Shown in pieces: positions 1 through 64,000 of a DNA stretch of 64,000 nt (position 1 is the first letter of the stretch; the number at the start of each line of letters is the position of its first letter). The notes beneath the pieces were generated by a model, which was given only the letters and a program-made list of their open reading frames with translations, ran no database searches and was not told the DNA's origin. The position numbers and the translations under genes were made by a program. This DNA comes from Alteromonadales bacterium alter-6D02 (GTDB lineage: Bacteria; Pseudomonadota; Gammaproteobacteria; Enterobacterales; Psychrobiaceae): NCBI GenBank assembly GCA_002835545.1, contig PIZK01000038.1, positions 1 to 64,000 on the forward strand. The letters run 5' to 3'.

Positions 1-33
1 GGTAAAATTGTATGGTTTGGACGAGATATTTAA
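1..33 (+). CDS. 3' end of an upstream S24 (LexA/CI-like) repressor gene copy
   Basis: The window opens inside a reading frame ending GKIVWFGRDI-stop. These residues are identical to the C-terminus of the S24 fragment ending at 426. The gene itself lies off the left edge. It is probably the complete parent of the truncated copy at 121-426, but that cannot be seen here. Confidence 0.6.
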   Translation, partial: GKIVWFGRDI

Positions 34-120
34 CTTAGTTATTAGGCTAAATAAGTCTCCCGTTTACTCTTTTGGTTGGCAGTTGTCGGCAGTGAATAAA
101 ATATAGCCTGTCCCTTTTTC
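1..120 (+). repeat. Direct repeat, left copy (partner 394-513)
   Basis: Bases 1-120 recur at 394-513, a period of 393 bp, with only about three substitutions (for example at 22, 44 and 47). The repeat includes the last 11 codons of an S24 protein gene plus about 87 bp downstream. The left copy may extend beyond the window. The right copy diverges after 513. This is the footprint of a tandem duplication of a gene's 3' end. Confidence 0.9.
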
Positions 121-426
121 CTTTCCCAATTGGGCGTGCATACAGTTAAAGTCGCCTTTGTTTCTGTTAAAGGCGACAGTATGCAGCCGACCCTTGAAGA
201 TGGCGATATGATTTTAGTGGATATGTCATACCAACAGGTGCATAAAGAAGGCGTATACCTGCTGTACACTGAAGACGGCCTAATGACGAAAAGGTTGAAG
301 CCTATAAAAGGGGGGATCAAAGTAGTGAGTGATAACCCTGAGTACCCAAGTTGGGAAATTCTCGCTTCAACACAAGAGCAGGCGAGGGTAGTGGGTAAAA
401 TTGTATGGTTTGGAAGAGATATTTAA
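121..426 (+). pseudogene. Truncated S24 peptidase-domain fragment of a LexA/CI-type repressor
   Basis: The frame reads LSQLGVHTVKVAFVSVKGDS and continues MQPTL-EDGDMILVD, the start of an S24 self-cleavage domain. The nucleophile Ser is in GDSMQPTL and the probable general-base Lys in MTKRLKP. Family members normally carry an N-terminal helix-turn-helix; here homology starts abruptly at the duplication junction and no DNA-binding region precedes it. The only early start is a TTG at 130 with no convincing ribosome site. I read it as a leftover 3' copy of the gene ending at 33. A short separately translated S24 domain cannot be excluded. Confidence 0.7.
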
Positions 427-513
427 CTTAGTTATTGGGTTAAATAAGTCTCCCGTTTACTCTTTTGGTTGGCAGTTGTCGGCAGTGAATAAAATATAGC
501 CTGTCCCTTTTTC
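394..513 (+). repeat. Direct repeat, right copy (partner 1-120)
   Basis: This is the second copy of the 120 bp repeat. It covers the C-terminal codons of the S24 fragment and its 3' flank. The left copy is followed directly, at 121, by more S24 coding sequence. The right copy is followed by unrelated AT-rich sequence. The duplication breakpoint is therefore near 120/121. Confidence 0.9.
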
Positions 514-624
514 ATTCTTTTTCATTCAGTAAAAATAAAGTTTGCTTTTAGTTGTTTTGACATTACTATACTTATCAAAATTATGCTTTTTAAACAAAGT
601 ATTAGGCAAATGGAGTATTGCAAG

Positions 625-1095
625 ATGCAAACGTGTAAATCATGTTTTAAAGAGATCGAAAGCGGCGCGTTAAAGTGTTCATATTGTCAGGCGTATCAGC
701 TGTGGTATAAACATCCTCAGTTCTATAGTCTTATCATGATGCTACCTTTCTTTATATTTATTTTTTGGAATACAGGTTTGATGAGTAATAAGGAGTTTAG
801 TGATTTCGAAAGTGAATTCTCGTTCACTCAAGAGAAAATCATTGATGCTAAAAGCAAAAATCGTCTCCTAATTACTTATAAAGTGAAAAACGATACGGAA
901 TATCAGTGGGATAATATTAGATATGAAATTATTAGCCGGAACAATGGAGAGCTCTTAGCTTCTGAGTCCGATAACAATTATTTTTGGGTAATTCGCCCAA
1001 ACTCAGAGTCTTTCCTAACAGTAAATATACAGATTGTTCCTAATGCAAATGAATGGGAATTAAAAATAAAAGATTTAGAGGTTAGTCGCTTTTAA
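625..1095 (+). CDS. Zinc-ribbon, single-pass membrane protein, function unknown
   Basis: From the ATG at 625 the protein has 156 residues. It begins MQTCKSCFKEIESGALKCSY: two CxxC pairs (CKSC, CSYC) typical of a small zinc ribbon. A hydrophobic segment near residues 35-55 (LIMMLPFFIFIF) should span the membrane. The rest is a polar domain with beta-strand character. GGAG at 612-615 lies 9 bases before the ATG, so this start is preferred over the ATG at 583. Zinc ribbon plus one membrane helix recurs in many uncharacterised proteins and gives no function. It stands alone, next to the duplicated S24 fragment. Confidence 0.6.
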   Translation: MQTCKSCFKEIESGALKCSYCQAYQLWYKHPQFYSLIMMLPFFIFIFWNTGLMSNKEFSDFESEFSFTQEKIIDAKSKNRLLITYKVKNDTEYQWDNIRYEIISRNNGELLASESDNNYFWVIRPNSESFLTVNIQIVPNANEWELKIKDLEVSRF

Positions 1096-1441
1096 GCGTG
1101 CCTAGCAAATTGTCAGTGAAGCGAAAACAATGGGTTTGGTTTCGCTTAACTCATCATTTTAAAAAGTGACGTTTACTTTTCACCGATTTTATTAATGACA
1201 AGTTGATTAGTACAGTCCCCTATCAGTGTGAAAGCCTTTTAAGGGGGCAGTTATGGCCCACTAATAAACCAACGTATTGATTTAATAATTAATTTATATC
1301 AATAGTTGAATAGACAACTTGAACGACGAAGCTATAATTGACGTTTTCATAATATGATAATTTTTCTTAATCTTTATATGCAGTCGATTAGTTATGGTCT
1401 GCTAGCCACTTTTTTTACGGATTAAACCAAGAGAAGCACCA
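1096..1441. other. Gene-free interval before the lipoprotein gene
   Basis: No gene was found. A weak hairpin (AAGCGAAA at 1119-1126 with TTTCGCTT at 1140-1147) follows the zinc-ribbon gene but lacks a strong T-run. A sigma-70-like promoter, TAGACA (1311-1316), 16 bases, TATAAT (1333-1338), faces the lipoprotein gene and would leave a leader of about 100 bases. The rest is AT-rich without clear structure. Confidence 0.4.
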
Positions 1442-2383
1442 ATGAATAAGTATAAAAATTTACTATCTATATTAGCTTTATCTACATTAACTGCCTGTGG
1501 AGGAGGGGGAGAAGATGATTCGAAACCAGCTCCGACAAAGAACAACATAGGTGTATTTCTTGATAGCCCTGTCATAAACATCAGCTATAGAACTGACACA
1601 TTAGAGGGAACAACTAATAGCCAAGGTGAATTTGAGTATGTTGATGGTGAACGTGTCACTTTCTTTATTGGTGATTTAACATTTTCGTCGGTGGTAGCAA
1701 GAAGCACCGTAACTCCGTTTGATTTAGCTGGAACATCGGATATCAATTCATCAACGGTTGTCAATATTACCAGATTACTGCAAACCTTAGATAAAGACGG
1801 TAATCCTGATAATGGTATTACCATTGATGATTCGGCTAAATTGAGTGCAATGCCCGTGGATTTCTCTCTTTCTGAGTCTGAGTTTGAAAACTCTTCCGAG
1901 GTTTCATCCTTAATTACGAATGCGGGACAAGATACTGCTGTTACAGAGCTCGTTAGCTCAGGTGGTGCGGTTGCTCACTTTAAGAAACAACTTAGCCAAG
2001 CTTATTTGTCTGACGGTGATGGGTTGGGTTCAAGTACTTCCTCGGCAGTACCGATAACAACCGCGGGTGAATCAGCTCCTTACCGAAGTACTTTCCCTGA
2101 TAGTAATGCTGAATCTACTGTTTGGTTTAAGTTCACTCCTTCAGAGAGTTCTGATTATAAAATTACTAGACAAATTATAGATGCAAGCCCACTGGATGAT
2201 ATCCCTTCATCGACGGTTTCTATCGCACTTAAAAGCGAGCATCTTGAAGATTGTATTAATGGCATGGATGAGCAAACTCAAAGCTGCAGCATTTTTATGA
2301 CTAGCAATATTGATTACTACTTTGAAGTAAGAAGCTTTGATAGCACACAACCCTTATTTACATTGCGTATCGATAAGTTATAA
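1442..2383 (+). CDS. Secreted lipoprotein with C-terminal beta domain, function unknown
   Basis: The N-terminus is a lipoprotein signal with lipobox LTAC and a glycine-rich tether after the Cys. Residues about 35-130 contain SPVINISYRT and SQGEFEYVDGERVTFFIGDL, a beta-rich pattern I recall from lipoproteins of marine gammaproteobacteria. A helical stretch follows. Residues about 195-313 (GESAPYRSTFPDSNAESTVW, then FKFTP and a closing YYFEVRSFD) resemble a pre-peptidase C-terminal (PPC) beta-sandwich. No catalytic motif is visible. It probably sits at the cell surface or in the periplasm. It is monocistronic with its own promoter and terminator. Confidence 0.65.
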   Translation: MNKYKNLLSILALSTLTACGGGGEDDSKPAPTKNNIGVFLDSPVINISYRTDTLEGTTNSQGEFEYVDGERVTFFIGDLTFSSVVARSTVTPFDLAGTSDINSSTVVNITRLLQTLDKDGNPDNGITIDDSAKLSAMPVDFSLSESEFENSSEVSSLITNAGQDTAVTELVSSGGAVAHFKKQLSQAYLSDGDGLGSSTSSAVPITTAGESAPYRSTFPDSNAESTVWFKFTPSESSDYKITRQIIDASPLDDIPSSTVSIALKSEHLEDCINGMDEQTQSCSIFMTSNIDYYFEVRSFDSTQPLFTLRIDKL

Positions 2384-2796
2384 ATAATGCATGACTTAGC
2401 AGGAAGGTCTAGTCTGTGTGATAGCCCTTCAACCTAAGACAGAAAATAGGATTGGCATCAGTCAATTTTTGAATGAAACACCGCTTGTCCTTTATGTAAC
2501 GCATAGAGGGCAGGCATTTTTTTTGATAAATTTTTATACATTAATTAATGATAAAAATTTTTTAACCATATCCTTAAATTATAAATCCGACTGAAGAGAG
2601 GTGGAAGCAACCTAAATAGTCACTGTAATTTACAGATATATTAATGGCGATGAGTAATTATTGATGCCTGAAAATGATAAAGCGATGCGATGTTTTCATC
2701 GTAGAAATATCATTGCTCAAATTTCAAGGTTACTCAACAAAAGCTCAACAAGTCAGTTTTTATTTGAGAAAGCTGACTTGGTAATAAGGATTTGAA
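2384..2796. other. Gene-free interval between lipoprotein and hydrolase genes
   Basis: It contains the terminator at 2483-2525 and AT-rich sequence. AAGGA just before the ATG at 2797 is the ribosome site of the hydrolase. I saw no small gene or clear promoter in it. Confidence 0.4.
2483..2525 (+). terminator. Rho-independent terminator of the lipoprotein gene
   Basis: GCTTGTCCTTTATG pairs with CATAGAGGGCAGGC across a 5-base loop, with three G-U pairs allowed. The stem is followed by a run of eight or more T. Confidence 0.8.
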
Positions 2797-3681
2797 ATGA
2801 GTTCACAAATATCTGTATTTGACTCTTCACAAGGTCAAGACAAGTTTTTAAAAGCGTACAACCTCCTCATGGCAACTTGGTCGGTGCCATTTGAAGATAA
2901 ATGGGTAGATACCTGTTTTGGTAAGACCCATGTCGTTGTCTCTGGTCCTCTCGATGGAGAACCACTGGTTTTACTATCAGGAGCCCAAGCAACAAGTGGA
3001 ATGTGGGGGCCAATGGTTCCTGAACTGACCAAAAAAAGAAGGGTGTTTTGTATCGATTTGATTGATCAAGTTGGACTGTCTGTGCCGACGAAGGTTTTAA
3101 AAAACACCCAAGATAGCAATGCATGGTTAGAGGAAACACTAGCGGGGTTAGGACTTAACGAAGTTACTATTATTGGTAATTCATTGGGCTCTTTTATCGC
3201 CTCAATGTTTGCCGTAACGCACCCTGACAGAGTTCGAAAGTTAATATTAACGGCACCAGCAGCAACGGTTTCCAGTGTTAGCTTTTTATATATAGTGAAA
3301 GCTATTTTTTCCTCTTCGGTGTCTAGCTTGTTCGTTAAAAAACGTTTTTTACAGCAATGTGCTGCGGGTTTAGTCGATAGTGACAATAAGCTTTATCAGG
3401 TGCTACTTAACGCGATGACTGAAAGCAAAATTATCAGTAAAATCATACCGAGAAAGCTAACTATTGATGAACTACGTAATCTTAAGTCACCGACCTTAGT
3501 GATGCTGGGTGCTGAGGATATTAGTGCTGGTGAATCAGCGGATACAGTAGTGGCAGAGTTGTCTAAACTGGCGCTTGATTTTAATGTTGAAGTATTTGCA
3601 GGTGCTGGGCACCTTTGGACTGAGCAGCAGTATCAACTGGCGGGAAATAAAATAGTGGAGTTTCTAGATACAACTATCTAA
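2797..3681 (+). CDS. Alpha/beta-fold hydrolase
   Basis: A cytoplasmic alpha/beta hydrolase of 294 residues, the usual size for the family. The nucleophile elbow is GNSLGS (Ser near residue 130). The probable acid is the Asp in GAEDIS (near 242) and the catalytic His is in GAGHLW (near 271). There is no signal peptide. AAGGATTTGAA before the ATG supports the start. The substrate cannot be predicted. It is transcribed alone and faces the kinase gene tail to tail. Confidence 0.8.
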   Translation: MSSQISVFDSSQGQDKFLKAYNLLMATWSVPFEDKWVDTCFGKTHVVVSGPLDGEPLVLLSGAQATSGMWGPMVPELTKKRRVFCIDLIDQVGLSVPTKVLKNTQDSNAWLEETLAGLGLNEVTIIGNSLGSFIASMFAVTHPDRVRKLILTAPAATVSSVSFLYIVKAIFSSSVSSLFVKKRFLQQCAAGLVDSDNKLYQVLLNAMTESKIISKIIPRKLTIDELRNLKSPTLVMLGAEDISAGESADTVVAELSKLALDFNVEVFAGAGHLWTEQQYQLAGNKIVEFLDTTI

Positions 3682-3691
3682 TTAACATCGT

Positions 3692-3723
3692 CAACTTAAT
3701 AGTGCGGCGTCACTATTAAGTTG
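3692..3723. terminator. Hairpin between convergent hydrolase and kinase genes
   Basis: CAACTTAATAGTG (3692-3704) and CACTATTAAGTTG (3711-3723) are perfect inverted 13-mers around a 6-base loop. The position between two converging genes suggests a shared terminator. The flanking T-run is weak. Confidence 0.5.
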
Positions 3724-3772
3724 GCGCTCTTCTCCTTACAGCATACTGAAGCGGCAATTAATCATTACTAGC

Positions 3773-5050
3773 TTAATGCCCAGAGGGTAATACAACCAAG
3801 ACGCTTAAACCGCCATGCGCTTTATTATTAAAAATTAGCTTGCCTTGGTGCGCCTCAATAATTTCTCGACAGAGAGCGAGGCCTAATCCAGTGCCTGAAT
3901 GCTTGGTTGAGTAAAAAGGCAATAGGGCATTTTGAATCACTTCTTGTGACATACCACTGCCATTATCACTAATTTCAATCTCGACTCGTTGATGTTGTTG
4001 GTTGATTGATAGTGTTATTGGGCCCACGGGATCCGCCTCATGCGCGTTCTTTAAGATATTAATCAATACTTGCTCTAGCTGAGCGACATCGGCTTGTACG
4101 CCTGTTGTCGGCAGTGTTGATTGTAATGTAAAAGGATAAAACGCTTGGAGTTGCTCTAATAGGCGAGGCCAATCTACTAAGGATTTTTGCGGTAATTTAA
4201 CCTTGGTCAAGCTGGCATAACCTTTGATGAAGTCATTCAGGTGGTTAACTCGGCCGCTGATTGTATTAAAGACGCGATTTAAGCGCGGCTCATTGAGATT
4301 TTTAGCTAGTAACTCACCACTGTGACACATTGAGCTGATTGGTGCGATTGAGTTATTTAACTCGTGACTGATGACGCTGATGACTTTTTTCCACGTTTCA
4401 ACTTCTTGCTTGGACAGCTCTTGGGTAATGGTTTTTAAGATATAGAGTTGGTGACTCGCCTGATGTATTTGAACGTGTGATGAAGTGACGTGCCAAGCTT
4501 GTTGCTGATTACTTTTATCGGTGAGGGTAAAAATCGACTCGCCCTGACTATTAAGCGCGCTTTGGAACTCAGGTGCTAACGAACTGACTAGCAACTGCCA
4601 GTCCATCCCCAGAATACTGTCTTTAGTATTAAAGGTTTGTTGGGCGGCGGTATTGGTGAAAATTACTTTGCCACGTTGGTCGACTAAAATGGTGACCATA
4701 GGCGATGCGTTTAACACCTTATCAAGTAACATCTCGCGCTGATAAAGGTGTTGTCTTTCGTTGCGTAACTTTTCGCTGGTTTGGTTAAAGGCATGAAAGA
4801 TCGCTGCATGCTTTGAATCTTTTTCATTTAAACTTACCGAAAAGTCGTTATCCCTTAAACTCTGTAGGCCATGGATTAAGCTGTTTAGACTGTGCTGGTA
4901 ATCACTGTCTTTCTTGGTGATAACCTTGAAAGTGACATAAGCGGTGATCAACAGTAATGCGATGATGGCGATGGGGTAGTCGAGCATAAAGACATAACTT
5001 AGCCCTAAGAATACACCATGGGTAAAGACTAAAAAGAGTGTTGACTTCAT
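3773..5050 (-). CDS. Sensor histidine kinase with PAS domain
   Basis: A 425-residue membrane histidine kinase. Two adjacent hydrophobic segments lie in the first 45 residues, so there is almost no periplasmic sensor. A HAMP-like linker follows, then a PAS domain (about 105-210). The H-box is VISHELNNS, with N box NILKNAHEAD, G1 ISDNGSGM and G2 GTGLGLAL. It starts 2 bases after the activator gene's stop and is the last gene of the efflux operon. It should phosphorylate that activator. A sensor with little outside the membrane probably detects a membrane or cytoplasmic signal. Confidence 0.9.
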   Translation of the reverse strand: MKSTLFLVFTHGVFLGLSYVFMLDYPIAIIALLLITAYVTFKVITKKDSDYQHSLNSLIHGLQSLRDNDFSVSLNEKDSKHAAIFHAFNQTSEKLRNERQHLYQREMLLDKVLNASPMVTILVDQRGKVIFTNTAAQQTFNTKDSILGMDWQLLVSSLAPEFQSALNSQGESIFTLTDKSNQQQAWHVTSSHVQIHQASHQLYILKTITQELSKQEVETWKKVISVISHELNNSIAPISSMCHSGELLAKNLNEPRLNRVFNTISGRVNHLNDFIKGYASLTKVKLPQKSLVDWPRLLEQLQAFYPFTLQSTLPTTGVQADVAQLEQVLINILKNAHEADPVGPITLSINQQHQRVEIEISDNGSGMSQEVIQNALLPFYSTKHSGTGLGLALCREIIEAHQGKLIFNNKAHGGLSVLVVLPSGH

Positions 5051-5052
5051 AC

Positions 5053-6354
5053 CTAACCCTTTTGCATCAGTTGGTGTTTTTCAATGCGGCGATATAGTGC
5101 TTGTCGGCTTATACCGAGTTCACTGGCTGCCCGTGAAATTATCCATTGATGATTATCAAGTACACTTTGTAAATGACTTGCTTCATCAAGCTCAGGCAGC
5201 CTCGTTGTGTGTGCACTTGGTATCGCTGGCGCGTTTGCGTGCGGGCTAAAATCTTCTGGGCGCAGAAGCTCACTCTCTGAGAACACTTTGGCACGCTTAC
5301 ACATGTTTTCTAGTTCGCGCACGTTGCCTGGCCAAGTATGCGCGAGTAAAAAGACTTGAGCTTGTGGTGATAATTGATAGTCATCACCAATAAAATAGTA
5401 GGTGAGGGGTAAAATATCATCTTTACGTTGCACGAGTGGCTTAAGGTTTAGCTCAACCACATTTAGGCGATAAAAGAGGTCTTCTCTAAACTCTCCTTGC
5501 ATAATGGCTTGGCTCAGTTCGGCATTAGTGGCGCTAATAATACGCACATCGACATTGATTGTTTCGGTGGAGCCGACTCGCTCAAATTGCCCTGTTTGTA
5601 ATACCCGCAATAACTTCATTTGCCCCGATAGCGATAAATTACCAATTTCATCAAGAAAAATAGTGCCGCCATTTGCGGCTTCAAAGCGGCCTGCTCGGCT
5701 GGTGTTAGCCCCAGTAAAAGCGCCTTTTTCAACTCCGAACAGTTCTGATTCAATGAGTTCGCTGGGCAGAGCCCCCATATTCACTTTTAAAAAAGGCTGT
5801 GTTGCCCGTGACGAGTGCTGGTGAATAAAATCAGCCACACGCTCTTTACCACAGCCATTGGCACCAGTGATGAGCACGCTAATATCAGAAGGCGCTACTT
5901 TTTTGGCCATTGCAACAAGCTGAGTCATTGCATCGCTTTGATAAATGAGATTGCTTTGAGGGGGGGATTGACTATTGACTGACTGACTAATGTGATTGGC
6001 GATGATATCGAGCAATCTCCGATCATCCCACGGTTTGGGTAAATAATCTGCAGCGCCCGCTTTGACGAGCTCTATGGCCGTTTCTAATTGACTCCATGCA
6101 GTAATAATAATGATAGGCGTGTTGGGTGACAGCTCTTTTAATTGATAAAAAAGATCCTTGCCCTCAGCGCCTGAGGTCGTTCCTTGACTGAAATTCATGT
6201 CCTGAATAATCAAGTCGATCTGTTGATTACTCACCGCTAATACTGCCTCTTTGACTGTATTAGCGGTGCTTACTTGATAATCATGCAGGCTTAATAATAA
6301 ATCCAGGGCGTCAATGATATCTGGATTATCATCAATGATTAAAACTCGCTGCAT
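5053..6354 (-). CDS. Sigma-54-dependent response regulator (NtrC family)
   Basis: The 433-residue protein has three parts. A receiver domain (1-120) has the acceptor Asp in LIIQDMNF. An AAA+ domain (about 140-365) carries Walker A GANGCGKE (more often GESGTGKE), the sigma-54 contact loop GAFTGA and Walker B IFLDEIG. A Fis-type helix-turn-helix ends the protein (RAASELGISRQALYRRIEKH). It probably binds the inverted repeats at 11077-11138 and activates the -24/-12 promoter at 10988-11003, driving its own operon. The permease gene upstream ends 9 bases before it. Confidence 0.92.
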   Translation of the reverse strand: MQRVLIIDDNPDIIDALDLLLSLHDYQVSTANTVKEAVLAVSNQQIDLIIQDMNFSQGTTSGAEGKDLFYQLKELSPNTPIIIITAWSQLETAIELVKAGAADYLPKPWDDRRLLDIIANHISQSVNSQSPPQSNLIYQSDAMTQLVAMAKKVAPSDISVLITGANGCGKERVADFIHQHSSRATQPFLKVNMGALPSELIESELFGVEKGAFTGANTSRAGRFEAANGGTIFLDEIGNLSLSGQMKLLRVLQTGQFERVGSTETINVDVRIISATNAELSQAIMQGEFREDLFYRLNVVELNLKPLVQRKDDILPLTYYFIGDDYQLSPQAQVFLLAHTWPGNVRELENMCKRAKVFSESELLRPEDFSPHANAPAIPSAHTTRLPELDEASHLQSVLDNHQWIISRAASELGISRQALYRRIEKHQLMQKG

Positions 6355-6363
6355 GCTCTGTCC

Positions 6364-7602
6364 TTAAAGTGTTCTGGTTGCTGTGACCGGTGATATCTTT
6401 GTCGTTTTAAATGCTGGTAGCCATGTGGCTAATGTGCCGGCGAGAAATATCGTTAAAACGGCAAGGCAATATAACATAACGTCAGGCTTATCGATTTCAA
6501 TGACCTGACTCAGCATGATATTAAGTCCGATCACGGCAAAAATACCTATGATACTCGCGATTAAACTCATTAACCAATTTTCGCTAAATACATATAACAT
6601 AATATCTTTTTTTCGAGCACCTAAGGCGCGGCGTATGCCAATATATTTACGTTGTTGAGTGACATGAAAGTGTGCATGAGCAAAACTACTGACCACAGTC
6701 ACCCCAACCATTAAAAAAGATAACACGGCAAATAAGCTCGCTAGCCCAGTCTCTTCACTAAAGAAGTGGGTTAATCGTTCAGGCATACTTTGAATTCTAG
6801 TGATATCTCGTTCTGGGTGAACAGATAAAATGGTGTCTCTTAACTTTTCTTGTACTTGTGCCAATTGTCCCGGTTCAACTTGCACAATATAGCGTTGGCC
6901 AAAATCGGATTGGGAATACATAAAGTTACCAAAGAGCGCAAAATATTTAATATCTCTCGGTTGATTTGGGTTAACAATAAAGTCTTTATAAATACCCACT
7001 ACTCGTCCATTATTGGTTAATTCACCCAGCGCTGGTTTATTGGGAAATACGCGCTTAGCCAAGGATTCTGACACAATGATTTGACGTTCAACCTCTTGAC
7101 CTTCTTTGGGGTTGTAATAGTCGTTAGTAAAGTCATCTTCTGAGGTCAAACCGCGACCTTCAATAATCTCTACCCCTAAGTTTTTAAGCCCAATTTCGCT
7201 TGAAAAAAAGTGAGGAACATACGCTAAATCTTGGCTGGTGATCGCATCGTCAGGTAAATCGGCTGCTTGTACATTACCATTCCAGCCACCGTTTTGGATT
7301 GGCAGCTGGTTATAATAAGCGGCACTAATAACGCCATCTAATGCGGTAATTTTAGCTATATCCTGCTGTGTAATCGATTGGAAATAGCTTGGGTCTCTAA
7401 ATTGTGCAGAGGTTGGTGTCAGCTCTACGGCAATTAAATTATCAACATTAAAACCAAGGGGGGTCTTTAACTTTTCCTGAGCGCTGTTGGTTAAAATAAC
7501 CGTATTGACCATTAGCCCGATGGTTAAGCTCAGTTGTAATAACAATAGCGTTGTTGCGAACTTTCTAAGGCGCAGTGATTTTAATAATGCTTTGATATTC
7601 AT
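6364..7602 (-). CDS. MacB/FtsX-type ABC transporter permease
   Basis: A 412-residue permease with one N-terminal membrane helix, a large periplasmic MacB-like domain (about 45-280) and three C-terminal helices carrying the FtsX signature (GIRRALGARKKDIMLYVFSE). It is the second of two permeases in the operon and probably pairs with the 7612-8904 product. Such MacB-like transporters act with a periplasmic adaptor by mechanotransmission rather than by moving substrate through the inner membrane. The substrate is unknown. Confidence 0.88.
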   Translation of the reverse strand: MNIKALLKSLRLRKFATTLLLLQLSLTIGLMVNTVILTNSAQEKLKTPLGFNVDNLIAVELTPTSAQFRDPSYFQSITQQDIAKITALDGVISAAYYNQLPIQNGGWNGNVQAADLPDDAITSQDLAYVPHFFSSEIGLKNLGVEIIEGRGLTSEDDFTNDYYNPKEGQEVERQIIVSESLAKRVFPNKPALGELTNNGRVVGIYKDFIVNPNQPRDIKYFALFGNFMYSQSDFGQRYIVQVEPGQLAQVQEKLRDTILSVHPERDITRIQSMPERLTHFFSEETGLASLFAVLSFLMVGVTVVSSFAHAHFHVTQQRKYIGIRRALGARKKDIMLYVFSENWLMSLIASIIGIFAVIGLNIMLSQVIEIDKPDVMLYCLAVLTIFLAGTLATWLPAFKTTKISPVTATRTL

Positions 7603-7611
7603 TGGATAGCC

Positions 7612-8904
7612 TTATTTTAGTGTGGTTGATAGTTCATTGCGACAAGCGCGAATAAGCGGGTAAAGCATACTGATAAACGAAGTGAATAACGCAATCGCAA
7701 CACCTATTACAATCAGCTCAGCATTGATATCACTCATGTTTTCAAGCTTAGGAAATAAGCTCAATGACAGCTGAAGGAATACCCAGCCAAAGAATAAAGC
7801 AAGAGCTGAGCAACACAGACCAATTAAGCTACTTTCGACAAAACCTTGATAGAATATATCTGTTTTACTGGCCCCGACGGCACGGCGCAATCCGGTTTCA
7901 AAGCGCGCTGCATGATAGCGAGCAAGTAATAAACTACTGGCATTGAAAATACACACGGCAAGGAATAATAAAGTGGCAAGGCCAAACGCTAACATGCTTT
8001 CATCGACCACGTTATTGTGTGCTAGCCATTGGTTAACATCTAACAGACGATTATTAATGGCTAAAGGGTGTTCTCCCGCGTCTTTTAATGCTTGGCTATA
8101 GCTATCTAAATAGTTTTGAAAGCTGGCTTTTTGTTGTGGGGTATCAAGCTGTACGAAGGCTTGTAAGTAGAATACATTTTTCTCTCGCGTGTCTGATGGC
8201 GAGCTAAACGCTTGTGTTGATGTTGTGCGAACCGTAATTCCCCATTCGTTAGTTAACGCTGTTTCTAATGGCGCATAGATATCATCAGTTAAATTAAAGG
8301 CTTGGTTACCATCTGCGTGGTAAAAAAGAGGCTTAAGGTGCCAAGGTTGTAAGATACCGACGATAGTCAGCGGCTGGTCATTAACATCAATAGTTTTGCC
8401 AAGGTTGTTACCCCCACCAAATAATTGCTGATTAAGCACGTGACCAATAACAACTTGGCTGGCATTGTCACTTGTCCAATGTGAGCCATAAGCGAATGGA
8501 GCGTCTGTTAATTCAAAGAACCCCGATGTAGTTGCGCGCACTTTTGCTTGATAGCGAGTTAAGTTTTTGGCCTCTGTTGCACGCGTATACACTTGAGATT
8601 GGTAATGTGCCATGGTCTGGCTAGCAATGTCATTATTTAATATATGCATTGCATCGCGATAGCGCATCACGTTCAACGGTTCCGATCTGCTAGGATCATT
8701 ATTTGTCCATGTGCTGAGGCTAACGTTAAAAATAACGCTACTTTTATGAGGGATAGGATCACTGGCCATTGATTTAATAATTGCTAAATTAGCGAGTAAT
8801 ACACCGACGCCAATGGCTAATGTTGTGATCATTAACGTGAAGAACAGGCTATTTCTTTTTAAGTTTCTCAGGCTTAATCTAAGATAATATAAAAACATTT
8901 CCAT
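7612..8904 (-). CDS. MacB/FtsX-type ABC transporter permease
   Basis: From the ATG at 8904 the protein is 430 residues, starting MEMFLYYLRLSLRNLKRN. AAGGA lies about 8 bases before this ATG, so it is preferred over one 18 bases upstream that would overlap the ATPase gene. The layout is one N-terminal helix, a periplasmic domain, and three C-terminal helices with the FtsX motif (GLRRAVGASKTDIFYQGF). It probably forms a heterodimer with the next gene's product and is powered by the ATPase encoded just upstream. Confidence 0.87.
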   Translation of the reverse strand: MEMFLYYLRLSLRNLKRNSLFFTLMITTLAIGVGVLLANLAIIKSMASDPIPHKSSVIFNVSLSTWTNNDPSRSEPLNVMRYRDAMHILNNDIASQTMAHYQSQVYTRATEAKNLTRYQAKVRATTSGFFELTDAPFAYGSHWTSDNASQVVIGHVLNQQLFGGGNNLGKTIDVNDQPLTIVGILQPWHLKPLFYHADGNQAFNLTDDIYAPLETALTNEWGITVRTTSTQAFSSPSDTREKNVFYLQAFVQLDTPQQKASFQNYLDSYSQALKDAGEHPLAINNRLLDVNQWLAHNNVVDESMLAFGLATLLFLAVCIFNASSLLLARYHAARFETGLRRAVGASKTDIFYQGFVESSLIGLCCSALALFFGWVFLQLSLSLFPKLENMSDINAELIVIGVAIALFTSFISMLYPLIRACRNELSTTLK

Positions 8905-8914
8905 GATAGTTTCC

Positions 8915-9628
8915 TTATGCACTCACTTCAATCGGTGCATTATCCATGGTGGGTGCATAGATACTGTGATCGGTGATTTGTCCATCAATGACTTGCACAT
9001 TACGGCCAACGGCGCGGGCTTGATCTGGGTCGTGAGTTACCATCACGATCGTACTGCCTTGTTGATTTAAAGTATGCAGTAAGTCCATCACTTGTCTTGC
9101 CATTAAGGAGTCAAGGTTACCAGTGGGCTCATCGGCTAATAATATCTTTGGTTCGCCTGCTAATGCTCTGGCAATAGCGACACGCTGTTGTTGACCTCCA
9201 GATAATTGGCTTGGTAAATAGTTAGCACGACTGGCTAAACCAACTTGCTCAAGGGATTGTTCGATACGGCGTTTGCGCTCAGCGGCATTAAACCCTCGAT
9301 AGCGCAACGGCATATCAATGTTATCAAATAAGCTAAAGTCGGGAATAAGGTTGTAGTTTTGAAAAATAAAGCCAATTTTCTCGTTACGCAGTCTCGATAG
9401 CTCGTTATCGCTAAGCCCTTGAATGTTTACGCCATCAAGTTCGTAACTGCCTTGGTCAAAATTATCGAGTAACCCAGCGACATTTAAAAAGGTTGATTTA
9501 CCCGAGCCTGAGGGACCTGTCACAGCGACAAACTCTCCTGCGTTTACCTCTAAACTAAAATCGCGTAGGGCATGAGTTTGAATGGTGTCACTGCGGTAAA
9601 TTCGGCTGATTTTTTTCATGTGTAACAT
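8915..9628 (-). CDS. ABC transporter ATP-binding protein (MacB/LolD type)
   Basis: A 237-residue ATPase with every expected motif: Walker A GPSGSGKST, Q-loop FIFQNYNL, signature LSGGQQQR, Walker B ILLADEPTG and the switch His in VTHDP. It belongs to the MacB/LolD/FtsE clade, which pairs with FtsX-type permeases like the two encoded after it. It has no fused membrane part, unlike E. coli MacB. It follows the adaptor gene by 53 bases in the same operon. Confidence 0.93.
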   Translation of the reverse strand: MLHMKKISRIYRSDTIQTHALRDFSLEVNAGEFVAVTGPSGSGKSTFLNVAGLLDNFDQGSYELDGVNIQGLSDNELSRLRNEKIGFIFQNYNLIPDFSLFDNIDMPLRYRGFNAAERKRRIEQSLEQVGLASRANYLPSQLSGGQQQRVAIARALAGEPKILLADEPTGNLDSLMARQVMDLLHTLNQQGSTIVMVTHDPDQARAVGRNVQVIDGQITDHSIYAPTMDNAPIEVSA

Positions 9629-9681
9629 AGTTGTTTATTCCTAATAAAGGTTGTGGCTTAGCGCGGACTAAGCCACATAGA

Positions 9682-10956
9682 TTAGTTGTTTAATTTAATT
9701 GTTGAGGCTAAGTTGAAATCGCTATAATCGGAGATGATAATTTTATCTCCAACATTTAAACCGCCAGTTATTTCTATGTATTCAACACTTTGAGAGCCTG
9801 TGCTGATTGGTGTGCGCAATGCCTTATCTTCGTTAATGACATAGGCTGCCTGACCTGCTGATGATTTTAAAAATGCACCTCGTTTGACCATTAACACATT
9901 CTCTTTTTTCTCAAATTCGATTCTTGCGTTCATGCGTTGATTTTGGCGTAGGGTTTTGGCGTCATTGGCATTAACTGACACACGAACCATGACTTGGTTG
10001 TTCTTTATCTCTGGCGAGACGGAAATGACTTTTCCTACTAGCTCTTTCCCTGCTATCTTCATGTTAACGATTAAGCCAAGACCAAGGTCGTCAGCATAAA
10101 ACTCTGGCACATTGAGTTCAGCTTCGTACTGGCTTAAATCGACCACGGTCATAATCGGGTGAGCGTCTGACACTCTTTCTTTTTGTTGCACTAACCAATT
10201 GCCGACAATGCCAGTCACGGGAGCGCGTATATTCAGTTGTTGCTGTCTGCGTTCTAGCTCTTTAACGATCAGTTGTTGGTTATTTACTGAAAATTGACGG
10301 GTTTTGTTCTCAAATTCTAAGCGTTTTTTAGCGAGCTCAACGCGCTTTTTAGCATGTTGATAGTAGAGCTTTGCCTCGGTCTTTTCATCTTGGGTCGTCA
10401 CTAAATCAATTTCACTGATCACTTGTTGCTTAAAAGACAGTTCTGCACGTTTTAATTCTCTAATACTGGCATTGAGTCTTAACTGAGCAGTATCTAAGCC
10501 TCTTTCAAGATCTAATTGGGCTTCGCTATCTTGAAGTGCGCCACGGCTGGCTTCTATTTTTAATCTCGCTAGAGTTGATTGTTCTTGGGCAAGGAGTGAG
10601 CTTAATTCTGGGCTAGCTAAGGTCGCAATAATATCACCCGCTAAGACATTGTCTCCGGGTTTAGCATGCATGGTGATTTGTCCCGGCTCTGAACTATAAA
10701 CTTGAGGCGCGTTAGCGGCAACCAACTTTCCTGATACGGCGATATCGCGAATTAGGGTGCCTTTGGTCACGCTTGCCGTTAGTAATGATTGGTTATCAAA
10801 CGCTGATACACCATTAACCCACTGACTTAATGTTGGTTGGCTGAACCAGATAAGTAAACAGGCGAAAGGTAAAATTAGCGCATACTTTTTCCAGCGTTGT
10901 GTTGTGGTGATCTCAATTGCTTCATCCTGTCCACTTGTTCCATTAATCATCGTCAT
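9682..10956 (-). CDS. Periplasmic adaptor (HlyD/MacA-like membrane fusion protein)
   Basis: A 424-residue inner-membrane-anchored adaptor. A hydrophobic segment is near residues 25-45. A split biotinyl-lipoyl domain follows (SSEPGQITMHAKPGDNVLAG, later RAPVTGIVGNWL) around a long coiled-coil hairpin (about 115-235), then beta-barrel and membrane-proximal domains. It is the first gene of the operon, just downstream of the sigma-54 promoter. It should link the ABC permeases to an outer-membrane channel. No TolC homologue is encoded here. Confidence 0.88.
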   Translation of the reverse strand: MTMINGTSGQDEAIEITTTQRWKKYALILPFACLLIWFSQPTLSQWVNGVSAFDNQSLLTASVTKGTLIRDIAVSGKLVAANAPQVYSSEPGQITMHAKPGDNVLAGDIIATLASPELSSLLAQEQSTLARLKIEASRGALQDSEAQLDLERGLDTAQLRLNASIRELKRAELSFKQQVISEIDLVTTQDEKTEAKLYYQHAKKRVELAKKRLEFENKTRQFSVNNQQLIVKELERRQQQLNIRAPVTGIVGNWLVQQKERVSDAHPIMTVVDLSQYEAELNVPEFYADDLGLGLIVNMKIAGKELVGKVISVSPEIKNNQVMVRVSVNANDAKTLRQNQRMNARIEFEKKENVLMVKRGAFLKSSAGQAAYVINEDKALRTPISTGSQSVEYIEITGGLNVGDKIIISDYSDFNLASTIKLNN

Positions 10957-10987
10957 TGCTCATTATTGTTGTTTACTAACCAGTGAT

Positions 10988-11003
10988 TGCAGCTAGCATG
11001 CCA
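10988..11003 (-). promoter_or_regulatory. Sigma-54 (-24/-12) promoter of the efflux operon
   Basis: On the minus strand the sequence is TGGCATGCTAGCTGCA. It matches the RpoN consensus TGGCACRNNNNTTGCW at all but two positions, with GG and GC at the required 12-base spacing. It lies about 30 bases before the adaptor's ATG. The operon encodes its own sigma-54 activator, which strengthens the call. Confidence 0.8.
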
Positions 11004-11076
11004 AAATATTAATTTGTTGTAAGTTGTTGTATTTAAGTTGTTTAATTCGTTCTTCTTTAGGTGTTGTTAAAAGAGA

Positions 11077-11138
11077 AGTGTCCGTTCGGACACTATTTAC
11101 TGTCCGCGAGTGTCCGAACTGTTCGGTGTGGACACTCG
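11077..11138. promoter_or_regulatory. Inverted-repeat cluster, probable activator (enhancer) binding sites
   Basis: AGTGTCCG-TT-CGGACACT (11077-11094) is a near-perfect palindrome. A second repeat has arms CGAGTGTCC (11107-11115) and GGACACTCG (11130-11138) around an inner CCGAA-CTG-TTCGG. Another TGTCCG half-site lies at 11101-11106. These sites are 75-150 bases upstream of the sigma-54 promoter, normal for enhancer sites. Binding by the 5053-6354 regulator is inferred. Confidence 0.7.
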
Positions 11139-11350
11139 GGGTGAACAACCAAATTTCGAGTGTTTAGACCATCAAAAAAATATCAGGTATCTCGTGGTTA
11201 ACATTATTTTTACTGAGCATTCTTTAGTGCTGTATGTGTTGGTTGGGAGCGGAAAAAATGTGATTGCGAGTGTGAGTCTTGAAGACGTCGTTGGTGAGTG
11301 CGTCAATAAATAATAAATTTTAAGGCGTGCCGCCAACCGGAACTTCTTTC

Positions 11351-12220
11351 CTAATTCAGCCCCAAATGACGAAACCAGCCGTAAAGCGTTTTCACTAATA
11401 GCTCGTCGTTGTGTGAGCTGACTAATTCTGTTTGTCGGTAGTCTGGATGACGGTTTTTATTACTAAATAGCTTGCGTTGTCTCATTGTTTCAAGAGTTGT
11501 AGGCCGCTCAATTTGATAAACATCCAGCACGGGAATATTAAGTTTGGTGATTTGGTTGGCTAATTTTTGTTGTGTTGTTGCTAGCTCATCATTGGTCAAT
11601 GTTGCGAAAGCTACATGCGCATCAAGTATAACAATACCACTTGGTGGGCGAAGGTGTTTACTGCTTAGTGCTTTTGTTAAGTAAGCGATTTGACGGCCTT
11701 GAATAATCAGTACGGAGTGTTTTGATATTTGCCCTGCGGTGTTTAACGCGGAATTAAGGCGGCTAATCAGTTCTAGGGTGTAAGGGTTGTTGGTCTCACT
11801 TGAATTGGCTTGAGGATCAGAGGCCGCTTCTGCCGCATTGGCTCCTGTCTCTTCTGATGAGGGGGAAACTTCATTTAGTAAATGAGCACTGGGCGGCATA
11901 ATTGATAAGGTCATCCAGCCTTTTTCTGTTAGCCCTGTACGTAAATTCTCAATTAACTCAGGATTGTTAAGCGGGGTTGTCATATCGCTTAAAATGATGG
12001 CAACGCCGTGGCGAGTTGCTGCCATGTAGTCGCGCTGAAGAACTAAAAACTTGCCGCTAGCACTGTCAAACCATTTTACTTCAGCGGGTGGGAAGTGTTG
12101 TGCTAGTAGTTGCTCACTGACTGATTTTTTCGCTTGTGCCTGTTCTTCCTCTTGAGCAAAGCCGCAGGTTGATAGCGTTAGCATTGCGCAAACAGCCACA
12201 AACTTACTTAACTTCCACAT
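11351..12220 (-). CDS. DUF3530 family secreted protein (alpha/beta-hydrolase-like)
   Basis: From the ATG at 12220 the protein is 289 residues with a signal peptide (MWKLSKFVAVCAMLTLSTCG then FAQ). It fits the DUF3530 family: a PPAEVKWF segment near the start, an ATRHGVAIILSDMTTP strand, and HSVLIIQGRQIAYLTKAL where related hydrolases have a nucleophile elbow. A low-complexity Ala/Ser/Glu linker lies in the middle. An upstream TTG in the same frame at 12250 has no ribosome site, so the ATG is preferred. The family's activity is unknown. Confidence 0.75.
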   Translation of the reverse strand: MWKLSKFVAVCAMLTLSTCGFAQEEEQAQAKKSVSEQLLAQHFPPAEVKWFDSASGKFLVLQRDYMAATRHGVAIILSDMTTPLNNPELIENLRTGLTEKGWMTLSIMPPSAHLLNEVSPSSEETGANAAEAASDPQANSSETNNPYTLELISRLNSALNTAGQISKHSVLIIQGRQIAYLTKALSSKHLRPPSGIVILDAHVAFATLTNDELATTQQKLANQITKLNIPVLDVYQIERPTTLETMRQRKLFSNKNRHPDYRQTELVSSHNDELLVKTLYGWFRHLGLN

Positions 12221-12335
12221 CGCGTTACTACCCAAACTAATCACCATCAATCGTTATCTGTTTTTATAAAAGCTTAAAGCAATTTATATTCCAATGCACT
12301 GGAATGTCAGTGAAGATAATTGATGGGTGACAATG

Positions 12336-13010
12336 TTAAGTTAACGAAACCCTTGGCTCAAAAGGGCTCGGCGCGGTAAACGTGATGCGTTCCTCAGTAC
12401 TTGGATGCTCGATGGTCAGTGTTAGTGCATGCAAGTCTAATCGTGGTGACATTGGCAGTGCGTCAGGACGGCCATAGAAGTCATCGCCAAGAATTGGATG
12501 GCCTATTTGTTGCATATGTACACGTAGCTGATGCGAGCGTCCGGTGACAGGCGTTAACTCGACTAGGGTTGAGTTTTCTTCTTTTGACAGTATTTGCCAA
12601 TGTGTTAATGAGGGCTTGCCATTCTCATGATCGACCATTTGTAATGGGCGGTTTGGCCAATCACAAATTAACGGTAAATCGACACTGCCACTGCTCTGTT
12701 CTGGGTGGCCTAGCACTCTGGCTAGGTATTTCTTTTCCGTGGTGCGCTGTTGAAACTGACGAGAAATATGACTTTGTGCCGCTTTATTTAATGCAAACAA
12801 CATCAGCCCTGAGGTGTCCATGTCGAGACGATGCACCACAAGTGCTGTTGGCAAGACGCGCATTAAGCGTAATGTTAGGCTATCACGATGGATTAGTTGA
12901 CGGCCAGGCACCGACAATAGGCCACTTGGTTTATTGAGAACCGCAATGTCATCGTCTTGATAGATAATATCAAGCCAAGGGCTTACTGGTGGGTTGTACA
13001 CAAATGTCAT
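12336..13010 (-). CDS. rluA: Dual-specificity RNA pseudouridine synthase RluA
   Basis: A 224-residue protein close to the length of E. coli RluA (219). The catalytic motif HRLDMDTSGLMLFA contains the nucleophilic Asp. NKPSGLLSVPG near the start and GRSHQLRVHMQQIGHPILGD near the end are typical of the RluA family. It has no S4 domain, which fits RluA rather than RluC or RluD. RluA modifies 23S rRNA U746 and tRNA U32. It is transcribed alone, divergently from motX. Confidence 0.88.
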   Translation of the reverse strand: MTFVYNPPVSPWLDIIYQDDDIAVLNKPSGLLSVPGRQLIHRDSLTLRLMRVLPTALVVHRLDMDTSGLMLFALNKAAQSHISRQFQQRTTEKKYLARVLGHPEQSSGSVDLPLICDWPNRPLQMVDHENGKPSLTHWQILSKEENSTLVELTPVTGRSHQLRVHMQQIGHPILGDDFYGRPDALPMSPRLDLHALTLTIEHPSTEERITFTAPSPFEPRVSLT

Positions 13011-13087
13011 AAGGTTCTCTGTCGTTTTTATAAAAGCGGGGCTATTGTAATGGTTTTAAGGTTAAAGGCTAGATTAAAAGGTAGAAT

Positions 13088-13114
13088 TAAAGGCATAGCG
13101 CGTGCTGCCGATAG
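13088..13114 (+). promoter_or_regulatory. Sigma-28 (FliA) flagellar promoter of motX
   Basis: TAAA at 13088-13091 is followed after exactly 15 bases by GCCGATAG at 13107-13114, against the FliA consensus TAAA-N15-GCCGATAA. It lies about 50 bases before the motX ATG, as expected for a late flagellar gene. Confidence 0.8.
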
Positions 13115-13166
13115 ATTAAGTTAAGTCTATGTCATTCATAGGTAAGGTGTCGATAAGGTATAAACA

Positions 13167-13805
13167 ATGATCCATAATAAAATATATGTTGCGATAACCG
13201 CTTTGGTGTTGCTTTTTTGTAAGCCGAGTGAGGCGTTTGCACCTAATGAAGATGGCGTGATCCAGCTGTATTCCCAGCGTGAGCTGTTAGCGCTGATTGC
13301 TGAAAATACTCATTTACAGCGAGTTCGTGCGGATGATTGTCAGCTGGTGGAAGATATTAAAGCCCGTGCTGAAATCGTACAGCTGCCAAGCTACCAGTTT
13401 CTTTATGGTGACATGTTAGCTTATGGTGTGTGTGTGAAGCGTGATGAAAAGTATGGCGTGTATATGATGGAGCAAAGTGCTCATCAGGGACTCGTTGAAG
13501 CGATTGAACAACTTGGCCGTTATTACCATATTGGTAAGTTTTTTCAGCCAAACACCAAGCGCGCACTCTATTATTTAACCGAAGCGGCGAGCTTGGGTAA
13601 TTTGAAAGCGCAAATACGCTTGGTGGAAATTTTAGCCGATGAGCAGGGTAGCCCAGTTGATTATGAGCGTGCTTATCACTGGTTATATAATTCAATTATT
13701 GCTGATGATGAGAAAAAGCAATATGTCACTGAGCTATTAACCAAACTGGCTCAGCTGATGCCGCCAAGTGTGATTGAACGTGCTCAGCGGCCGTTAATTA
13801 AATAG
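13167..13805 (+). CDS. motX: Sodium-type polar flagellar motor protein MotX
   Basis: A 212-residue periplasmic protein with an N-terminal signal peptide ending near SEAFA. The region LQRVRADDCQLVEDIKARAE, then YQFLYGDMLAYGVCVKRD, is the MotX signature as I recall it from Vibrio. Sel1-type repeats follow (QLGRYYHIGKFFQPNTKRAL, SLGNLKAQIRLVEIL). MotX with MotY forms the T ring that lets PomAB stators assemble around the sodium-driven polar motor. The sigma-28 promoter upstream supports the call. No other flagellar gene is in the window; motX often lies apart from the main cluster. Confidence 0.87.
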   Translation: MIHNKIYVAITALVLLFCKPSEAFAPNEDGVIQLYSQRELLALIAENTHLQRVRADDCQLVEDIKARAEIVQLPSYQFLYGDMLAYGVCVKRDEKYGVYMMEQSAHQGLVEAIEQLGRYYHIGKFFQPNTKRALYYLTEAASLGNLKAQIRLVEILADEQGSPVDYERAYHWLYNSIIADDEKKQYVTELLTKLAQLMPPSVIERAQRPLIK

Positions 13806-13821
13806 TGAAATAACATATACG

Positions 13822-13849
13822 ATGTAGCCTAACCATTGTTAGGCTACAT
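13822..13849. terminator. Terminator hairpin after motX, shared with the converging gene
   Basis: ATGTAGCCTAA (13822-13832) pairs perfectly with TTAGGCTACAT (13839-13849) around a 6-base loop between convergent genes. The T-rich tail is modest. Confidence 0.6.
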
Positions 13850-13859
13850 TATGTTTGGG

Positions 13860-15860
13860 TTATAGCCATAACCTGATAGATTTATCTTTAAATTGAATTG
13901 CGCTGTATAACCCCGCAAAATCACTGCCCAAGATCAGGTCACATTGCATAAAACCGTCATGAGGCAATAAAGCGACTTCAATTGGCTTATCCGAAACCAT
14001 CAATGGCATCTTATATTGACCTTGGTGTTGATCGTTTTCCCCTTTGCTCAACAACCGACTAAGATCTTGTGGTGTTATGCCATATCGCTCACGGTAGCGC
14101 CTGGTGATATAAGAATCTCGACTACCGCTATCAAGGCACAGATTCAAGCGTACGCCATTATCAAGTTGCTGGAATACGGGAAAACCATCACTAAAGAAAA
14201 ATGGCACACTGATGTCGGGCTCAGCTAAAGGCTCATTGTGGTGGCTTAAAATGGCGTGTTGTTGATACAAACTTGGCATAGCAACGACTTTTTCTTGCTG
14301 TTTGTCTTTTGCCCAGAGAACCCCTAACTCACTATGCTGGTTACAACGAATCAGTGTCTTGTGGGTACGCGCTAACGTAGCAACTTGCTGTGAACCCGTT
14401 AATCGGCACGATTGTTGTGCTAAAGGCCAAACATTTTGACTTGCACCACTGTCTGCTAGCCACTGACGTTGATTAATGAACCTACCTTCGTTATTTAAGA
14501 TATAGCGGGGATTGGGCTTGTGCCGAGTGTCTTTATTCAAGTGATTATTTTTTTGTTGTGCTAACAAAGTAATATCTTGTTGTAATGCTCGATATCGCTT
14601 TGAAAATCCCGTCGCGCTAGAGGGTAACTGACTCGGTAAGCTAAGGTGCGATTGGGCAACTTGATGTTGGTATAAGGTCAGGTAATCAATGATAAACCCG
14701 GTGCACGCTTTGGCTAATTGAGGTGAATAATCAAGTGTTTCGCAGTAAGAAAAAGCACGGTTGTATTCGATGCTCCCTCGTTTAATCTGGTCAATAAAGG
14801 TATAAAATTCATTTATTGTTGTGTTATGAGTTGGTGACGGTATTTGTGAAAAGTCGAAATCGAGTAATTGTAATTTGATCGCAAAAGCATCAACTAGCTG
14901 GTTTGGATTGCATTCGGGGATCGAACTAAATAATTCCGCCAAGGTATTCATGGGTTTATTAAGTTCCCATAATACATAAAAGTGGTACATGTTTAAGGCT
15001 GGCGATAAGGCTCTGCGGTGGCTCTCTTGAAGCGTAGCCCCTGTAACAGAGCGAAATGTCGATGGTGTTGCTGGGCTCCTTTGCTTCATTTGTTTAAAAA
15101 CAATAGGGGACTGGCAGCCTGCCCATACTTTTTTTTGAATTCGTATAGAGTCCTCACTGAGCGTAAGATTTCTTTTTGTTGGCGATCCAATAGTCACGTC
15201 GGTTAGTATGCTTTCTGTTATAGATTCGATAAGGTATGATTGGAATTCGTTGATTGTGTGCTCATCATCTATATTCCCCCTTGATGTTAATCGGTAGGGT
15301 AATGTTTTCGCGTGATGCAGTTCATGAAAGAGGGTGGGATAAAAATTATCAAAGATGTTGATATTAAATAACGTATCTTCATTAAACCCTGAGTCAATAC
15401 TTGCTTGGCGCAGTGGAGCATATTCGAGATGAGGAATGACCAAGTGAGCGCAAGGTTTGATTGAATGGTAGCGTAAAAATTGACTCGATTTCTCCACCAC
15501 CGACAAACACAGCGGCATATCATTAAAGAAAAAGGGCGCAAGTAGCGAGCTGTTAATTTGTTCCATTAGGCGAGGGTGATTTTTGCTAAAGCCTTCTTTG
15601 TATTTCGCAATATCGATTGGGCTGAGTTGACAGTCAAATTTGATATCCAGTGGTGTGAGTCCTGGAACATGGTGGCTTTGACAAAAATTTATTTCGTTTA
15701 ATTCTCCTGTGTACTCGCTGACAATGATAGGGTCTACGATGGGGGGGATTATTACTTTGTGGTGGCCAAAGCCATCTTTAGCAAAAGGGTCTAGCATGTT
15801 GCTACAGCCCGAGAGTAATACAACGAATAGAAAAGTTATAAATAGGTGCTTGTAAGTCAT
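13860..15860 (-). CDS. Large lipoprotein with HExxH motif and retropepsin-like C-terminal domain
   Basis: This 666-residue lipoprotein (lipobox LLSGC) matches no family I recognise as a whole. Near residue 178, LFHELHHAKTLPYR is a classical HExxH zinc-peptidase motif; a candidate third ligand lies in NEFQSYLIE about 30 residues on. A Gln/His-rich middle follows. The last 110 residues look like a clan AA (retropepsin-like) aspartic domain: LCLDSGSRDSYIT near 575 has a DSG triad, and LILGSDFAGLYSAIQF near 645 resembles the ILGxDF motif. Both parts are probably periplasmic. Activity of either is unproven. It has no obvious operon partner. Confidence 0.6.
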   Translation of the reverse strand: MTYKHLFITFLFVVLLSGCSNMLDPFAKDGFGHHKVIIPPIVDPIIVSEYTGELNEINFCQSHHVPGLTPLDIKFDCQLSPIDIAKYKEGFSKNHPRLMEQINSSLLAPFFFNDMPLCLSVVEKSSQFLRYHSIKPCAHLVIPHLEYAPLRQASIDSGFNEDTLFNINIFDNFYPTLFHELHHAKTLPYRLTSRGNIDDEHTINEFQSYLIESITESILTDVTIGSPTKRNLTLSEDSIRIQKKVWAGCQSPIVFKQMKQRSPATPSTFRSVTGATLQESHRRALSPALNMYHFYVLWELNKPMNTLAELFSSIPECNPNQLVDAFAIKLQLLDFDFSQIPSPTHNTTINEFYTFIDQIKRGSIEYNRAFSYCETLDYSPQLAKACTGFIIDYLTLYQHQVAQSHLSLPSQLPSSATGFSKRYRALQQDITLLAQQKNNHLNKDTRHKPNPRYILNNEGRFINQRQWLADSGASQNVWPLAQQSCRLTGSQQVATLARTHKTLIRCNQHSELGVLWAKDKQQEKVVAMPSLYQQHAILSHHNEPLAEPDISVPFFFSDGFPVFQQLDNGVRLNLCLDSGSRDSYITRRYRERYGITPQDLSRLLSKGENDQHQGQYKMPLMVSDKPIEVALLPHDGFMQCDLILGSDFAGLYSAIQFKDKSIRLWL

Positions 15861-16109
15861 CTTATTCCTTTATATTTATAAGCTTACTTCATTGTAAGCG
15901 AGAGTAATCTATAATATTTGAATCGAATTTCATAATCTTTTGTTGTATTTTTATTCGACTTTTTAGATTGTGTGTTGCTTTCGATGGGGGCTTGTAATGA
16001 GATTAATTTGTTCACTATTGGAGTTGCTATCAATCTAATGATTCATTTTTAGGCAGCGCGCTTTATCTCTGTTATACTAGCGGCAATTATTCAAATATGA
16101 CGCTTATTA

Positions 16110-18500
16110 ATGTCCAAAAAATTTACTGTCGATCAAGATCCCCATTTTGAGCGCGAGAAGCAAAACTACGAAAACCCTATCGCTAGCCGCGAGTCAATCC
16201 TCGAATTACTCAAACAATCTGATGCCCCGTTAAAGCGTGAGCAGATTGCTGCAGCATTCTCAATCACTGAACCTGATCCCTTAGAAGGCTTACGTCGTCG
16301 CTTGCGTGCGATGGAACGTGATGGCCAAGCGGTTTATATCCGTAATGGTAGCTACGGCTTACCAGAGCGTATGGATTTAATGCGTGGAAAAATCTTAGGT
16401 CACCGTGATGGTTTTGGCTTCTTCCGCCCTGATGATGGTGGCAAGGATCTGTTTGTTGACCAAAAACAAATGCATACCGTATTTCACGGTGATGTAGTTT
16501 TAGCTCAGCACAGCACTTTTGGTCGCGGTAAACGTGATGCACGCATTGTTCGTGTCGTTGAGTTTGGAAAGGCGGAATACGTGGGTCGCTTTTTTGTTGA
16601 TGGTGACATTTCATTTGTAGTGCCTGATGAAGCGCGTATTGCCCAAGATATTATTATTCCGCCTGAATGTGTTAATGGTGCGCGTAATGGTCAGGTTGTT
16701 ATTGTAAAAATAACCAAGCGCCCAACGCGTCATCAAAGCCCGTTAGGTGAAATTAGCCAAATTATGGGTGATGAAATGGATCCTGGCATGGAGATCGATA
16801 TTGCCCTGCGTAACCATGACCTCCCGCATGAGTTCTCTGATGCTGTTGCTGCTGAAATCGCAGACTTAGGTGAAGAGGTTCCAGAAAGCGCCAAAGAAGG
16901 ACGTGTTGATTTACGTGATTTACCGTTAATTACTATTGATGGCGAAGATGCTCGAGACTTTGATGATGCGGTTTATTGTCAGCGCAAGAAAAGCGGCGGC
17001 TGGCGTCTATGGGTTGCGATTGCTGATGTCAGTAGCTACGTAAAAATGGGTACAGCGCTAGATACCGAAGCGTTAGAGCGCGGTAACTCGGTATATTTCC
17101 CGGCTAATGTTATTCCAATGTTGCCAGAGATCCTGTCAAATGGCTTATGTTCATTAAACCCAAAGGTTGACCGTTTATGTATGGTTTGTGAAATGACCAT
17201 CAGTGAAGCGGGTAACTTGTCAGGCTATAAATTCTATCCCGCGTTAATGAACTCTCACGCTCGGTTAACTTATAATAAAGTTGCTGCGATGTTAGAAGGT
17301 GATAAAGCGTTATGTGAAGAATACGCTCCTGTGCTAGGTGATATTAAAGAGCTTCATAAACTTTACACGGCATTAAACGACAAACGTTTAGCCCGTGGTG
17401 CAATTGCATTTGAAACATCAGAAACGCAATTTGTATTCAATGAAAACCGTAAGATCGATAAAATTGTTCCGCTGGTGCGTAACGATGCGCATAAGATGAT
17501 TGAAGAGTGCATGATCTTAGCCAATGTTGCCTCAGCTAAGTTTGTTGAAAAGCATAGTGGCGTTGCGTTGTTCCGTGTCCATGACACGCCGGGTGATGAA
17601 AAGCTCACTAATTTCAGAGCATTCTTAGGTGAATTAGGCCTTTCTCTAGGCGGTGGTGATAAACCAACCCCTGCTGATTATGCTGAGCTGTTAGAAAAAG
17701 TAAAAGACCGTGATGACAGCGAGCTGATTCAGATCATGTTATTACGTTCAATGAAACAAGCGGTATATGCACCTGAAGATGATGGCCACTTTGGTCTAGC
17801 GCTAGATAATTATAGTCACTTTACGTCGCCAATTCGTCGTTACCCTGATTTGATCTTGCATCGTACGATTAAGTCGTTACTGATCAAACTTAAGAAACTT
17901 GATCAAGACTACGGCAAGAAAATTGGTGCTTATCGTTATGAGAACGAGCAAGTTAGTAACCTAGGTGATCATTGTTCAATGACCGAGCGACGCGCCGATG
18001 ATGCAACGCGTGATGTGGCTGATTGGTTAAAGTGTGAATATATGCTCGATCATGTCGGTGATACGTTTTCAGGTACGATTAGTACGGTGACTAGCTTTGG
18101 TTGTTTTGTGCGTTTAGATGACATCAATATCGAAGGGTTACTGCATATTAGCGCCCTTGATGAAGATTATTATCACTTTGACCCGGTTAAGGCTCGCTTA
18201 GTCGCTGAGCACAGTAATGTAACCTATCACATGGGCGATCGCATTGAAGTTAAAGTGGCCTCTGTCAATCTTGATGATAAGAAAATTGATTTAACGCTTA
18301 GTTCGTTTAAACCGAAAAAACGCCGTTCAAGTCGTAGCAAGCCTCCCGTAGGCAGTGATAAGTCTGGTTCGGATAAGCCAAATAAACGCTCGTCGGGCAA
18401 GCGCGATCAAAAGAAATCGCACAGCAAGTCTGGCGCGAGCAAACCAAGTAACACCAAGTCACGCCCTGGTAAAAATGCGCGTGACAAAAAGAACAATTAA
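16110..18500 (+). CDS. rnr: Ribonuclease R
   Basis: A 796-residue 3'-5' exoribonuclease that degrades structured RNA and takes part in rRNA quality control. Order of parts: N-terminal winged-helix (RESILELLKQSDAPLKREQI), cold-shock domains, RNB catalytic domain with the metal-binding Asp cluster (IDGEDARDFDDAVYC), S1 domain (SGTISTVTSFGCFVRLDD), and a Lys/Ser-rich tail of about 60 residues. A TATACT -10-like element lies at 16073-16078. The rnr-rlmB pairing, 14 bases apart, is the usual gammaproteobacterial operon. Confidence 0.97.
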   Translation: MSKKFTVDQDPHFEREKQNYENPIASRESILELLKQSDAPLKREQIAAAFSITEPDPLEGLRRRLRAMERDGQAVYIRNGSYGLPERMDLMRGKILGHRDGFGFFRPDDGGKDLFVDQKQMHTVFHGDVVLAQHSTFGRGKRDARIVRVVEFGKAEYVGRFFVDGDISFVVPDEARIAQDIIIPPECVNGARNGQVVIVKITKRPTRHQSPLGEISQIMGDEMDPGMEIDIALRNHDLPHEFSDAVAAEIADLGEEVPESAKEGRVDLRDLPLITIDGEDARDFDDAVYCQRKKSGGWRLWVAIADVSSYVKMGTALDTEALERGNSVYFPANVIPMLPEILSNGLCSLNPKVDRLCMVCEMTISEAGNLSGYKFYPALMNSHARLTYNKVAAMLEGDKALCEEYAPVLGDIKELHKLYTALNDKRLARGAIAFETSETQFVFNENRKIDKIVPLVRNDAHKMIEECMILANVASAKFVEKHSGVALFRVHDTPGDEKLTNFRAFLGELGLSLGGGDKPTPADYAELLEKVKDRDDSELIQIMLLRSMKQAVYAPEDDGHFGLALDNYSHFTSPIRRYPDLILHRTIKSLLIKLKKLDQDYGKKIGAYRYENEQVSNLGDHCSMTERRADDATRDVADWLKCEYMLDHVGDTFSGTISTVTSFGCFVRLDDINIEGLLHISALDEDYYHFDPVKARLVAEHSNVTYHMGDRIEVKVASVNLDDKKIDLTLSSFKPKKRRSSRSKPPVGSDKSGSDKPNKRSSGKRDQKKSHSKSGASKPSNTKSRPGKNARDKKNN

Positions 18501-18514
18501 GGTATAGAAGTTAA

Positions 18515-19258
18515 ATGAGTAAGCACGATTTATTATTTGGTCTTCATAGCATTGAAGCGGTTTTAAACAATGAGCCTGAGCGCATTCTAGAAATTTTCGC
18601 GCTAAAAGGGCGTGATGATGATCGAATGAATAAAGTAATCAGCTTGGCCCGTAAACACGGTGTCAGTGTTGCTTTTGTGGCGAAGAAAAAGTTAGAAGAC
18701 CGTGCCGATGGTGAGTCACATCAAGGTATTATGGCTAATGCTCGTGCGGCGCGCGTTAAAAATGAAGCGGATCTTGATGAAATTATTGCCAATAATGAGC
18801 AGCCTTTTTTGCTGATCCTCGATGGCGTAACCGACCCACATAACTTAGGCGCTTGTATCCGTAGTGCTGATGCTGCGGGTGTCCATGCGGTTATCGTGCC
18901 TAAAGATAACGCCGCGTCATTAACCCCTGTGGTTCGTAAAGTGGCTTGTGGTGCCGCTGAAACGATGCCATTAATTCAAGTGACTAATTTAGCGCGTACT
19001 ATGCGTGAGATTCAGCAGCAAGGCATTTGGGTTTACGGCACGGCAGGTGAAGCAACTCAAGCGTTATATGAGACTAAGCTAACGGGACCTATTGCAATTG
19101 TGATGGGGGCAGAAGGCAGCGGTATGCGCCGTTTGACTCGCGAGCATTGTGATACGTTAGTGTCACTGCCAATGGCTGGTAGTGTGTCGAGTTTAAATGT
19201 GTCAGTTACGACCGGTATTTGCTTATTTGAAGTAGTGCGTCAACGCGGGCTTGTGTAA
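18515..19258 (+). CDS. rlmB: 23S rRNA (guanosine-2'-O)-methyltransferase RlmB
   Basis: A 247-residue SPOUT methyltransferase. The N-terminal substrate-binding domain ([20 protein letters not shown]) is followed by the TrmH/SpoU domain with [34 protein letters not shown] and the knot motif [13 protein letters not shown]. It methylates G2251 in the peptidyl-transferase loop of 23S rRNA. Length and position after rnr match the usual arrangement. Confidence 0.97.
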
Positions 19259-19280
19259 ATAACAAGCAATGACAGAGTTA

Positions 19281-19315
19281 AAAAAAGGATATCGCTCACG
19301 ATATCCTTTTTTATT
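19281..19315 (+). terminator. Rho-independent terminator of rnr-rlmB
   Basis: AAAAAAGGATATCG and CGATATCCTTTTTT form a perfect stem around CTCA, ending in a T-run. Confidence 0.93.
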
Positions 19316-19347
19316 GGCGAAAGGTTGAATAATCAGGGCGTTTACCA

Positions 19348-19376
19348 TTGCTCTTGACTAGTTATTCATCTATAAT
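19348..19376 (+). promoter_or_regulatory. Sigma-70 promoter of the rpsF operon
   Basis: TTGCTC (19348-19353), 17 bases, TATAAT (19371-19376). A consensus -10 box with a weaker -35 box sits about 90 bases before rpsF. A nearby TTGACT is only 11 bases from the -10 box and cannot be the -35. Confidence 0.6.
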
Positions 19377-19388
19377 TCGCGTCCAAAT

Positions 19389-19448
19389 TCGGCTATCAAT
19401 AGTTCCTTGCCCTCATACTGGTCTAGCCGAGCCATGTACGGGCTAATA
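19389..19448 (+). ncRNA. Possible S6:S18 ribosomal-protein leader upstream of rpsF
   Basis: In the rpsF leader, TCGGCTA (19389-19395) can pair with TAGCCGA (19424-19430), and AGCC (19430-19433 region) with GGCT just after. Autoregulatory S6:S18 binding leaders are known before rpsF in many bacteria. The match is by position and pairing only; I did not align it to the covariance model. Confidence 0.4.
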
Positions 19449-19466
19449 AACCGTAAGGAAATATAA

Positions 19467-19859
19467 ATGCGTCATTACGAAATCGTATTTATGGTTCACC
19501 CTGATCAGAGTGAACAAGTACCTGCAATGATTGAGCGTTACACTGCTTCTATCAAAGATTCTGGTGGTGAAATTCACCGTTTAGAAGATTGGGGCCGTCG
19601 TCAATTAGCATACCCAATCGAAAAACTGCACAAAGCACACTACGTTCTTTTGAACGTTGAAGCTGGTCAAGAAGTAATGGATGAGTTAGAGCATAACTTC
19701 CGTTACAACGATGCAGTAATTCGTAGCCTAGTACTTCGTACTAAAGGTGCAATCACTGAAGCTTCTGACATTGCTAAAGCAAAAGAAGAACGTCGTGAAA
19801 GCAAGCGTCGCGAAGCACCAGCTAGCGAAGCTACTACTGAGCAACCAGCTGCAGAGTAA
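19467..19859 (+). CDS. rpsF: 30S ribosomal protein S6
   Basis: 130 residues, starting [20 protein letters not shown], the S6 signature. It ends in an acidic, Ala/Glu-rich tail, the region that receives added glutamates in E. coli. S6 binds S18 on the 30S platform. AAGGAA lies before the ATG. First gene of the rpsF-priB-rpsR-rplI operon. Confidence 0.98.
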
Positions 19860-19870
19860 TTTGACTATTG

Positions 19871-20418
<548 letters not shown>

Positions 20419-20448
20419 GTCGGTTATTGAATTTTTAGGAGATAGGTA

Positions 20449-20898
20449 ATGCAAGTTATTCTACTTGATAAAATTGCTAAGCTTGGTGGTTTAGGTGATA
20501 ACGTTTCAGTTAAGTCTGGTTTCGCACGTAACTACCTTTTACCGCAAGGTAAAGCTGTATTCGCAAGCAAAGAAAACATCGCTAAGTTCGAAGAGCGTCG
20601 CGCTGAGTTAGAAGCTAAATTAGCTGCTGACCTTGCAAACGCACAAGCACGTGCTGAGAAAGTTAACGCGTTAGAAAACGTTGTTATCACTTCTTCAGCT
20701 GGCGAAGAAGGTAAATTATTCGGTTCTATCGGTACTCGCGATATTGCTGATGCAGTTACTGCTGCTGGTGTTGAGCTAGCTAAAAGTGAAGTTCGTCTTT
20801 CTGAAGGCGCACTACGTCACACTGGCGAATTCGAAATCGTTGTTCACCTTCACTCTGAAGTTGACGCGACTGTTACTATCGAGATCGTTGCTGAATAA
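20449..20898 (+). CDS. rplI: 50S ribosomal protein L9
   Basis: 149 residues. The N-terminal L9 motif [20 protein letters not shown], then [16 protein letters not shown], is followed by the long connecting helix and C-terminal domain ([12 protein letters not shown]). L9 binds near the L1 stalk and affects frame maintenance. AGGAGA precedes the ATG. Last gene of the operon. Confidence 0.98.
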
Positions 20899-20920
20899 TT
20901 TCAGTTACTTTTAGATAGTC

Positions 20921-20955
20921 AAAAAACCACTTGAATTTTCAAGTGGTTTTTTTTT
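20921..20955 (+). terminator. Terminator of the rpsF-rplI operon
   Basis: AAACCACTTGA and TCAAGTGGTTT form a perfect stem around a short loop, followed by a run of T. Confidence 0.93.
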
Positions 20956-21126
20956 GTCCTAATTTCAAGATTCCCCCTTCTTTTCTATATAGTCCTATTT
21001 AGTAGTGTCAAAAAATTGCCAATCTCAGTCAACAGAATTCAAAATCTCATCTAAACTTAAATTGATTAAAGATTAAGAATCTAAGTGAATGTTGATGATG
21101 GTATATAAGATATCTATGGAGGGTGT

Positions 21127-21363
21127 ATGCTCAATGAGGTTATTGTACTGCTAAAGAGTTGCTTACAAATTAGTGACACTTCTGATTGGGATGGTGACAC
21201 GGAGTTACTCGGTGCTATTGCTGAATTTGATTCAATGGCGGTGGTGACTGTTATTACTCAGCTTGAAGAGGACTTTGGCTTAATCATTGATGATGATGAT
21301 ATCAACGCTGAGGTCTTTGAAACAGTCGGCACCCTAACCTCGTTTGTACAAACAAGGTGTTAA
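21127..21363 (+). CDS. Acyl carrier protein, exosortase-A-system type
   Basis: A 78-residue acidic ACP. The phosphopantetheine attachment Ser is in AEFDSMAVV (about residue 37), in place of the DSL of fatty-acid ACP. It is followed, 6 bases later, by hydrolase 2 and then hydrolase 1 genes of the exosortase type, where such an ACP is commonly found. It probably carries an acyl or aminoacyl group activated by the ligase at 28089-29663. The carried group is unknown in this family. GGAGGG lies 6 bases upstream of the ATG. Confidence 0.82.
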   Translation: MLNEVIVLLKSCLQISDTSDWDGDTELLGAIAEFDSMAVVTVITQLEEDFGLIIDDDDINAEVFETVGTLTSFVQTRC

Positions 21364-21369
21364 CAGATA

Positions 21370-22206
21370 ATGAAAGCATCGATGCGCTTTTTTGACAGCT
21401 TAGACAGCCGTTTATTGCTTACTGGTTTTGAATCAAAAAAAGTGATCACAAGTTGCATAATTGTGATTATGCCGTTTGCTGAAGAGATGAATAAGAGTCG
21501 CCATATGGTGACGCGCTTTGCGGCGGAGCTTATTGAAAAAGTGCACCACGGTGTGGCTGTACATATTGTTGACTTATATGGTACGGGAGATAGTGAAGGT
21601 GATCTTGAAACTGCGACCATTAATATGTGGCAGTACAATATTAGTCACTTAGTGTCTTTTGCCAAAGAGCAATATCCGCATAGCTCTATCTCATTGTTAG
21701 GCATTCGTACAGGGGCTTTGATTACACTTGATGCTTATCTTAAGAACTTCATTTCAAAGGATGTAAAACTCCTGTTTTGGCAACCTGTGTTCAACGGTTC
21801 ACAATTTATTAATCAGTTCTTACGATTGAAGCTTATGTCGTCGATGTTAACTGGAACTAAGCTAAGTATGACAGACCTTTTCCAAGAGTTGAAAGTACAT
21901 GACACTCTTGATGTGTGTGGCTACGTTTTATCACATCAACTGATTAATGACTTTGAACACTTAAACTTTTTCAACTTAGAACAACTTCCCCCAAATTTAA
22001 ATCTGAGCTGGTTTGAAATTGGTAATGCGCCACAGGCGACTTTCTCCCCTATGAGTCAGAGACTTATTAACCGTTGGCAGCAATCCGAAAATGCTTTGTC
22101 TGTCGAGTTTATTCAAGGGGAAACTTTTTGGAAGACTCAAGAGATTGTCATTAATCAACCATTGATTGATGCCACAATAGTAAACCTTGGTATGAATGAT
22201 GAGTGA
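21370..22206 (+). CDS. Hydrolase 2, exosortase A system-associated
   Basis: A 278-residue alpha/beta-fold protein. MPFAEEMNKSRHMVTRFAAE and DLYGTGDSEGDL are the features I recall of the exosortase-associated 'hydrolase 2' family. The usual GxSxG elbow is replaced by SLLGIRTGA, so a standard Ser triad is not evident. It overlaps hydrolase 1 by about 10 bases, implying translational coupling. Its partner set (ACP, hydrolase 1, ligase, decarboxylase) suggests a small-molecule or acyl-transfer pathway tied to exopolysaccharide or protein export. Function unproven. Confidence 0.8.
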   Translation: MKASMRFFDSLDSRLLLTGFESKKVITSCIIVIMPFAEEMNKSRHMVTRFAAELIEKVHHGVAVHIVDLYGTGDSEGDLETATINMWQYNISHLVSFAKEQYPHSSISLLGIRTGALITLDAYLKNFISKDVKLLFWQPVFNGSQFINQFLRLKLMSSMLTGTKLSMTDLFQELKVHDTLDVCGYVLSHQLINDFEHLNFFNLEQLPPNLNLSWFEIGNAPQATFSPMSQRLINRWQQSENALSVEFIQGETFWKTQEIVINQPLIDATIVNLGMNDE

Positions 22207-23104
22207 GTTCCCTGTGGTCTTTCAAAGTAAAGGCCAGTGGCTTAATGGGATTATTCACACGGGGGCTGGTGATACACATCAAGGCGTTTTAATTGTGGTC
22301 GGCGGCCCTCAAACTCGTGTTGGGAGTAATCGTCAATTTGTCTTATTGGCTAGGGCGCTGATGGCTGCTGGTTATCACGTCATGCGGTTTGATTATCAAG
22401 GGATGGGAGATAGTGAAGGGAGTGAAGCTAATTTCCTAGATGCTGAACAAGATATAGAGGCTGCTATTAATACATTTAAGTCCAACTGCCCATTGGTTAA
22501 TGATGTGGCACTGTGGGGGCTTTGTGACGCAGCCAGTGCGATTTTGTTGCATCAGTTTTGTAGGCAATCCCCTCAGATTAATTTACTTATTTTACTCAAC
22601 CCTTGGGTGCGTACAGAGCAGCTCCAAGCTGAAACAAGAGTAAAGAATTATTATTGGAATAAAATACTTAGTAAGTCATTTTGGCAGCGATTGTTCAAGT
22701 TAGATGTTAACGTGTTTACGGCCATAAAAGAACTGATTCAATCGTTAATAGTCATGAGGGGGGCAGGGAAAGCATCGATTAAAAGAGAAAGTGGTGTGGT
22801 TTTTCTTAAGGAGAACTATGTTCACTATATGCAGCTAGGATTAAAGGCGTTTAGTGGCAAGGTCTGCTTTATTTTTAGTGGTAATGATATTACCGCAGAT
22901 GAGTTTAAACAGTTGATTGGTAAGGATTCTAGTTGGAACCAGTTGGTTTACCGTTCAGAGAAGATCGTTCTTAATGAGGTTCCGGTAGCAAACCATACCT
23001 TTGCTAGTGTTGAATGGCGACAGAGGGTGATTGATATCACACTTGAGCAACTTAGCCATGTTCGTTGTAAGGCAAGCGCCTCTAAAGATAATTGTGTATT
23101 TTAA
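22196..23104 (+). CDS. Hydrolase 1, exosortase A system-associated
   Basis: A 302-residue alpha/beta hydrolase relative. VVGGPQTRVGSNRQFVLLAR and RFDYQGMGDSEGSE are typical of the exosortase-associated 'hydrolase 1' family. The elbow reads LWGLCDAAS, with Cys at the nucleophile position. The His may be the one in VANHTFAS near the end. The start is ATGATG at 22196 (or 22199), inside the end of hydrolase 2. The PrsT-like gene follows after 11 bases. Confidence 0.82.
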   Translation: MMSEFPVVFQSKGQWLNGIIHTGAGDTHQGVLIVVGGPQTRVGSNRQFVLLARALMAAGYHVMRFDYQGMGDSEGSEANFLDAEQDIEAAINTFKSNCPLVNDVALWGLCDAASAILLHQFCRQSPQINLLILLNPWVRTEQLQAETRVKNYYWNKILSKSFWQRLFKLDVNVFTAIKELIQSLIVMRGAGKASIKRESGVVFLKENYVHYMQLGLKAFSGKVCFIFSGNDITADEFKQLIGKDSSWNQLVYRSEKIVLNEVPVANHTFASVEWRQRVIDITLEQLSHVRCKASASKDNCVF

Positions 23105-23115
23105 AAGGAATTACA

Positions 23116-25872
23116 ATGAAACGAAAAATTATAGTTACGTTACTAATGTCGTTAACCCTAATGGCTTGTGGTGATGACAAGACCGCCGAACAATACTTAA
23201 CAGCAGCAGTTAATTTTGAGCAACAAGGAGAGCTAAATTCAGCGATAATCGAGTATAAGAATGTACTTAAACTTGAGCCAAACAACCTAACTGCCCGTCT
23301 CAATTTAGGTAATATTTACCTCAATGACAATGAGTTACTTGCAGCTAAGAAAGAATTGAAACTCGCGATGAGAATCACGGATGGACGTCGTGATGCTATA
23401 GTGCCTTATGCAACAGTGCTGAGCTATTTAAATGAGCATGAAGAATTATTGGATCTACCATTGTTAGCGGCGTCGCTAAGTAGTGATAAAATGGTTAAAG
23501 CATATTATCTGCGAGGGCAATCCTACATTGCGTTAGAAGATAATGAAAAAGCCATCGAAGAATATACCAATGCCACATCTTTAGATCGTAGTGATCCATA
23601 CGGGATGTTATCACAAGCGGTTGTCAGCCACCTAAAGGCGGATAAACAGCAAGCTAAAGTGCAAATTAAGCAATTACTAGACACTTACCCGAATATGCCT
23701 GAGGCGGTGTTGTTTTACGGCATAATGACTCAAGCAGAAGAAGACTTTGAGACCGCCATTGAGCAATACCGTCACTACTTAACGATTGAGCAGTATAAAG
23801 TTGATTACGTTAAGCTTTTGCTCGCCGAAACGCTATTAAACATTAATGATGTTGAAGCCTCCCTTGCTATTCTTCAAGATGTTTTGGAACGCTTTCCATT
23901 ACAACCTATGGCTAGTTTAATGATGGCTAAAATAGAGTTTGATCGCGAGAATTTCACAGAGTCACTCGACTTTGCTAAGGCTACATTAAATAGAACACCT
24001 AAACATTATATGGCCAATTTACTCGCTGGAATGTCAGCTTTTAGGTTAAGTGACTTTGATGAGTCTTATAAACGCCTTAATCGCATAGAGAAAAAGTTAG
24101 CTGGGCGTACCTTGCCTATCATTATGCTTGCGATAAATAACATCAAATTAGGCAATATTGTACATGCATCTAAATTACTTAAGTTGGCAGGAACTATTGA
24201 TGAAAAGAATGTTGATCTATTTTTATTCGCTGCCAATGAGTTTAAAGCAGCTCAGGACTATAGGACGACACTAACTATTCTAGAAGAAGCTGAAAAAGTA
24301 CAACCTCAGCGTTCAAAAATAAAATTAGCAAAAGGAGAGGCCCTGTTAAGGTTAAATGATCAATCAGGATTGATTGAGTTAGAAAAAATTGTCTTTGATC
24401 GTAACTTCACATCCACTGTTAGCCCGATATTAACAACACAGTATATTCGACTTGGTAGAGTGAATGAGCTTGATGCTCTCGCTTTACGTTTAAAAAAAGG
24501 GTTAGCGGATAAACATGATGGTTGGATCATGGCTGGGATAGCAGCGATTAACAAAAAAGATTATAGCCAAGCTGAATTAGAGTTCTCTCATATATTAAAA
24601 GGTAACCCTGAAAGTGTAGGGGCTTTACTTAACTTGGCTAAATTAAAAGCGCAGGAAAAAGAATATGATCAATCTCTTTCTTTTATCGATAGAGCATTAG
24701 CGCTGGCTGCTGATAATTACACTTTATTATCAACCAAAGCTAAAGTTATTTTTCTTAAAACTAATGACTCAGCGAAAGCAAGGGAAGTGTTTAAGAGTGC
24801 TTACCAAGGAACACATCAAAGTGAAGAACTCGTTGTTGAAAGAGCGGTTATTTATGCGAGCGAAGGCAAGCCACTTGAAGGCATTAAGCTATTAGAAGAA
24901 ATACAACAACGCCCAGAGCTTTCAGAAAAATATTGGAACACATTGGGTGATTTATTAGCAAAAACGGGAAGTGAAGGAGAAGCGTTAAAAGTGTTCGAAA
25001 AGTGGGCTTCGATTAACCCTCAATCACCAATCCCGATGCTTAAGCAAATTGCTATGACCGAGAGAATGAAGATATATGATCAGGGCTTACTCGTCATTGG
25101 ACAGGCGCAAGATAAGTTTGCATACCTTAAAAAACTCCAGTTATTAGAAGTTAATTTTTTAATACTCAATAACCAACTTGCTAAAGCAAGAAAGGCATTT
25201 TCATTATTAAATAAAATAGATTTTTCCAGTAGTGATTACAGCACGATTGCTGGGGAGTTAGCCTTTAAAGAAAAAAACTATCATGGTGCCATCTTGAAGT
25301 TAACGCCAGTTTATCAAGACAAGCCATCGCTACGTATAGCAACGTCGATTGCTGCATCATATTTAATGACTAAGCAGCATAAGGTCGCTATTGATTTTTT
25401 GGAAAGTCATTTAAAATCAAATCCAAAGCATTCAGTGCTTTACACTCACCTAGCTTCGGCTTATTCTGCGTCCGGTGATAAGCGAGCAACAGAGGTTTAT
25501 GAAAAACTATTAGCTCAGTATCCAGAAAACGCTGTTGTATTAAACAATATGGCATGGCATTTATTGATGATCGATGATTTTGATAACGCCTTAAAATATG
25601 CTCAAAAAGCACTGACAATCAATGCTGAAAACGCCCAAATATTGGATACGCATGGCATGATTTTATTGAAGTTGTCTAAATATAAACAAGCCGAACAGAG
25701 TTTACAAAAAGCATTGCTATTAGAACCTAATGACATTGATATCACTCTACACAACGCTGAGCTGTATTTGCTAATGGGTAATAAAGCTAAATCAAAGCGG
25801 TTATTAAATGCAGTTTCACCTGATTTACCTGAGCAACAAGAGAAACGAACGGAACTATTATCGCGAATTTAG
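23116..25872 (+). CDS. prsT: PrsT-like TPR-repeat lipoprotein of PEP-CTERM/exosortase systems
   Basis: From the ATG at 23116 (AAGGA just before it) the product has 918 residues. A lipoprotein signal (MKRKIIVTLLMSLTLMACGD) is followed by TPR repeats over the whole length, such as GELNSAIIEYKNVLKLEPNN and LARLNLGNIYL-type units. Length, lipobox and repeats fit the PEP-CTERM-system TPR protein PrsT. It probably sits in the periplasm or outer membrane as a scaffold for polymer export. A frame extending upstream to 23092 would overlap hydrolase 1 and destroy the signal peptide, so it was not used. Confidence 0.83.
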   Translation: MKRKIIVTLLMSLTLMACGDDKTAEQYLTAAVNFEQQGELNSAIIEYKNVLKLEPNNLTARLNLGNIYLNDNELLAAKKELKLAMRITDGRRDAIVPYATVLSYLNEHEELLDLPLLAASLSSDKMVKAYYLRGQSYIALEDNEKAIEEYTNATSLDRSDPYGMLSQAVVSHLKADKQQAKVQIKQLLDTYPNMPEAVLFYGIMTQAEEDFETAIEQYRHYLTIEQYKVDYVKLLLAETLLNINDVEASLAILQDVLERFPLQPMASLMMAKIEFDRENFTESLDFAKATLNRTPKHYMANLLAGMSAFRLSDFDESYKRLNRIEKKLAGRTLPIIMLAINNIKLGNIVHASKLLKLAGTIDEKNVDLFLFAANEFKAAQDYRTTLTILEEAEKVQPQRSKIKLAKGEALLRLNDQSGLIELEKIVFDRNFTSTVSPILTTQYIRLGRVNELDALALRLKKGLADKHDGWIMAGIAAINKKDYSQAELEFSHILKGNPESVGALLNLAKLKAQEKEYDQSLSFIDRALALAADNYTLLSTKAKVIFLKTNDSAKAREVFKSAYQGTHQSEELVVERAVIYASEGKPLEGIKLLEEIQQRPELSEKYWNTLGDLLAKTGSEGEALKVFEKWASINPQSPIPMLKQIAMTERMKIYDQGLLVIGQAQDKFAYLKKLQLLEVNFLILNNQLAKARKAFSLLNKIDFSSSDYSTIAGELAFKEKNYHGAILKLTPVYQDKPSLRIATSIAASYLMTKQHKVAIDFLESHLKSNPKHSVLYTHLASAYSASGDKRATEVYEKLLAQYPENAVVLNNMAWHLLMIDDFDNALKYAQKALTINAENAQILDTHGMILLKLSKYKQAEQSLQKALLLEPNDIDITLHNAELYLLMGNKAKSKRLLNAVSPDLPEQQEKRTELLSRI

Positions 25873-26024
25873 CTTTTGCCATAAAATTATCGGTTGAATA
25901 AGCAAGACTAATTGTCTATCGAACTCTATGAGGCAAAGCTTGTAATTTACCTGAAAGAAATAATAAGCTTAATAAGAATCGATATCATAAATAATATCGG
26001 CTAATAATTGTCGAGGAGTACGAA
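25873..26024. other. Interval before the acyltransferase gene
   Basis: AT-rich. A short inverted repeat, CGATAT-N8-ATATCG, lies around 25980-25999. AGGAG precedes the ATG at 26025. No sigma-54 motif like those of the polysaccharide locus was found. Confidence 0.35.
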
Positions 26025-26849
26025 ATGAAAATGCCAAAGTCTAAATTATTAAATTTGCCGATAATAAAGCCACTTGTTAAATACTATGTGAATTATCGCG
26101 TGAATAAAGAATCGATCGTTATTGCTGAACACTTTGATCAATTCTTGAATAGTATTTTGGTAACAGATCAAGAGCTTAGAAATGCGGTTCACCATATTCG
26201 CTATGACGTGTATTGTGAAGAGCTAAAGTTTGAGCCTGAGAATGAACAAAAAATGGAAGTGGACGAGTTTGACGCATTTTCAGAGTTTTGTATGGTTCAG
26301 CATCGTACAACGGAAAATTTTGCTGGTTGTGTTCGCATTGTTTGTCCTAAAGATAGTGAGCAGTTATTACCACTAGAGAAGTATTGCGAGGACTCGATTA
26401 CGGACGAGGTACTCACGCCTAAAAATTATAGTCGAGAAAGCATTTGTGAAGTTTCGCGTCTAGCGGTTCCAAAACAATTTAGACGAAGAAACTCTGATAA
26501 GTTTGAAGGGGCTGCAACGGGTGCTTTTAATGAAGAGCTGTATTCAGAATCTGAGATGCGTTGTTTTCCATTTATTGCGGTCGGTTTATACATTTGTGCG
26601 TGTCACACGGTAAAAAGAATGGGCATTGAGCATGCTTTTGTAATGATGGAGCCACGTTTAGCCCGTAGCTTAAAAATGCTAGGAATTAATTTTACTAGAA
26701 TTGGCCCTGTCGTCGACTACCACGGAAAAAGAGCTCCTTATCACTTAAGCCCTGAAGAGTTTTTAGAGGGGCTATCTCCTGGGTTTAAGCGTCTAAGTGA
26801 TAATATTTCACGTTCGTTAGCTATCCAAGCTGAAAAGAATAAGCAATAG
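26025..26849 (+). CDS. PEP-CTERM/exosortase-associated acyltransferase (FeeM/LuxI-like fold)
   Basis: A 274-residue GNAT-fold protein. RYDVYCEELKFEPENEQKME, then DEFDAFSEF, and later CGVRIV-like GCVRIVCP and ICEVSRLAVPKQFRRR match the exosortase-system acyltransferase family, distantly related to autoinducer synthases and N-acyl amino acid synthases such as FeeM. These enzymes take acyl groups from ACP or CoA. The ACP and the acyl ligase nearby are logical partners. It converges with the decarboxylase gene, with only 4 bases between stops. Confidence 0.82.
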   Translation: MKMPKSKLLNLPIIKPLVKYYVNYRVNKESIVIAEHFDQFLNSILVTDQELRNAVHHIRYDVYCEELKFEPENEQKMEVDEFDAFSEFCMVQHRTTENFAGCVRIVCPKDSEQLLPLEKYCEDSITDEVLTPKNYSRESICEVSRLAVPKQFRRRNSDKFEGAATGAFNEELYSESEMRCFPFIAVGLYICACHTVKRMGIEHAFVMMEPRLARSLKMLGINFTRIGPVVDYHGKRAPYHLSPEEFLEGLSPGFKRLSDNISRSLAIQAEKNKQ

Positions 26850-26853
26850 TCCC

Positions 26854-28092
26854 TTAAAGAAGTATTTCATTGACTTTGGGATGACCTAAAAATTGTTGTG
26901 GGCTTGCTGTTGCGCCGTAGGCTCCTGATTGAAACACAACGATATGATCACCGATAACGATACTGGGAAGCTTGACTTTATGAGCGATGATATCCAATGG
27001 CGTGCATAATGGACCAACAATGTTAACAGTTTCTGTTGGTGTATTCTCAAGTTGGTTGGCGACAGCGACCGGATAGTTTTTTCGAATAACTTGACCAAAA
27101 TTCCCGGAATTAGATAGATGATGATGTAGGCCGCCATTAGTGACAATATACTTAGTCCCTCGTGATTCTTTTATATCGATAACTTTACTAACGTAAACGC
27201 CAGAACTTGCCACCAGATAGCGACCAAGTTCCATGACTATTTCATTATTTTGACACAATTTTTTATATTGATTGAGTAATAGATTTAAATTATCACAAAT
27301 ACCACTAATGTTAAGTTCTGACTCTCCTGGAAAATAGGGGATTCCAAAACCTCCACCGATATTGATCGAGATCTTAGACTGTTTAATTCGCTGTGATAAT
27401 AACTCGTTAGCAAGCTCAAATGTTTTGTTATGAGCTTCAATCAGTGCTTCGGGGTTTAAGTTTTGTGAACCACTGAATATGTGTAATCCCCGAAATTCCA
27501 TGGCTGAATTATCAATATAATCAATTAGTTTTGTAATTTTCTCACTGTCTATGCCAAAGGGTTTAGCACCACCAGTCATCTTCATTCCAGAGGCTTTTAG
27601 CTCAAAGGCGGGGTTTACGCGTAAAGCGACTTGTGCAATGTTGTGTTGGGTTAAGGCTAGTTTCTCAATACGTAATAGCTCTGTTGGTGACTCAACATTA
27701 ATGATCACGCCGGAGGTGATGGCACTCAGTAATTCTGGGTCTCTTTTACCAGGCCCGGCAAAACTGATGTTGTGGTTTGGCGTGGTCGTCTGAATAGCTT
27801 TCATTAGCTCGCCCTGAGATGCAACATCGAGTCCATCGACTAATGGCGCGATAAAGTGAAGTAAGGGGAGGTAAGGGTTTGCTTTTATTGCATAGTGTAA
27901 TTTTATCTGATTGGGCAGCTGCTGCTTTAATTGCTCAATAGTCTGAGCGATTATGTGTTTATCGTAAGCGTAAAAAGCATTATCGCCTACAATGTTTTCA
28001 ATTTGACTCATTGTCAGTCCCCCCATCGTTAATTGTGACGCTGATAGAGAGAATCGGGATAATATAGTATTAAAATCATGTGTGACGGTCAT
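26854..28092 (-). CDS. PLP-dependent decarboxylase, exosortase A system-associated
   Basis: A 412-residue fold-III decarboxylase related to diaminopimelate and ornithine decarboxylases. The PLP Lys is in HYAIKANP (about residue 62), the phosphate loop in INIGGGFGIPY, and the shared-site GPLCTPLD near residue 350 resembles the GPxCES motif. Family members in exosortase loci lie next to the acyl-CoA ligase; here it overlaps the ligase by 4 bases. It is not lysA: the substrate is unknown, possibly an amino acid whose amine product is acylated. Confidence 0.85.
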   Translation of the reverse strand: MTVTHDFNTILSRFSLSASQLTMGGLTMSQIENIVGDNAFYAYDKHIIAQTIEQLKQQLPNQIKLHYAIKANPYLPLLHFIAPLVDGLDVASQGELMKAIQTTTPNHNISFAGPGKRDPELLSAITSGVIINVESPTELLRIEKLALTQHNIAQVALRVNPAFELKASGMKMTGGAKPFGIDSEKITKLIDYIDNSAMEFRGLHIFSGSQNLNPEALIEAHNKTFELANELLSQRIKQSKISINIGGGFGIPYFPGESELNISGICDNLNLLLNQYKKLCQNNEIVMELGRYLVASSGVYVSKVIDIKESRGTKYIVTNGGLHHHLSNSGNFGQVIRKNYPVAVANQLENTPTETVNIVGPLCTPLDIIAHKVKLPSIVIGDHIVVFQSGAYGATASPQQFLGHPKVNEILL

Positions 28093-29663
28093 AGCTCATC
28101 CTGAGTGAAAAGTTGCATATACTCTTTGCTTAGTCGTGCTCGATCAATTTTACCGTTAGCATTATGCGCTAGCTCGTGTAATTGAATGTAGTGAAGGGGC
28201 TGCATAAAATTAGCTAAGGATCCTTTACAGTCTTTTACTAACTGTGAATCAATATTTTCATCATCGACTGATTTGTAAATGATGATGAGTCCTTGACCGA
28301 GTTCAGGGTGAGGTACGCCAAGAGCTGCGGCTTCAATAATCAATGGGTGCTTATAAATAACCTCTTCTATTTCACTGGGGCTTATCCGATAACCAGATGA
28401 TTTTATCATGTCATCTTTCCGGCCAACGAAATACATAAAACCATCGCGGTCACGATGGACCCAATCCCCTGAAAATACAGCATATTCTGGTAATGACAAT
28501 GCGTGGTTACTATTGATTTGTTTAAAGCGAGCGTGGGTTTTTTCGGGAGCGTTCCAGTAGCCTAAACTGACCAGCGGTCCTCGGTGAACCAGCTCTCCCA
28601 ACTCGCCGTCTTTTGCTATTTTACCTTGTTCATTAATCACCATCACTTCGGCATTAGGAATTGCTTTACCAATGGAGTTCTGATGAGTGTCGATTAACTC
28701 TGGGGGTAAGTAGGTTGATCTAAAGGCTTCGGTTAACCCATACATCAGGTAAGGGGAGGCTTGTTTAAATGTCGTTCTAAGTTTTAATAATAAAGCTTCA
28801 GGCATCGCGCCGCCAGAGTTTGTCCAGTAACGTAAAGAAGAGTCACTTCCCTTAGGCCAATTGGCTTTCATTAGCTGGGCCCAGAGTGGCGGAACACCAG
28901 CTAAGCCAGTGACACGGTAATTTTGGATGACCTGAATAACATCATTGGGCAATAGGTAATCCATTAAGACACAATGAGCTCCGACATAAAAAGCAGTAGT
29001 GAGTTGGCTTAAGCCATAATCGAAACTTAATGGTAATAGCGCTAAGATCACATCGTCTTGGCTATTTTCTAAGTATTGGGCGACACTTCGAGCACCACAC
29101 AGGATATTTTGATGAGATAATACGACCCCTTTCGCAGCGCCGGTGCTTCCTGATGTATAGAGTATGGCTACCATGTCATTGCCAGTGACCGGGGCGGTAA
29201 TATGGCTGGTTGAATGAGATTGTAGTGTTTGCCAAGATAATAATCCGTGTTGAGATTCATCGGGTGGCAGGTCAGTTAACACGACGGTTGTTAAAGGTTG
29301 AATGTTGATCCCTGCATCAAGTAGCTGCTTCCAACGCTGTTTATTGGTGATTAATACTTTGACCTCACAGTCGGTAATAATGTGTTCGACTTGCGGTGGC
29401 TTTAAAACATGATTAATCGGCACAAAAGTAAAGCCAGCGGCACTGGCACCAAAAATAGCCACTACTGCATCAATGGTTTTAGGTAAGAAAACTGCAATAC
29501 GTGTTAAAGGTGGCAGCTGAAGTGCACACATTCCTTGGCGGCATGCTTGCACTTTCTGGTCGAGCTGCTGATAAGAGACTTGTTGGTTTTTAAAGCTAAG
29601 TGCTGTTTGATTTGGTGTTTTTTTGGCGGTGTCACTAATTAACTGGTGCAAAAAGATACTCAT
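28089..29663 (-). CDS. Acyl-CoA ligase (AMP-forming), exosortase A system-associated
   Basis: A 524-residue ANL-superfamily adenylating enzyme. It has ILYTSGSTGAAKGVVLSHQN (phosphate loop), YGLTEAFRSTYLPPE (A5), SGDWVHRDRDGFMYFVGRKD (A7/A8) and the C-terminal catalytic Lys in NANGKIDRARL. Paired with the decarboxylase and near an ACP, it fits the exosortase-associated ligase family. It probably loads an acyl or aryl acid on the ACP at 21127. First gene of the leftward pair. Confidence 0.87.
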   Translation of the reverse strand: MSIFLHQLISDTAKKTPNQTALSFKNQQVSYQQLDQKVQACRQGMCALQLPPLTRIAVFLPKTIDAVVAIFGASAAGFTFVPINHVLKPPQVEHIITDCEVKVLITNKQRWKQLLDAGINIQPLTTVVLTDLPPDESQHGLLSWQTLQSHSTSHITAPVTGNDMVAILYTSGSTGAAKGVVLSHQNILCGARSVAQYLENSQDDVILALLPLSFDYGLSQLTTAFYVGAHCVLMDYLLPNDVIQVIQNYRVTGLAGVPPLWAQLMKANWPKGSDSSLRYWTNSGGAMPEALLLKLRTTFKQASPYLMYGLTEAFRSTYLPPELIDTHQNSIGKAIPNAEVMVINEQGKIAKDGELGELVHRGPLVSLGYWNAPEKTHARFKQINSNHALSLPEYAVFSGDWVHRDRDGFMYFVGRKDDMIKSSGYRISPSEIEEVIYKHPLIIEAAALGVPHPELGQGLIIIYKSVDDENIDSQLVKDCKGSLANFMQPLHYIQLHELAHNANGKIDRARLSKEYMQLFTQDEL

Positions 29664-29789
29664 CCTGATAATCCCAAACTATAGTTAATATCATGTATGT
29701 ATTAACTTTAGTTGCCAGTTATTAATTTATCAAACTGACAACGGTCATTGCTGCTAACTACTTAGAAGTAGGCATGAATAGGAGTGGGC

Positions 29790-30548
29790 ATGAAAAAAAC
29801 AGTTTGGACACTACTATTTCTTTGCGGTGTGTGTTGTCTTCCCGGTGAAGTTATCGCCAATGACCTTGTCAAAACGGTTAAGCAAATTAAACCTTCCATT
29901 GTTGGTATCGGGACTAGAAGCCCAATGGATTGGCCGAAAACAAAGTTATACGGCACGGGGTTTGTCGTTACCGATGGCCTGCACATTGTGACAAATAAAC
30001 ATGTAATACCTGCCGAACTTGATTTTAATGAGGAGTTAATTATTTTTATTGGCAGTGGTAACCGGCCAGAATATCGAGTGGCACAATTGCTATCAAAATC
30101 GGCGGGTTATGACTTGGCTATTCTTAAAATCGACGGCAAACCTTTAAGGCCCTTTAAGCTTGCAGGAGATGCTTTGGTTCCAGAGGGGAGTGATATTGCT
30201 TTTACGGGGTTTCCCATTGGGGCTATTCTCGGACTATATCCGGTCACGCATCAAGGGATCATTTCTAGCCATACACCGATAGTAACTCCTGTGTCAGGTT
30301 CAGGAGAGCTTGATGTTGCCCATATCAAACGCTTAAAAAGCCCTTTTTTAGTCTATCAACTTGATGCTACTGCCTATCCAGGAAATAGCGGTAGCCCGGT
30401 TTACGATAAGAAAACCGGGGTTGTGTATGGAGTACTTAATCGAGTTTTTGTCAAAGAAACCAAAGAAAGCGTTTTAGAAAAACCTAGCGGTATTAGTTAT
30501 GCGATTCCGGTGAAGTTTTTAAATAAAATGCTAAAGAAGATCGAGTGA
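29790..30548 (+). CDS. Secreted trypsin-like serine protease (S1C type)
   Basis: From the ATG at 29790 (GGAG a few bases earlier) the protein has 252 residues with a signal peptide ending near VIAND. A complete triad is visible: His in TNKHVIP, Asp in GYDLAILKI and Ser in YPGNSGSPVYD. There is no PDZ domain, unlike DegP/DegS. It is probably a periplasmic or secreted endopeptidase. It diverges from the acyl ligase and its end overlaps ung by 18 bases tail to tail. Confidence 0.85.
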   Translation: MKKTVWTLLFLCGVCCLPGEVIANDLVKTVKQIKPSIVGIGTRSPMDWPKTKLYGTGFVVTDGLHIVTNKHVIPAELDFNEELIIFIGSGNRPEYRVAQLLSKSAGYDLAILKIDGKPLRPFKLAGDALVPEGSDIAFTGFPIGAILGLYPVTHQGIISSHTPIVTPVSGSGELDVAHIKRLKSPFLVYQLDATAYPGNSGSPVYDKKTGVVYGVLNRVFVKETKESVLEKPSGISYAIPVKFLNKMLKKIE

Positions 30549-31256
30549 GTTATTGATTGGCGTTAACTCCCAATTTATTGTTGTTAAGCCTAACTGTGAT
30601 AAATGAGTGTTAACTTGGCTAAAGCACTTTGAGCCCAAAAATGCCGGTGCTGTTTTCATTACTTTATAAGCGCCAAGTGGGCTTGGGTGCGAAGTTTTAA
30701 TTACTCGATGTTTTGTGTCATCAACACCAGCACAACATTTGTGCGCGAAAGCTCCCCAGGCTAAAAAAACAGTATTACTTTGATGCCGATTAATATAGTC
30801 AATGGCCGCAAGGGTGAATTTTTGCCAGCCCTTTTTAAGGTGGCTGCCTGCACATCCTGCTTCAACGGTTAATGACGCATTAAGTAAAAAAACCCCTTGA
30901 TGACACCAGTCGCTTAAATCACCATGTCCTGGGTTTTTAACATTTAAATCACTAGCTAGCTCTTTATAAATGTTAACTAAACTCGGTGGAATTTTTTCTC
31001 CACGTGGGACGCTGAAAGATAAACCCATTGCTTGGTTAGCATTGATATAAGGATCTTGCCCAATAATAGTGACTTTTATTTGAGTTAAGGGTTGTTCAAA
31101 AGCCTTAAACCATAAGGCCTTTGGAGGGTATATTGTGACCCCTTTTTTTTGCTCTGACTCAAGATATTGCCATAGTGCTTTAAAGTAAGGTTGCGTGTAT
31201 TGCTGCTCAAAGAATGGCTGCCAACTAGGGTGAATCTGTTGAATAGGAAAGCTCAA
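30531..31256 (-). CDS. ung: Uracil-DNA glycosylase, family 1, with divergent active-site motif
   Basis: A 241-residue enzyme that removes uracil from DNA. Overall pattern and length fit family 1: GVFLLNASLTVEAG, the insertion-loop motif SHPSPLGAYKV with the catalytic His, and GLSFSVPRG. The water-activating loop reads GQDPYINANQAMGL where the family almost always has GQDPYHGPxQAHGL, so both loop histidines and the Gly-Pro are changed. The catalytic Asp and the Tyr that excludes thymine are kept. It is probably active but an unusual ortholog. Confidence 0.87.
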   Translation of the reverse strand: MSFPIQQIHPSWQPFFEQQYTQPYFKALWQYLESEQKKGVTIYPPKALWFKAFEQPLTQIKVTIIGQDPYINANQAMGLSFSVPRGEKIPPSLVNIYKELASDLNVKNPGHGDLSDWCHQGVFLLNASLTVEAGCAGSHLKKGWQKFTLAAIDYINRHQSNTVFLAWGAFAHKCCAGVDDTKHRVIKTSHPSPLGAYKVMKTAPAFLGSKCFSQVNTHLSQLGLTTINWELTPINNSLDLL

Positions 31257-31322
31257 AGGGTACCTTTAAATTATCTTGATAGAGTGGTTATAAGTGGCAT
31301 TATAACAATCTCGAGGCAATAA

Positions 31323-31346
31323 AAAAGCGTCAGGGTAGACGCTTTT
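31323..31346 (-). terminator. Terminator after the DUF3545 gene
   Basis: AAAAGCGTC (31323-31331) and GACGCTTTT (31338-31346) pair around a 6-base loop. Read on the minus strand, the stem ends in a T-run. It may also serve the opposite direction. Confidence 0.75.
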
Positions 31347-31373
31347 AATAGTAAAGTAAGATGGAAAAGGTGA

Positions 31374-31553
31374 TTAGAAGTCTAACTCGTCAATTTGATA
31401 ATCATGGCCTAAATCTAGGTCCGATAGCTCTTTTGCTAAACGGTGCCTTTCTTTCAATTCTTCAATTTGTCGCCATTTTTTCTTAGTACTTCCTTTCGGG
31501 CGTCCACGCTTGGCTGGTGTGTCAAAGCTTGTTGAAAATTCTAACCTATCCAT
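31374..31553 (-). CDS. DUF3545 family small protein
   Basis: A 59-residue gene: start MDRLEFSTSFDTPAKRGRPK, end GHDYQIDELDF. It matches DUF3545, short basic proteins of Shewanella, Vibrio and relatives. The RGRP core resembles an AT-hook, followed by KKKWRQIEELKERHRL, so nucleic-acid binding is possible but unproven. AGAGGA before the ATG supports it. It has its own terminator. Confidence 0.8.
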   Translation of the reverse strand: MDRLEFSTSFDTPAKRGRPKGSTKKKWRQIEELKERHRLAKELSDLDLGHDYQIDELDF

Positions 31554-31688
31554 GCTGTTATCCTCTGTGATTGCCTAGGGTTATAATTACCTAAGCGATC
31601 ACAGATGGTCAACGATAAAATCAAAAATAGTGTAAAAATAATACTAAAGTTGTACTTATTTTGTACGGTGCTTTATTGTTGAAAAGGA

Positions 31689-32645
31689 CTAACTATTCCA
31701 AATGTCTAGTAGCTTATGCTCTAGTTTATTTTGGTCGATTGCGAAGTTACGAATCCCTTCAGCTAGTTTATCTACGGCCATAGCATCTTGGTTGAATGCC
31801 CAACGGAACTGTGGTTCTGTTAGTGGTTCTGGACGAGGTAAAATGTTTTGTTCAGGGTTCAGTTTTTGTATGACTTCACCTTCACTTTGCTCTAACTCTT
31901 CTAGGAGATTAGGGCTGATTGTGAGTTTATCACAGCCTGCTAATTCAAGTATTTCACCTGTATTTCTAAAGCTAGCACCCATAACCACTGTTTTGTAGTC
32001 ATGTTTTTTATAGTAATCATAGATTTCAGATACTGAGATAACACCAGGATCTTCTTCACTTGTGTAGTCTTTCTTATCTGTATTTGCTTTGTACCAGTCC
32101 AGAATACGTCCAACAAATGGTGAAATTAAGAAAACATTAGCTTCAGCACAAGCTTGAGCTTGAGCAAAACTAAATAATAGCGTTAAGTTACAGTTGATGC
32201 CTTGTTGCTCTAGCTCTTTTGCAGCACAGATGCCTTCCCATGTTGAAGCTAATTTAATTAAGATGCGGCTTTTATCAATACCTGCTTCTTGGTACATGGC
32301 AATAATTTGCTTAGCTTTAGCAATAGATGCTTCTTTATTAAATGATAAACGAGCATCGACTTCTGTTGAAATACGCCCGGGAATCGTTGTTAAAATTTCA
32401 CAGCCAATTGCTACTGCTAAATAATCACTCGCTAATGCAAGTTGCTCTTCTTGAGAGCCATTGGTTTGTTTTGCTTTATTAACTGCTTGTGTTAATAACG
32501 ATTGGTATTGTGGTAATTGAGCTGCTTTAAGGATTAATGATGGGTTAGTTGTTGCATCTTCTGGCTGATACAGTTTAATCGCTTCAATGTCACCTGTGTC
32601 CGCAACGACTGATGTCATCGCTTTTAATTGAGTTAATTTATCCAT
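31689..32645 (-). CDS. tal: Transaldolase
   Basis: A 318-residue class I transaldolase of the pentose phosphate pathway, transferring dihydroxyacetone between sugar phosphates. [13 protein letters not shown], the Schiff-base Lys in [11 protein letters not shown], and [10 protein letters not shown] are diagnostic. E. coli TalB starts MTDKLTSL, so the ATG at 32645 ([10 protein letters not shown]) is preferred over one three codons upstream. It stands alone, with no transketolase beside it. Confidence 0.95.
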
Positions 32646-32869
32646 TATATACATCCATATCTAATTTATTTTCGCATTACTTTAGATATACCATGGAATT
32701 TATGAGATCTGTAGCCTCTCAATGTAATTTAGTTACATTTTTATGTGTTAGCGCAATTTTCACCGCCAAAGCGTTATTTCTATCACAGATAATCGGATAA
32801 ATTGACGGTTGCCCTTCGCGTTGGCATCGGTAAAATGGAATGACTATTCATTCTTAAAAGACCTTGATA

Positions 32870-33646
32870 ATGTTAGCTGTTATTTCTCCTGCCAAAAAAC
32901 TCGACTTTGATACGCCTGCGCGTGACTTACCTATTCAACAATGTGAATTGCTAGACCAAGCTCAGCTTTTAATTGAACGCTGTAAAGACTTAACTCCAAG
33001 CGATATTGCTACCTTAATGAAGCTTAGTGACAAACTCGCAGGGCTTAACGCTGCACGATTTGGTGAATGGCATACGCCGTTTAATCTCGATAATGCTAAG
33101 CAAGCTATCTTTTCATTCAAAGGTGATGTTTATGTGGGGTTGGATGCAGAAACATTGACCGATGAGCAGTTGGCTTTCGCCCAAGAGCACTTAAGGATTC
33201 TATCTGGATTATATGGCTTGCTACGCCCTTTGGATTTAATGCAAGCCTATCGTTTAGAGATGGGGACTAAGTTAGATAACACTCGCGGTAAAAATCTTTA
33301 TGAGTTTTGGGGAAATTTAATTACCGATAAACTAAATGAAGCCTTAGATGCAAACAACAGTGCAGTGTTAGTGAATTTAGCATCAACAGAATATTTTAAA
33401 GCGGTAAAAGCTAAAAACGTTAAAGCGCAAATTATTACCCCAGTATTTAAAGATTACAAAAATGGGCAATATAAAATCATTAGCTTTTATGCCAAAAAGG
33501 CACGTGGCTTAATGGTTCGCTACATGATCGATAAACAAGTGACAACGCCAGAACAGCTTACTGCATTTGATTATGAAGGCTATCAATACGATGAGTCTCT
33601 TTCTTCAGCTAAGGAAATGGTATTTACTCGACGTGTTGCCGATTAA
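32870..33646 (+). CDS. yaaA: Peroxide stress protein YaaA (DUF328)
   Basis: 258 residues from the ATG at 32870; a TTG two codons earlier is less likely. [48 protein letters not shown] and [12 protein letters not shown] are the conserved YaaA/UPF0246 blocks. YaaA lowers free iron and protects DNA during peroxide stress in E. coli. No operon partner is seen. Confidence 0.95.
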
Positions 33647-33664
33647 TAATGACACTTTTAGCAT

Positions 33665-33692
33665 TGACTAGCGTTATGCGCTAGTCAATAAC
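33665..33692. terminator. Hairpin after yaaA
   Basis: GACTAGCG and CGCTAGTC form a compact stem about 20 bases after the yaaA stop. There is no T-run of note, so a terminator role is only possible. Confidence 0.35.
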
Positions 33693-33852
33693 CCTTCAGT
33701 ACTCTTCTCCTGACTCCTTGCACGGTAGTTTGATGTTTTGTAAATAAAGTGTTGAATATTTGTGCTAGCTACTTTAGTCTAATGACAGCGATGTCATTCC
33801 GCCCAGCTGTGTCTGACATCTTGTCAGGCTAGCTTTATGTATGGGAGGCACC

Positions 33853-35469
33853 ATGACGTTACGCCAACAAAATTCTTTATTAATTATTACTATTATTTTT
33901 GCGTTATTAACGATTAGTCTTGCAGGTCTATTTGCATTAGATAAGTCGGGGAAAGCGGATAATAAAACCCGTATTACTCAATTGTTTAAAAGTACTTACT
34001 CAACCATTATTCAGCTAGAGAAGATGGCCGAGTCGGGGATGGTAGCTGAGAGTAAAGCTAAAGAGATTGCAACGAAAATATTACAACAAAATAAATATAT
34101 CGAGACTGAGTATGTTTATGTTGCCGATAGAGAATTAATTTTTATTGCCGCACCTCATGATCCGGACTTACATGGAACTTCATTTCATGACTTTAAAGAT
34201 GCACAAGGCAATAGCGTTGGCTCTTTGATACAACAGGTGTTATCACAAAATAATAATGGAATTACTGAGTATCACTGGAATAGTCGTCGCGATAATAAGG
34301 TGGTCGACTTAACGTCAATTGTTCAGCAAACCCCGCGTTGGGGCTGGGTTGTTGGTACGGGAATTAGCCATGCTGAGTCAGAACAACGTTTTTGGAAGCA
34401 GGCTGGCTTTCAGGCGATGCTAAGTATTGCTATTTTATTAGTGATCACTGCCTTCTTAATTTTATTTAGACGACGTCTTATGGCTATTCTCGGTGGTGAA
34501 CCAACAGAAGTGCTAGCATTAGTACAAAGTGTTAGCTCTGGTAAGTTAAACACCCACGTCAACGATTGCGGACCTGAGGGAAGTATTTATCATTCTACAG
34601 CAAACATGCAAAATTCATTACGTGAGCTGATTTGCGAAATTAAACATTCTGTTACGGTACTCAATGATAATTTAACCAGTGCTGAGTCGAGTTCGCAGAC
34701 GTTATATACTAATGTGAGTGAGCAACAACGAGAAACTGAAATAATCGCTCAAGAGATTTTACTGTTAACACAAAGTGCAGAACAGGTCACTTTAAATGCT
34801 AATGGCGCTGCAGAAAAGAGTAACAGTGCCAATCAAGTGTCTAAATCGGTTAAACAAACAATCAGTGAAACCAGTGTAAGTTTGAGTAAACTCGAGAAAG
34901 ATGTGATGACCTCGGGTGAGCGCATTAATGAGCTGGCTGATAATGTGGCAAAAATCGATTCAATTATGCAAGTTATCAATAGCATCAGCGATCAAACAAA
35001 TTTATTAGCGTTAAATGCTGCCATTGAGGCGGCCAGAGCAGGGGAGCATGGTCGAGGTTTTTCTGTCGTTGCCGATGAAGTGAGGCAGTTATCACAACGA
35101 ACGCAAGACAGTTCGAGTGAAATCACGCGTATGCTGGAGGTTATTGAGCAAAACACCCGTGGCGTGGTTGATACCGCGAAGACCAATGTGGCTGACTGTG
35201 AAGCGACCAAACAAAAATCAGATGAAAGTGTCGCAGGTTTAGAAGAGGTCGCTAAATTGATTGAGTCGACGACTCTAAGTGCCAACGAGATTGCTTTAGA
35301 AGCGAATTCGCAAGGCACGGTCAGTGAACAACTGAGAGAGCAGGTTAATAGCATTTCTCAACATACTGAGCAGCTCGTTATTATTTCAGATGAGAATAAA
35401 GAGACTGTGAATGCGATAAGGGACATGTCAACGCAGTTGACGGTCAAGTTAGAACGCTTTTCTATTTAG
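33853..35469 (+). CDS. Methyl-accepting chemotaxis protein with Cache sensor
   Basis: A 538-residue chemoreceptor from the ATG at 33853, with GGGAGG just before it. An N-terminal membrane helix (about 8-28) is followed by a single-Cache periplasmic domain (about 40-185; [28 protein letters not shown]) and a second helix ([16 protein letters not shown]). The cytoplasmic coiled coil has the conserved hairpin [20 protein letters not shown] and [15 protein letters not shown]. Cache domains of this class often bind small carboxylates; the ligand is unknown. It should feed the polar-flagellum chemotaxis pathway. Confidence 0.93.
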
Positions 35470-35621
35470 TATTGGCGCAGCATCTTCTATTAATATCTTA
35501 GCTAAAGGTATTAATAGAAGCTGTAAAGAGCCGTTCCCATATCTTTATTTAAAGTTAATGTGGATGGTCGCCAGTTTCAATATATACATCACGGTAGATA
35601 CTGTAACTTGATGAAAGTTTG

Positions 35622-35645
35622 AAAGGCGCGATTAGCGCCTTTTGT
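35622..35645 (+). terminator. Terminator-like stem-loop
   Basis: AAAGGCGC-GATTA-GCGCCTTT followed by a short T-rich tail. Compact and GC-rich in an AT-rich region; probably ends a transcript from the chemoreceptor side. Confidence 0.5.
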
Positions 35646-35908
35646 GTCAATAAAAGCATCAGCAAAGATACTATCGTAACTCTATGTAATGAGTAAGCGG
35701 TCAAAGTTGGATAGGGCCGTTAAAATCGTTAGTATTTTACTAGTCCGTGAGCCCTTTGATAATAATGTGTGCTCTACCTTTTGTTACTTATATGGTATTT
35801 GTTAATTTAAACAATAAATTAGCAGTTATTGGCCTAGAGGAAATATTATAAAATTATTGTTACGTTAAACTAACCAACGAGAATATAAATCTTAGTTTTA
35901 ATTCTTTA

Positions 35909-35930
35909 TTGTAATACTTCTGTAATATTC
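35909..35930 (+). promoter_or_regulatory. Pho-box-like direct repeat upstream of the porin
   Basis: TTGTAATACTTCTGTAATAT contains two TGTAAT units at an exact 11-base spacing, the layout of PhoB boxes (CTGTCATNNNNCTGTCAT). It is about 70 bases before the ATG of an OprP-type porin, a family often induced by phosphate starvation. Regulation by PhoB is inferred. Confidence 0.55.
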
Positions 35931-35997
35931 CACTCTTACAATCCGCACCAACTTCAAGAGCTGCTGTATTTAGCGGTTAATATTTTTTAGGATACAT

Positions 35998-37149
35998 ATG
36001 TCTACGTTGTTTAAAGTTTCTCTAATCACTACTGCTATTTTAGCTTCTTCAACTGCTGTAGCTGCCGATATTTCAACTAAAGGTGGCATCGGTATTAAAT
36101 CTGATGATGGTAAATATAGCTTCAAGTTTAATGGCCGTATTCAAGCGGATGCTGTGGTCTTTAATAGTGATGATATTGATCTTCATAATGGCACTGAAAT
36201 TCGCCGAGCTCGTTTCGCCGCTAAAGGTAACATTGAAGAGTGGGGTTATAAATTACAATATGACTTCATGTCGAGTGAATCAGTAAAAGATGCTCATATC
36301 ACTTATAATGGTTTTGATAACACGCAAATTATTATTGGTAGTCAAATTGAAGCGTTTGCGATGGAGCCTCAAACATCATCAAATGATGTGACTTTTATTG
36401 AGCGCTCATCGATTATTGAAGCGTTTGGTTTAAATCGTGCAATGGGTGTGGGTGTTCGCCAGTGGAGCGATAACTGGTCACTGAACTACGGTATTTATGG
36501 CGCGGATGTAAATAGTAAACATGATAATAAAGATGATGAAGAGTTTGGCTTTAATGGTCGCTTTAATTATGCACCAGTGATTAGTAAAGACGAGTTGGTT
36601 TCATTTGGTCTATCTTTTTCATCAAAACAACTAGAAGATGGCGCCTCTGTTAAATTCCGTACGCGCCCTGAATCACATCAAGCGAATGAGCGTATCGTTG
36701 ATACGGGTTCAATTGCTGCTGACTCATACACCATGGTGGGTTTAGAAACTGCAATGAAGTTTGGCCCTGTCACTATTCTTGGTGAGTACATCCAAGCTGA
36801 TGTTGATAGTGTGGACATGAAGGACTCTTCATTTGATGGCTACTACGTTTCTGCGTCATACTTATTTGACGATATGTCACGTCCTTACAAAACTAAACAA
36901 GGTAAATTCAAGCGTGTTAAGCCTAGTAAAGCAGGTCTATGGGAAGTTGCAGCACGCCTATCAAGCCTAGATTTAAATGATAAAGCTGCTGGTGTAATGG
37001 GTGGGCAAGTTGACTCATTAACATTGGGTGCAAACTACTACATCAACGACAATATGCGTGCGATGGTGAATGTTGTTTCTTCTGATGGTGACGAATACGC
37101 TGAATACGATGCAACTTCACTAGGTGCACGTATCCAAGTGACTTGGTAA
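35998..37149 (+). CDS. OprP/OprO-like outer-membrane porin
   Basis: A 383-residue outer-membrane beta-barrel protein with a cleavable signal peptide (ends TAVAAD). Amphipathic strands such as YSFKFNGRIQADAVVFN, IRRARFAAKGNIEEWGYKLQ and the closing SLGARIQVTW place it in the phosphate/polyphosphate-selective porin family. OprP forms trimers with arginine ladders for phosphate; specificity cannot be read here. AGGA lies a few bases before the ATG. It is a single gene with a strong terminator after it. Confidence 0.85.
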   Translation: MSTLFKVSLITTAILASSTAVAADISTKGGIGIKSDDGKYSFKFNGRIQADAVVFNSDDIDLHNGTEIRRARFAAKGNIEEWGYKLQYDFMSSESVKDAHITYNGFDNTQIIIGSQIEAFAMEPQTSSNDVTFIERSSIIEAFGLNRAMGVGVRQWSDNWSLNYGIYGADVNSKHDNKDDEEFGFNGRFNYAPVISKDELVSFGLSFSSKQLEDGASVKFRTRPESHQANERIVDTGSIAADSYTMVGLETAMKFGPVTILGEYIQADVDSVDMKDSSFDGYYVSASYLFDDMSRPYKTKQGKFKRVKPSKAGLWEVAARLSSLDLNDKAAGVMGGQVDSLTLGANYYINDNMRAMVNVVSSDGDEYAEYDATSLGARIQVTW

Positions 37150-37281
37150 TAGAGCCGTAAGCTCATATAAAGCGAGTGCTTGACTAACCTCTGATAAGGA
37201 CGATAACGTCGGTATTATTACCTTTAGTGTCGTCAGGCAAGCCCGACGAGGTCAGCTCGCATTATTAAGCCCATAGTAATA

Positions 37282-37320
37282 AAAAACGCCAACATTATTG
37301 TTGGCGTTTTTGTTTTTTTT
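37282..37320 (+). terminator. Terminator between porin and M28 peptidase genes
   Basis: AAAAACGCCAAC and GTTGGCGTTTTT pair around ATTATT, followed by a long T-run. The A-rich left side lets it also act for the converging peptidase gene. Confidence 0.93.
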
Positions 37321-37335
37321 TCGCTTTCGGTTTTA

Positions 37336-38742
37336 TTACTTTTTAGCAGGCAATGGTAGTAGCTTCTCTTCAGATTGCGCTGTTAAGTAGGCAACAACAG
37401 CCCAAGCGGCAACGTTTTGACGAAGCTCTTCAGGGTTAATTTTATCCAATGTATCGTTTGCCGTATGGTGATAATCAAAATAGTCTGTACCATCTTGGCG
37501 TAAGCTAAATACTGGTACGCCTTTGGCTGGTAATACCGAGACATCTGGGCCGCCTCGTGCTTTATTGTCACCGCTGTTAATACTCAGAGGTTTAAGCACT
37601 TTAGTGATTTTTGCCATAAGGTCTAAATTGTCAGGGTGAACTTGAGTGTCAAAGCGCCAAATACTACGTGCGCCAAAGTCTGACTCACCAGCGAGTTTAA
37701 TCTTATGCAGTTCATTGGCGTTCGCGTCACGATATTCTTTGGCACCGACTAAGCCACCCTCTTCGTTAGCATATAACACGACACGAATAGTACGCTTTGG
37801 CTTTAATGGTTTTATGGCATGAGCCGCAGCCATCACGATGCCGACACCGGCTCCGTCATCGAGAGCGCCCGTTCCTTCATCCCAAGAATCAAGGTGTGCA
37901 CCAATTAAGATGTATTCATCAGGATACTGACTTCCGGTGATTTCACCGATAACGTTATAAGACACTTTTGGCGCGTATGTTTGTGTGCCTAGCTCCATAT
38001 TCACAACAATTGGTTTATTACGTTTTTTCATTGCTGTTAACATCATTGCATCTGATGTTGAGATTGCACCTGCAGGGATCTTTTCCACCCCTTTTTTATA
38101 ATTCATATTACCCGTATGTGGCATGCGAGATTGGTCGGTGCCCACTGAACGAATAATTAAGCCGATAGCGCCTTTTTCTGCTGCAACGGACGAGCCGATT
38201 GAACGACCTGCAACGGCTAAGCTATATTCTTTACCTTCACGGTGACGATGCATTTTAGCATCGATATAAACGATTTTTCCTTTAACTAAAGCAGGATCTG
38301 CTTTCTTTAACTCTGGCACAGAATCAAAGAAAACTAGCTCACCTTTTAGGCCGCCTTGTGGGGTGGCTACACTATCACCTAATGCGGTAATCGCTAAGGG
38401 CTGAGGGTATGGACTTAAAACACTGGCATGAGCGTGTCCACGCTCCCAATGGCGAACTTCAACAGGCTGCTTATAAATTTTATCAAAACCCAATTCAGCA
38501 AATTTTGCTTCTGCCCAAGCGACTGCTCTAGCGTCAGCGGGTGTACCAGCGAGGCGAGGGCCAACTTCAACGGTTAATGACTCAACAATGTCATAACCAA
38601 GATGAGCCCTGAGCGTGGTTTCACGTAACTGTTCTGCATTAGTGATAGATTGTTGATTAAGCGCCGCCATCGCTGGAAAAGCCAAAGAGCTGGCGATTAC
38701 GGTTGGCAGTATGAATGATTTTTGGATAAATCGAGTAAGCAT
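37336..38742 (-). CDS. M28 family zinc peptidase (carboxypeptidase Q-like)
   Basis: A 468-residue secreted peptidase with a signal peptide (ends PAMAA). A PA-type insert (KGKIVYIDAKMHRHREG region) precedes the co-catalytic zinc domain. Zinc ligands and catalytic residues are in IGAHLDSWDEGTGALDDGAG, YANEEGGLVGAKEY (general-base Glu), AGESDFGAR and DYHHTANDT. The architecture resembles plasma glutamate carboxypeptidase. It probably trims peptides in the periplasm or outside the cell. It is monocistronic. Confidence 0.88.
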   Translation of the reverse strand: MLTRFIQKSFILPTVIASSLAFPAMAALNQQSITNAEQLRETTLRAHLGYDIVESLTVEVGPRLAGTPADARAVAWAEAKFAELGFDKIYKQPVEVRHWERGHAHASVLSPYPQPLAITALGDSVATPQGGLKGELVFFDSVPELKKADPALVKGKIVYIDAKMHRHREGKEYSLAVAGRSIGSSVAAEKGAIGLIIRSVGTDQSRMPHTGNMNYKKGVEKIPAGAISTSDAMMLTAMKKRNKPIVVNMELGTQTYAPKVSYNVIGEITGSQYPDEYILIGAHLDSWDEGTGALDDGAGVGIVMAAAHAIKPLKPKRTIRVVLYANEEGGLVGAKEYRDANANELHKIKLAGESDFGARSIWRFDTQVHPDNLDLMAKITKVLKPLSINSGDNKARGGPDVSVLPAKGVPVFSLRQDGTDYFDYHHTANDTLDKINPEELRQNVAAWAVVAYLTAQSEEKLLPLPAKK

Positions 38743-38854
38743 CGTCTTCCTATTATTGTTCTTCGATGGAAATATAGGCTGACATTGTAGGGGGCTGCTT
38801 TTTTTTATTCAACAAGTTAAAGTGAAGAAGATTAGACTGGGTGAATTTTAGGCA

Positions 38855-38881
38855 TAAAAAAACCGGCAAAAGCCGGTTTTT
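38855..38881 (-). terminator. Terminator of rpsT
   Basis: AAAACCGGC-AAAA-GCCGGTTTT. Read on the minus strand it follows the rpsT stop and ends in a run of T. Confidence 0.92.
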
Positions 38882-38901
38882 CTACTGAAGATAAGTACTG
38901 A

Positions 38902-39162
38902 TTAAAGTGCTTTGATAAGCGAGTTTAAACGTGACTTATGACGTGCAGCTTTATTTTTGTGGATCAGGCCTTTAGTGGCGTAACGATCTAAAATAGGCTG
39001 TAATTCAGCAAATGCTGTAGTTGCATCTTCTTTGTTACCAGCTTCGATAGCAGCAGATACTTTTTTCATGTATGTGCGCATCATTGAGCGGCGGCTTGCG
39101 TTATGCTGACGGTTTTTTTCAGCTTGAATTGCGCGTTTCTTAGCAGACTTAATATTAGCCAA
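38902..39162 (-). CDS. rpsT: 30S ribosomal protein S20
   Basis: 86 residues, very basic, starting [20 protein letters not shown], the S20 signature; the end [18 protein letters not shown] is equally typical. S20 binds 16S rRNA early in 30S assembly. AGGAG lies before the ATG. It is divergent from murJ, the common arrangement in gammaproteobacteria. Confidence 0.98.
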
Positions 39163-39548
39163 GGTGAACTCCTAGAACTGTTCTTGTGCGATACTATTTA
39201 AAGGTCGGGGATTATGCCCGTTTTATAACCTAAGATCAATCGCGATTTATTAAAAGATAGACATAACAACGTCAATTTTTACCACTACTGGCAAATCTGG
39301 CCTCAGCATTTAATTAAAATCACTAAGAACAAAGAATGACCGTTATGATAACGGGCGAATTCTACCAATAAATATTGCCTAGTCCTAGTCTTTATTCAGA
39401 TAAAATGCAGATTAAAACGAAAATGTTGGCCTGTTCGCAATTAGTTGACAAATTTGGTCACATTATCAGCTTGAATTCATTTATTATATGGCAATTTTAA
39501 AATCTCGACATGGATGTATGCTTCATCCCTTTTAATTAGGAAGTTAAT
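39163..39548. other. Divergent rpsT/murJ intergenic region
   Basis: 386 bp without a gene. It must contain the leftward rpsT promoter and the rightward murJ promoter. A TTGACA lies at 39445-39450 but I see no well-spaced -10 box after it. TTAGGA before the TTG start of murJ serves as its ribosome site. Confidence 0.4.
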
Positions 39549-41126
39549 TTGAGTAAGAAACTATTGCGCTCGGGCGCTATTGTTAGTGCGATGACGCTAA
39601 TCTCACGAGTTTTGGGTTTAGTACGTGATGCATTTATTGCGGCTGTACTGGGCGCGGGCCCTGCGGCTGATGTGTATTTGTTTGTTGCTAAAATACCTAA
39701 CTTTATGCGCCGCTTATTTGCTGAAGGGGCTTTTGCTCAAGCCTTTGTCCCTGTTTTGAGTGAGTATCAAGAGCAAAAGAGCAAGGATGAGATTCGTTAT
39801 TTTATTGCCTGTGTTTCAGGGACGTTAGGGACCATTGTTACTGTGGTGGCAATACTCGGCGTTATTTTATCGCCGCTTGTGGTTGCCCTTTTTGGAACTG
39901 GCTGGTTTATAGAGTGGCTTAATGGTGGCGCAGATGGCGAAAAGTACGAACTTGCCTCTTTAATGTTAAAAATTACTTTCCCTTATTTATGGTTTATTAC
40001 GTTGGTCGGCTTATGTGGGTCAATTCTTAATGCTATGGGGCGCTTTGCGGTATCTTCGTTCACTCCGGTATTTTTAAATCTTGCGATTATTAGTGCGGTG
40101 GTGTTTATTTCTCCGCATTTTGAGGAGCCCGCAGTTGGTATCGCTTGGGGTTGGTTTATTGGTGGCTTGGTTCAATTATTGTTTCAACTGCCATTTTTAT
40201 ATAAAGCAAACATGCTAGTAAAACCTAAGTGGGGCTGGAAAGATCCCGGTGTGGTTAAAATTAGAACATTAATGATACCTGCACTATTTGGTGTGTCAGT
40301 AAGTCAAATTAACCTTTTATTTGATACAGTTATTGCCACATTCTTAACTACAGGTTCGGTGAGTTGGTTATTCTTTTCCGACCGTTTACTGGAGTTTCCG
40401 CTGGGTTTGTTCGGCATTGCAATAGCAACGGTGATTTTGCCTAGCTTATCTCGTCAGCATAGCGGTCAATCGCCTCAACAGTTTAGAAATACTATGGATT
40501 GGGCTGTGCGAATGATCCTGATGATGGGCTTTCCTGCAATGTTAGGGCTAATGGTACTTGCACAACCGATGATCACGGTGTTGTTTATGCGCGGAGCATT
40601 CAGCGGTAATGATGTACTGATGGCGAGCTATAGTTTAGTGGCTTATGCGACTGGCTTAGTCAGTTTTATGTTGATTAAAGTACTCGCGCCAGGCTTTTAT
40701 GCTCGTCAAGATACTAAAACACCAGTTAAAATAGGTATTAAGGCGATGATCGCTAATATGGTGTTTAATGTTATCTTAGCGACAGCGTTGGGTTATGAAT
40801 TTGGCTACATTGGCTTGGCCTTAGCAACAGCATTGTCAGCGAGCTGTAATGCATTTTGGCTTTACCGACAGCTAAAAGCAGATGGTGTGTATCAATTTTC
40901 AGCGCAAACCTTCACTTTTGGTATAAAAGCGGTTATTAGTGCCTTAATAATGGCGTCGGCTGTGTATTATGTTAATCCGACTCATCAAGCATGGCTTGAG
41001 ATGAGTTTTGATATTAAAGTTTTGGAACTGTTTAAACTTATTACTGTTGCTGCGGTCAGTTATTTTGGCTTATTAGCGGCGATGGGTGTCAGAGTAAAGC
41101 ACCTTAAAAGTGAGACGCTTAAATAA
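39549..41126 (+). CDS. murJ: Lipid II flippase MurJ
   Basis: A 525-residue MOP-superfamily membrane protein with about 14 helices. SGAIVSAMTLISRVLGLVRD, MRRLFAEGAFAQAFVPVLSE and YARQDTKTPVKIGI are MurJ signatures. It moves lipid II across the inner membrane for peptidoglycan synthesis. It starts with TTG at 39549, with AGGA upstream and the conserved N-terminus SKKLLRSG right after. MurJ is usually followed closely by ribF; here a 4.2 kb cassette separates them. Confidence 0.96.
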   Translation: MSKKLLRSGAIVSAMTLISRVLGLVRDAFIAAVLGAGPAADVYLFVAKIPNFMRRLFAEGAFAQAFVPVLSEYQEQKSKDEIRYFIACVSGTLGTIVTVVAILGVILSPLVVALFGTGWFIEWLNGGADGEKYELASLMLKITFPYLWFITLVGLCGSILNAMGRFAVSSFTPVFLNLAIISAVVFISPHFEEPAVGIAWGWFIGGLVQLLFQLPFLYKANMLVKPKWGWKDPGVVKIRTLMIPALFGVSVSQINLLFDTVIATFLTTGSVSWLFFSDRLLEFPLGLFGIAIATVILPSLSRQHSGQSPQQFRNTMDWAVRMILMMGFPAMLGLMVLAQPMITVLFMRGAFSGNDVLMASYSLVAYATGLVSFMLIKVLAPGFYARQDTKTPVKIGIKAMIANMVFNVILATALGYEFGYIGLALATALSASCNAFWLYRQLKADGVYQFSAQTFTFGIKAVISALIMASAVYYVNPTHQAWLEMSFDIKVLELFKLITVAAVSYFGLLAAMGVRVKHLKSETLK

Positions 41127-41147
41127 GCGGCTACTTGATATAGTCAA

Positions 41148-41172
41148 AAAGGGCGCTAAACAGCGCCCTTTG
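41148..41172 (+). terminator. Terminator of murJ, shared with the converging TraB gene
   Basis: AAAGGGCGCT and AGCGCCCTTT form a perfect stem around AAAC between convergent genes, extended by TAGTCA / TGACTA on the outside. Confidence 0.88.
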
Positions 41173-41199
41173 TGACTAGTGAATCACCCAATACTGTTA

Positions 41200-42081
41200 T
41201 TATAGTTGAGTTACGGTATAGCCTTTATCTTTTAATAGAGTCAAGACACTGTCCTTTCCTGCCAAATGGCCTGCACCGACAAGGACTAGTTCTTTATCTG
41301 CATCTTGTAGCATTGTTTCGATCTTAGGGATCCAATTGTGATTACGGTCGGTGAAAAGTGCTTTGTAGTGTTTAGGCTCTTGCTCCATTGCATCTTTGAG
41401 GATGACTTCATTTATTGCACCCATGTTTCCGGCGCGCCAAGCAACAAATAATTTTTCCATCGTTGGCTTGAATGCAACCATTTCTTTTAAACTTTGTTTT
41501 AAAAACTTGTCTTCGAAGCCTTGGCCCATATTCGCTAACATATTAAGTTGAAACTCTGTTGTTTCAAGGTAATCGATCGGCTTGTTATCTTGTTTTGCTA
41601 ACTTATCAAAGTAAGCATCAACTCCTTCACCAGCAAGTTGCTCCTTTTGAGCTGCCATGACCGTCATCATACTTATGATAAAGCCAGGCTTGAAGCCGTT
41701 CAATTCATCGAGATTGACGCCAAACTCGGTGAGGTAATTTGCTAGTTCTTTATATGTTGATGGACTGATAACTTGGTCTAATTTCTTTCCTGTTGGGTAG
41801 GCAAGCTTTTGAATCATTGCCATCTGCGCCTCTCGGTCTGATGGGTCAGGCAATTTTGCTTCTAATACGATTGAATCTGCTTGCTGATAAGCTTGTCCAA
41901 ACTCTTCCGGTAACGGAAATTGAGATGAAGGCAAAATATGGACTGTTCCGGCGACGAATAATTCATGTTGGTTATTACTGACTTTCCATACTGATGTTTG
42001 AGCCTGGACGTTTGTACCTATAACACTTGATAATAAAACGGCTACAGCTGAGATTGATTTCATTAATTTAGTTGGTTTCAT
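41200..42081 (-). CDS. TraB/GumN family secreted protein
   Basis: A 293-residue protein with a signal peptide (ends NVQAQ). FVAGTVHILPSSQFPLPEEF near the start and LVLVGAGHLAGKDSVLTLL near the end are the paired GxxH motifs of the TraB/GumN (Tiki-like) family, whose eukaryotic Tiki members are metalloproteases. YLETTEFQLNMLANMG also fits. It is the last gene of a three-gene leftward unit with two small secreted proteins. A periplasmic peptidase role is plausible but unproven. GumN-type genes can accompany exopolysaccharide loci. Confidence 0.87.
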   Translation of the reverse strand: MKPTKLMKSISAVAVLLSSVIGTNVQAQTSVWKVSNNQHELFVAGTVHILPSSQFPLPEEFGQAYQQADSIVLEAKLPDPSDREAQMAMIQKLAYPTGKKLDQVISPSTYKELANYLTEFGVNLDELNGFKPGFIISMMTVMAAQKEQLAGEGVDAYFDKLAKQDNKPIDYLETTEFQLNMLANMGQGFEDKFLKQSLKEMVAFKPTMEKLFVAWRAGNMGAINEVILKDAMEQEPKHYKALFTDRNHNWIPKIETMLQDADKELVLVGAGHLAGKDSVLTLLKDKGYTVTQL

Positions 42082-42129
42082 AATATTTTCTCTTAAAATT
42101 TTTTAACGGCTATCGGTGATACGATGAGA

Positions 42130-42444
42130 TTACAGTTCAATCATTTGAACTAGTTGCTGTTCAATTTTCGTCGACATTAATACATTCGCTGTTTGCAATT
42201 GCTGATTGATGCGGTGGTCAATGATTGCGGTTAAACTATGTTGTAATTCATGTTGGCTACTCAAAGCTGCAATCTTGGCTTGTGGGGCTGCAAATGCTGC
42301 GCTAGACAAAGCCGCAATCTTGGCTTGTGGAGCTGCAAATGCTTCGCTAGATAAAGCTGAGATCTTGGCTTGTGGAACTGCAAACGCTACGCTAGAACAT
42401 GCTAATAAAAATGCTGTTGCTGAGATTGATTGAACTAGTTTCAT
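42130..42444 (-). CDS. Small secreted protein with internal 15-residue repeats
   Basis: 104 residues with a signal peptide. After it come three units of the pattern FAxPQAKIxALSSxA, each resembling the signal-peptidase site AFAVPQAKI. The C-terminal 40 residues (LTAIIDHRINQQLQTANVLM, then STKIEQQLVQMIEL) form an amphipathic helix closely similar to the next gene's C-terminus, so the two are paralogs. No family is recognised. GAGGATATAAGCA before the ATG is a good ribosome site. It lies between its paralog and the TraB gene, all on the same strand. Confidence 0.7.
   Translation of the reverse strand: MKLVQSISATAFLLACSSVAFAVPQAKISALSSEAFAAPQAKIAALSSAAFAAPQAKIAALSSQHELQHSLTAIIDHRINQQLQTANVLMSTKIEQQLVQMIEL
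42266..42400. repeat. Three tandem 45-bp repeats inside the small secreted protein gene
   Basis: Units at 42266-42310, 42311-42355 and 42356-42400, each containing ATCTTGGCTTGTGG and CTGCAAA. The period is in frame (15 codons). Units 1 and 2 are the most alike and unit 3 (at the signal peptide junction) the most diverged, suggesting the array grew by copying the cleavage-site region. Confidence 0.9.
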
Positions 42445-42497
42445 TGCTTATATCCTCTTGGTCGCTTGTCGATATTCGTTAAGTATTGTGCTGCTTG

Positions 42498-42728
42498 TTA
42501 AAGTTCAATTTGACGAGCTAAACGTTGCTCAATTTTTTCACTCATCAATTTGTTGGCTGTATTTAGCTGTTGATTGATTTGATGTTCTATCGTTGTTGTC
42601 AGGTTAATTTGCAGCTTATGTTGATTATTAAATAGCACTGACTCGACTATTGGCGCGGCAAGTGCTGATGATGAAGATGCTAATAGTAATGATGCGATAG
42701 CGATTGTATGTGTGATTGATTTTTTCAT
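42498..42728 (-). CDS. Small secreted helical protein, paralog of the neighbouring gene
   Basis: 76 residues: signal peptide (ends SSALAA), short linker, then LTTTIEHQINQQLNTANKLM and SEKIEQRLARQIEL. It aligns along the last 35 residues with the 42130-42444 protein, including INQQLxTANxLMSxKIEQxL and the ending IEL. It lacks the 15-residue repeats. AAGGGAAATAAA precedes the ATG. It is the first gene of the leftward unit, facing the regulator gene. No family is recognised; secretion is inferred from the signal peptide. Confidence 0.7.
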   Translation of the reverse strand: MKKSITHTIAIASLLLASSSSALAAPIVESVLFNNQHKLQINLTTTIEHQINQQLNTANKLMSEKIEQRLARQIEL

Positions 42729-43063
42729 TTTATTTCCCTTAAACTAATCGGTTTAGCATTTGTATTTTATGGAGTAAGCAGCGTTGTTGTTGCTGCGTCT
42801 CAGTTGATGACGATAAGATTAGAGGGAAATTTTGACGAAGTCGCTTACGAAACGCTGAGGTATTAATTTGTAAGCTTTTATCTTTCTTAGCTTATGATTT
42901 TAAAGGTTATTTTGTGGTTGTTATGAAACCTTATGAAAACCTTATATCAATTGTTATATTTGATAAGGTTTCCCCTTAAGTATTTAATTACTAAGAGTTA
43001 TGTTTTATTTTTCTGGCTGTTGTGGTATTTTTGACCTCGATTTGTCGATGAAAAGGAAAAGTC
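42729..43063. other. Divergent control region of the TraB cassette
   Basis: 335 bp between the small secreted protein gene (left) and the regulator gene (right). It contains the AAACCTTAT repeat cluster at 42926-42971, annotated separately. No small gene was found. AAAGGAAAAG precedes the GTG start of the regulator. Confidence 0.5.
42926..42971. promoter_or_regulatory. AAACCTTAT repeat cluster, probable operator
   Basis: AAACCTTAT occurs at 42926-42934 and 42937-42945, exactly 11 bases apart (one helical turn), and inverted as ATAAGGTTT at 42963-42971. This is about 95 bases before the regulator gene and about 200 before the small protein gene. Such phased repeats suit a winged-helix regulator of the ToxR/OmpR fold. 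Binding is inferred. Confidence 0.55.
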
Positions 43064-45325
43064 GTGAACTTTAGTTTTGGGCCATGGGTGTTAATATCAC
43101 AACGTTGTTTACTTACTTCTCCGGAAGTAGAAAAGGAGCTCGACCCATTAAGTTTTAAATTATTATGCTTTTTCATTGATAACCAAGGCAGAATTATTCC
43201 TAGGCAAGAGTTAGTCGAAAAGGTTTGGCAGCAATCCTTTGTCGATGATAACGCGATTAACCGTGCCATCTCTGAACTAAGGAAACAGCTTAGTCACCCT
43301 CAATTTAAATCACATATTATTAAGACACATTACCGCAAAGGTTACAGTCTTACGGTAGAGGTAAGTCAAAGCGAACAAAAACTTTCGACTGAATTTGGGG
43401 CAACTAGTTCGAACTCAGAAATGAGCGAAGATGGACAAGAACAACTTGTCGAAAGCCTTAAGCTTGCTGAAGCAGAGAAAAAACATACGGAAAATGAATT
43501 ACAACTAAATGCGAGCGGTCTCAATACCACTAATCATGCGAGCTCAACTACTCCTGAACTGAGTGTCGAGGAGGTATCGGTTAAATCGAAGGTCGCTTTG
43601 CATCGTTGGGTCATTGTGGCTTTAATTTTCGTAGTGATTATATTAGCAATTAAGCCCTTTTGGGCAGAGAACGATGGTGAGTTTAAAGTTTCTGAGAAAC
43701 CTCTACCCACAATCCCGCTAGCCGCTAAACCAGTTGAACGCGATTTTTCTGTCACATCGGCGACTTGGAACCATGGCGGAGAAGGGAATCCTTTAGTTTC
43801 TTACGATCGGGAGTTTTTTGCCTATAGTAATACTTATCAAGGGGTGGTTAAGACTTTTGTGAAGCGATTGAGTGATCAGGCCGAAGTCGCTCTAAGTGTA
43901 CCGGGATTAGAAGTTGGAGGAATATCTTGGCAATTAGGTCAGCAAAAGCTATTAACTTTATTGGTTAATAAGGACCGGAGTAGCTGTGATTATGTGCTAT
44001 TTGATATGTCGACCTTTCCTGATATTCAACCTCCTAAAACGATAAAGTCGTGTCAGGCATTAACGTATGGCTATGCTCATTTAGATGAGAAAGCAGAAAA
44101 CCTCTATTATACTCGCGTCGATACTGGTTTTTCTGGTTCTGCCATCTATCAATATAATCTAAAAAGGGAACGTGAGAATGTGCTGTTAGCACCAAGTGAA
44201 AATCACTATGGGGCAATGCAGGTACAGTTATCACCTGATGGTAAATATTTAGCTTATTTGTGGTCTCAAGTTAAGTCTTCACAGCGAGTGTATTTAATAA
44301 ACCTAGAAACGCGTGAAAACCGTTTATTGCATGAAATGCCTTTGGCTAGACCGCATTACTCGCTTAATTGGTTTGATGATGGTAAACACTTACTAACTGC
44401 TGAGGGTGATCAGTTAGTGAAGCTAAATATTGATACAAAAGTCATTGAAAAAATTAAGTTACCGCAGGGGCTAATACCATTCTACATGGCCATTGAGTAC
44501 GATAATCAGATATTGTTATCGCAAAGGGATACTCAAAAATATCAATTAATACGGGGAAGTAAGCTCTTTAGCCATTCGGATATCACATTTACTAATGCTC
44601 ATGAATCAGAAAGTAGTGATTATTATCCTGCTACATCTAAAAGTAACGAAGAATTACATTATTTCATTTCTAAGAGAACGGGAAGTAGTCAAGTTTGGCG
44701 CAGCGAAAAAGGCCAACTAACGCAAATTACTACGGTTAAAAATAGTGTCATACAGCCAATCAGTGGCTTAAGGTTATCCTCTGATAATGAGAGGTTGATT
44801 TTTATACAAGGCGGCGACCCTTACCTTATTGATTTAAATGCTAACCAAGAGTATGCAATTGATGAATTAGATGAATTTGAAATTATTGATATCGCCTGGG
44901 GGAATGCTCCACACCTTATTTATTTTATTAATGTTGTCGGCGACAATAAACAATTACAGCTTTTTAATTTAATGACTCGGCAAATAACTTTAGTTAATAA
45001 TGATGGTGCTGAGCGTCTTTATTCGAACGGGGCTGGGGACACTTTTTATTTATTCGACAATAACCTTCATAATATCGGTACTGGTAGCACAATAGCGATT
45101 ACCATTCCAAGTGATGCCTTTGTTTTTTCAGATATGAATGAGCATTACTTTTTTGGTAGTGATGCGCTATCAACACTTTATCGGATGTCTTTGAGTAATG
45201 GGGAAGTTCAAAAGGTAAAAACGCCATTTAGACAGCACCGCTTTAGCATCATTGACGACAACTCTATTCTTTTCACCAAAAGGCAATTTAAAAATACCTC
45301 AATTAAGCGTGTCTCTTGGAATTAA
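43064..45325 (+). CDS. ToxR/CadC-like membrane transcription regulator with TolB/propeller-like C-terminus
   Basis: A 753-residue protein. Residues 1-105 are an OmpR-type winged helix (ELDPLSFKLLCFFIDNQGRI, DDNAINRAISELRKQL, HYRKGYSLTVEV). A low-complexity linker follows, then one membrane helix (about 181-200, VIVALIFVVIILAI). The remaining 550 residues form beta-rich repeats such as MQVQLSPDGKYLAYLW and LNWFDDGKHLLTAEGDQL, typical of TolB-like or WD-like propellers, facing the periplasm. It is a one-component sensor without phosphorylation. The start is GTG, with AAAAGGAAAAG upstream. It is divergent from the TraB operon, its likely target. Confidence 0.85.
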   Translation: MNFSFGPWVLISQRCLLTSPEVEKELDPLSFKLLCFFIDNQGRIIPRQELVEKVWQQSFVDDNAINRAISELRKQLSHPQFKSHIIKTHYRKGYSLTVEVSQSEQKLSTEFGATSSNSEMSEDGQEQLVESLKLAEAEKKHTENELQLNASGLNTTNHASSTTPELSVEEVSVKSKVALHRWVIVALIFVVIILAIKPFWAENDGEFKVSEKPLPTIPLAAKPVERDFSVTSATWNHGGEGNPLVSYDREFFAYSNTYQGVVKTFVKRLSDQAEVALSVPGLEVGGISWQLGQQKLLTLLVNKDRSSCDYVLFDMSTFPDIQPPKTIKSCQALTYGYAHLDEKAENLYYTRVDTGFSGSAIYQYNLKRERENVLLAPSENHYGAMQVQLSPDGKYLAYLWSQVKSSQRVYLINLETRENRLLHEMPLARPHYSLNWFDDGKHLLTAEGDQLVKLNIDTKVIEKIKLPQGLIPFYMAIEYDNQILLSQRDTQKYQLIRGSKLFSHSDITFTNAHESESSDYYPATSKSNEELHYFISKRTGSSQVWRSEKGQLTQITTVKNSVIQPISGLRLSSDNERLIFIQGGDPYLIDLNANQEYAIDELDEFEIIDIAWGNAPHLIYFINVVGDNKQLQLFNLMTRQITLVNNDGAERLYSNGAGDTFYLFDNNLHNIGTGSTIAITIPSDAFVFSDMNEHYFFGSDALSTLYRMSLSNGEVQKVKTPFRQHRFSIIDDNSILFTKRQFKNTSIKRVSWN

Positions 45326-45431
45326 CGTTGTGAGTTCATATTATACCAATGAGATGGATTATTTAAGCTGCGCCTTAGGCGTGAATGTTATATAATCCGC
45401 CAGTTTTGAAGTGGAAGAGAACCTTAGATTT

Positions 45432-46376
45432 ATGCAGTTAATTCGCGGAATACATAATATTACGGCCAAGCACCGTGGTTGTGTATTAACCATTGGTAAC
45501 TTTGACGGTGTCCATTTAGGTCATCAAGAAGTGCTTAATGGGTTGAAAAAACGTGCAAAGTCTCTTGGTCTACCTAGTACTGTCATGACTTTCGAACCTC
45601 AGCCCCAAGAGTTATTTAGTGGTAAAAAAGAGGGCGCTCAACAAGCGCCAGCGAGGTTATCACGCTTAAGAGAGAAGCTTGTCTTACTAGCAGATTATGA
45701 TATTGAACGTTTGCTATGCGTGCGTTTTGATCAAAAATTCTCGGCAATGACTGCTCAAGCGTTTATCGAACAGCTATTAGTGAAGCAGCTTGGGGTTAAG
45801 TTTTTAGTTGTTGGCGATGATTTTCGTTTTGGTCACCAACGCCAAGGCGATTTTGAAATGCTGCAACAAGCCGGAAAAAAATTCGGTTTTGAAGTAGTCA
45901 GTACGCAAAGTTTAAAAGTGGCAAGCACCCGTGTCAGCAGTACCTTAATTCGTCAGTGTTTAGCTGAGGGTAAAGTCACTGAAGCACAGGCGATGCTTGG
46001 TCACCCGTTTGTTATCAGTGGCCGCGTGCGTCATGGTGATAAAAAAGGTCGTACTATCGGTTTCCCAACGGCCAATATTGCCCTTGATCGGAAAGTTTCA
46101 CCGGTGCAAGGTGTTTTTGCCGTTGAAGTGAGCTTAGATGGTGAGACGTACCAAGGGGTTGCTAATATAGGGCAACGCCCGACAGTGAAAGGTACTCGTA
46201 TTCAACTTGAAATTCATTTATTTGATTTTCATGGGGATATCTATGGTAAGTGCTTAGATACTCGAGTATTGAAAAAGATTAGAACAGAAAAGAAATTTGA
46301 AACTTTTGATTTGTTAAAACAACAAATTGAAAAAGATGTCATCGAAGCCAAAGGTTTCTTTGGTTTTTGTAAATAG
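45432..46376 (+). CDS. ribF: Bifunctional riboflavin kinase / FAD synthetase
   Basis: 314 residues from the ATG at 45432 (MQLIRGIHNI, as in E. coli); a GTG seven codons earlier is less likely. The N-terminal FAD synthetase has TIGNFDGVHLGHQEVL and the adenylylation motif STRVSSTLIRQ. The C-terminal riboflavin kinase has GRTIGFPTANIAL. Together they make FMN and FAD. A TATAAT-like box near 45390 may be its own promoter, needed because the cassette separates it from murJ. Confidence 0.96.
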   Translation: MQLIRGIHNITAKHRGCVLTIGNFDGVHLGHQEVLNGLKKRAKSLGLPSTVMTFEPQPQELFSGKKEGAQQAPARLSRLREKLVLLADYDIERLLCVRFDQKFSAMTAQAFIEQLLVKQLGVKFLVVGDDFRFGHQRQGDFEMLQQAGKKFGFEVVSTQSLKVASTRVSSTLIRQCLAEGKVTEAQAMLGHPFVISGRVRHGDKKGRTIGFPTANIALDRKVSPVQGVFAVEVSLDGETYQGVANIGQRPTVKGTRIQLEIHLFDFHGDIYGKCLDTRVLKKIRTEKKFETFDLLKQQIEKDVIEAKGFFGFCK

Positions 46377-46405
46377 TATTTTGAACCTTAATGGTGTGAT
46401 TATTA

Positions 46406-49228
46406 ATGAGTGATTACAAAAAGACCCTAAACTTGCCAAAAACTTCATTTTCAATGAAGGCAAACTTGGCAAACCGTGAACCGATGATGCTTAAAGCATG
46501 GGATAAGTCGGATCTTTACGGTGCAATTCGTGCGGCACGTAAAGGCCGTAAAAGCTTCGTATTACATGATGGCCCTCCGTATGCGAATGGCGATATTCAT
46601 ATTGGTCACTCAGTAAACAAGATTTTAAAAGACATTATTATTAAATCGAAAACCATTGCTGGTTTTGATGCACCATACATCCCAGGTTGGGATTGTCATG
46701 GTCTGCCGATTGAATTACAAGTTGAGAAGAAACACGGTAAGCCGGGTCATAAGATCTCTGAAGCTGAGTTTCGTAAGAAGTGTCGTGCCTACGCGCAGCG
46801 TCAAGTGGATGGTCAACGTAAAGACTTTATCCGTTTAGGCGTGTTAGGCGACTGGCAAAACCCATACCAAACAATGAACTTCGATTTCGAAGCAAACATT
46901 GTACGTTCAATGGGTAAAATTATTGATAATGGTCACTTACAGCAAGGTGCTAAGCCTGTTCATTGGTGTTTAGATTGTGGTTCATCTTTAGCAGAAGCTG
47001 AAGTTGAATATGAAGATAAACGTTCACCTGCAATTGATGTACGTTTTAGTGCTGTTAACGAAGCTGAAATTCTTGAAAAAATGGGCATTGCGCCTGAGAA
47101 GGGTGGCAACGGTACTATTTCAACTGTTATCTGGACCACAACGCCGTGGACATTACCAGCCAACCGTGCATTATCAATGCATGAGAAAGTTGAATACGTA
47201 TTAATTCAGTGTGAAAAAGACGGTCAGCAAGAGCGTTTAATTTTAGCGCATGACTTAATGAACAGCGCCATGGACCGTTACGGTGTTGATAAGTTTAACG
47301 TGCTAGGTCAATGTGACGGTAGTGCATTAGAGTTAGTGCAGTTTAACCACCCATTCTATGATTTCACAGTGCCTGTGATTTTAGGAGAACATGTAACTGT
47401 TGATTCTGGTACGGGTATCGTTCATACCGCACCGGGCCACGGTCAAGAAGATTACGTGGTTGGTCAAAAATACAACATTGAAGTCGCTAACCCAGTTGGC
47501 GCTAACGGTGTGTATCTTGAAGGTACTGAGCTGTTTGCTGGTCAACACGTCTTTAAAGCCAATGATGCAATCGTTGAAGTATTAAAAGAGCGCGGTGCAT
47601 TAATTCATCATCATGCGTTACTACACAGCTACCCACATTGTTGGAGACACAAAACGCCAATCATCTTCCGTGCAACGCCACAATGGTTTATCAGCATGGA
47701 TAAGAATGGCTTGCGTAGTCAAGCGATGGGTGAGATTCAAAAGACACAGTGGATCCCAGATTGGGGTCAGCAGCGTATTGAAAACATGGTTGAAGGTCGT
47801 CCAGACTGGTGTGTTTCACGCCAACGTACATGGGGCGTACCGCTAACAGTGTTCATTAATAAAGACACTAACGAGCTGCACCCTAATACCAGCGAATTAT
47901 TAGAGCAAGTTGCACTATTAATTGAAAAAGAAGGCATTCAAGCGTGGTTTGATCTAGAGCCTGCTGAGTTCTTAGGTGAAGGTGGCGAGCAATACGTTAA
48001 AGTAACCGACACATTAGATGTGTGGTTTGACTCGGGTGTTACTCACGCTTGTGTGGTTGATGCACGCGAAGAGCTACAAGGTCCAGCTGATTTATACCTT
48101 GAAGGTTCAGATCAGCATCGTGGTTGGTTCCAATCGTCACTAATGACGTCTGTGGCGATGAACGGTAAAGCACCGTATAAGCAAGTGTTAACACATGGCT
48201 TTACCGTTGATGGCGAAGGCAAGAAAATGTCTAAGTCATTAGGTAATGTGATGTCACCACAGCAAGTGGTTAATCGTTTAGGCGCTGATATTTTACGTCT
48301 ATGGGTTGCATCGGCTAACTATACGGCTGAAATGTCAGTATCTGATGAAATTCTTGATCGCAGTGCTGACTCTTACCGCCGTATTCGTAACACATCACGT
48401 TTCTTATTATCAAACCTAAACGGTTTTGAGCCTGAGACAGATATGGTTGCTAATGAAGATTTAGTGGCACTTGATCGTTACATCGTCGGTCGTGCTCATC
48501 AAATCCAACAAGAAATCATTGAAGCGTACGATACGTATCAGTTCCATGTTGTTATTCAAAAACTAACGCATTTCTGTTCTATCGAGTTAGGTAGTTTCTA
48601 CTTAGATATCATTAAAGATCGCCAATACACTGCTAAGGCCGATGGCCTGCCTCGTCGCAGCTGTCAAACAGCGATGTACCATATTGCACAAGCATTAGTT
48701 CGTTGGATTGCGCCGGTATTAAGCTTCACTGCTGATGAAATTTGGAAGTCATTACCAAATGACGAAGAGTTTGTCTTCACCAGTGAGTGGTATGAAGGGT
48801 TAACAGCGCAAAATCAAGATGAAACACTGAACACTGAGTTCTGGTTACAATTACAAGACGTTCGTAATGCAGTTAACAAAGTGATGGAGCAAGCCCGTCG
48901 TGATGAAGTGATTGGCGGTAGCTTACAAGCTAACGTGACCTTATATGCCGATGATGCCTTAGCTGCTAACTTAAATAAAGTAGCTGAAGAGCTGCGTTTT
49001 GTGCTTATCACATCTGACGTTACCATTGTCTCAGGTCAAGCACCAGAAGCGGCAGTCGCAACCGAGGTTGATGGTTTAAGTGTGGTTGTTGAAGCGTCTA
49101 CTGGTGAGAAGTGTGAGCGTTGTTGGCATCACCGTGAAGAAGTTGGTCAATCGGCTGAGCACCCAACATTATGTGGTCGTTGTATCACAAACGTTGATGG
49201 TGAAGGTGAAGTTCGTCACTATGCTTAA
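46406..49228 (+). CDS. ileS: Isoleucyl-tRNA synthetase
   Basis: 940 residues, the usual bacterial length. Class I motifs [11 protein letters not shown] (HIGH) and KKMSKSLGN (KMSKS), the editing-domain [11 protein letters not shown], and a C-terminal zinc finger ([10 protein letters not shown] ... LCGRC) identify it as the bacterial type 1 enzyme. It lies 29 bases after ribF. Codon use is clean and the gene is intact. Confidence 0.98.
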
Positions 49229-49766
49229 GTCTGTTGATACTCAAAATGATATGACTAAACCACAATTAGCGCAAAGCGGTTTGCGCTGGCTGTGGTTAAC
49301 GGTCATTTGTTTAATCATCGACCAAGTAACCAAGATTTATGTGGCTAATAATTTTAGTCTTTATGAGTCTATTGCTGTGATTCCGATGTTTAACTTAACG
49401 TATGTACATAATGAAGGGGCGGCATTTAGCTTTTTAAGTGAAGCAGGTGGCTGGCAGCGTTGGTTCTTTACTGCAATTGCTGTGACGATCAGTTGTTTGT
49501 TAACCTATTGGTTACGCGCACTTCATAAAACAGAAAAGCTATTATCGATTGCTTATGCCTTGGTCTTGTCAGGTGCACTAGGCAATTTAATTGACCGTGT
49601 TGCCTATGGTTACGTGATTGACTTTTTAGACGTCTACTACGGTAACTATCATTGGCCTGCATTTAATATTGCCGATGCGGCTATTTGTGGCGGTGCGATG
49701 CTTATCATCTATGATGCGATAACGAATAAAGATGACCAATCATCTGCTGAGGAAAGTAAAAAATGA
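49221..49766 (+). CDS. lspA: Lipoprotein signal peptidase (signal peptidase II)
   Basis: 181 residues from an ATG overlapping the ileS stop, with GAAGGTGAAG upstream. An alternative ATG at 49251 (MTKPQLAQ) has no ribosome site. Four membrane helices are visible. The catalytic Asp pair is in [17 protein letters not shown] and FNIADAAI. It removes signal peptides from diacylglyceryl-prolipoproteins, of which several are encoded in this window. The gene overlaps fkpB by 4 bases (ATGA). Confidence 0.96.
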
Positions 49767-50188
49767 TTAACGCGACAAGTGAAATAATTTTTCATGTGAC
49801 GATGAAGCTAGAAGACGGCTCAGCTGCTGATAGCACTAAAGTGAATAACAAACCGGCTAAATTACGCATGGGCGATGGTAGCCTATCACCAGCATTTGAA
49901 GCTGAGCTTCAGGGGTTAGCCGCAGGTGACACTAAAGAGTTCACCTTATACGCTAAAGATGCCTTTGGCGAGATGAATCCAGATAATATTTATCACTTAG
50001 AGCGTAGCCGTTTTGAAGCAGAAAGCCTAGAAGTTGGTGCTATTATCGCGTTTGAACAGCAAAATGGTACCGAACTACCTGGCGTGATTCGTGAAATCGT
50101 TGGCGATTCTGTGACTATTGATTTTAATCACCCGCTTGCGGGTCAAACGATTACGTTTGATGTTGAAATCATTGAGGTAAATGCTTAA
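49763..50188 (+). CDS. fkpB: FKBP-type peptidyl-prolyl isomerase (SlpA/FkpB)
   Basis: A 141-residue SlyD-like [44 protein letters not shown] and [13 protein letters not shown], with an insert-in-flap domain in the second half. It isomerises prolyl bonds and acts as a chaperone. The start overlaps lspA and the stop overlaps ispH by 1 base, so the three are translationally coupled. Confidence 0.94.
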
Positions 50189-51123
50189 TGTCAGTCAAGA
50201 TCTTACGCGCTAATCCTCGTGGCTTTTGTGCTGGGGTTGATCGCGCGATTACTATCGTTGAGCGTGCGTTAGATTTGTTTGATAAGCCAATCTATGTTCG
50301 TCATGAAGTAGTACATAACAAATATGTAGTTGATGGTTTGCGTCAGCGTGGTGCGGTGTTTGTTGATGAACTTGATCAAGTGCCAGATGACTCAACGGTT
50401 ATCTTTAGTGCACATGGTGTCTCTCAAGCAGTGCGCCAAGAAGCTAAGCGTCGAGATTTACGTGTATTTGATGCCACCTGCCCACTAGTAACTAAAGTTC
50501 ATATGGAAGTGGCTCGTTCAAGCAAGCGTACCACTGAATGTGTGCTAATTGGTCACAAAGGACACCCTGAAGTTATTGGCACTATGGGTCAGTACTCAAA
50601 TGACGATGGTGCAATGTACTTAGTTGAAACCGTTGAAGATGTTGCTAACTTACAAGTCAGTGACGAAAGTAGACTAAGCTACGTAACTCAAACTACACTA
50701 TCGGTTGATGATACTAAAAACATTATCGATGCTTTACGTGCTAAGTTCCCTGAGATTGAAGGGCCGCGAAAAGACGATATTTGTTACGCTACACAAAATC
50801 GTCAAGATGCGGTGAAGGATATTTCTGAGAAAGTTGACTTGTTATTAGTCGTTGGCTCAAAGAATAGTTCTAACTCAAATCGTTTACGTGAACTGGCTGA
50901 AAAGAATAGCACAACGTCTTATTTAATTGATAATGCTGATGGCATTGATGCGAATTGGTTAGATGGTGTCGATGCTGTCGGCGTCACGGCGGGTGCATCA
51001 GCTCCTGAAATATTAGTGAATCAAGTGATTGAAAAATTGGTTGAATTGACTGGTGGTGAGGTTGTTGAAAACCCAGGTATTATTGAAGATACTGTCTTTG
51101 CTGTTCCTGTAGAATTACGCTAA
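50188..51123 (+). CDS. ispH: 4-hydroxy-3-methylbut-2-enyl diphosphate reductase
   Basis: 311 residues. The three iron-sulfur Cys are in [19 protein letters not shown] and [11 protein letters not shown]. Substrate His residues are in RHEVVHN, SAHGVSQ and GHKGHPEV. It makes IPP and DMAPP in the last MEP-pathway step. It is the last gene of ribF-ileS-lspA-fkpB-ispH. Confidence 0.97.
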
Positions 51124-51131
51124 TAAGCTTA

Positions 51132-51156
51132 AGCTCTGGTGTTAGGCACCAGAGCT
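51132..51156. terminator. Terminator of the ribF-ispH operon
   Basis: AGCTCTGGTG and CACCAGAGCT form a perfect 10-bp stem around TTAGG, followed by ACTTT. It lies between ispH and the converging regulator gene and may serve both. Confidence 0.8.
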
Positions 51157-51167
51157 ACTTTACACTC

Positions 51168-52460
51168 TTATGCCGCTCGGCTAATAAAGAGTAAAAATGA
51201 AAGATTAAAATCATTTTCCATCTGTTTTAACTTATCGATATGCTGTTGATCTAATTCGGTCCCTTTGGTTAATAACGTATTGTGGTTATGGTTCTGAATA
51301 TCTTTGGTTAACCGATCCCCTAATTTTACTTCTCTGCTATTAACAGCATATTCTGTTTCTTCACCGTCAATGTTTGGCATTTGCAGTAATAGCTTTTTGT
51401 AATGTGCCACAATAATCGGGTCAAACACACTGCCTGCTAATTTACTTAATTGGTTTAATGCGGCTTGGGTTGATTGGTTGGCAACTAACTGTCGACCGAT
51501 AATCAAATTATCAAAGTAAGTGATAGCACTAATAATGCGCGCACCCAAAGATATATCATTGGTTTGTAAACGTGATGGTGAACCGGAACCATCGTAATGC
51601 TCTGTTAATTGCTTGATGATTTCCACGACTGGGGCCAACTCATTAATATGACCTAGCATATCGGCACTTGTGCCATAGAACTGTCTAAATGACTTTTTGT
51701 CTTGATGGTTTAATGCCTCAAATGGTGTTTGCAGCATGGATTGTGGCAACGCCATTTTTCCCGTTTCATATAATAAAGCGGCAATATAAATTTGGAATAC
51801 TTCTAATGGCTCTGCCTTGAGCTGCTGAGCAATAAGTTTTGCATGATTAGCAACTCTAAAGTTATGGCGTGTATCGTCTTGCGTATGTAACAAAATCGAC
51901 TCGGCATAGAGCTCAATAAAGGTTGAGAACGTTTGTTTTAAGCGACTAAAGTAACGTTCTTTTGTTGATGATTCTTTGGCCAACTGTTGTTGATTAACAT
52001 TAATTTTCTTTTCTAATATCGAGTTTTGAGAACTTAAATTAGCACTTTTGTTTAAATTTATTTTAAGCAAACGCTCTGTTTTTAGCTCGTTGACATAATT
52101 TTGATAGGATGACTTTAACTCTGATTTTAGTTCGTTACTGTCCCACGGTTTGGAAAAGTAATGAGTGATTTTACCATTATTTATGGCATCCACTGTTGCA
52201 TCTATATCGGCATGCCCCGTCAATAAAAAGCGTCTGGAGGTGGGATTGATCTCTTCTACCTTGGTTAAGAAAGTGGCACCATTCATTGTCGGCATTCGCA
52301 TATCTGAGATGACCAGAGGGAGTGGATGCTCAGCGTAAAAAGCTAAAGCTTCTTCAGGATCAAGAAAGAGATGCAGTTCAAAGTCAATTCTTAAGACCCG
52401 ACGTAATGCATTTAAAATTTCTTCTTCATCATCAAGGATAAGCAAAGCGGGTTTTGTCAT
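51168..52460 (-). CDS. Response regulator with degenerate HD-GYP-like domain
   Basis: A 430-residue regulator. The receiver domain (1-125) keeps the phosphoacceptor Asp in LVISDMRMP. A coiled coil follows, then an HD-GYP-like domain (about 190-345). The HD dyad reads LLYETGK where LLHDIGK is expected, and the HHExxDGxGYP block reads LTEHYDGSGSP, so most metal ligands and the GYP are missing. Cyclic-di-GMP hydrolysis is therefore unlikely. It may bind the nucleotide or act by protein contact. It lies back to back with the exopolysaccharide locus, where such control would make sense, but no link is shown. Confidence 0.82.
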   Translation of the reverse strand: MTKPALLILDDEEEILNALRRVLRIDFELHLFLDPEEALAFYAEHPLPLVISDMRMPTMNGATFLTKVEEINPTSRRFLLTGHADIDATVDAINNGKITHYFSKPWDSNELKSELKSSYQNYVNELKTERLLKINLNKSANLSSQNSILEKKINVNQQQLAKESSTKERYFSRLKQTFSTFIELYAESILLHTQDDTRHNFRVANHAKLIAQQLKAEPLEVFQIYIAALLYETGKMALPQSMLQTPFEALNHQDKKSFRQFYGTSADMLGHINELAPVVEIIKQLTEHYDGSGSPSRLQTNDISLGARIISAITYFDNLIIGRQLVANQSTQAALNQLSKLAGSVFDPIIVAHYKKLLLQMPNIDGEETEYAVNSREVKLGDRLTKDIQNHNHNTLLTKGTELDQQHIDKLKQMENDFNLSFLLFISRAA

Positions 52461-52596
52461 AAAAAATCATTCCATTAATTAAGCTAAACGCTGAAATTAT
52501 TATTCTTATCCCTCTAGTTATAAATCATTTGCCTGTAAAAAAATATAAAAATATTTAAGCGAATAATATTTTTATATGACGTTTAAATCTGCACAA

Positions 52597-52638
52597 TTTG
52601 TAAATCACAACGAGACTTAGCATTTTGCAAAGCAAAAT
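52597..52638. promoter_or_regulatory. Probable activator sites upstream of the exopolysaccharide operon
   Basis: TTTGTAAATCACA (52597-52609) and the inverted repeat ATTTTGC-AAA-GCAAAAT (52622-52638) lie 67-108 bases before the sigma-54 promoter. Both motifs recur at 59196-59233 before the second sigma-54 promoter (TTTGCAAATCACA, TTTTGCAA). Shared sequence and position suggest sites for one sigma-54 activator. Confidence 0.6.
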
Positions 52639-52704
52639 AAAAAAAAGGTTACAGGGAATTCAGTTTTATACTGCATTACCTTGAAAATATTAGATTTATT
52701 GATA

Positions 52705-52720
52705 TGGCATTGAGGTTGCA
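52705..52720 (+). promoter_or_regulatory. Sigma-54 promoter of the exopolysaccharide operon
   Basis: TGGCATTGAGGTTGCA matches the -24/-12 consensus TGGCAC-N5-TTGCA at all but one position, with correct GG/GC spacing. It lies 34 bases before the first glycosyltransferase ATG. Confidence 0.82.
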
Positions 52721-52754
52721 ACATACAGCTTAAGAAATAGTTTAAGAGGCCATT

Positions 52755-53837
52755 ATGAAAAATAAATCGTCAACAGTGTGGTTAGTCCTTGATAGTCGTC
52801 ATTTTGGGGGCATTGAAACTCATGTGCTTGAGTTAGCTAAGGGGTTATTAAAGCTTGGAATAGAAGCTGAGGTAGTTTTTCTTGCTGATTATGGTTTTCA
52901 TCCGCTTATTCAGCAATTACAGCGCCACGGAATAAAGTATCGTCAATTAAACAATGGGTTTATTTCTTTGTTTTGTGCTCGCTTTGCTGAGAAACCACTG
53001 ATTGTTCATGGTCATGGATACAAGGCAAATATTGCGGTGAAATGCCTAAAATATTTCAGTATGCAGACCACCATATGTACCTATCATGCGGGGGAGGCGC
53101 TTTCAGGTAAGTTAGCTGCTTATGATTTTATTGATCGATGCAGTGCGTCAATTGCCGATGTGGTGATTGCTGTTAGTGATGAAATTAATAAAAAAGTTAG
53201 AGGTGAAGCAAAAGTAATAAATAATTTTGTTGCTGTTAAACCGCAATCTTACCCGGGAAAGCAAGTAGCTTTCGTTGGTCGCTTAAGTGATGAGAAAGGG
53301 CCACAAGACTTTATTCGATTGGCTCAACATTTCTCCCAACAAAGTTTTCACATTTATGGTGACGGTCCTTTGTTAGAGAGCCTAGCGTTTAGTGCACCAA
53401 CAAACCTAATTTTTCATGGCTATCAAATTGACATGAATGATCACTGGCAAGATATCGGGCTGTTAGTGATGCCTTCAAAATTTGAAGGTTTACCCATGGC
53501 TGCACTGGAAGCGATGTCTCATGGGATCCCAGTTTGTGCTTATGACGTTGGCCGATTAAACAATTTAATTAACCACGAGAGTGGGTGGTTAGTTCCTGCT
53601 GGTAACTTTAAACAGCTCAAAAATTGTGTCTCAAAGTGGCTTTCAAGTTCACTAACCGAACACTTCCACCGCACTCGCTGTGCTAGAAAGGCGGTGATAA
53701 AAGGTTTTAGTGATGATGTTGTGATCCCACAAGTGGTGAGTAGTTATAACCAAGCCTTAATTAATAATAATGTGGGGGTCAGTATTGTCTTAAATCGTGA
53801 AACAGCTAAGCAACGCCCATCATATGGTTCTGTGTAA
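52755..53837 (+). CDS. Glycosyltransferase family 4
   Basis: A 360-residue GT-B enzyme. The N-terminal acceptor domain has RHFGGIETHVLELAKGLLKL. The nucleotide-sugar domain has AFVGRLSDEKGPQDFI and the E-x7-E-type motif FEGLPMAALEAMSHGIPV. It retains the sugar configuration and is cytoplasmic. It is the first gene after the sigma-54 promoter and should add one sugar to the repeat unit. Donor and acceptor are unknown. Confidence 0.87.
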   Translation: MKNKSSTVWLVLDSRHFGGIETHVLELAKGLLKLGIEAEVVFLADYGFHPLIQQLQRHGIKYRQLNNGFISLFCARFAEKPLIVHGHGYKANIAVKCLKYFSMQTTICTYHAGEALSGKLAAYDFIDRCSASIADVVIAVSDEINKKVRGEAKVINNFVAVKPQSYPGKQVAFVGRLSDEKGPQDFIRLAQHFSQQSFHIYGDGPLLESLAFSAPTNLIFHGYQIDMNDHWQDIGLLVMPSKFEGLPMAALEAMSHGIPVCAYDVGRLNNLINHESGWLVPAGNFKQLKNCVSKWLSSSLTEHFHRTRCARKAVIKGFSDDVVIPQVVSSYNQALINNNVGVSIVLNRETAKQRPSYGSV

Positions 53838-53854
53838 TGGCCTTAGGAGGCGTT

Positions 53855-55096
53855 ATGGAAAAGGTCGAGAGCAAAAGAGTGCCAATCTTATTTGTACATT
53901 ACGGTGAGGATTGGATTCGAGGCAGCGAGCGTTGTTTATTAGATTTATTGAAATGTCTTAATAAGAAAACCTTTAAACCTATTGTTTGGTGTAATAGCCA
54001 AATAATGGCTGCGCAAGTGAGAAGGTTAGGTGTAACGACTTATTGTCAACCGTTCACCTTGTTGTTGGGTTGGCATAAGCCGTTTTTTGATTTTAATGGC
54101 TTTCGCCAGCTAATACATAGAGGCGAGACATTGGTGGATCGCCATCATGTAAAAATTATTCACAGCAATAGCGGTGGGCCCTGTCAATGGCTTAACTTTG
54201 TCGCTCGAAAGCGCCAAATACCACTGCTTGCTCACTTACATTGTCGTTACCCTTTGCGAGATCGTTTTACACTCGGGCTACATTGGGTCACCAAGAGCAT
54301 TGCTGTTAGCCAACCTATTGCCCGTCAACTCCTCGATGATTCAGTCAGGAAGGACAGGGTGGAAGTCATTAGTAATGGTATCGATTCAGCTCGATTGTGC
54401 CCTGAACAAGTTATCGATATACGTCAATTATTAGGGTTTGATGCAGGCGATATTGTGCTGTTCTCGACCGGTTCGTTAATTGAGCGTAAAGGGATGGATT
54501 TGATTATATCTGCTATCGGCAAAGCGCGATTGCAGTATCCACACATCAAACTCGTGATTGCTGGAAGTGGAGAGTGCCATGAGCAGCTTTGCCAACAGAT
54601 AGAAGCCTTTGAATTACAAGATTCAGTCTTTTTACTGGGTGAACGGGATGATGTGCCTAGCCTTCTACAAGGAGGCATCGATATCTTTATCTCGGGTGCT
54701 AGAGAAGAGGTTTTTGGTCTGGTTCTCGCTGAAGCAGGCTTACATGGTATCCCGGTCATTGCTCCACGCGTTGGTGGGATACCAGAGGTTATTCAGGATG
54801 GAGAAACCGGCATCTTAGTTGAGCCAAATGACATTATGCATTTAGCTCAGGCCATTGAAAAATTAGTGTCTAGACCTAACCTGAGAAAGCAATTGGGTAA
54901 TGCAGCGAAGGCTTATGTTGAAGAACGTTTTTTAATTGAAAGGAATGTCGCGCAGTTTGAACGTTGTTACTGCGATTTAGTTAAGCAGCATCAAGCGACA
55001 AACACTGTTGCTTTGAAGCAGGGCTGGTGGCTAGGCCTTAAATCGTTAATCCATTTCATTGCCAAGCTATGGCGAGGACAATTAATCAAACAGTAA
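53855..55096 (+). CDS. Glycosyltransferase family 4
   Basis: From the ATG at 53855, with AGGAGG 4 bases before it, the protein has 413 residues; an ATG at 53837 is less likely. HYGEDWIRGSERCLLDLLK begins the acceptor domain. FSTGSLIERKGMDLIISAIG and EEVFGLVLAEAGLHGIPVIA form the donor site with the E-x7-E pair. A short hydrophobic or basic C-terminus may bind the membrane. It is part of the exopolysaccharide operon. Confidence 0.88.
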   Translation: MEKVESKRVPILFVHYGEDWIRGSERCLLDLLKCLNKKTFKPIVWCNSQIMAAQVRRLGVTTYCQPFTLLLGWHKPFFDFNGFRQLIHRGETLVDRHHVKIIHSNSGGPCQWLNFVARKRQIPLLAHLHCRYPLRDRFTLGLHWVTKSIAVSQPIARQLLDDSVRKDRVEVISNGIDSARLCPEQVIDIRQLLGFDAGDIVLFSTGSLIERKGMDLIISAIGKARLQYPHIKLVIAGSGECHEQLCQQIEAFELQDSVFLLGERDDVPSLLQGGIDIFISGAREEVFGLVLAEAGLHGIPVIAPRVGGIPEVIQDGETGILVEPNDIMHLAQAIEKLVSRPNLRKQLGNAAKAYVEERFLIERNVAQFERCYCDLVKQHQATNTVALKQGWWLGLKSLIHFIAKLWRGQLIKQ

Positions 55097-55125
55097 CAGC
55101 TTAGAGGGCTGTATGGGAGGAGAAT

Positions 55126-56289
55126 ATGTCAAAGTCAAAACACATTGTGGTATTAGATACGATTGCATTCGCTGGTGGCTCAAAAGTGGCGACGAACAGC
55201 TTGTTGTTAAGTATTACTCAGCCACACACTCGTATTACCATTATCACAGGAGATAAGGCGAGCTGGGCCAATAGTCATTATCAACTTCAGACACTTTGGC
55301 GCTGGTCGTGGTTAGAGAACTTAGAGCAAGGAATTGGTTACTTTCTACGTCACTTGATCTTAGCGATGAACGTAATGATTGTTCGGGTACGCTTTGGCAA
55401 AATTGATGTTGCAGTGGGGGCTTCTGGCCCCGGTGTTGATCTGGCTCTGTACATGGCTCAACTGGTTTTTGGTTTTTCGATTATTCAGCTTATTCATGGC
55501 CCTGTTGCTGCATCTCGGACAATTGCACGCTGTCTTGAACGTGCACAAGCCGTGTTTTACTTAGCCAGTACACTCCAGTCTATTTTGCAAAGTTTAGCGC
55601 GTTTAATGACGGAAAAGCAGATAGCACAACATCTTACTGCTAGTCATTATCAAGAGTTTAAAAATGGTTTACCTGCGGTTGATTGGCCGAGTCAATGTCA
55701 ATATCGTCAAGCTCGTATCTTGTGGGCCGCTTCTTTATTAAAGTGGAAAGGCTTGGATTTGTTTATTGAGGCGAGCAAGCGGCTAGTGAGCAAGCAGCCG
55801 TTAGACATTGATATATGCTATATCAGACCCGTAGCAACATTACAGCCGGTCTCTCAAGCGCCAGTTCCTTTGATGGCAGACAGAGCTACATCAACCAGCT
55901 TAATAAAACAGTGTGGCCGCAGACAATACTTACCTCAAGTGCATTGGTATGAGCAGCCAAAGGATCTTGACGCTATTCGCTCAGGTTGCAATATTTTTGT
56001 ATCGACCAGTATCAAAGAGCCTTTTGGTCTCTCTATTTTAGAAGCACTTGCAGCGGGCCTTTGTGTATTAATCCCTAGTGATGGCGCTTATTGGGATAAA
56101 GAGTTAACGGACGGGCTTAACTGTATTAAATACAAGCCTAATGATCCTCAAGATCTACACCAAAAATTAGACGTTGTTTGTAATAACACTGCACTCATAC
56201 AGCAAATCGGCTTGCAGGGGCAAGATATTGCTCAAACCTACCAAGCTGAACAGCTTTATCGACCCGTCCATCAAGTGATTTTCTGTTGA
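55126..56289 (+). CDS. Glycosyltransferase (GT4-like)
   Basis: A 387-residue GT-B protein, more diverged than its neighbours. The start DTIAFAGGSKVATNSLLLSI is a GT4-type glycine loop. ILWAASLLKWKGLDLFIEAS and SIKEPFGLSILEALAAGLCV form the donor half. GGGAGGAG precedes the ATG. It follows the second glycosyltransferase by 29 bases and precedes the flippase. Confidence 0.82.
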   Translation: MSKSKHIVVLDTIAFAGGSKVATNSLLLSITQPHTRITIITGDKASWANSHYQLQTLWRWSWLENLEQGIGYFLRHLILAMNVMIVRVRFGKIDVAVGASGPGVDLALYMAQLVFGFSIIQLIHGPVAASRTIARCLERAQAVFYLASTLQSILQSLARLMTEKQIAQHLTASHYQEFKNGLPAVDWPSQCQYRQARILWAASLLKWKGLDLFIEASKRLVSKQPLDIDICYIRPVATLQPVSQAPVPLMADRATSTSLIKQCGRRQYLPQVHWYEQPKDLDAIRSGCNIFVSTSIKEPFGLSILEALAAGLCVLIPSDGAYWDKELTDGLNCIKYKPNDPQDLHQKLDVVCNNTALIQQIGLQGQDIAQTYQAEQLYRPVHQVIFC

Positions 56290-56336
56290 TACTTTACGCC
56301 TCGGCCATGACTGATTAGTAAGTATAAGGAGACGTT

Positions 56337-57794
56337 ATGAAAATCAAAAGTTTGAGGGTGCTACCAAAAAGCATTCAACACACGATGATCTATGGTGTGA
56401 GTATTGCGCTAATGAAGTCAATCTCGTTGATCATGTTGCCCATTGTTGCACATTACTTAACACCGTCGCAGTTTGGGCAATTAGAGCTATTAACCAGTAT
56501 CGGAGTCGTCTTCAGTATTTTGGTTGGTCTTGGCCTTGAAAGTACATTGTTTCGCTTTGCTGGATCCGAAAGTAATGAAGTGAAAAAAAAGCGCATTGCG
56601 GGTGGTGTTTTAACTTTAACATTGATTAGTGGAGCCCTTGCTGCTCTAGCGGGTTGGCTAATTGCGCCTATTGCATTGGCACAGTTTGGTTTACCTGTAT
56701 CGGCATTGCAATTACGACTGGTATTACTGGTGATCGCTTTTGAAGGCGCGATAGCCATTCCATTGGCTTGGCTACGAATGCGAGAACAGGTGACCACTTT
56801 CTTTATGTTGACTTGCACTCGAACCTTACTGCAAGCGTTGTTAATCATTGCTTTCTTACGATTAGGGCTGGCCGTTGACGGTGTGTTATTGGCATGCTTT
56901 CTGGCCGCGTTTATTCAAGGTGCTTATTTAACTTATGTGATGTTCAAGGAAACTGGATTACGTTGGATTGGCGCGCAATCCTATGTCTTTATTCGCTATA
57001 GTATCCCAATTGTTGGGAGTGGTCTCATTGCTTTCTCATTGGCTGGGCTAGATCGCTGGTTGTTAGCTGATTTCGGTAGCTTAACTGATGTGGCGATCTA
57101 CGGTGTTGCTGCAAAGTTTGCACTGGCTACTGTATTATTAGTACAACCTTTTGGCATGTGGTGGTTACCAAAGCGCTTTACTTTATTGCAAGAGCATGGA
57201 GGGCAAGAACGAATAGCACTTTATACTTCAATGGGGATTGTTTTTGTGCTTGTCGTTGCAGTGGTTGTCACCTTCATTGCACCGTTATTGATTCAATGGT
57301 TACTACCGAAGGAATATTACAGCGCCATTGAATACATTGCTTTTCTGGTGTTAGCAATGGCGTTCAAAGAAATTTCAGAGTTGGTCAATATTGGCTGTTT
57401 TGTTGGAGAGACGACGCGTTGTCAGTTTTTGATCAGTCTCGTGACTGCTATCATCGGTGTTGTGAGCATGTGGCTATGGATTCCAACGTATGGTATTTGG
57501 GGGGTAGTAATTGGTTTAAATTGCGCGTACTTCACTCAGGTGCTGTTATTTTTCCTACTAAGTCAATATTATCTGCCGTTACCCTATGCAATGACAAAAA
57601 TCATCAGTATTGCACTGTTGTGCCTAGTGATTGTTTATAGTTTACAGTTGATAACCATTAATCTTTTTAGTGTTGTCATCACTTCGCTGCTCATGCTTGT
57701 AGCGATTGCAGTGAGTATTTATTTTATCTCACAAGCACGTTACCAAGCCCTGGTTCAATTCTTTATTTTACCAAATACATCGAGTAAATCATGA
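56337..57794 (+). CDS. Polysaccharide flippase (Wzx type)
   Basis: A 485-residue MOP/Wzx-type protein with about 12-14 membrane helices. YGVSIALMKSISLIMLPIVA, then LTPSQFGQLELLTSIG, is the typical start of O-antigen/polysaccharide flippases. It should move the lipid-linked repeat unit across the inner membrane before polymerisation. Its last 4 bases overlap the polymerase gene. Confidence 0.88.
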   Translation: MKIKSLRVLPKSIQHTMIYGVSIALMKSISLIMLPIVAHYLTPSQFGQLELLTSIGVVFSILVGLGLESTLFRFAGSESNEVKKKRIAGGVLTLTLISGALAALAGWLIAPIALAQFGLPVSALQLRLVLLVIAFEGAIAIPLAWLRMREQVTTFFMLTCTRTLLQALLIIAFLRLGLAVDGVLLACFLAAFIQGAYLTYVMFKETGLRWIGAQSYVFIRYSIPIVGSGLIAFSLAGLDRWLLADFGSLTDVAIYGVAAKFALATVLLVQPFGMWWLPKRFTLLQEHGGQERIALYTSMGIVFVLVVAVVVTFIAPLLIQWLLPKEYYSAIEYIAFLVLAMAFKEISELVNIGCFVGETTRCQFLISLVTAIIGVVSMWLWIPTYGIWGVVIGLNCAYFTQVLLFFLLSQYYLPLPYAMTKIISIALLCLVIVYSLQLITINLFSVVITSLLMLVAIAVSIYFISQARYQALVQFFILPNTSSKS

Positions 57795-59185
57795 GTCGTG
57801 ATTATAGGGAATGGGCAGACTCTTCAAGCGCATATAAGCATGTCCGCCAAGCAAACCGCTGTTTGTTTGTGCTGGTGGTGTGTGTGTTGTTCAGCCTGAT
57901 TTGGTGGAAAATTCCTCATCCGCTACTTATTTTAGTGTTGGCTATCCTTCCTATCGGGGCTTTAGTTGTAGTGAGTGTGCCGTTTTATTTAGTGTTGCTA
58001 TTTGTTGTTTTCTCTTTCTTTCGATTACATGAGGTGTTCCCGCAACTTTATTCATTAAAAATTCCCTTGTTGCTCTCGCTTGCTTCAATGGCTGGTTTGA
58101 TATGGCATATTGGGTTCACCAAACGTATACAGCCATGGTGGAGTCGGGAGTTAACCCTACTGAGTATTTTTTTCACATTAATCGCGCTCGGGGTTATTTT
58201 TGCCAGTAATCGGCCAATAGCCATTGAGTACTTTAAAAATATCTATTGGAAAATTGCGCTGATGACGTTTGCTATCACTTGGTTGACTAAAAGTGCGAAG
58301 GATTTCACTTTTGCTTCCGTGCTATTAACTTGTTCTGGCGTGTTAGTGAGTCTGGTTGCAATATCAAATAAACTTAATGGGATAGGGATGGTTGAAGAGA
58401 CAAGGGTAACCATTGGACGTGCAATTGGGTCGGTGCTGGGGGATCCTAATGATCTTGCGTTAGTGCTGATGTTTCCTGCGGCCTTTGCGGCAAGTTTGGC
58501 GTTGACTCCAGGATTGAATAAATTGACGCGATGGCTTGGCATTATAAGTATTCCTGTGTTGTTTTTTGCTATTTTAGCGACGCAAAGTCGTGGGGGATTG
58601 TTAGGCGTATTAGCAGTGTTTGGGCTGTTTTTTTATCAGCGTTCACAAAATAAGTTGGTGTTTACAGGAGTGTCGGTTGCCGCAGGTGCACTACTTTATG
58701 TGGTCGCAGGAATCTCGGGACGCTCCTCTGGCGGTGCAGGGGAAGAGGGGATCGATGCTTCGGCTCAGGGGCGCTTATATGCATGGGAAGCGGCTTGGAA
58801 GATGGCAGTGGATAATCCACTCTCTGGGGTAGGCATTGATAATTTCTACTCTAACTATTTTTACTACAGTCCACATTGGGATGGCCTAAACCATGCCGTA
58901 CATAGTACGTGGTTTGGAGTGTTGGCTGAGTCGGGTTTTTTGGGGCTGCTGGTTTTCACTGTGTTAATTTATTACTTATTAAAATTAGGTTACCGCAGTT
59001 TAGTAACACTTAATCAAATGCCGGATGCGCCGCCTATCTTATACGCTTGTGCCAATGCCTCTTACTGTGGCTTGATTGGTACTGTAGTCGCAGGCACCTT
59101 TCTAACCCAAGGCTTTACCTGGCCGGTGTATATTTTAGCGGCGCTGTCCATGGCTGTCGCACAATGGGTTAAGCGCCACCAATAG
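57791..59185 (+). CDS. O-antigen ligase/polymerase-like protein (Wzy/WaaL family)
   Basis: 464 residues with about 12 helices. The conserved Wzy_C region includes SRGGLLGVLAVFGLF and RLYAWEAAWKMAVDNPLSGV, then HAVHSTWFGVLAESGFLGLL in a periplasmic loop. Exosortase loci carry a 'putative O-glycosylation ligase' of this family; this may be it, or a Wzy polymerase. Either role uses undecaprenyl-linked glycan. It is coupled to the flippase gene by a 4-base overlap. Confidence 0.83.
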   Translation: MSRDYREWADSSSAYKHVRQANRCLFVLVVCVLFSLIWWKIPHPLLILVLAILPIGALVVVSVPFYLVLLFVVFSFFRLHEVFPQLYSLKIPLLLSLASMAGLIWHIGFTKRIQPWWSRELTLLSIFFTLIALGVIFASNRPIAIEYFKNIYWKIALMTFAITWLTKSAKDFTFASVLLTCSGVLVSLVAISNKLNGIGMVEETRVTIGRAIGSVLGDPNDLALVLMFPAAFAASLALTPGLNKLTRWLGIISIPVLFFAILATQSRGGLLGVLAVFGLFFYQRSQNKLVFTGVSVAAGALLYVVAGISGRSSGGAGEEGIDASAQGRLYAWEAAWKMAVDNPLSGVGIDNFYSNYFYYSPHWDGLNHAVHSTWFGVLAESGFLGLLVFTVLIYYLLKLGYRSLVTLNQMPDAPPILYACANASYCGLIGTVVAGTFLTQGFTWPVYILAALSMAVAQWVKRHQ

Positions 59186-59195
59186 TTATGTCTCA

Positions 59196-59233
59196 TTTTG
59201 CAACAATCCTTGCAAAACCTTTTGCAAATCACA
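59196..59233. promoter_or_regulatory. Probable activator sites upstream of the acetyltransferase gene
   Basis: TTTTGCAA (59196-59203), TTGCAAAA (59210-59217) and TTTTGCAA (59220-59227) run into TTTGCAAATCACA (59221-59233). They lie 53-90 bases before the sigma-54 promoter at 59286 and match the motifs at 52597-52638. Confidence 0.6.
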
Positions 59234-59285
59234 CTTAAGATAAAAGTGTATATCCTATCTTTATGTAATTTAAAAGTTTTTTAGT

Positions 59286-59301
59286 TGGCATCAATGCTGC
59301 T
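59286..59301 (+). promoter_or_regulatory. Sigma-54 promoter of the acetyltransferase-led transcript
   Basis: TGGCATCAATGCTGCT matches TGGCAC-N5-TTGCW at all but two positions with correct GG/GC spacing. It lies 49 bases before the ATG at 59350 and starts a second transcription unit inside the locus. Confidence 0.75.
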
Positions 59302-59349
59302 CTTTACTAGGTAAGTTGTAACCGCAATTATCTGCTTAAGGGGTTTATT

Positions 59350-60060
59350 ATGAGTTTCGCAACGTTAAATCACATGAAGTCTTGGCTAAAAACAAGCCGA
59401 ACTCCTTTTGTTCAATCGTTATGGCGCTGGGCTAAGGCTATTCACTGTGGCGATATTCCATTGCCGAAATCCCCGTATCGAGTGCTTTACTTTTTTCATC
59501 AGCTAGTGACCAGCTTATGCAGCTTTATGATGCGCCTTGGTTATTGGACGCCATTATTTAAAAGCCGTACTAAAGCCTGTGGCGGCCAACTATTTCTTTA
59601 TGGTGGCCTGCCATATATCGCTGGAAATTTAGATATCTCACTCGGGGAGCGCTGCCGAGTTTCTGGGCATAGCACGTTTACCGGGCGGACCTGTAGCAAA
59701 CAAACACCGATGCTATGGATTGGCGACAATGTTGATATTGGTTGGATGACGACGATTGCCGTTGGTAGCAAAGTTGTTATTGGTGACAACGTACGTATTG
59801 CTGGACGTGCTTTCTTGGCTGGCTACCCAGGTCACCCTTTAAATGCAGAAGAACGCGCTTTAGGGCTTGCGGAAACCGATGCGCAAGTAGGAGGCATTAT
59901 CTTAGAGAATGATGTGTGGTTAGCGACAGGGGTGTTTGTCATGGCGGGGGTAACTATCGGTCAAGGCAGCATTATTGCTGCATCAAGTGTTGTTACTAAA
60001 GATATTCCGGCAGGAGTTCTAGCGGGTGGTAACCCAGCCAAAGTCATTAGGAAGCTTTAA
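59350..60060 (+). CDS. Left-handed beta-helix acyltransferase (hexapeptide repeat)
   Basis: A 236-residue protein of the colanic-acid/serine acetyltransferase type. Hexapeptide repeats run from [20 protein letters not shown] to [20 protein letters not shown]; the end [17 protein letters not shown] is the standard terminal loop. A basic, hydrophobic N-terminus (about 60 residues) may contact the membrane. It should O-acetylate a sugar of the repeat unit. It heads the second sigma-54 unit; the next gene starts 43 bases later. Confidence 0.85.
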
Positions 60061-60103
60061 AGCAATGATTAATGCAATTGAGTGTAGGAATGAGGAGAAT
60101 CAC

Positions 60104-61246
60104 ATGGCTAAGGACCTTATCGTATTTGGTGAAGACTGGGGAGGGCTGCCTAGTAGTACTCAGCAATTGATTAAGCACCTGTCTAGTGAGCGTAAAGTCG
60201 TGTGGATTAACTCTATCGGCTTACGCCAGCCGCAATGGAATTACCGAGATGTTTTACGTGCAATGAGTAAGCTATTTAGTGTTAACAAGCGCAACTATAA
60301 CGGTCACTCAGAAACTCAGACGGCAATTAGTAATAAACACTTTACGGTCATTAACCCAAAAACAATTCCAGCACCTCGTAGTCGTTGGGCAAGGAGTCTT
60401 TCGACTTGGCTATTACGCCATCAAACATTATCTGCTGTTAAACGCTTAGGGTGTCATTCGCCTGTGTTATGGGTGTCATTGCCAACCGCTGTCGATATGG
60501 TTGGTCAGCTAGATGAGTCCGGTGTCGTTTATTATTGTGGTGATGACTTTTCAGCATTGGCGGGGGTGGATCATGAAACTGTGATAATACGTGAACGAGA
60601 GTTAGTCGATTGTGCCGATATCGTGTTAACGGCCAGTGATACCTTACGTCAAAAAATGAATCGTGCGTCTGCTGTGACTATAGAGCACGGCGTAGATTAT
60701 GCTCTTTTCTCCAACCATTGTGCGCCGGCATCTGACTTACCTAATCAAGGCCGTCCGATTGCAGGCTTTTATGGCAGTATTTCTCAGTGGCTGGATATTG
60801 AGCTGTTGGTTGCCGTTGCGCAACGAATGACTGATTGGGATTTTGTATTTATCGGCGAATCAGTGATCGATATTTCTTCATTAACCAAGCTTTCTAATGT
60901 GTATTTCTTAGGGGCAAAAGCTCATGAGCTACTTCCTCGTTATAGCCAACATTGGCAAGTGTCGTTACTACCTTTTCGCCAAAATGAACAAATTAATGCG
61001 TGTAACCCTTTTAAGTTACGTGAATACCTTGCTGCCGGAACGCCAGTAGTTAGTACTGCGTTTCCAGCCGTTGAGGCATTTGGTGATGCCATTGCAATCG
61101 TCTCGGGAGCAGAACAAATGTGCGAGGCGATTTACCACTCACTCAATGACAGCCAAGCTCAAAAAAAATCGCGACAACTGTTGGTGTGTGAACACTCTTG
61201 GCAGGCTAGAGCCAGTGAAGTTGCAGAGTTGGTGGATTGCTTATGA
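60104..61246 (+). CDS. Glycosyltransferase (GT-B, TuaH-like)
   Basis: 380 residues from the ATG at 60104, with GAGGAGA 5 bases before it; upstream frame extensions overlap the acetyltransferase gene. FGEDWGGLPSSTQQLIKHLS begins the protein. VVYYCGDDFSALAGVDHETV, GFYGSISQWLDIELLVAVAQ and NACNPFKLREYLAAGTPVVS resemble TuaH-type exopolysaccharide glycosyltransferases. Its stop overlaps the next gene's ATG by 4 bases. Confidence 0.82.
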   Translation: MAKDLIVFGEDWGGLPSSTQQLIKHLSSERKVVWINSIGLRQPQWNYRDVLRAMSKLFSVNKRNYNGHSETQTAISNKHFTVINPKTIPAPRSRWARSLSTWLLRHQTLSAVKRLGCHSPVLWVSLPTAVDMVGQLDESGVVYYCGDDFSALAGVDHETVIIRERELVDCADIVLTASDTLRQKMNRASAVTIEHGVDYALFSNHCAPASDLPNQGRPIAGFYGSISQWLDIELLVAVAQRMTDWDFVFIGESVIDISSLTKLSNVYFLGAKAHELLPRYSQHWQVSLLPFRQNEQINACNPFKLREYLAAGTPVVSTAFPAVEAFGDAIAIVSGAEQMCEAIYHSLNDSQAQKKSRQLLVCEHSWQARASEVAELVDCL

Positions 61247-62718
61247 AAGACTTATCTTATCAGTTACTTTATATGCTTACAGCACTATGGCGTCGTCGCT
61301 ATATGCTGTTTATTCCGCTAATTATTTTACCGCTAGTTGGCGCAGCATTAGGGTTAACCAGTGCCAAACGATTTGAGTCACATACCAGTATGTTGATTCA
61401 AGAAACCTCAAAGATGAATCCATTCCTTGAAGATTTTGCCGTTTCGGCAATGTTAAAGGAGCGTTTAGACTCTCTTGAGACCTTATTACATTCTCGCCAT
61501 ATCCTTGGTGCGGTTGCCCAAGAGCTAGACTTGGTGGATGCGCAAACGTTACCTGATGAATACGAGCGCATTATTTCCACATTATCTGCATCATTAACAA
61601 TGTCTCTTGCTGGTAAGGATTTAATTCGCATAGAGCATAGTGCAGGTTCACCGTCACGTATGAAAGAAACATTAGAAACGGTATCACGCCATTTTATCGA
61701 GCAGTTATTAGCGCCAGAACGTTCAAGTATGACAGACTCTGCTTTCTTCTTAGAGGGCTATTTGGAGACAAGACATCAAGAGCTAAAACAAGCCGAGCAA
61801 GCATTAGCTGAATTTAAAGGAAGCAATTCATCTAACCTGCCTTACATGCATAGCGCGAATATCACTCGTTTAGCCCAATTAAAATTGAGCTTAGCTGAGA
61901 AAATGGCCCAACAAGCCGGCGCGCAAAAAAGCTTAGGGGGGCTCAATCAACAACTGTCAAAAACCAACCCAATTATTGGCAAGATTGAAGACAAGATCAT
62001 TAAGCTACTAGGGAATCTAGCCCTGCTAAAGGCGCGTTATACCGATCAACACTCAAAAGTTAAAGCGATTAACCGTGAACTTAATAGCTTAGAGTTAGAG
62101 CGCCAAGCGTTGCTTTCACAGCAACAAAAAACCATTAGCTCGGACGCGTTATGGGATATGGCGAGTGCTGCAACAGTCAATGATACTGATGCCAAGCAGC
62201 CATTATTAATTACTCAGCTCGAAAATCTACAGCAGTCTCGCACCCAGTTAGACTTTTTAACCGAAGAAATCAATTCGCTACAAACCATGATCGCCAGTAT
62301 TGAACAACGCACGGCGCAGTTTGGCGCGCAACAACAAACCCTGCAAAAACTAGAACGTGATTTTAGGATCAAGCAAGAGCTGTATGAAGAGTTATTACAT
62401 CGGTATGAGATGGCGCGAATGACTCAAGCCTTAGGCTTATTTGAGCAAAATAAAAGAATCAAGATTATTGATTTACCGTTTACACCAGTACGCCCAAGTA
62501 ATTTCCCGTTATTTGTTTATTTACTTGCTGGTGCTGTCGCAGGGTTGTCACTAGGCGGCGGCCTGTCGTGTGTCTTTGCACTAACGGATAACACCGTTTA
62601 TCGCCGAGATGAATTAGAGCGGTTAACAGGTATTCCCGTGTTAAGCCGTATCCCATCTTTTTCATCAGCAAATGCGCAAAATGTGGCTCGATTATCTGGA
62701 GGAAAGTATGAAGCATAA
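61243..62718 (+). CDS. Wzz-type chain-length determinant, XrtA/PEP-CTERM locus subfamily likely
   Basis: 491 residues from the ATG at 61243 (ATGA overlap). An N-terminal helix (RYMLFIPLIILPLVGAALGL) and a C-terminal helix (FPLFVYLLAGAVAGLSLGGG) flank a long periplasmic coiled coil. A PRRPxxP-like motif appears as FTPVRPSNFP. No tyrosine-kinase domain follows, as in exosortase-locus chain-length proteins. It sets polymer length together with the Wzy-like protein. Confidence 0.87.
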   Translation: MKDLSYQLLYMLTALWRRRYMLFIPLIILPLVGAALGLTSAKRFESHTSMLIQETSKMNPFLEDFAVSAMLKERLDSLETLLHSRHILGAVAQELDLVDAQTLPDEYERIISTLSASLTMSLAGKDLIRIEHSAGSPSRMKETLETVSRHFIEQLLAPERSSMTDSAFFLEGYLETRHQELKQAEQALAEFKGSNSSNLPYMHSANITRLAQLKLSLAEKMAQQAGAQKSLGGLNQQLSKTNPIIGKIEDKIIKLLGNLALLKARYTDQHSKVKAINRELNSLELERQALLSQQQKTISSDALWDMASAATVNDTDAKQPLLITQLENLQQSRTQLDFLTEEINSLQTMIASIEQRTAQFGAQQQTLQKLERDFRIKQELYEELLHRYEMARMTQALGLFEQNKRIKIIDLPFTPVRPSNFPLFVYLLAGAVAGLSLGGGLSCVFALTDNTVYRRDELERLTGIPVLSRIPSFSSANAQNVARLSGGKYEA

Positions 62719-63862
62719 TAACTTACCCGTTGTTGCACAGGTAGTGCAACATCTGCAACAAGGTGGAATTGAAACCATGGTGCTTGATCTGATGAAGCAC
62801 CAAGATTTTAATACCCTAATTTTTAGTCTAGAGGGCAGTAAAGAAGAAGCGTTAAAGCGTTGGCCTCGATTAACAACAGTTAGTAAACAACTAATCTTTC
62901 TAAACAAGCAACCTGGACTAAGCTACAGAACGTTACGCCAATTAATCTCACTATTTAAGTTATTTAAGGTTAGCGCTGTTCACACCCACCATATCGGGCC
63001 GTTGATATATGGCGGCATGGCAGCGAAGCTACTTGGGGTAAAAAATCATATTCATACTGAGCATGATACATGGCACTTGATGAATGTAAAACGTCGTTTC
63101 ATCCAACGATTTATCTTGAGTGTACTTAGCCCCCAACTAGTGGCAGATGCCGAAGTTGTAGCTGTACAACTACAACAAAAACTAGACTATAAACAGCCGC
63201 TTATTATTCATAACGGCATTGATACCGAGCGCTTTGTTCCTGGTAATCAACAATGGGCTAAGAGGTTGTTTAAGTTGGAGCGAATTCCATTACTTATTGG
63301 CACATCAGGTCGTTTAGTCCCCGTTAAAGCGCAAGATTTACTGATTAAAGCACTGGCGAATTTACCGCAACAAGTGCACTTGGCCATTGCAGGGACAGGT
63401 CCAAGTGAAAAGGAGTTAAAGGCGTTAGCGGTTCAGCTTAATGTGAGCTCGCGAGTTCATTTTTTAGGGGCTATTGACAATATGCCTGCGTTTTATCAAA
63501 TGCTTGATGTTTTTTGTTTATCTTCCACTCATGAAGGGTTACCACTATCGCCATTAGAAGCGCAAGCTTGCAATATTCCTTCAGTGATTACTCGAGTCGG
63601 TGGAGCCGCTGAAGCACTGTGCCCTCATTTTGGTTCATTGATCCCCTCTGGTGATATTGAAGCTATGACTCAAAGTTTACACCGTGAACTTTTTTATGAG
63701 AGGGCTTTTTCGCAGTCTTACTCCAATGAATTTCCAATTGAGTCATTAGAGCAGCATTTTGATAGTCCAAGAGATTTTATTGTGAAGCATCGCTGTGTTA
63801 AAGCGATGGCTCAAGCCTATGCAAGACTAATTAACCATCAAATGATCGAGGGGGCTTTATGA
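62708..63862 (+). CDS. Glycosyltransferase family 4, XrtA-system type likely
   Basis: 384 residues from the ATG at 62708, with GGAGGA just upstream, overlapping the chain-length gene by 11 bases. VAQVVQHLQQGGIETMVLDL, HTHHIGPLIYGGMAAKLLGV, IGTSGRLVPVKAQDLLIKAL and THEGLPLSPLEAQACNIPSV are GT4 hallmarks. Its start resembles the sugar transferase family often found in PEP-CTERM/XrtA loci. The next gene starts inside its stop (ATGA). Confidence 0.85.
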   Translation: MKHNNLPVVAQVVQHLQQGGIETMVLDLMKHQDFNTLIFSLEGSKEEALKRWPRLTTVSKQLIFLNKQPGLSYRTLRQLISLFKLFKVSAVHTHHIGPLIYGGMAAKLLGVKNHIHTEHDTWHLMNVKRRFIQRFILSVLSPQLVADAEVVAVQLQQKLDYKQPLIIHNGIDTERFVPGNQQWAKRLFKLERIPLLIGTSGRLVPVKAQDLLIKALANLPQQVHLAIAGTGPSEKELKALAVQLNVSSRVHFLGAIDNMPAFYQMLDVFCLSSTHEGLPLSPLEAQACNIPSVITRVGGAAEALCPHFGSLIPSGDIEAMTQSLHRELFYERAFSQSYSNEFPIESLEQHFDSPRDFIVKHRCVKAMAQAYARLINHQMIEGAL

Positions 63863-64000
63863 TTTCGCTTTTGTTAATTATTATGACATTAGGGTGTATG
63901 TTACTCATTATTTATCACCATGTGGGTTACCCATTACTGTTAAAACGCTTAAGCTCAATGTTTGAGTCTCAACAGCATGTATCAGAGACAATCAGTGTGA
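63859..64000 (+). CDS. Start of a membrane glycosyltransferase (GT2 likely), cut by the window edge
   Basis: 47 codons are visible. The start MISLLLIIMTLGCMLLIIYH is a membrane helix, followed by HVGYPLLLKRLSSMF, the pattern that precedes the catalytic domain in many membrane GT2 enzymes of polysaccharide loci. The ATG overlaps the previous stop (ATGA). The catalytic part is not in view, so the family is inferred from the N-terminus and context. Confidence 0.55.
   Translation, partial: MISLLLIIMTLGCMLLIIYHHVGYPLLLKRLSSMFESQQHVSETISV

Follow-up and report, generated by a model that had tools for sequence, protein, structure and literature searches.

Membrane-bound one-component regulators of the ToxR/CadC type have an N-terminal OmpR/PhoB winged helix, one transmembrane (TM) segment and a periplasmic sensor, and are associated with a divergent promoter region containing short repeats. 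The regulator studied here is alike in all these respects, but its sensor is a large, predicted propeller-like domain and its probable target is a secreted-metallopeptidase operon that also encodes a small exported protein. ToxS is the small periplasmic partner of ToxR. The Cpx system includes a small helical periplasmic feedback protein, and both the Cpx and sigma-E sensors set the levels of secreted proteases. Our locus may be likened to CpxRA-CpxP/DegP and sigma-E/DegS in that an envelope sensor would set the level of a secreted protease; it would do so with one protein instead of two-component or sigma/anti-sigma machinery, on other peptidase families, and presumably by local operon control. 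With ToxR-ToxS (PMC7496328) it shares a membrane winged-helix regulator tied to a small partner protein, whereas here the small protein is exported, divergently encoded and co-transcribable with a peptidase; the parallel is a tentative one.

The window, that is the whole stretch of 64,000 nucleotides analysed, contains a four-gene cassette bordered by MurJ (PF03023; ORF end at 41126) and RibF (PF06574 and PF01687; ORF start at 45411). The ORF coordinates agreed with the positions given for the four genes in the original prediction. Three genes, separated by 53 and 48 nt, form a leftward operon on the minus strand: first comes that of small exported protein A (76 aa, 42498..42728), then that of small exported protein B (104 aa, 42130..42444), and last that of a TraB/PrgY/GumN (Tiki-like) putative metallopeptidase of 293 aa (41200..42081). 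The regulator, of 753 aa with a GTG start, is encoded divergently on the plus strand (43064..45325). A candidate two-way terminator, inverted repeat I1 with 17-nt arms, 94% complementary, is found at 41141..41178 between the convergent murJ and TraB genes. Signal peptides had been proposed for all leftward products, and TraB and both small proteins indeed scored as signal-peptide-like with a simple hydropathy score (2.14 for protein A). The same cassette lies between MurJ- and RibF-like ORFs, these being recognised by eye, in G006 and G007, the two congeners with a contig spanning the locus, and no cassette-free congener locus was seen. We concluded that the cassette is real and that the small proteins, given the paralogue, the congener relatives and the syntenic counterparts of protein A, are genuine genes. 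From the sequence comparison, the placement between murJ and ribF is local, and the module itself is recurrent.

The regulator matched the Trans_reg_C winged-helix family (PF00486) with 62.8 bits, against a cut-off of 26.2, and its best PDB sequence match was the CadC DNA-binding domain. Its highest hydropathy windows all fell at residues 177-201, indicating a single TM, what follows being presumably on the periplasmic side. The predicted domains are an OmpR/PhoB-type winged helix (residues ∼1-100), a linker, the TM (∼177-201) and a periplasmic beta-propeller-like region (∼230-753). The C-terminal half is all-beta in the AF2 model (mean pLDDT 72, pTM 0.48), and Foldseek matched the periplasmic half to propeller-type structures, including double propellers and tricorn protease, with low TM-scores. 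We have moderate confidence, from the model, that this half is all-beta and propeller-like. The large periplasmic beta domain first proposed for this one-component membrane regulator is retained as a prediction, beside the winged helix and the single TM that were found. Both congeners and other genera have orthologues beside this same operon. Matches to the regulator in G003 and G095, as well as second copies in G544 and G475, were set aside as paralogues with no adjacent TraB, M13 or M16 gene.

The TraB protein, whose N-terminus is signal-peptide-like, matched PF01963 with 247.4 bits (cut-off 26.8), over positions 2-263 of the 263 of the profile. Residues G45, T46, H48, E74, E152, E173, R246 and H272 were invariant in 13 homologues. 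The GTxH, the Glu and the C-terminal His, which we take to be the putative metal-site or catalytic motif of the family, are present. To our knowledge, the TraB/Tiki family is widespread, and substrates are known for few of its bacterial members. The full-length Pfam match and the invariant GTxH, Glu, Arg and His place the protein with the TraB/PrgY/GumN (Tiki) family, from which it differs in being exported and in standing beside a dedicated membrane sensor; enterococcal PrgY acts in plasmid pheromone control, where TraB/PrgY limits a peptide pheromone (PMC7117660). When the AF2 model (mean pLDDT 89) was compared with known structures, the best VIA Z, 11.2, was obtained for a Tetrahymena complex IV subunit, and ChaN (Z 6.0) and RRSP (Z 4.7) were both within the range of common arrangements. 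A PDB sequence search with the TraB profile yielded no credible relative (best E 0.11).

In the module, a wHTH-TM-propeller regulator and an operon encoding TraB and a small exported protein face each other over a promoter region that is conserved. Two congeners carry it, as do seven Rheinheimera/Arsukibacterium/Alishewanella genomes and, in a second family, 15 of the 196 genomes, three of these 15 being among the seven. Regulator and TraB orthologues adjoin in other genera at a different chromosomal site, and in every examined contig-spanned locus where both are neighbours they are separated by a small exported ORF 5′ of TraB. Position, size and signal peptide of these small proteins are kept, with little of their sequence. 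A TraB match (E≤1e-70) was present in 106 of the 196 genomes of the second family, and a regulator (E≤1e-80) in 20. When the 30 best TraB loci from this family were compared, small protein and element accompanied TraB at 12/12 loci of regulator genomes, versus 1/18 of the rest (Fisher p 1.5e-7, uncorrected for relatedness). Both states occur within genera g38, g79, g88 and g105. The small protein, as judged by this comparison, tracks the regulator and the promoter element, not TraB. Small proteins found mostly without TraB or the regulator had been named as a point against the original prediction; among the examined loci, G038 is the sole case of a small protein that lacks an adjacent regulator-type operon, and there small protein, TraB and a box-1-like element occur with no regulator within the 8 kb examined. 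TraB itself, on the other hand, often has neither small protein nor regulator.

The same regulator and element also front M16 or M13 metallopeptidases, families assigned by Pfam, TraB being a putative peptidase. Small proteins precede both an M13 and an M16 gene in G487, with a second promoter copy before the small protein and M16; their assignment follows from position, size and signal peptide, with weak support from sequence. In G550 and G408, an operon of small protein and TraB is located ∼5 kb from the regulator, with its own copy of the element. M16 operons adjoining the regulator in G541, G550 and G408 have no recognised small protein, so not every target requires one. The view of the small-protein motif as tied to TraB, a fixed partner, had to be abandoned, since M13 or M16 can replace TraB, and TraB often occurs where there is no small protein. 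Gene order, coding status, the conserved element, the tracking of the regulator by the small protein and the exchange of peptidases can all be read from the genome comparison.

The shared element in front of these operons was examined in 27 regions, where ATAAGGTTT boxes (box 1) are followed by TAAGCGAC (box 2). Exact box 1 was present in 25 of the 27, and box 2 in all 27 with at most one mismatch (exact in 21), regions before M13 and M16 included in both cases; the boxes were discovered in the same 27 regions as were then counted. In the window, the tandem operator candidate of box 1, ATAAGGTTTTCATAAGGTTT, is a 0-mismatch match at 42926..42945 on the minus strand. An inverted third copy of box 1 lies on the plus strand at 42963..42971, in inverted repeat I2 (42925-42972), and is conserved in G006 and G007. 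The promoter candidate with box 2, TAAGCGAC-N17-YTAATCTT, at 42815..42847 on the minus strand, has 17 bp between GCGACT and TAATCT and is the only 0-mismatch match in the window genome. The exact tandem box 1 had 6 matches in 12 genomes, and the exact promoter pattern at least 7 among the matches listed for 20 genomes, all of them in both cases on these operons, which is what a local regulator should give.

Relaxed searches were less specific. The tandem pattern at two mismatches missed 4 of the 12 cassettes searched (G551, G514, G490, G487), and gave 22 matches in all versus 8 in the reversed control, 13 two-mismatch ones being left out of inspection. Box 2 alone, with at most one mismatch, was unspecific genome-wide (16 versus 7 in the reversed control for the window genome, 4 versus 8 for G514, 5 versus 7 for G551). 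A dispersed regulon in the window genome was rejected, as the promoter pattern had no 0- or 1-mismatch match there outside the cassette. At two mismatches this pattern was unspecific in many genomes (9 versus 7 in the reversed control for G002), and gave 12 versus 2 in the window genome; 11 non-cassette two-mismatch matches in the window genome and five non-cassette one-mismatch matches in G490, G002 and G003 were left out of inspection. A generic sigma-70 scan showed no excess over shuffles (12 versus 12.5).

Recurrence of the gene set in other bacteria, with a common DNA control site in front, suggests a so far undescribed system that adjusts envelope proteolysis. The proposal of a new envelope system made of a periplasmic-sensor regulator, a small exported protein and TraB was strengthened: the module is conserved, and no description of it was found among titles and opening abstracts of the open-access literature. 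The regulator is probably a dedicated one-component envelope sensor controlling the secreted-metallopeptidase operon. What we infer of the signal, DNA binding, activation, peptidase activity and small-protein function is the following. From the inner membrane, the regulator would read an envelope signal via its periplasmic propeller domain. Its winged helix would bind the ATAAGGTTT boxes of the divergent promoter region, and perhaps also TAAGCGAC there at the −35 position, and would thereby set transcription of the operon, whose first gene encodes the small exported protein and the second TraB, or M13 or M16 in relatives. For the small protein, the favoured but still tentative role is that of a feedback ligand or sentinel in the periplasm. 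Produced together with the peptidase, it would be sensed by the regulator in intact or cut form, and the circuit would in this way measure peptidase load. A more specific and rather doubtful version is a self-metering proteolysis circuit, in which regulator operons make their own small exported sentinel substrate beside the secreted peptidase, and the double-propeller sensor reads the intact or cleaved sentinel. Promoter output would then report how busy the peptidase is, TraB, M13 and M16 being exchangeable against a constant background of sensor, promoter element and sentinel type. Sensor, promoter element and co-encoded small exported protein would offer a direct handle on the substrate of one TraB member, and feedback, if true, would provide, in one protein, an alternative to the sigma-E and Cpx circuits that tune envelope proteolysis.

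The small protein may possibly serve the peptidase instead, as its dedicated partner (trans-acting propeptide, chaperone, inhibitor or adaptor), the regulator merely setting the dose. Its gene is directly 5′ of the peptidase gene and could be co-transcribed with it, and many periplasmic chaperones and inhibitors would likewise be small and exported. However, 17 of the 18 best TraB loci outside regulator genomes have no small protein, TraB in L068 and G526 stands before a GlmU-like gene and has neither regulator nor small protein, and small proteins occur in front of genes from three unrelated peptidase families (G487 and elsewhere). A partner specific for TraB was dropped as the main reading, weakened by these TraB loci without small protein. 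Alternatively, TraB could cut the small protein as a pro-peptide whose product is sensed by the regulator of the same or neighbouring cells. The precedent of TraB/PrgY limiting an enterococcal peptide pheromone (PMC7117660) and the fast divergence of the small-protein sequence, next to constant promoter boxes, speak for such autocrine signalling, but no conserved short peptide core was seen in the small proteins across genera, and M13 and M16 versions exist. We consider it unlikely; it is a special case of the feedback reading, and action between cells finds no support in the sequences.

That the small protein is membrane-active or toxic, with TraB as the detoxifying peptidase, appears very improbable. 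It is exported, and some members tend to be amphipathic in segments chosen by eye, but in several members, the two window proteins among them, the helical moment was not beyond shuffles (for these two, 171 and 1030 of 2000 reached it), and the small protein occurs with three peptidase families. Lastly, the window alone could not exclude that a ToxR-like regulator and TraB are adjacent by chance and the small ORFs spurious. This hardly deserves any credence, being already contradicted by synteny at two chromosomal sites at least, by the conserved promoter boxes and by purifying selection, pN being lower than pS in 13 of 13 pairs of small proteins.

Proteins A and B are homologous (53-55% identical; 0/300 shuffles as good), B being a diverged duplicate of A (pS 0.74, pN 0.30). 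The twin small proteins of the original prediction are a true pair, but only by local duplication, as relatives have one small protein. Inside protein B, repeat D1 consists of three tandem copies with 45-bp spacing (42253..42396, minus strand) of an AFAxPQAKIxALSS-like unit, which copies the signal-peptidase-like site. Neither A nor B had a Pfam or NCBIfam match above cut-off, in keeping with the earlier view that they belong to no known family, and a PDB search with an 11-row small-protein profile gave a best E of 0.9. The motif INQQLxTANxLMSxKIEQ, which was to be sought in other genomes, is not widespread: a single-sequence search matched one of nine genomes of the family. With the profile, strong matches among 394 genomes of the order were confined to the window genome and two congeners, and six further genomes, outside the genus, had weak ones (E 0.001-0.01). 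The best of these, in G179, was judged due to chance, its ORF overlapping a large upstream ORF and having no signal peptide, and those in G319 and G393 contain stops; G104, G321, G379 and the weak own-genome match C1 were left out of inspection. Largely missed by homology search, this type of small protein was revealed by synteny and the promoter element.

In the window, ORF calling recovered the four ORFs of the original prediction, between genes whose MurJ and RibF identities were borne out by Pfam. TraB (41200–42081, minus strand) is a full PF01963 member, the small exported proteins B (42130–42444, minus) and A (42498–42728, minus) have no family match above cut-off, as claimed, and the regulator (43064–45325, plus) carries an OmpR/PhoB winged helix. 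Signal-peptide-like N-termini on TraB and both small proteins, and a single transmembrane peak in the regulator, likewise agree with the exported products and membrane regulator first described. No relatives of the small proteins were found in Pfam or the PDB. Gaps of 53 and 48 nt between the leftward genes, with purine-rich stretches ahead of the starts, fit a reading as one operon. An inverted repeat lies in the regulator-operon intergenic region, and a terminator-like one between TraB and the convergent murJ. A repeat search revealed three tandem repeats with 45-bp spacing in protein B (42253–42396); they duplicate an AFA/P signal-peptidase-like site together with the first residues of the mature protein, so that cleavage could occur at several positions.

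Regulator matches at E≤1e-50 were found in 7/394 genomes of the order (best 2 candidates scored per genome): the window genome (G000), G001, G006, G007, G320, G003 and G095, those of G003 (window genus) and G095 being paralogues with no adjoining TraB. The family sample of the window genome holds 9 genomes, all of one genus, and 4 of them (window genome, G001, G006, G007) have a regulator orthologue, 47–49% identical. The locus recurs in G006 and G007 between MurJ- and RibF-like ORFs, and there TraB is preceded by a single small protein (79 and 80 aa); the idea of twin small proteins thus holds for the window, where A and B are mutual paralogues, but not for these congeners. In G001 the contig ends upstream of the regulator, an exact promoter match being still on it. 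The small protein was found in few genomes, a single-sequence search matching the window genome only (1/9) and a profile search 3 genomes.

In the family of G320 (best 5 candidates scored per genome), 20/196 genomes gave 23 regulator matches at E≤1e-80, the three surplus ones being a fragment (G516) and two paralogues (G544, G475). The regulator directly faces small protein and TraB in 15 of the 20 (G320, G406, G420, G438, G464, G474, G475, G489, G490, G514, G516, G527, G544, G549, G551). Since G475, G489 and G544 are the same DNA as the named-genome loci L061, L062 and L071 (26/26 sampled 60-mers each), only 12 of these genomes are additional to the seven named ones below; G406 and G438 are near-copies at the module locus (52/65 sampled 60-mers). 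In G550 and G408 the regulator faces an M16 gene, with small protein and TraB ~5 kb away; in G550 these two are separated by a further hydrophobic ORF of 55 aa (L115, 1169–1336, minus). In G487 it faces small protein and M13, with small protein and M16 beyond its 3′ end. In G541 it faces M16, with no recognised small protein at the locus (a 66-aa hydrophobic ORF containing box 2 was disregarded), and in G534 the match is on a contig fragment.

A TraB-alignment scan of named genomes gave 12 loci. At 8 of them TraB has a divergent regulator, from which a small exported ORF separates it; one is L060, almost identical in DNA to G007 (51/53 sampled 60-mers), and the others come from seven genomes of Rheinheimera, Arsukibacterium and Alishewanella. 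At the other 4 (L065, L068, L069, L070), regulator, recognised small protein and element are all absent. The module site in the seven is not murJ-ribF, as judged from a GlmU-like gene beyond TraB in 7/7 and an AtpC-like one that adjoins the regulator in 3/7 (Pfam assignments made for L063 only). TraB of R. pacifica (L068) stands alone between AtpC- and GlmU-like genes. In G526 (L209, 1084–2373), TraB precedes a GlmU-like gene, regulator and small protein are absent, and a 117-aa gene adjoins; this is possibly the site after loss of both.

The intergenic regions have in common two boxes of a candidate control element, box 1 (ATAAGGTTT) and box 2 (TAAGCGAC). Box 1 is often tandem with an 11-bp period, and several groups add an inverted upstream copy. 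Box 2 is followed after 17 nt, a promoter-like distance, by YTAATCTT in the window, G006, G007, G487, G514, G549 and the G408 TraB operon; at this position the G320 group has GTAATCTT, the Rheinheimera group a CTAGATTG-like and the M16 group a TAAAATAG-like sequence. Among 27 regions (24 divergent, some from close relatives, and three second promoters), box 1 was exact in 25, and box 2 had at most one mismatch in 27, being exact in 21. Single-region shuffles equalled box 1 in 0–4 of 100, and in 23 and 29 for the two regions that lack an exact match; they equalled box 2 in 0–2 of 100 where exact and 6–11 where one mismatch was present. All these counts lean towards the boxes, as these were defined on the same 27 regions. 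In 12 whole genomes, the box-1 tandem occurred 6 times in exact and 3 times in 1-mismatch form, every match at module operons, the pattern missing the cassettes of G551, G514, G490 and G487. The exact promoter pattern occurred at least 7 times among the matches listed for 20 genomes (G006 to G008 not listed), all at module operons; box 2 alone was unspecific genome-wide. In G487, the regulator lies between M13 and M16 genes (L101, 3928–6012 and 9137–12001), each of which has its own small exported protein and exact TAAGCGAC-N17-YTAATCTT pattern ahead of it.

TraB matches at E≤1e-70 were present in 106/196 genomes of the G320 family, and the best-scoring 30 were compared. Small exported ORF and element were found upstream of TraB in 12/12 loci from regulator genomes (box 1 degenerate in G408), and small protein and box-1 element together in 1/18 from regulator-less genomes, counts that ignore relatedness. 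The one is G038 (L235), where small exported protein and TraB have a ATAAGGTTT element, and an alpha/beta-hydrolase gene takes the regulator's place; no regulator was found on the 8 kb fetched, and it may lie elsewhere in the genome or have been lost. G193, without regulator, has a lone TAAGTGAC at its TraB locus and no small protein. Eight of the other 17 regulator-less loci hold at least one short hydrophobic-start ORF; these were discounted, as they have no upstream element and their sequences, by eye, are unlike the small-protein type, that of G526 being the 117-aa protein, weakly similar to a gene beyond the regulator in Arsukibacterium. Genera g38, g79, g88 and g105 hold both regulator states among the 30 loci, as does g137 if G514 and G549 are set against G472, and small protein and element match throughout. 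The window genome has a second TraB copy, 40% identical, on contig C44. At this and six further TraB copies of the genus (7/7), the 900 bases ahead of TraB lacked the element and no small exported gene was recognised, three hydrophobic-start ORFs overlapping larger ORFs being disregarded. Judged from gene neighbourhoods, the small protein tracks the regulator and the promoter element rather than the peptidase.

TraB had been proposed as the partner of the small protein; it is not a fixed one, as M13 or M16 operons have the same element and regulator. The element precedes TraB, M13 and M16 operons led by a small protein (box 2 only in the M16 case) and also M16 by itself. In the regulator tree, M13 and M16 carriers fall among TraB carriers in a 13-row set (support 98/96), with weaker finer forks (86/87, 82/83) and G487 on a long branch; the paralogues of G544 and G475 cluster with Rheinheimera-type TraB carriers (100/99). 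The comparison shows a recurrent regulator adjoining a putative promoter element common to secreted-metallopeptidase operons, most of them led by a small exported protein.

The regulator would bind box 1 and activate, TraB would cut peptides or proteins in the periplasm, and the small protein might either feed back on the sensor or assist the peptidase. We favour feedback over assistance, because the small protein goes with regulator and element; the M16 operons without small protein and the G038 case are nevertheless real evidence against feedback. The kinds of component, a ToxR-like regulator and TraB, are already known; no description of the regulator-TraB combination, the element or the small-protein type was met in the open-access literature searched.

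Among small proteins, pN was below pS in 13/13 pairs compared, several pS values being near saturation: 0.10 vs 0.32 (L062/L064), 0.14 vs 0.40 (L110/L111), 0.30 vs 0.74 (window A/B) and, for the weakest pair, 0.38 vs 0.64 (L102/L106). Ungapped similarity was equalled by at most 3% of shuffles in 43/105 pairs of 15 mature sequences (~3 expected), which take in close relatives and registers not all consistent. Shuffles were as good in 0/300 for window A with L063 and with L110, and 1/300 with L062. Global alignment of 11 small proteins left a single invariant column, the start Met. Their grouping as a single family is therefore argued mostly from position, size, signal peptide and promoter element.

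The periplasmic half of the regulator was modelled as all-beta with moderate confidence (mean pLDDT 72, pTM 0.48), its Foldseek matches including tandem propellers and tricorn protease at low TM-scores (about 0.2–0.3). Among solved structures, the TraB model (pLDDT 89) best matched a Tetrahymena complex IV subunit (Z 11); ChaN (6.0) and RRSP (4.7) scored lower.

A regulator paralogue on window-genome contig C21 (L121, 2060–11761) faces a TonB-dependent receptor and has two S9 peptidase genes after it, which suggests a role in peptide use for the wider regulator family. In several relatives, too, a peptidase gene of family S9 or M16 is found near the module and, with the C21 genes, makes peptide use or proteolysis a recurring theme. 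The C21 paralogue is distant from the window regulator.
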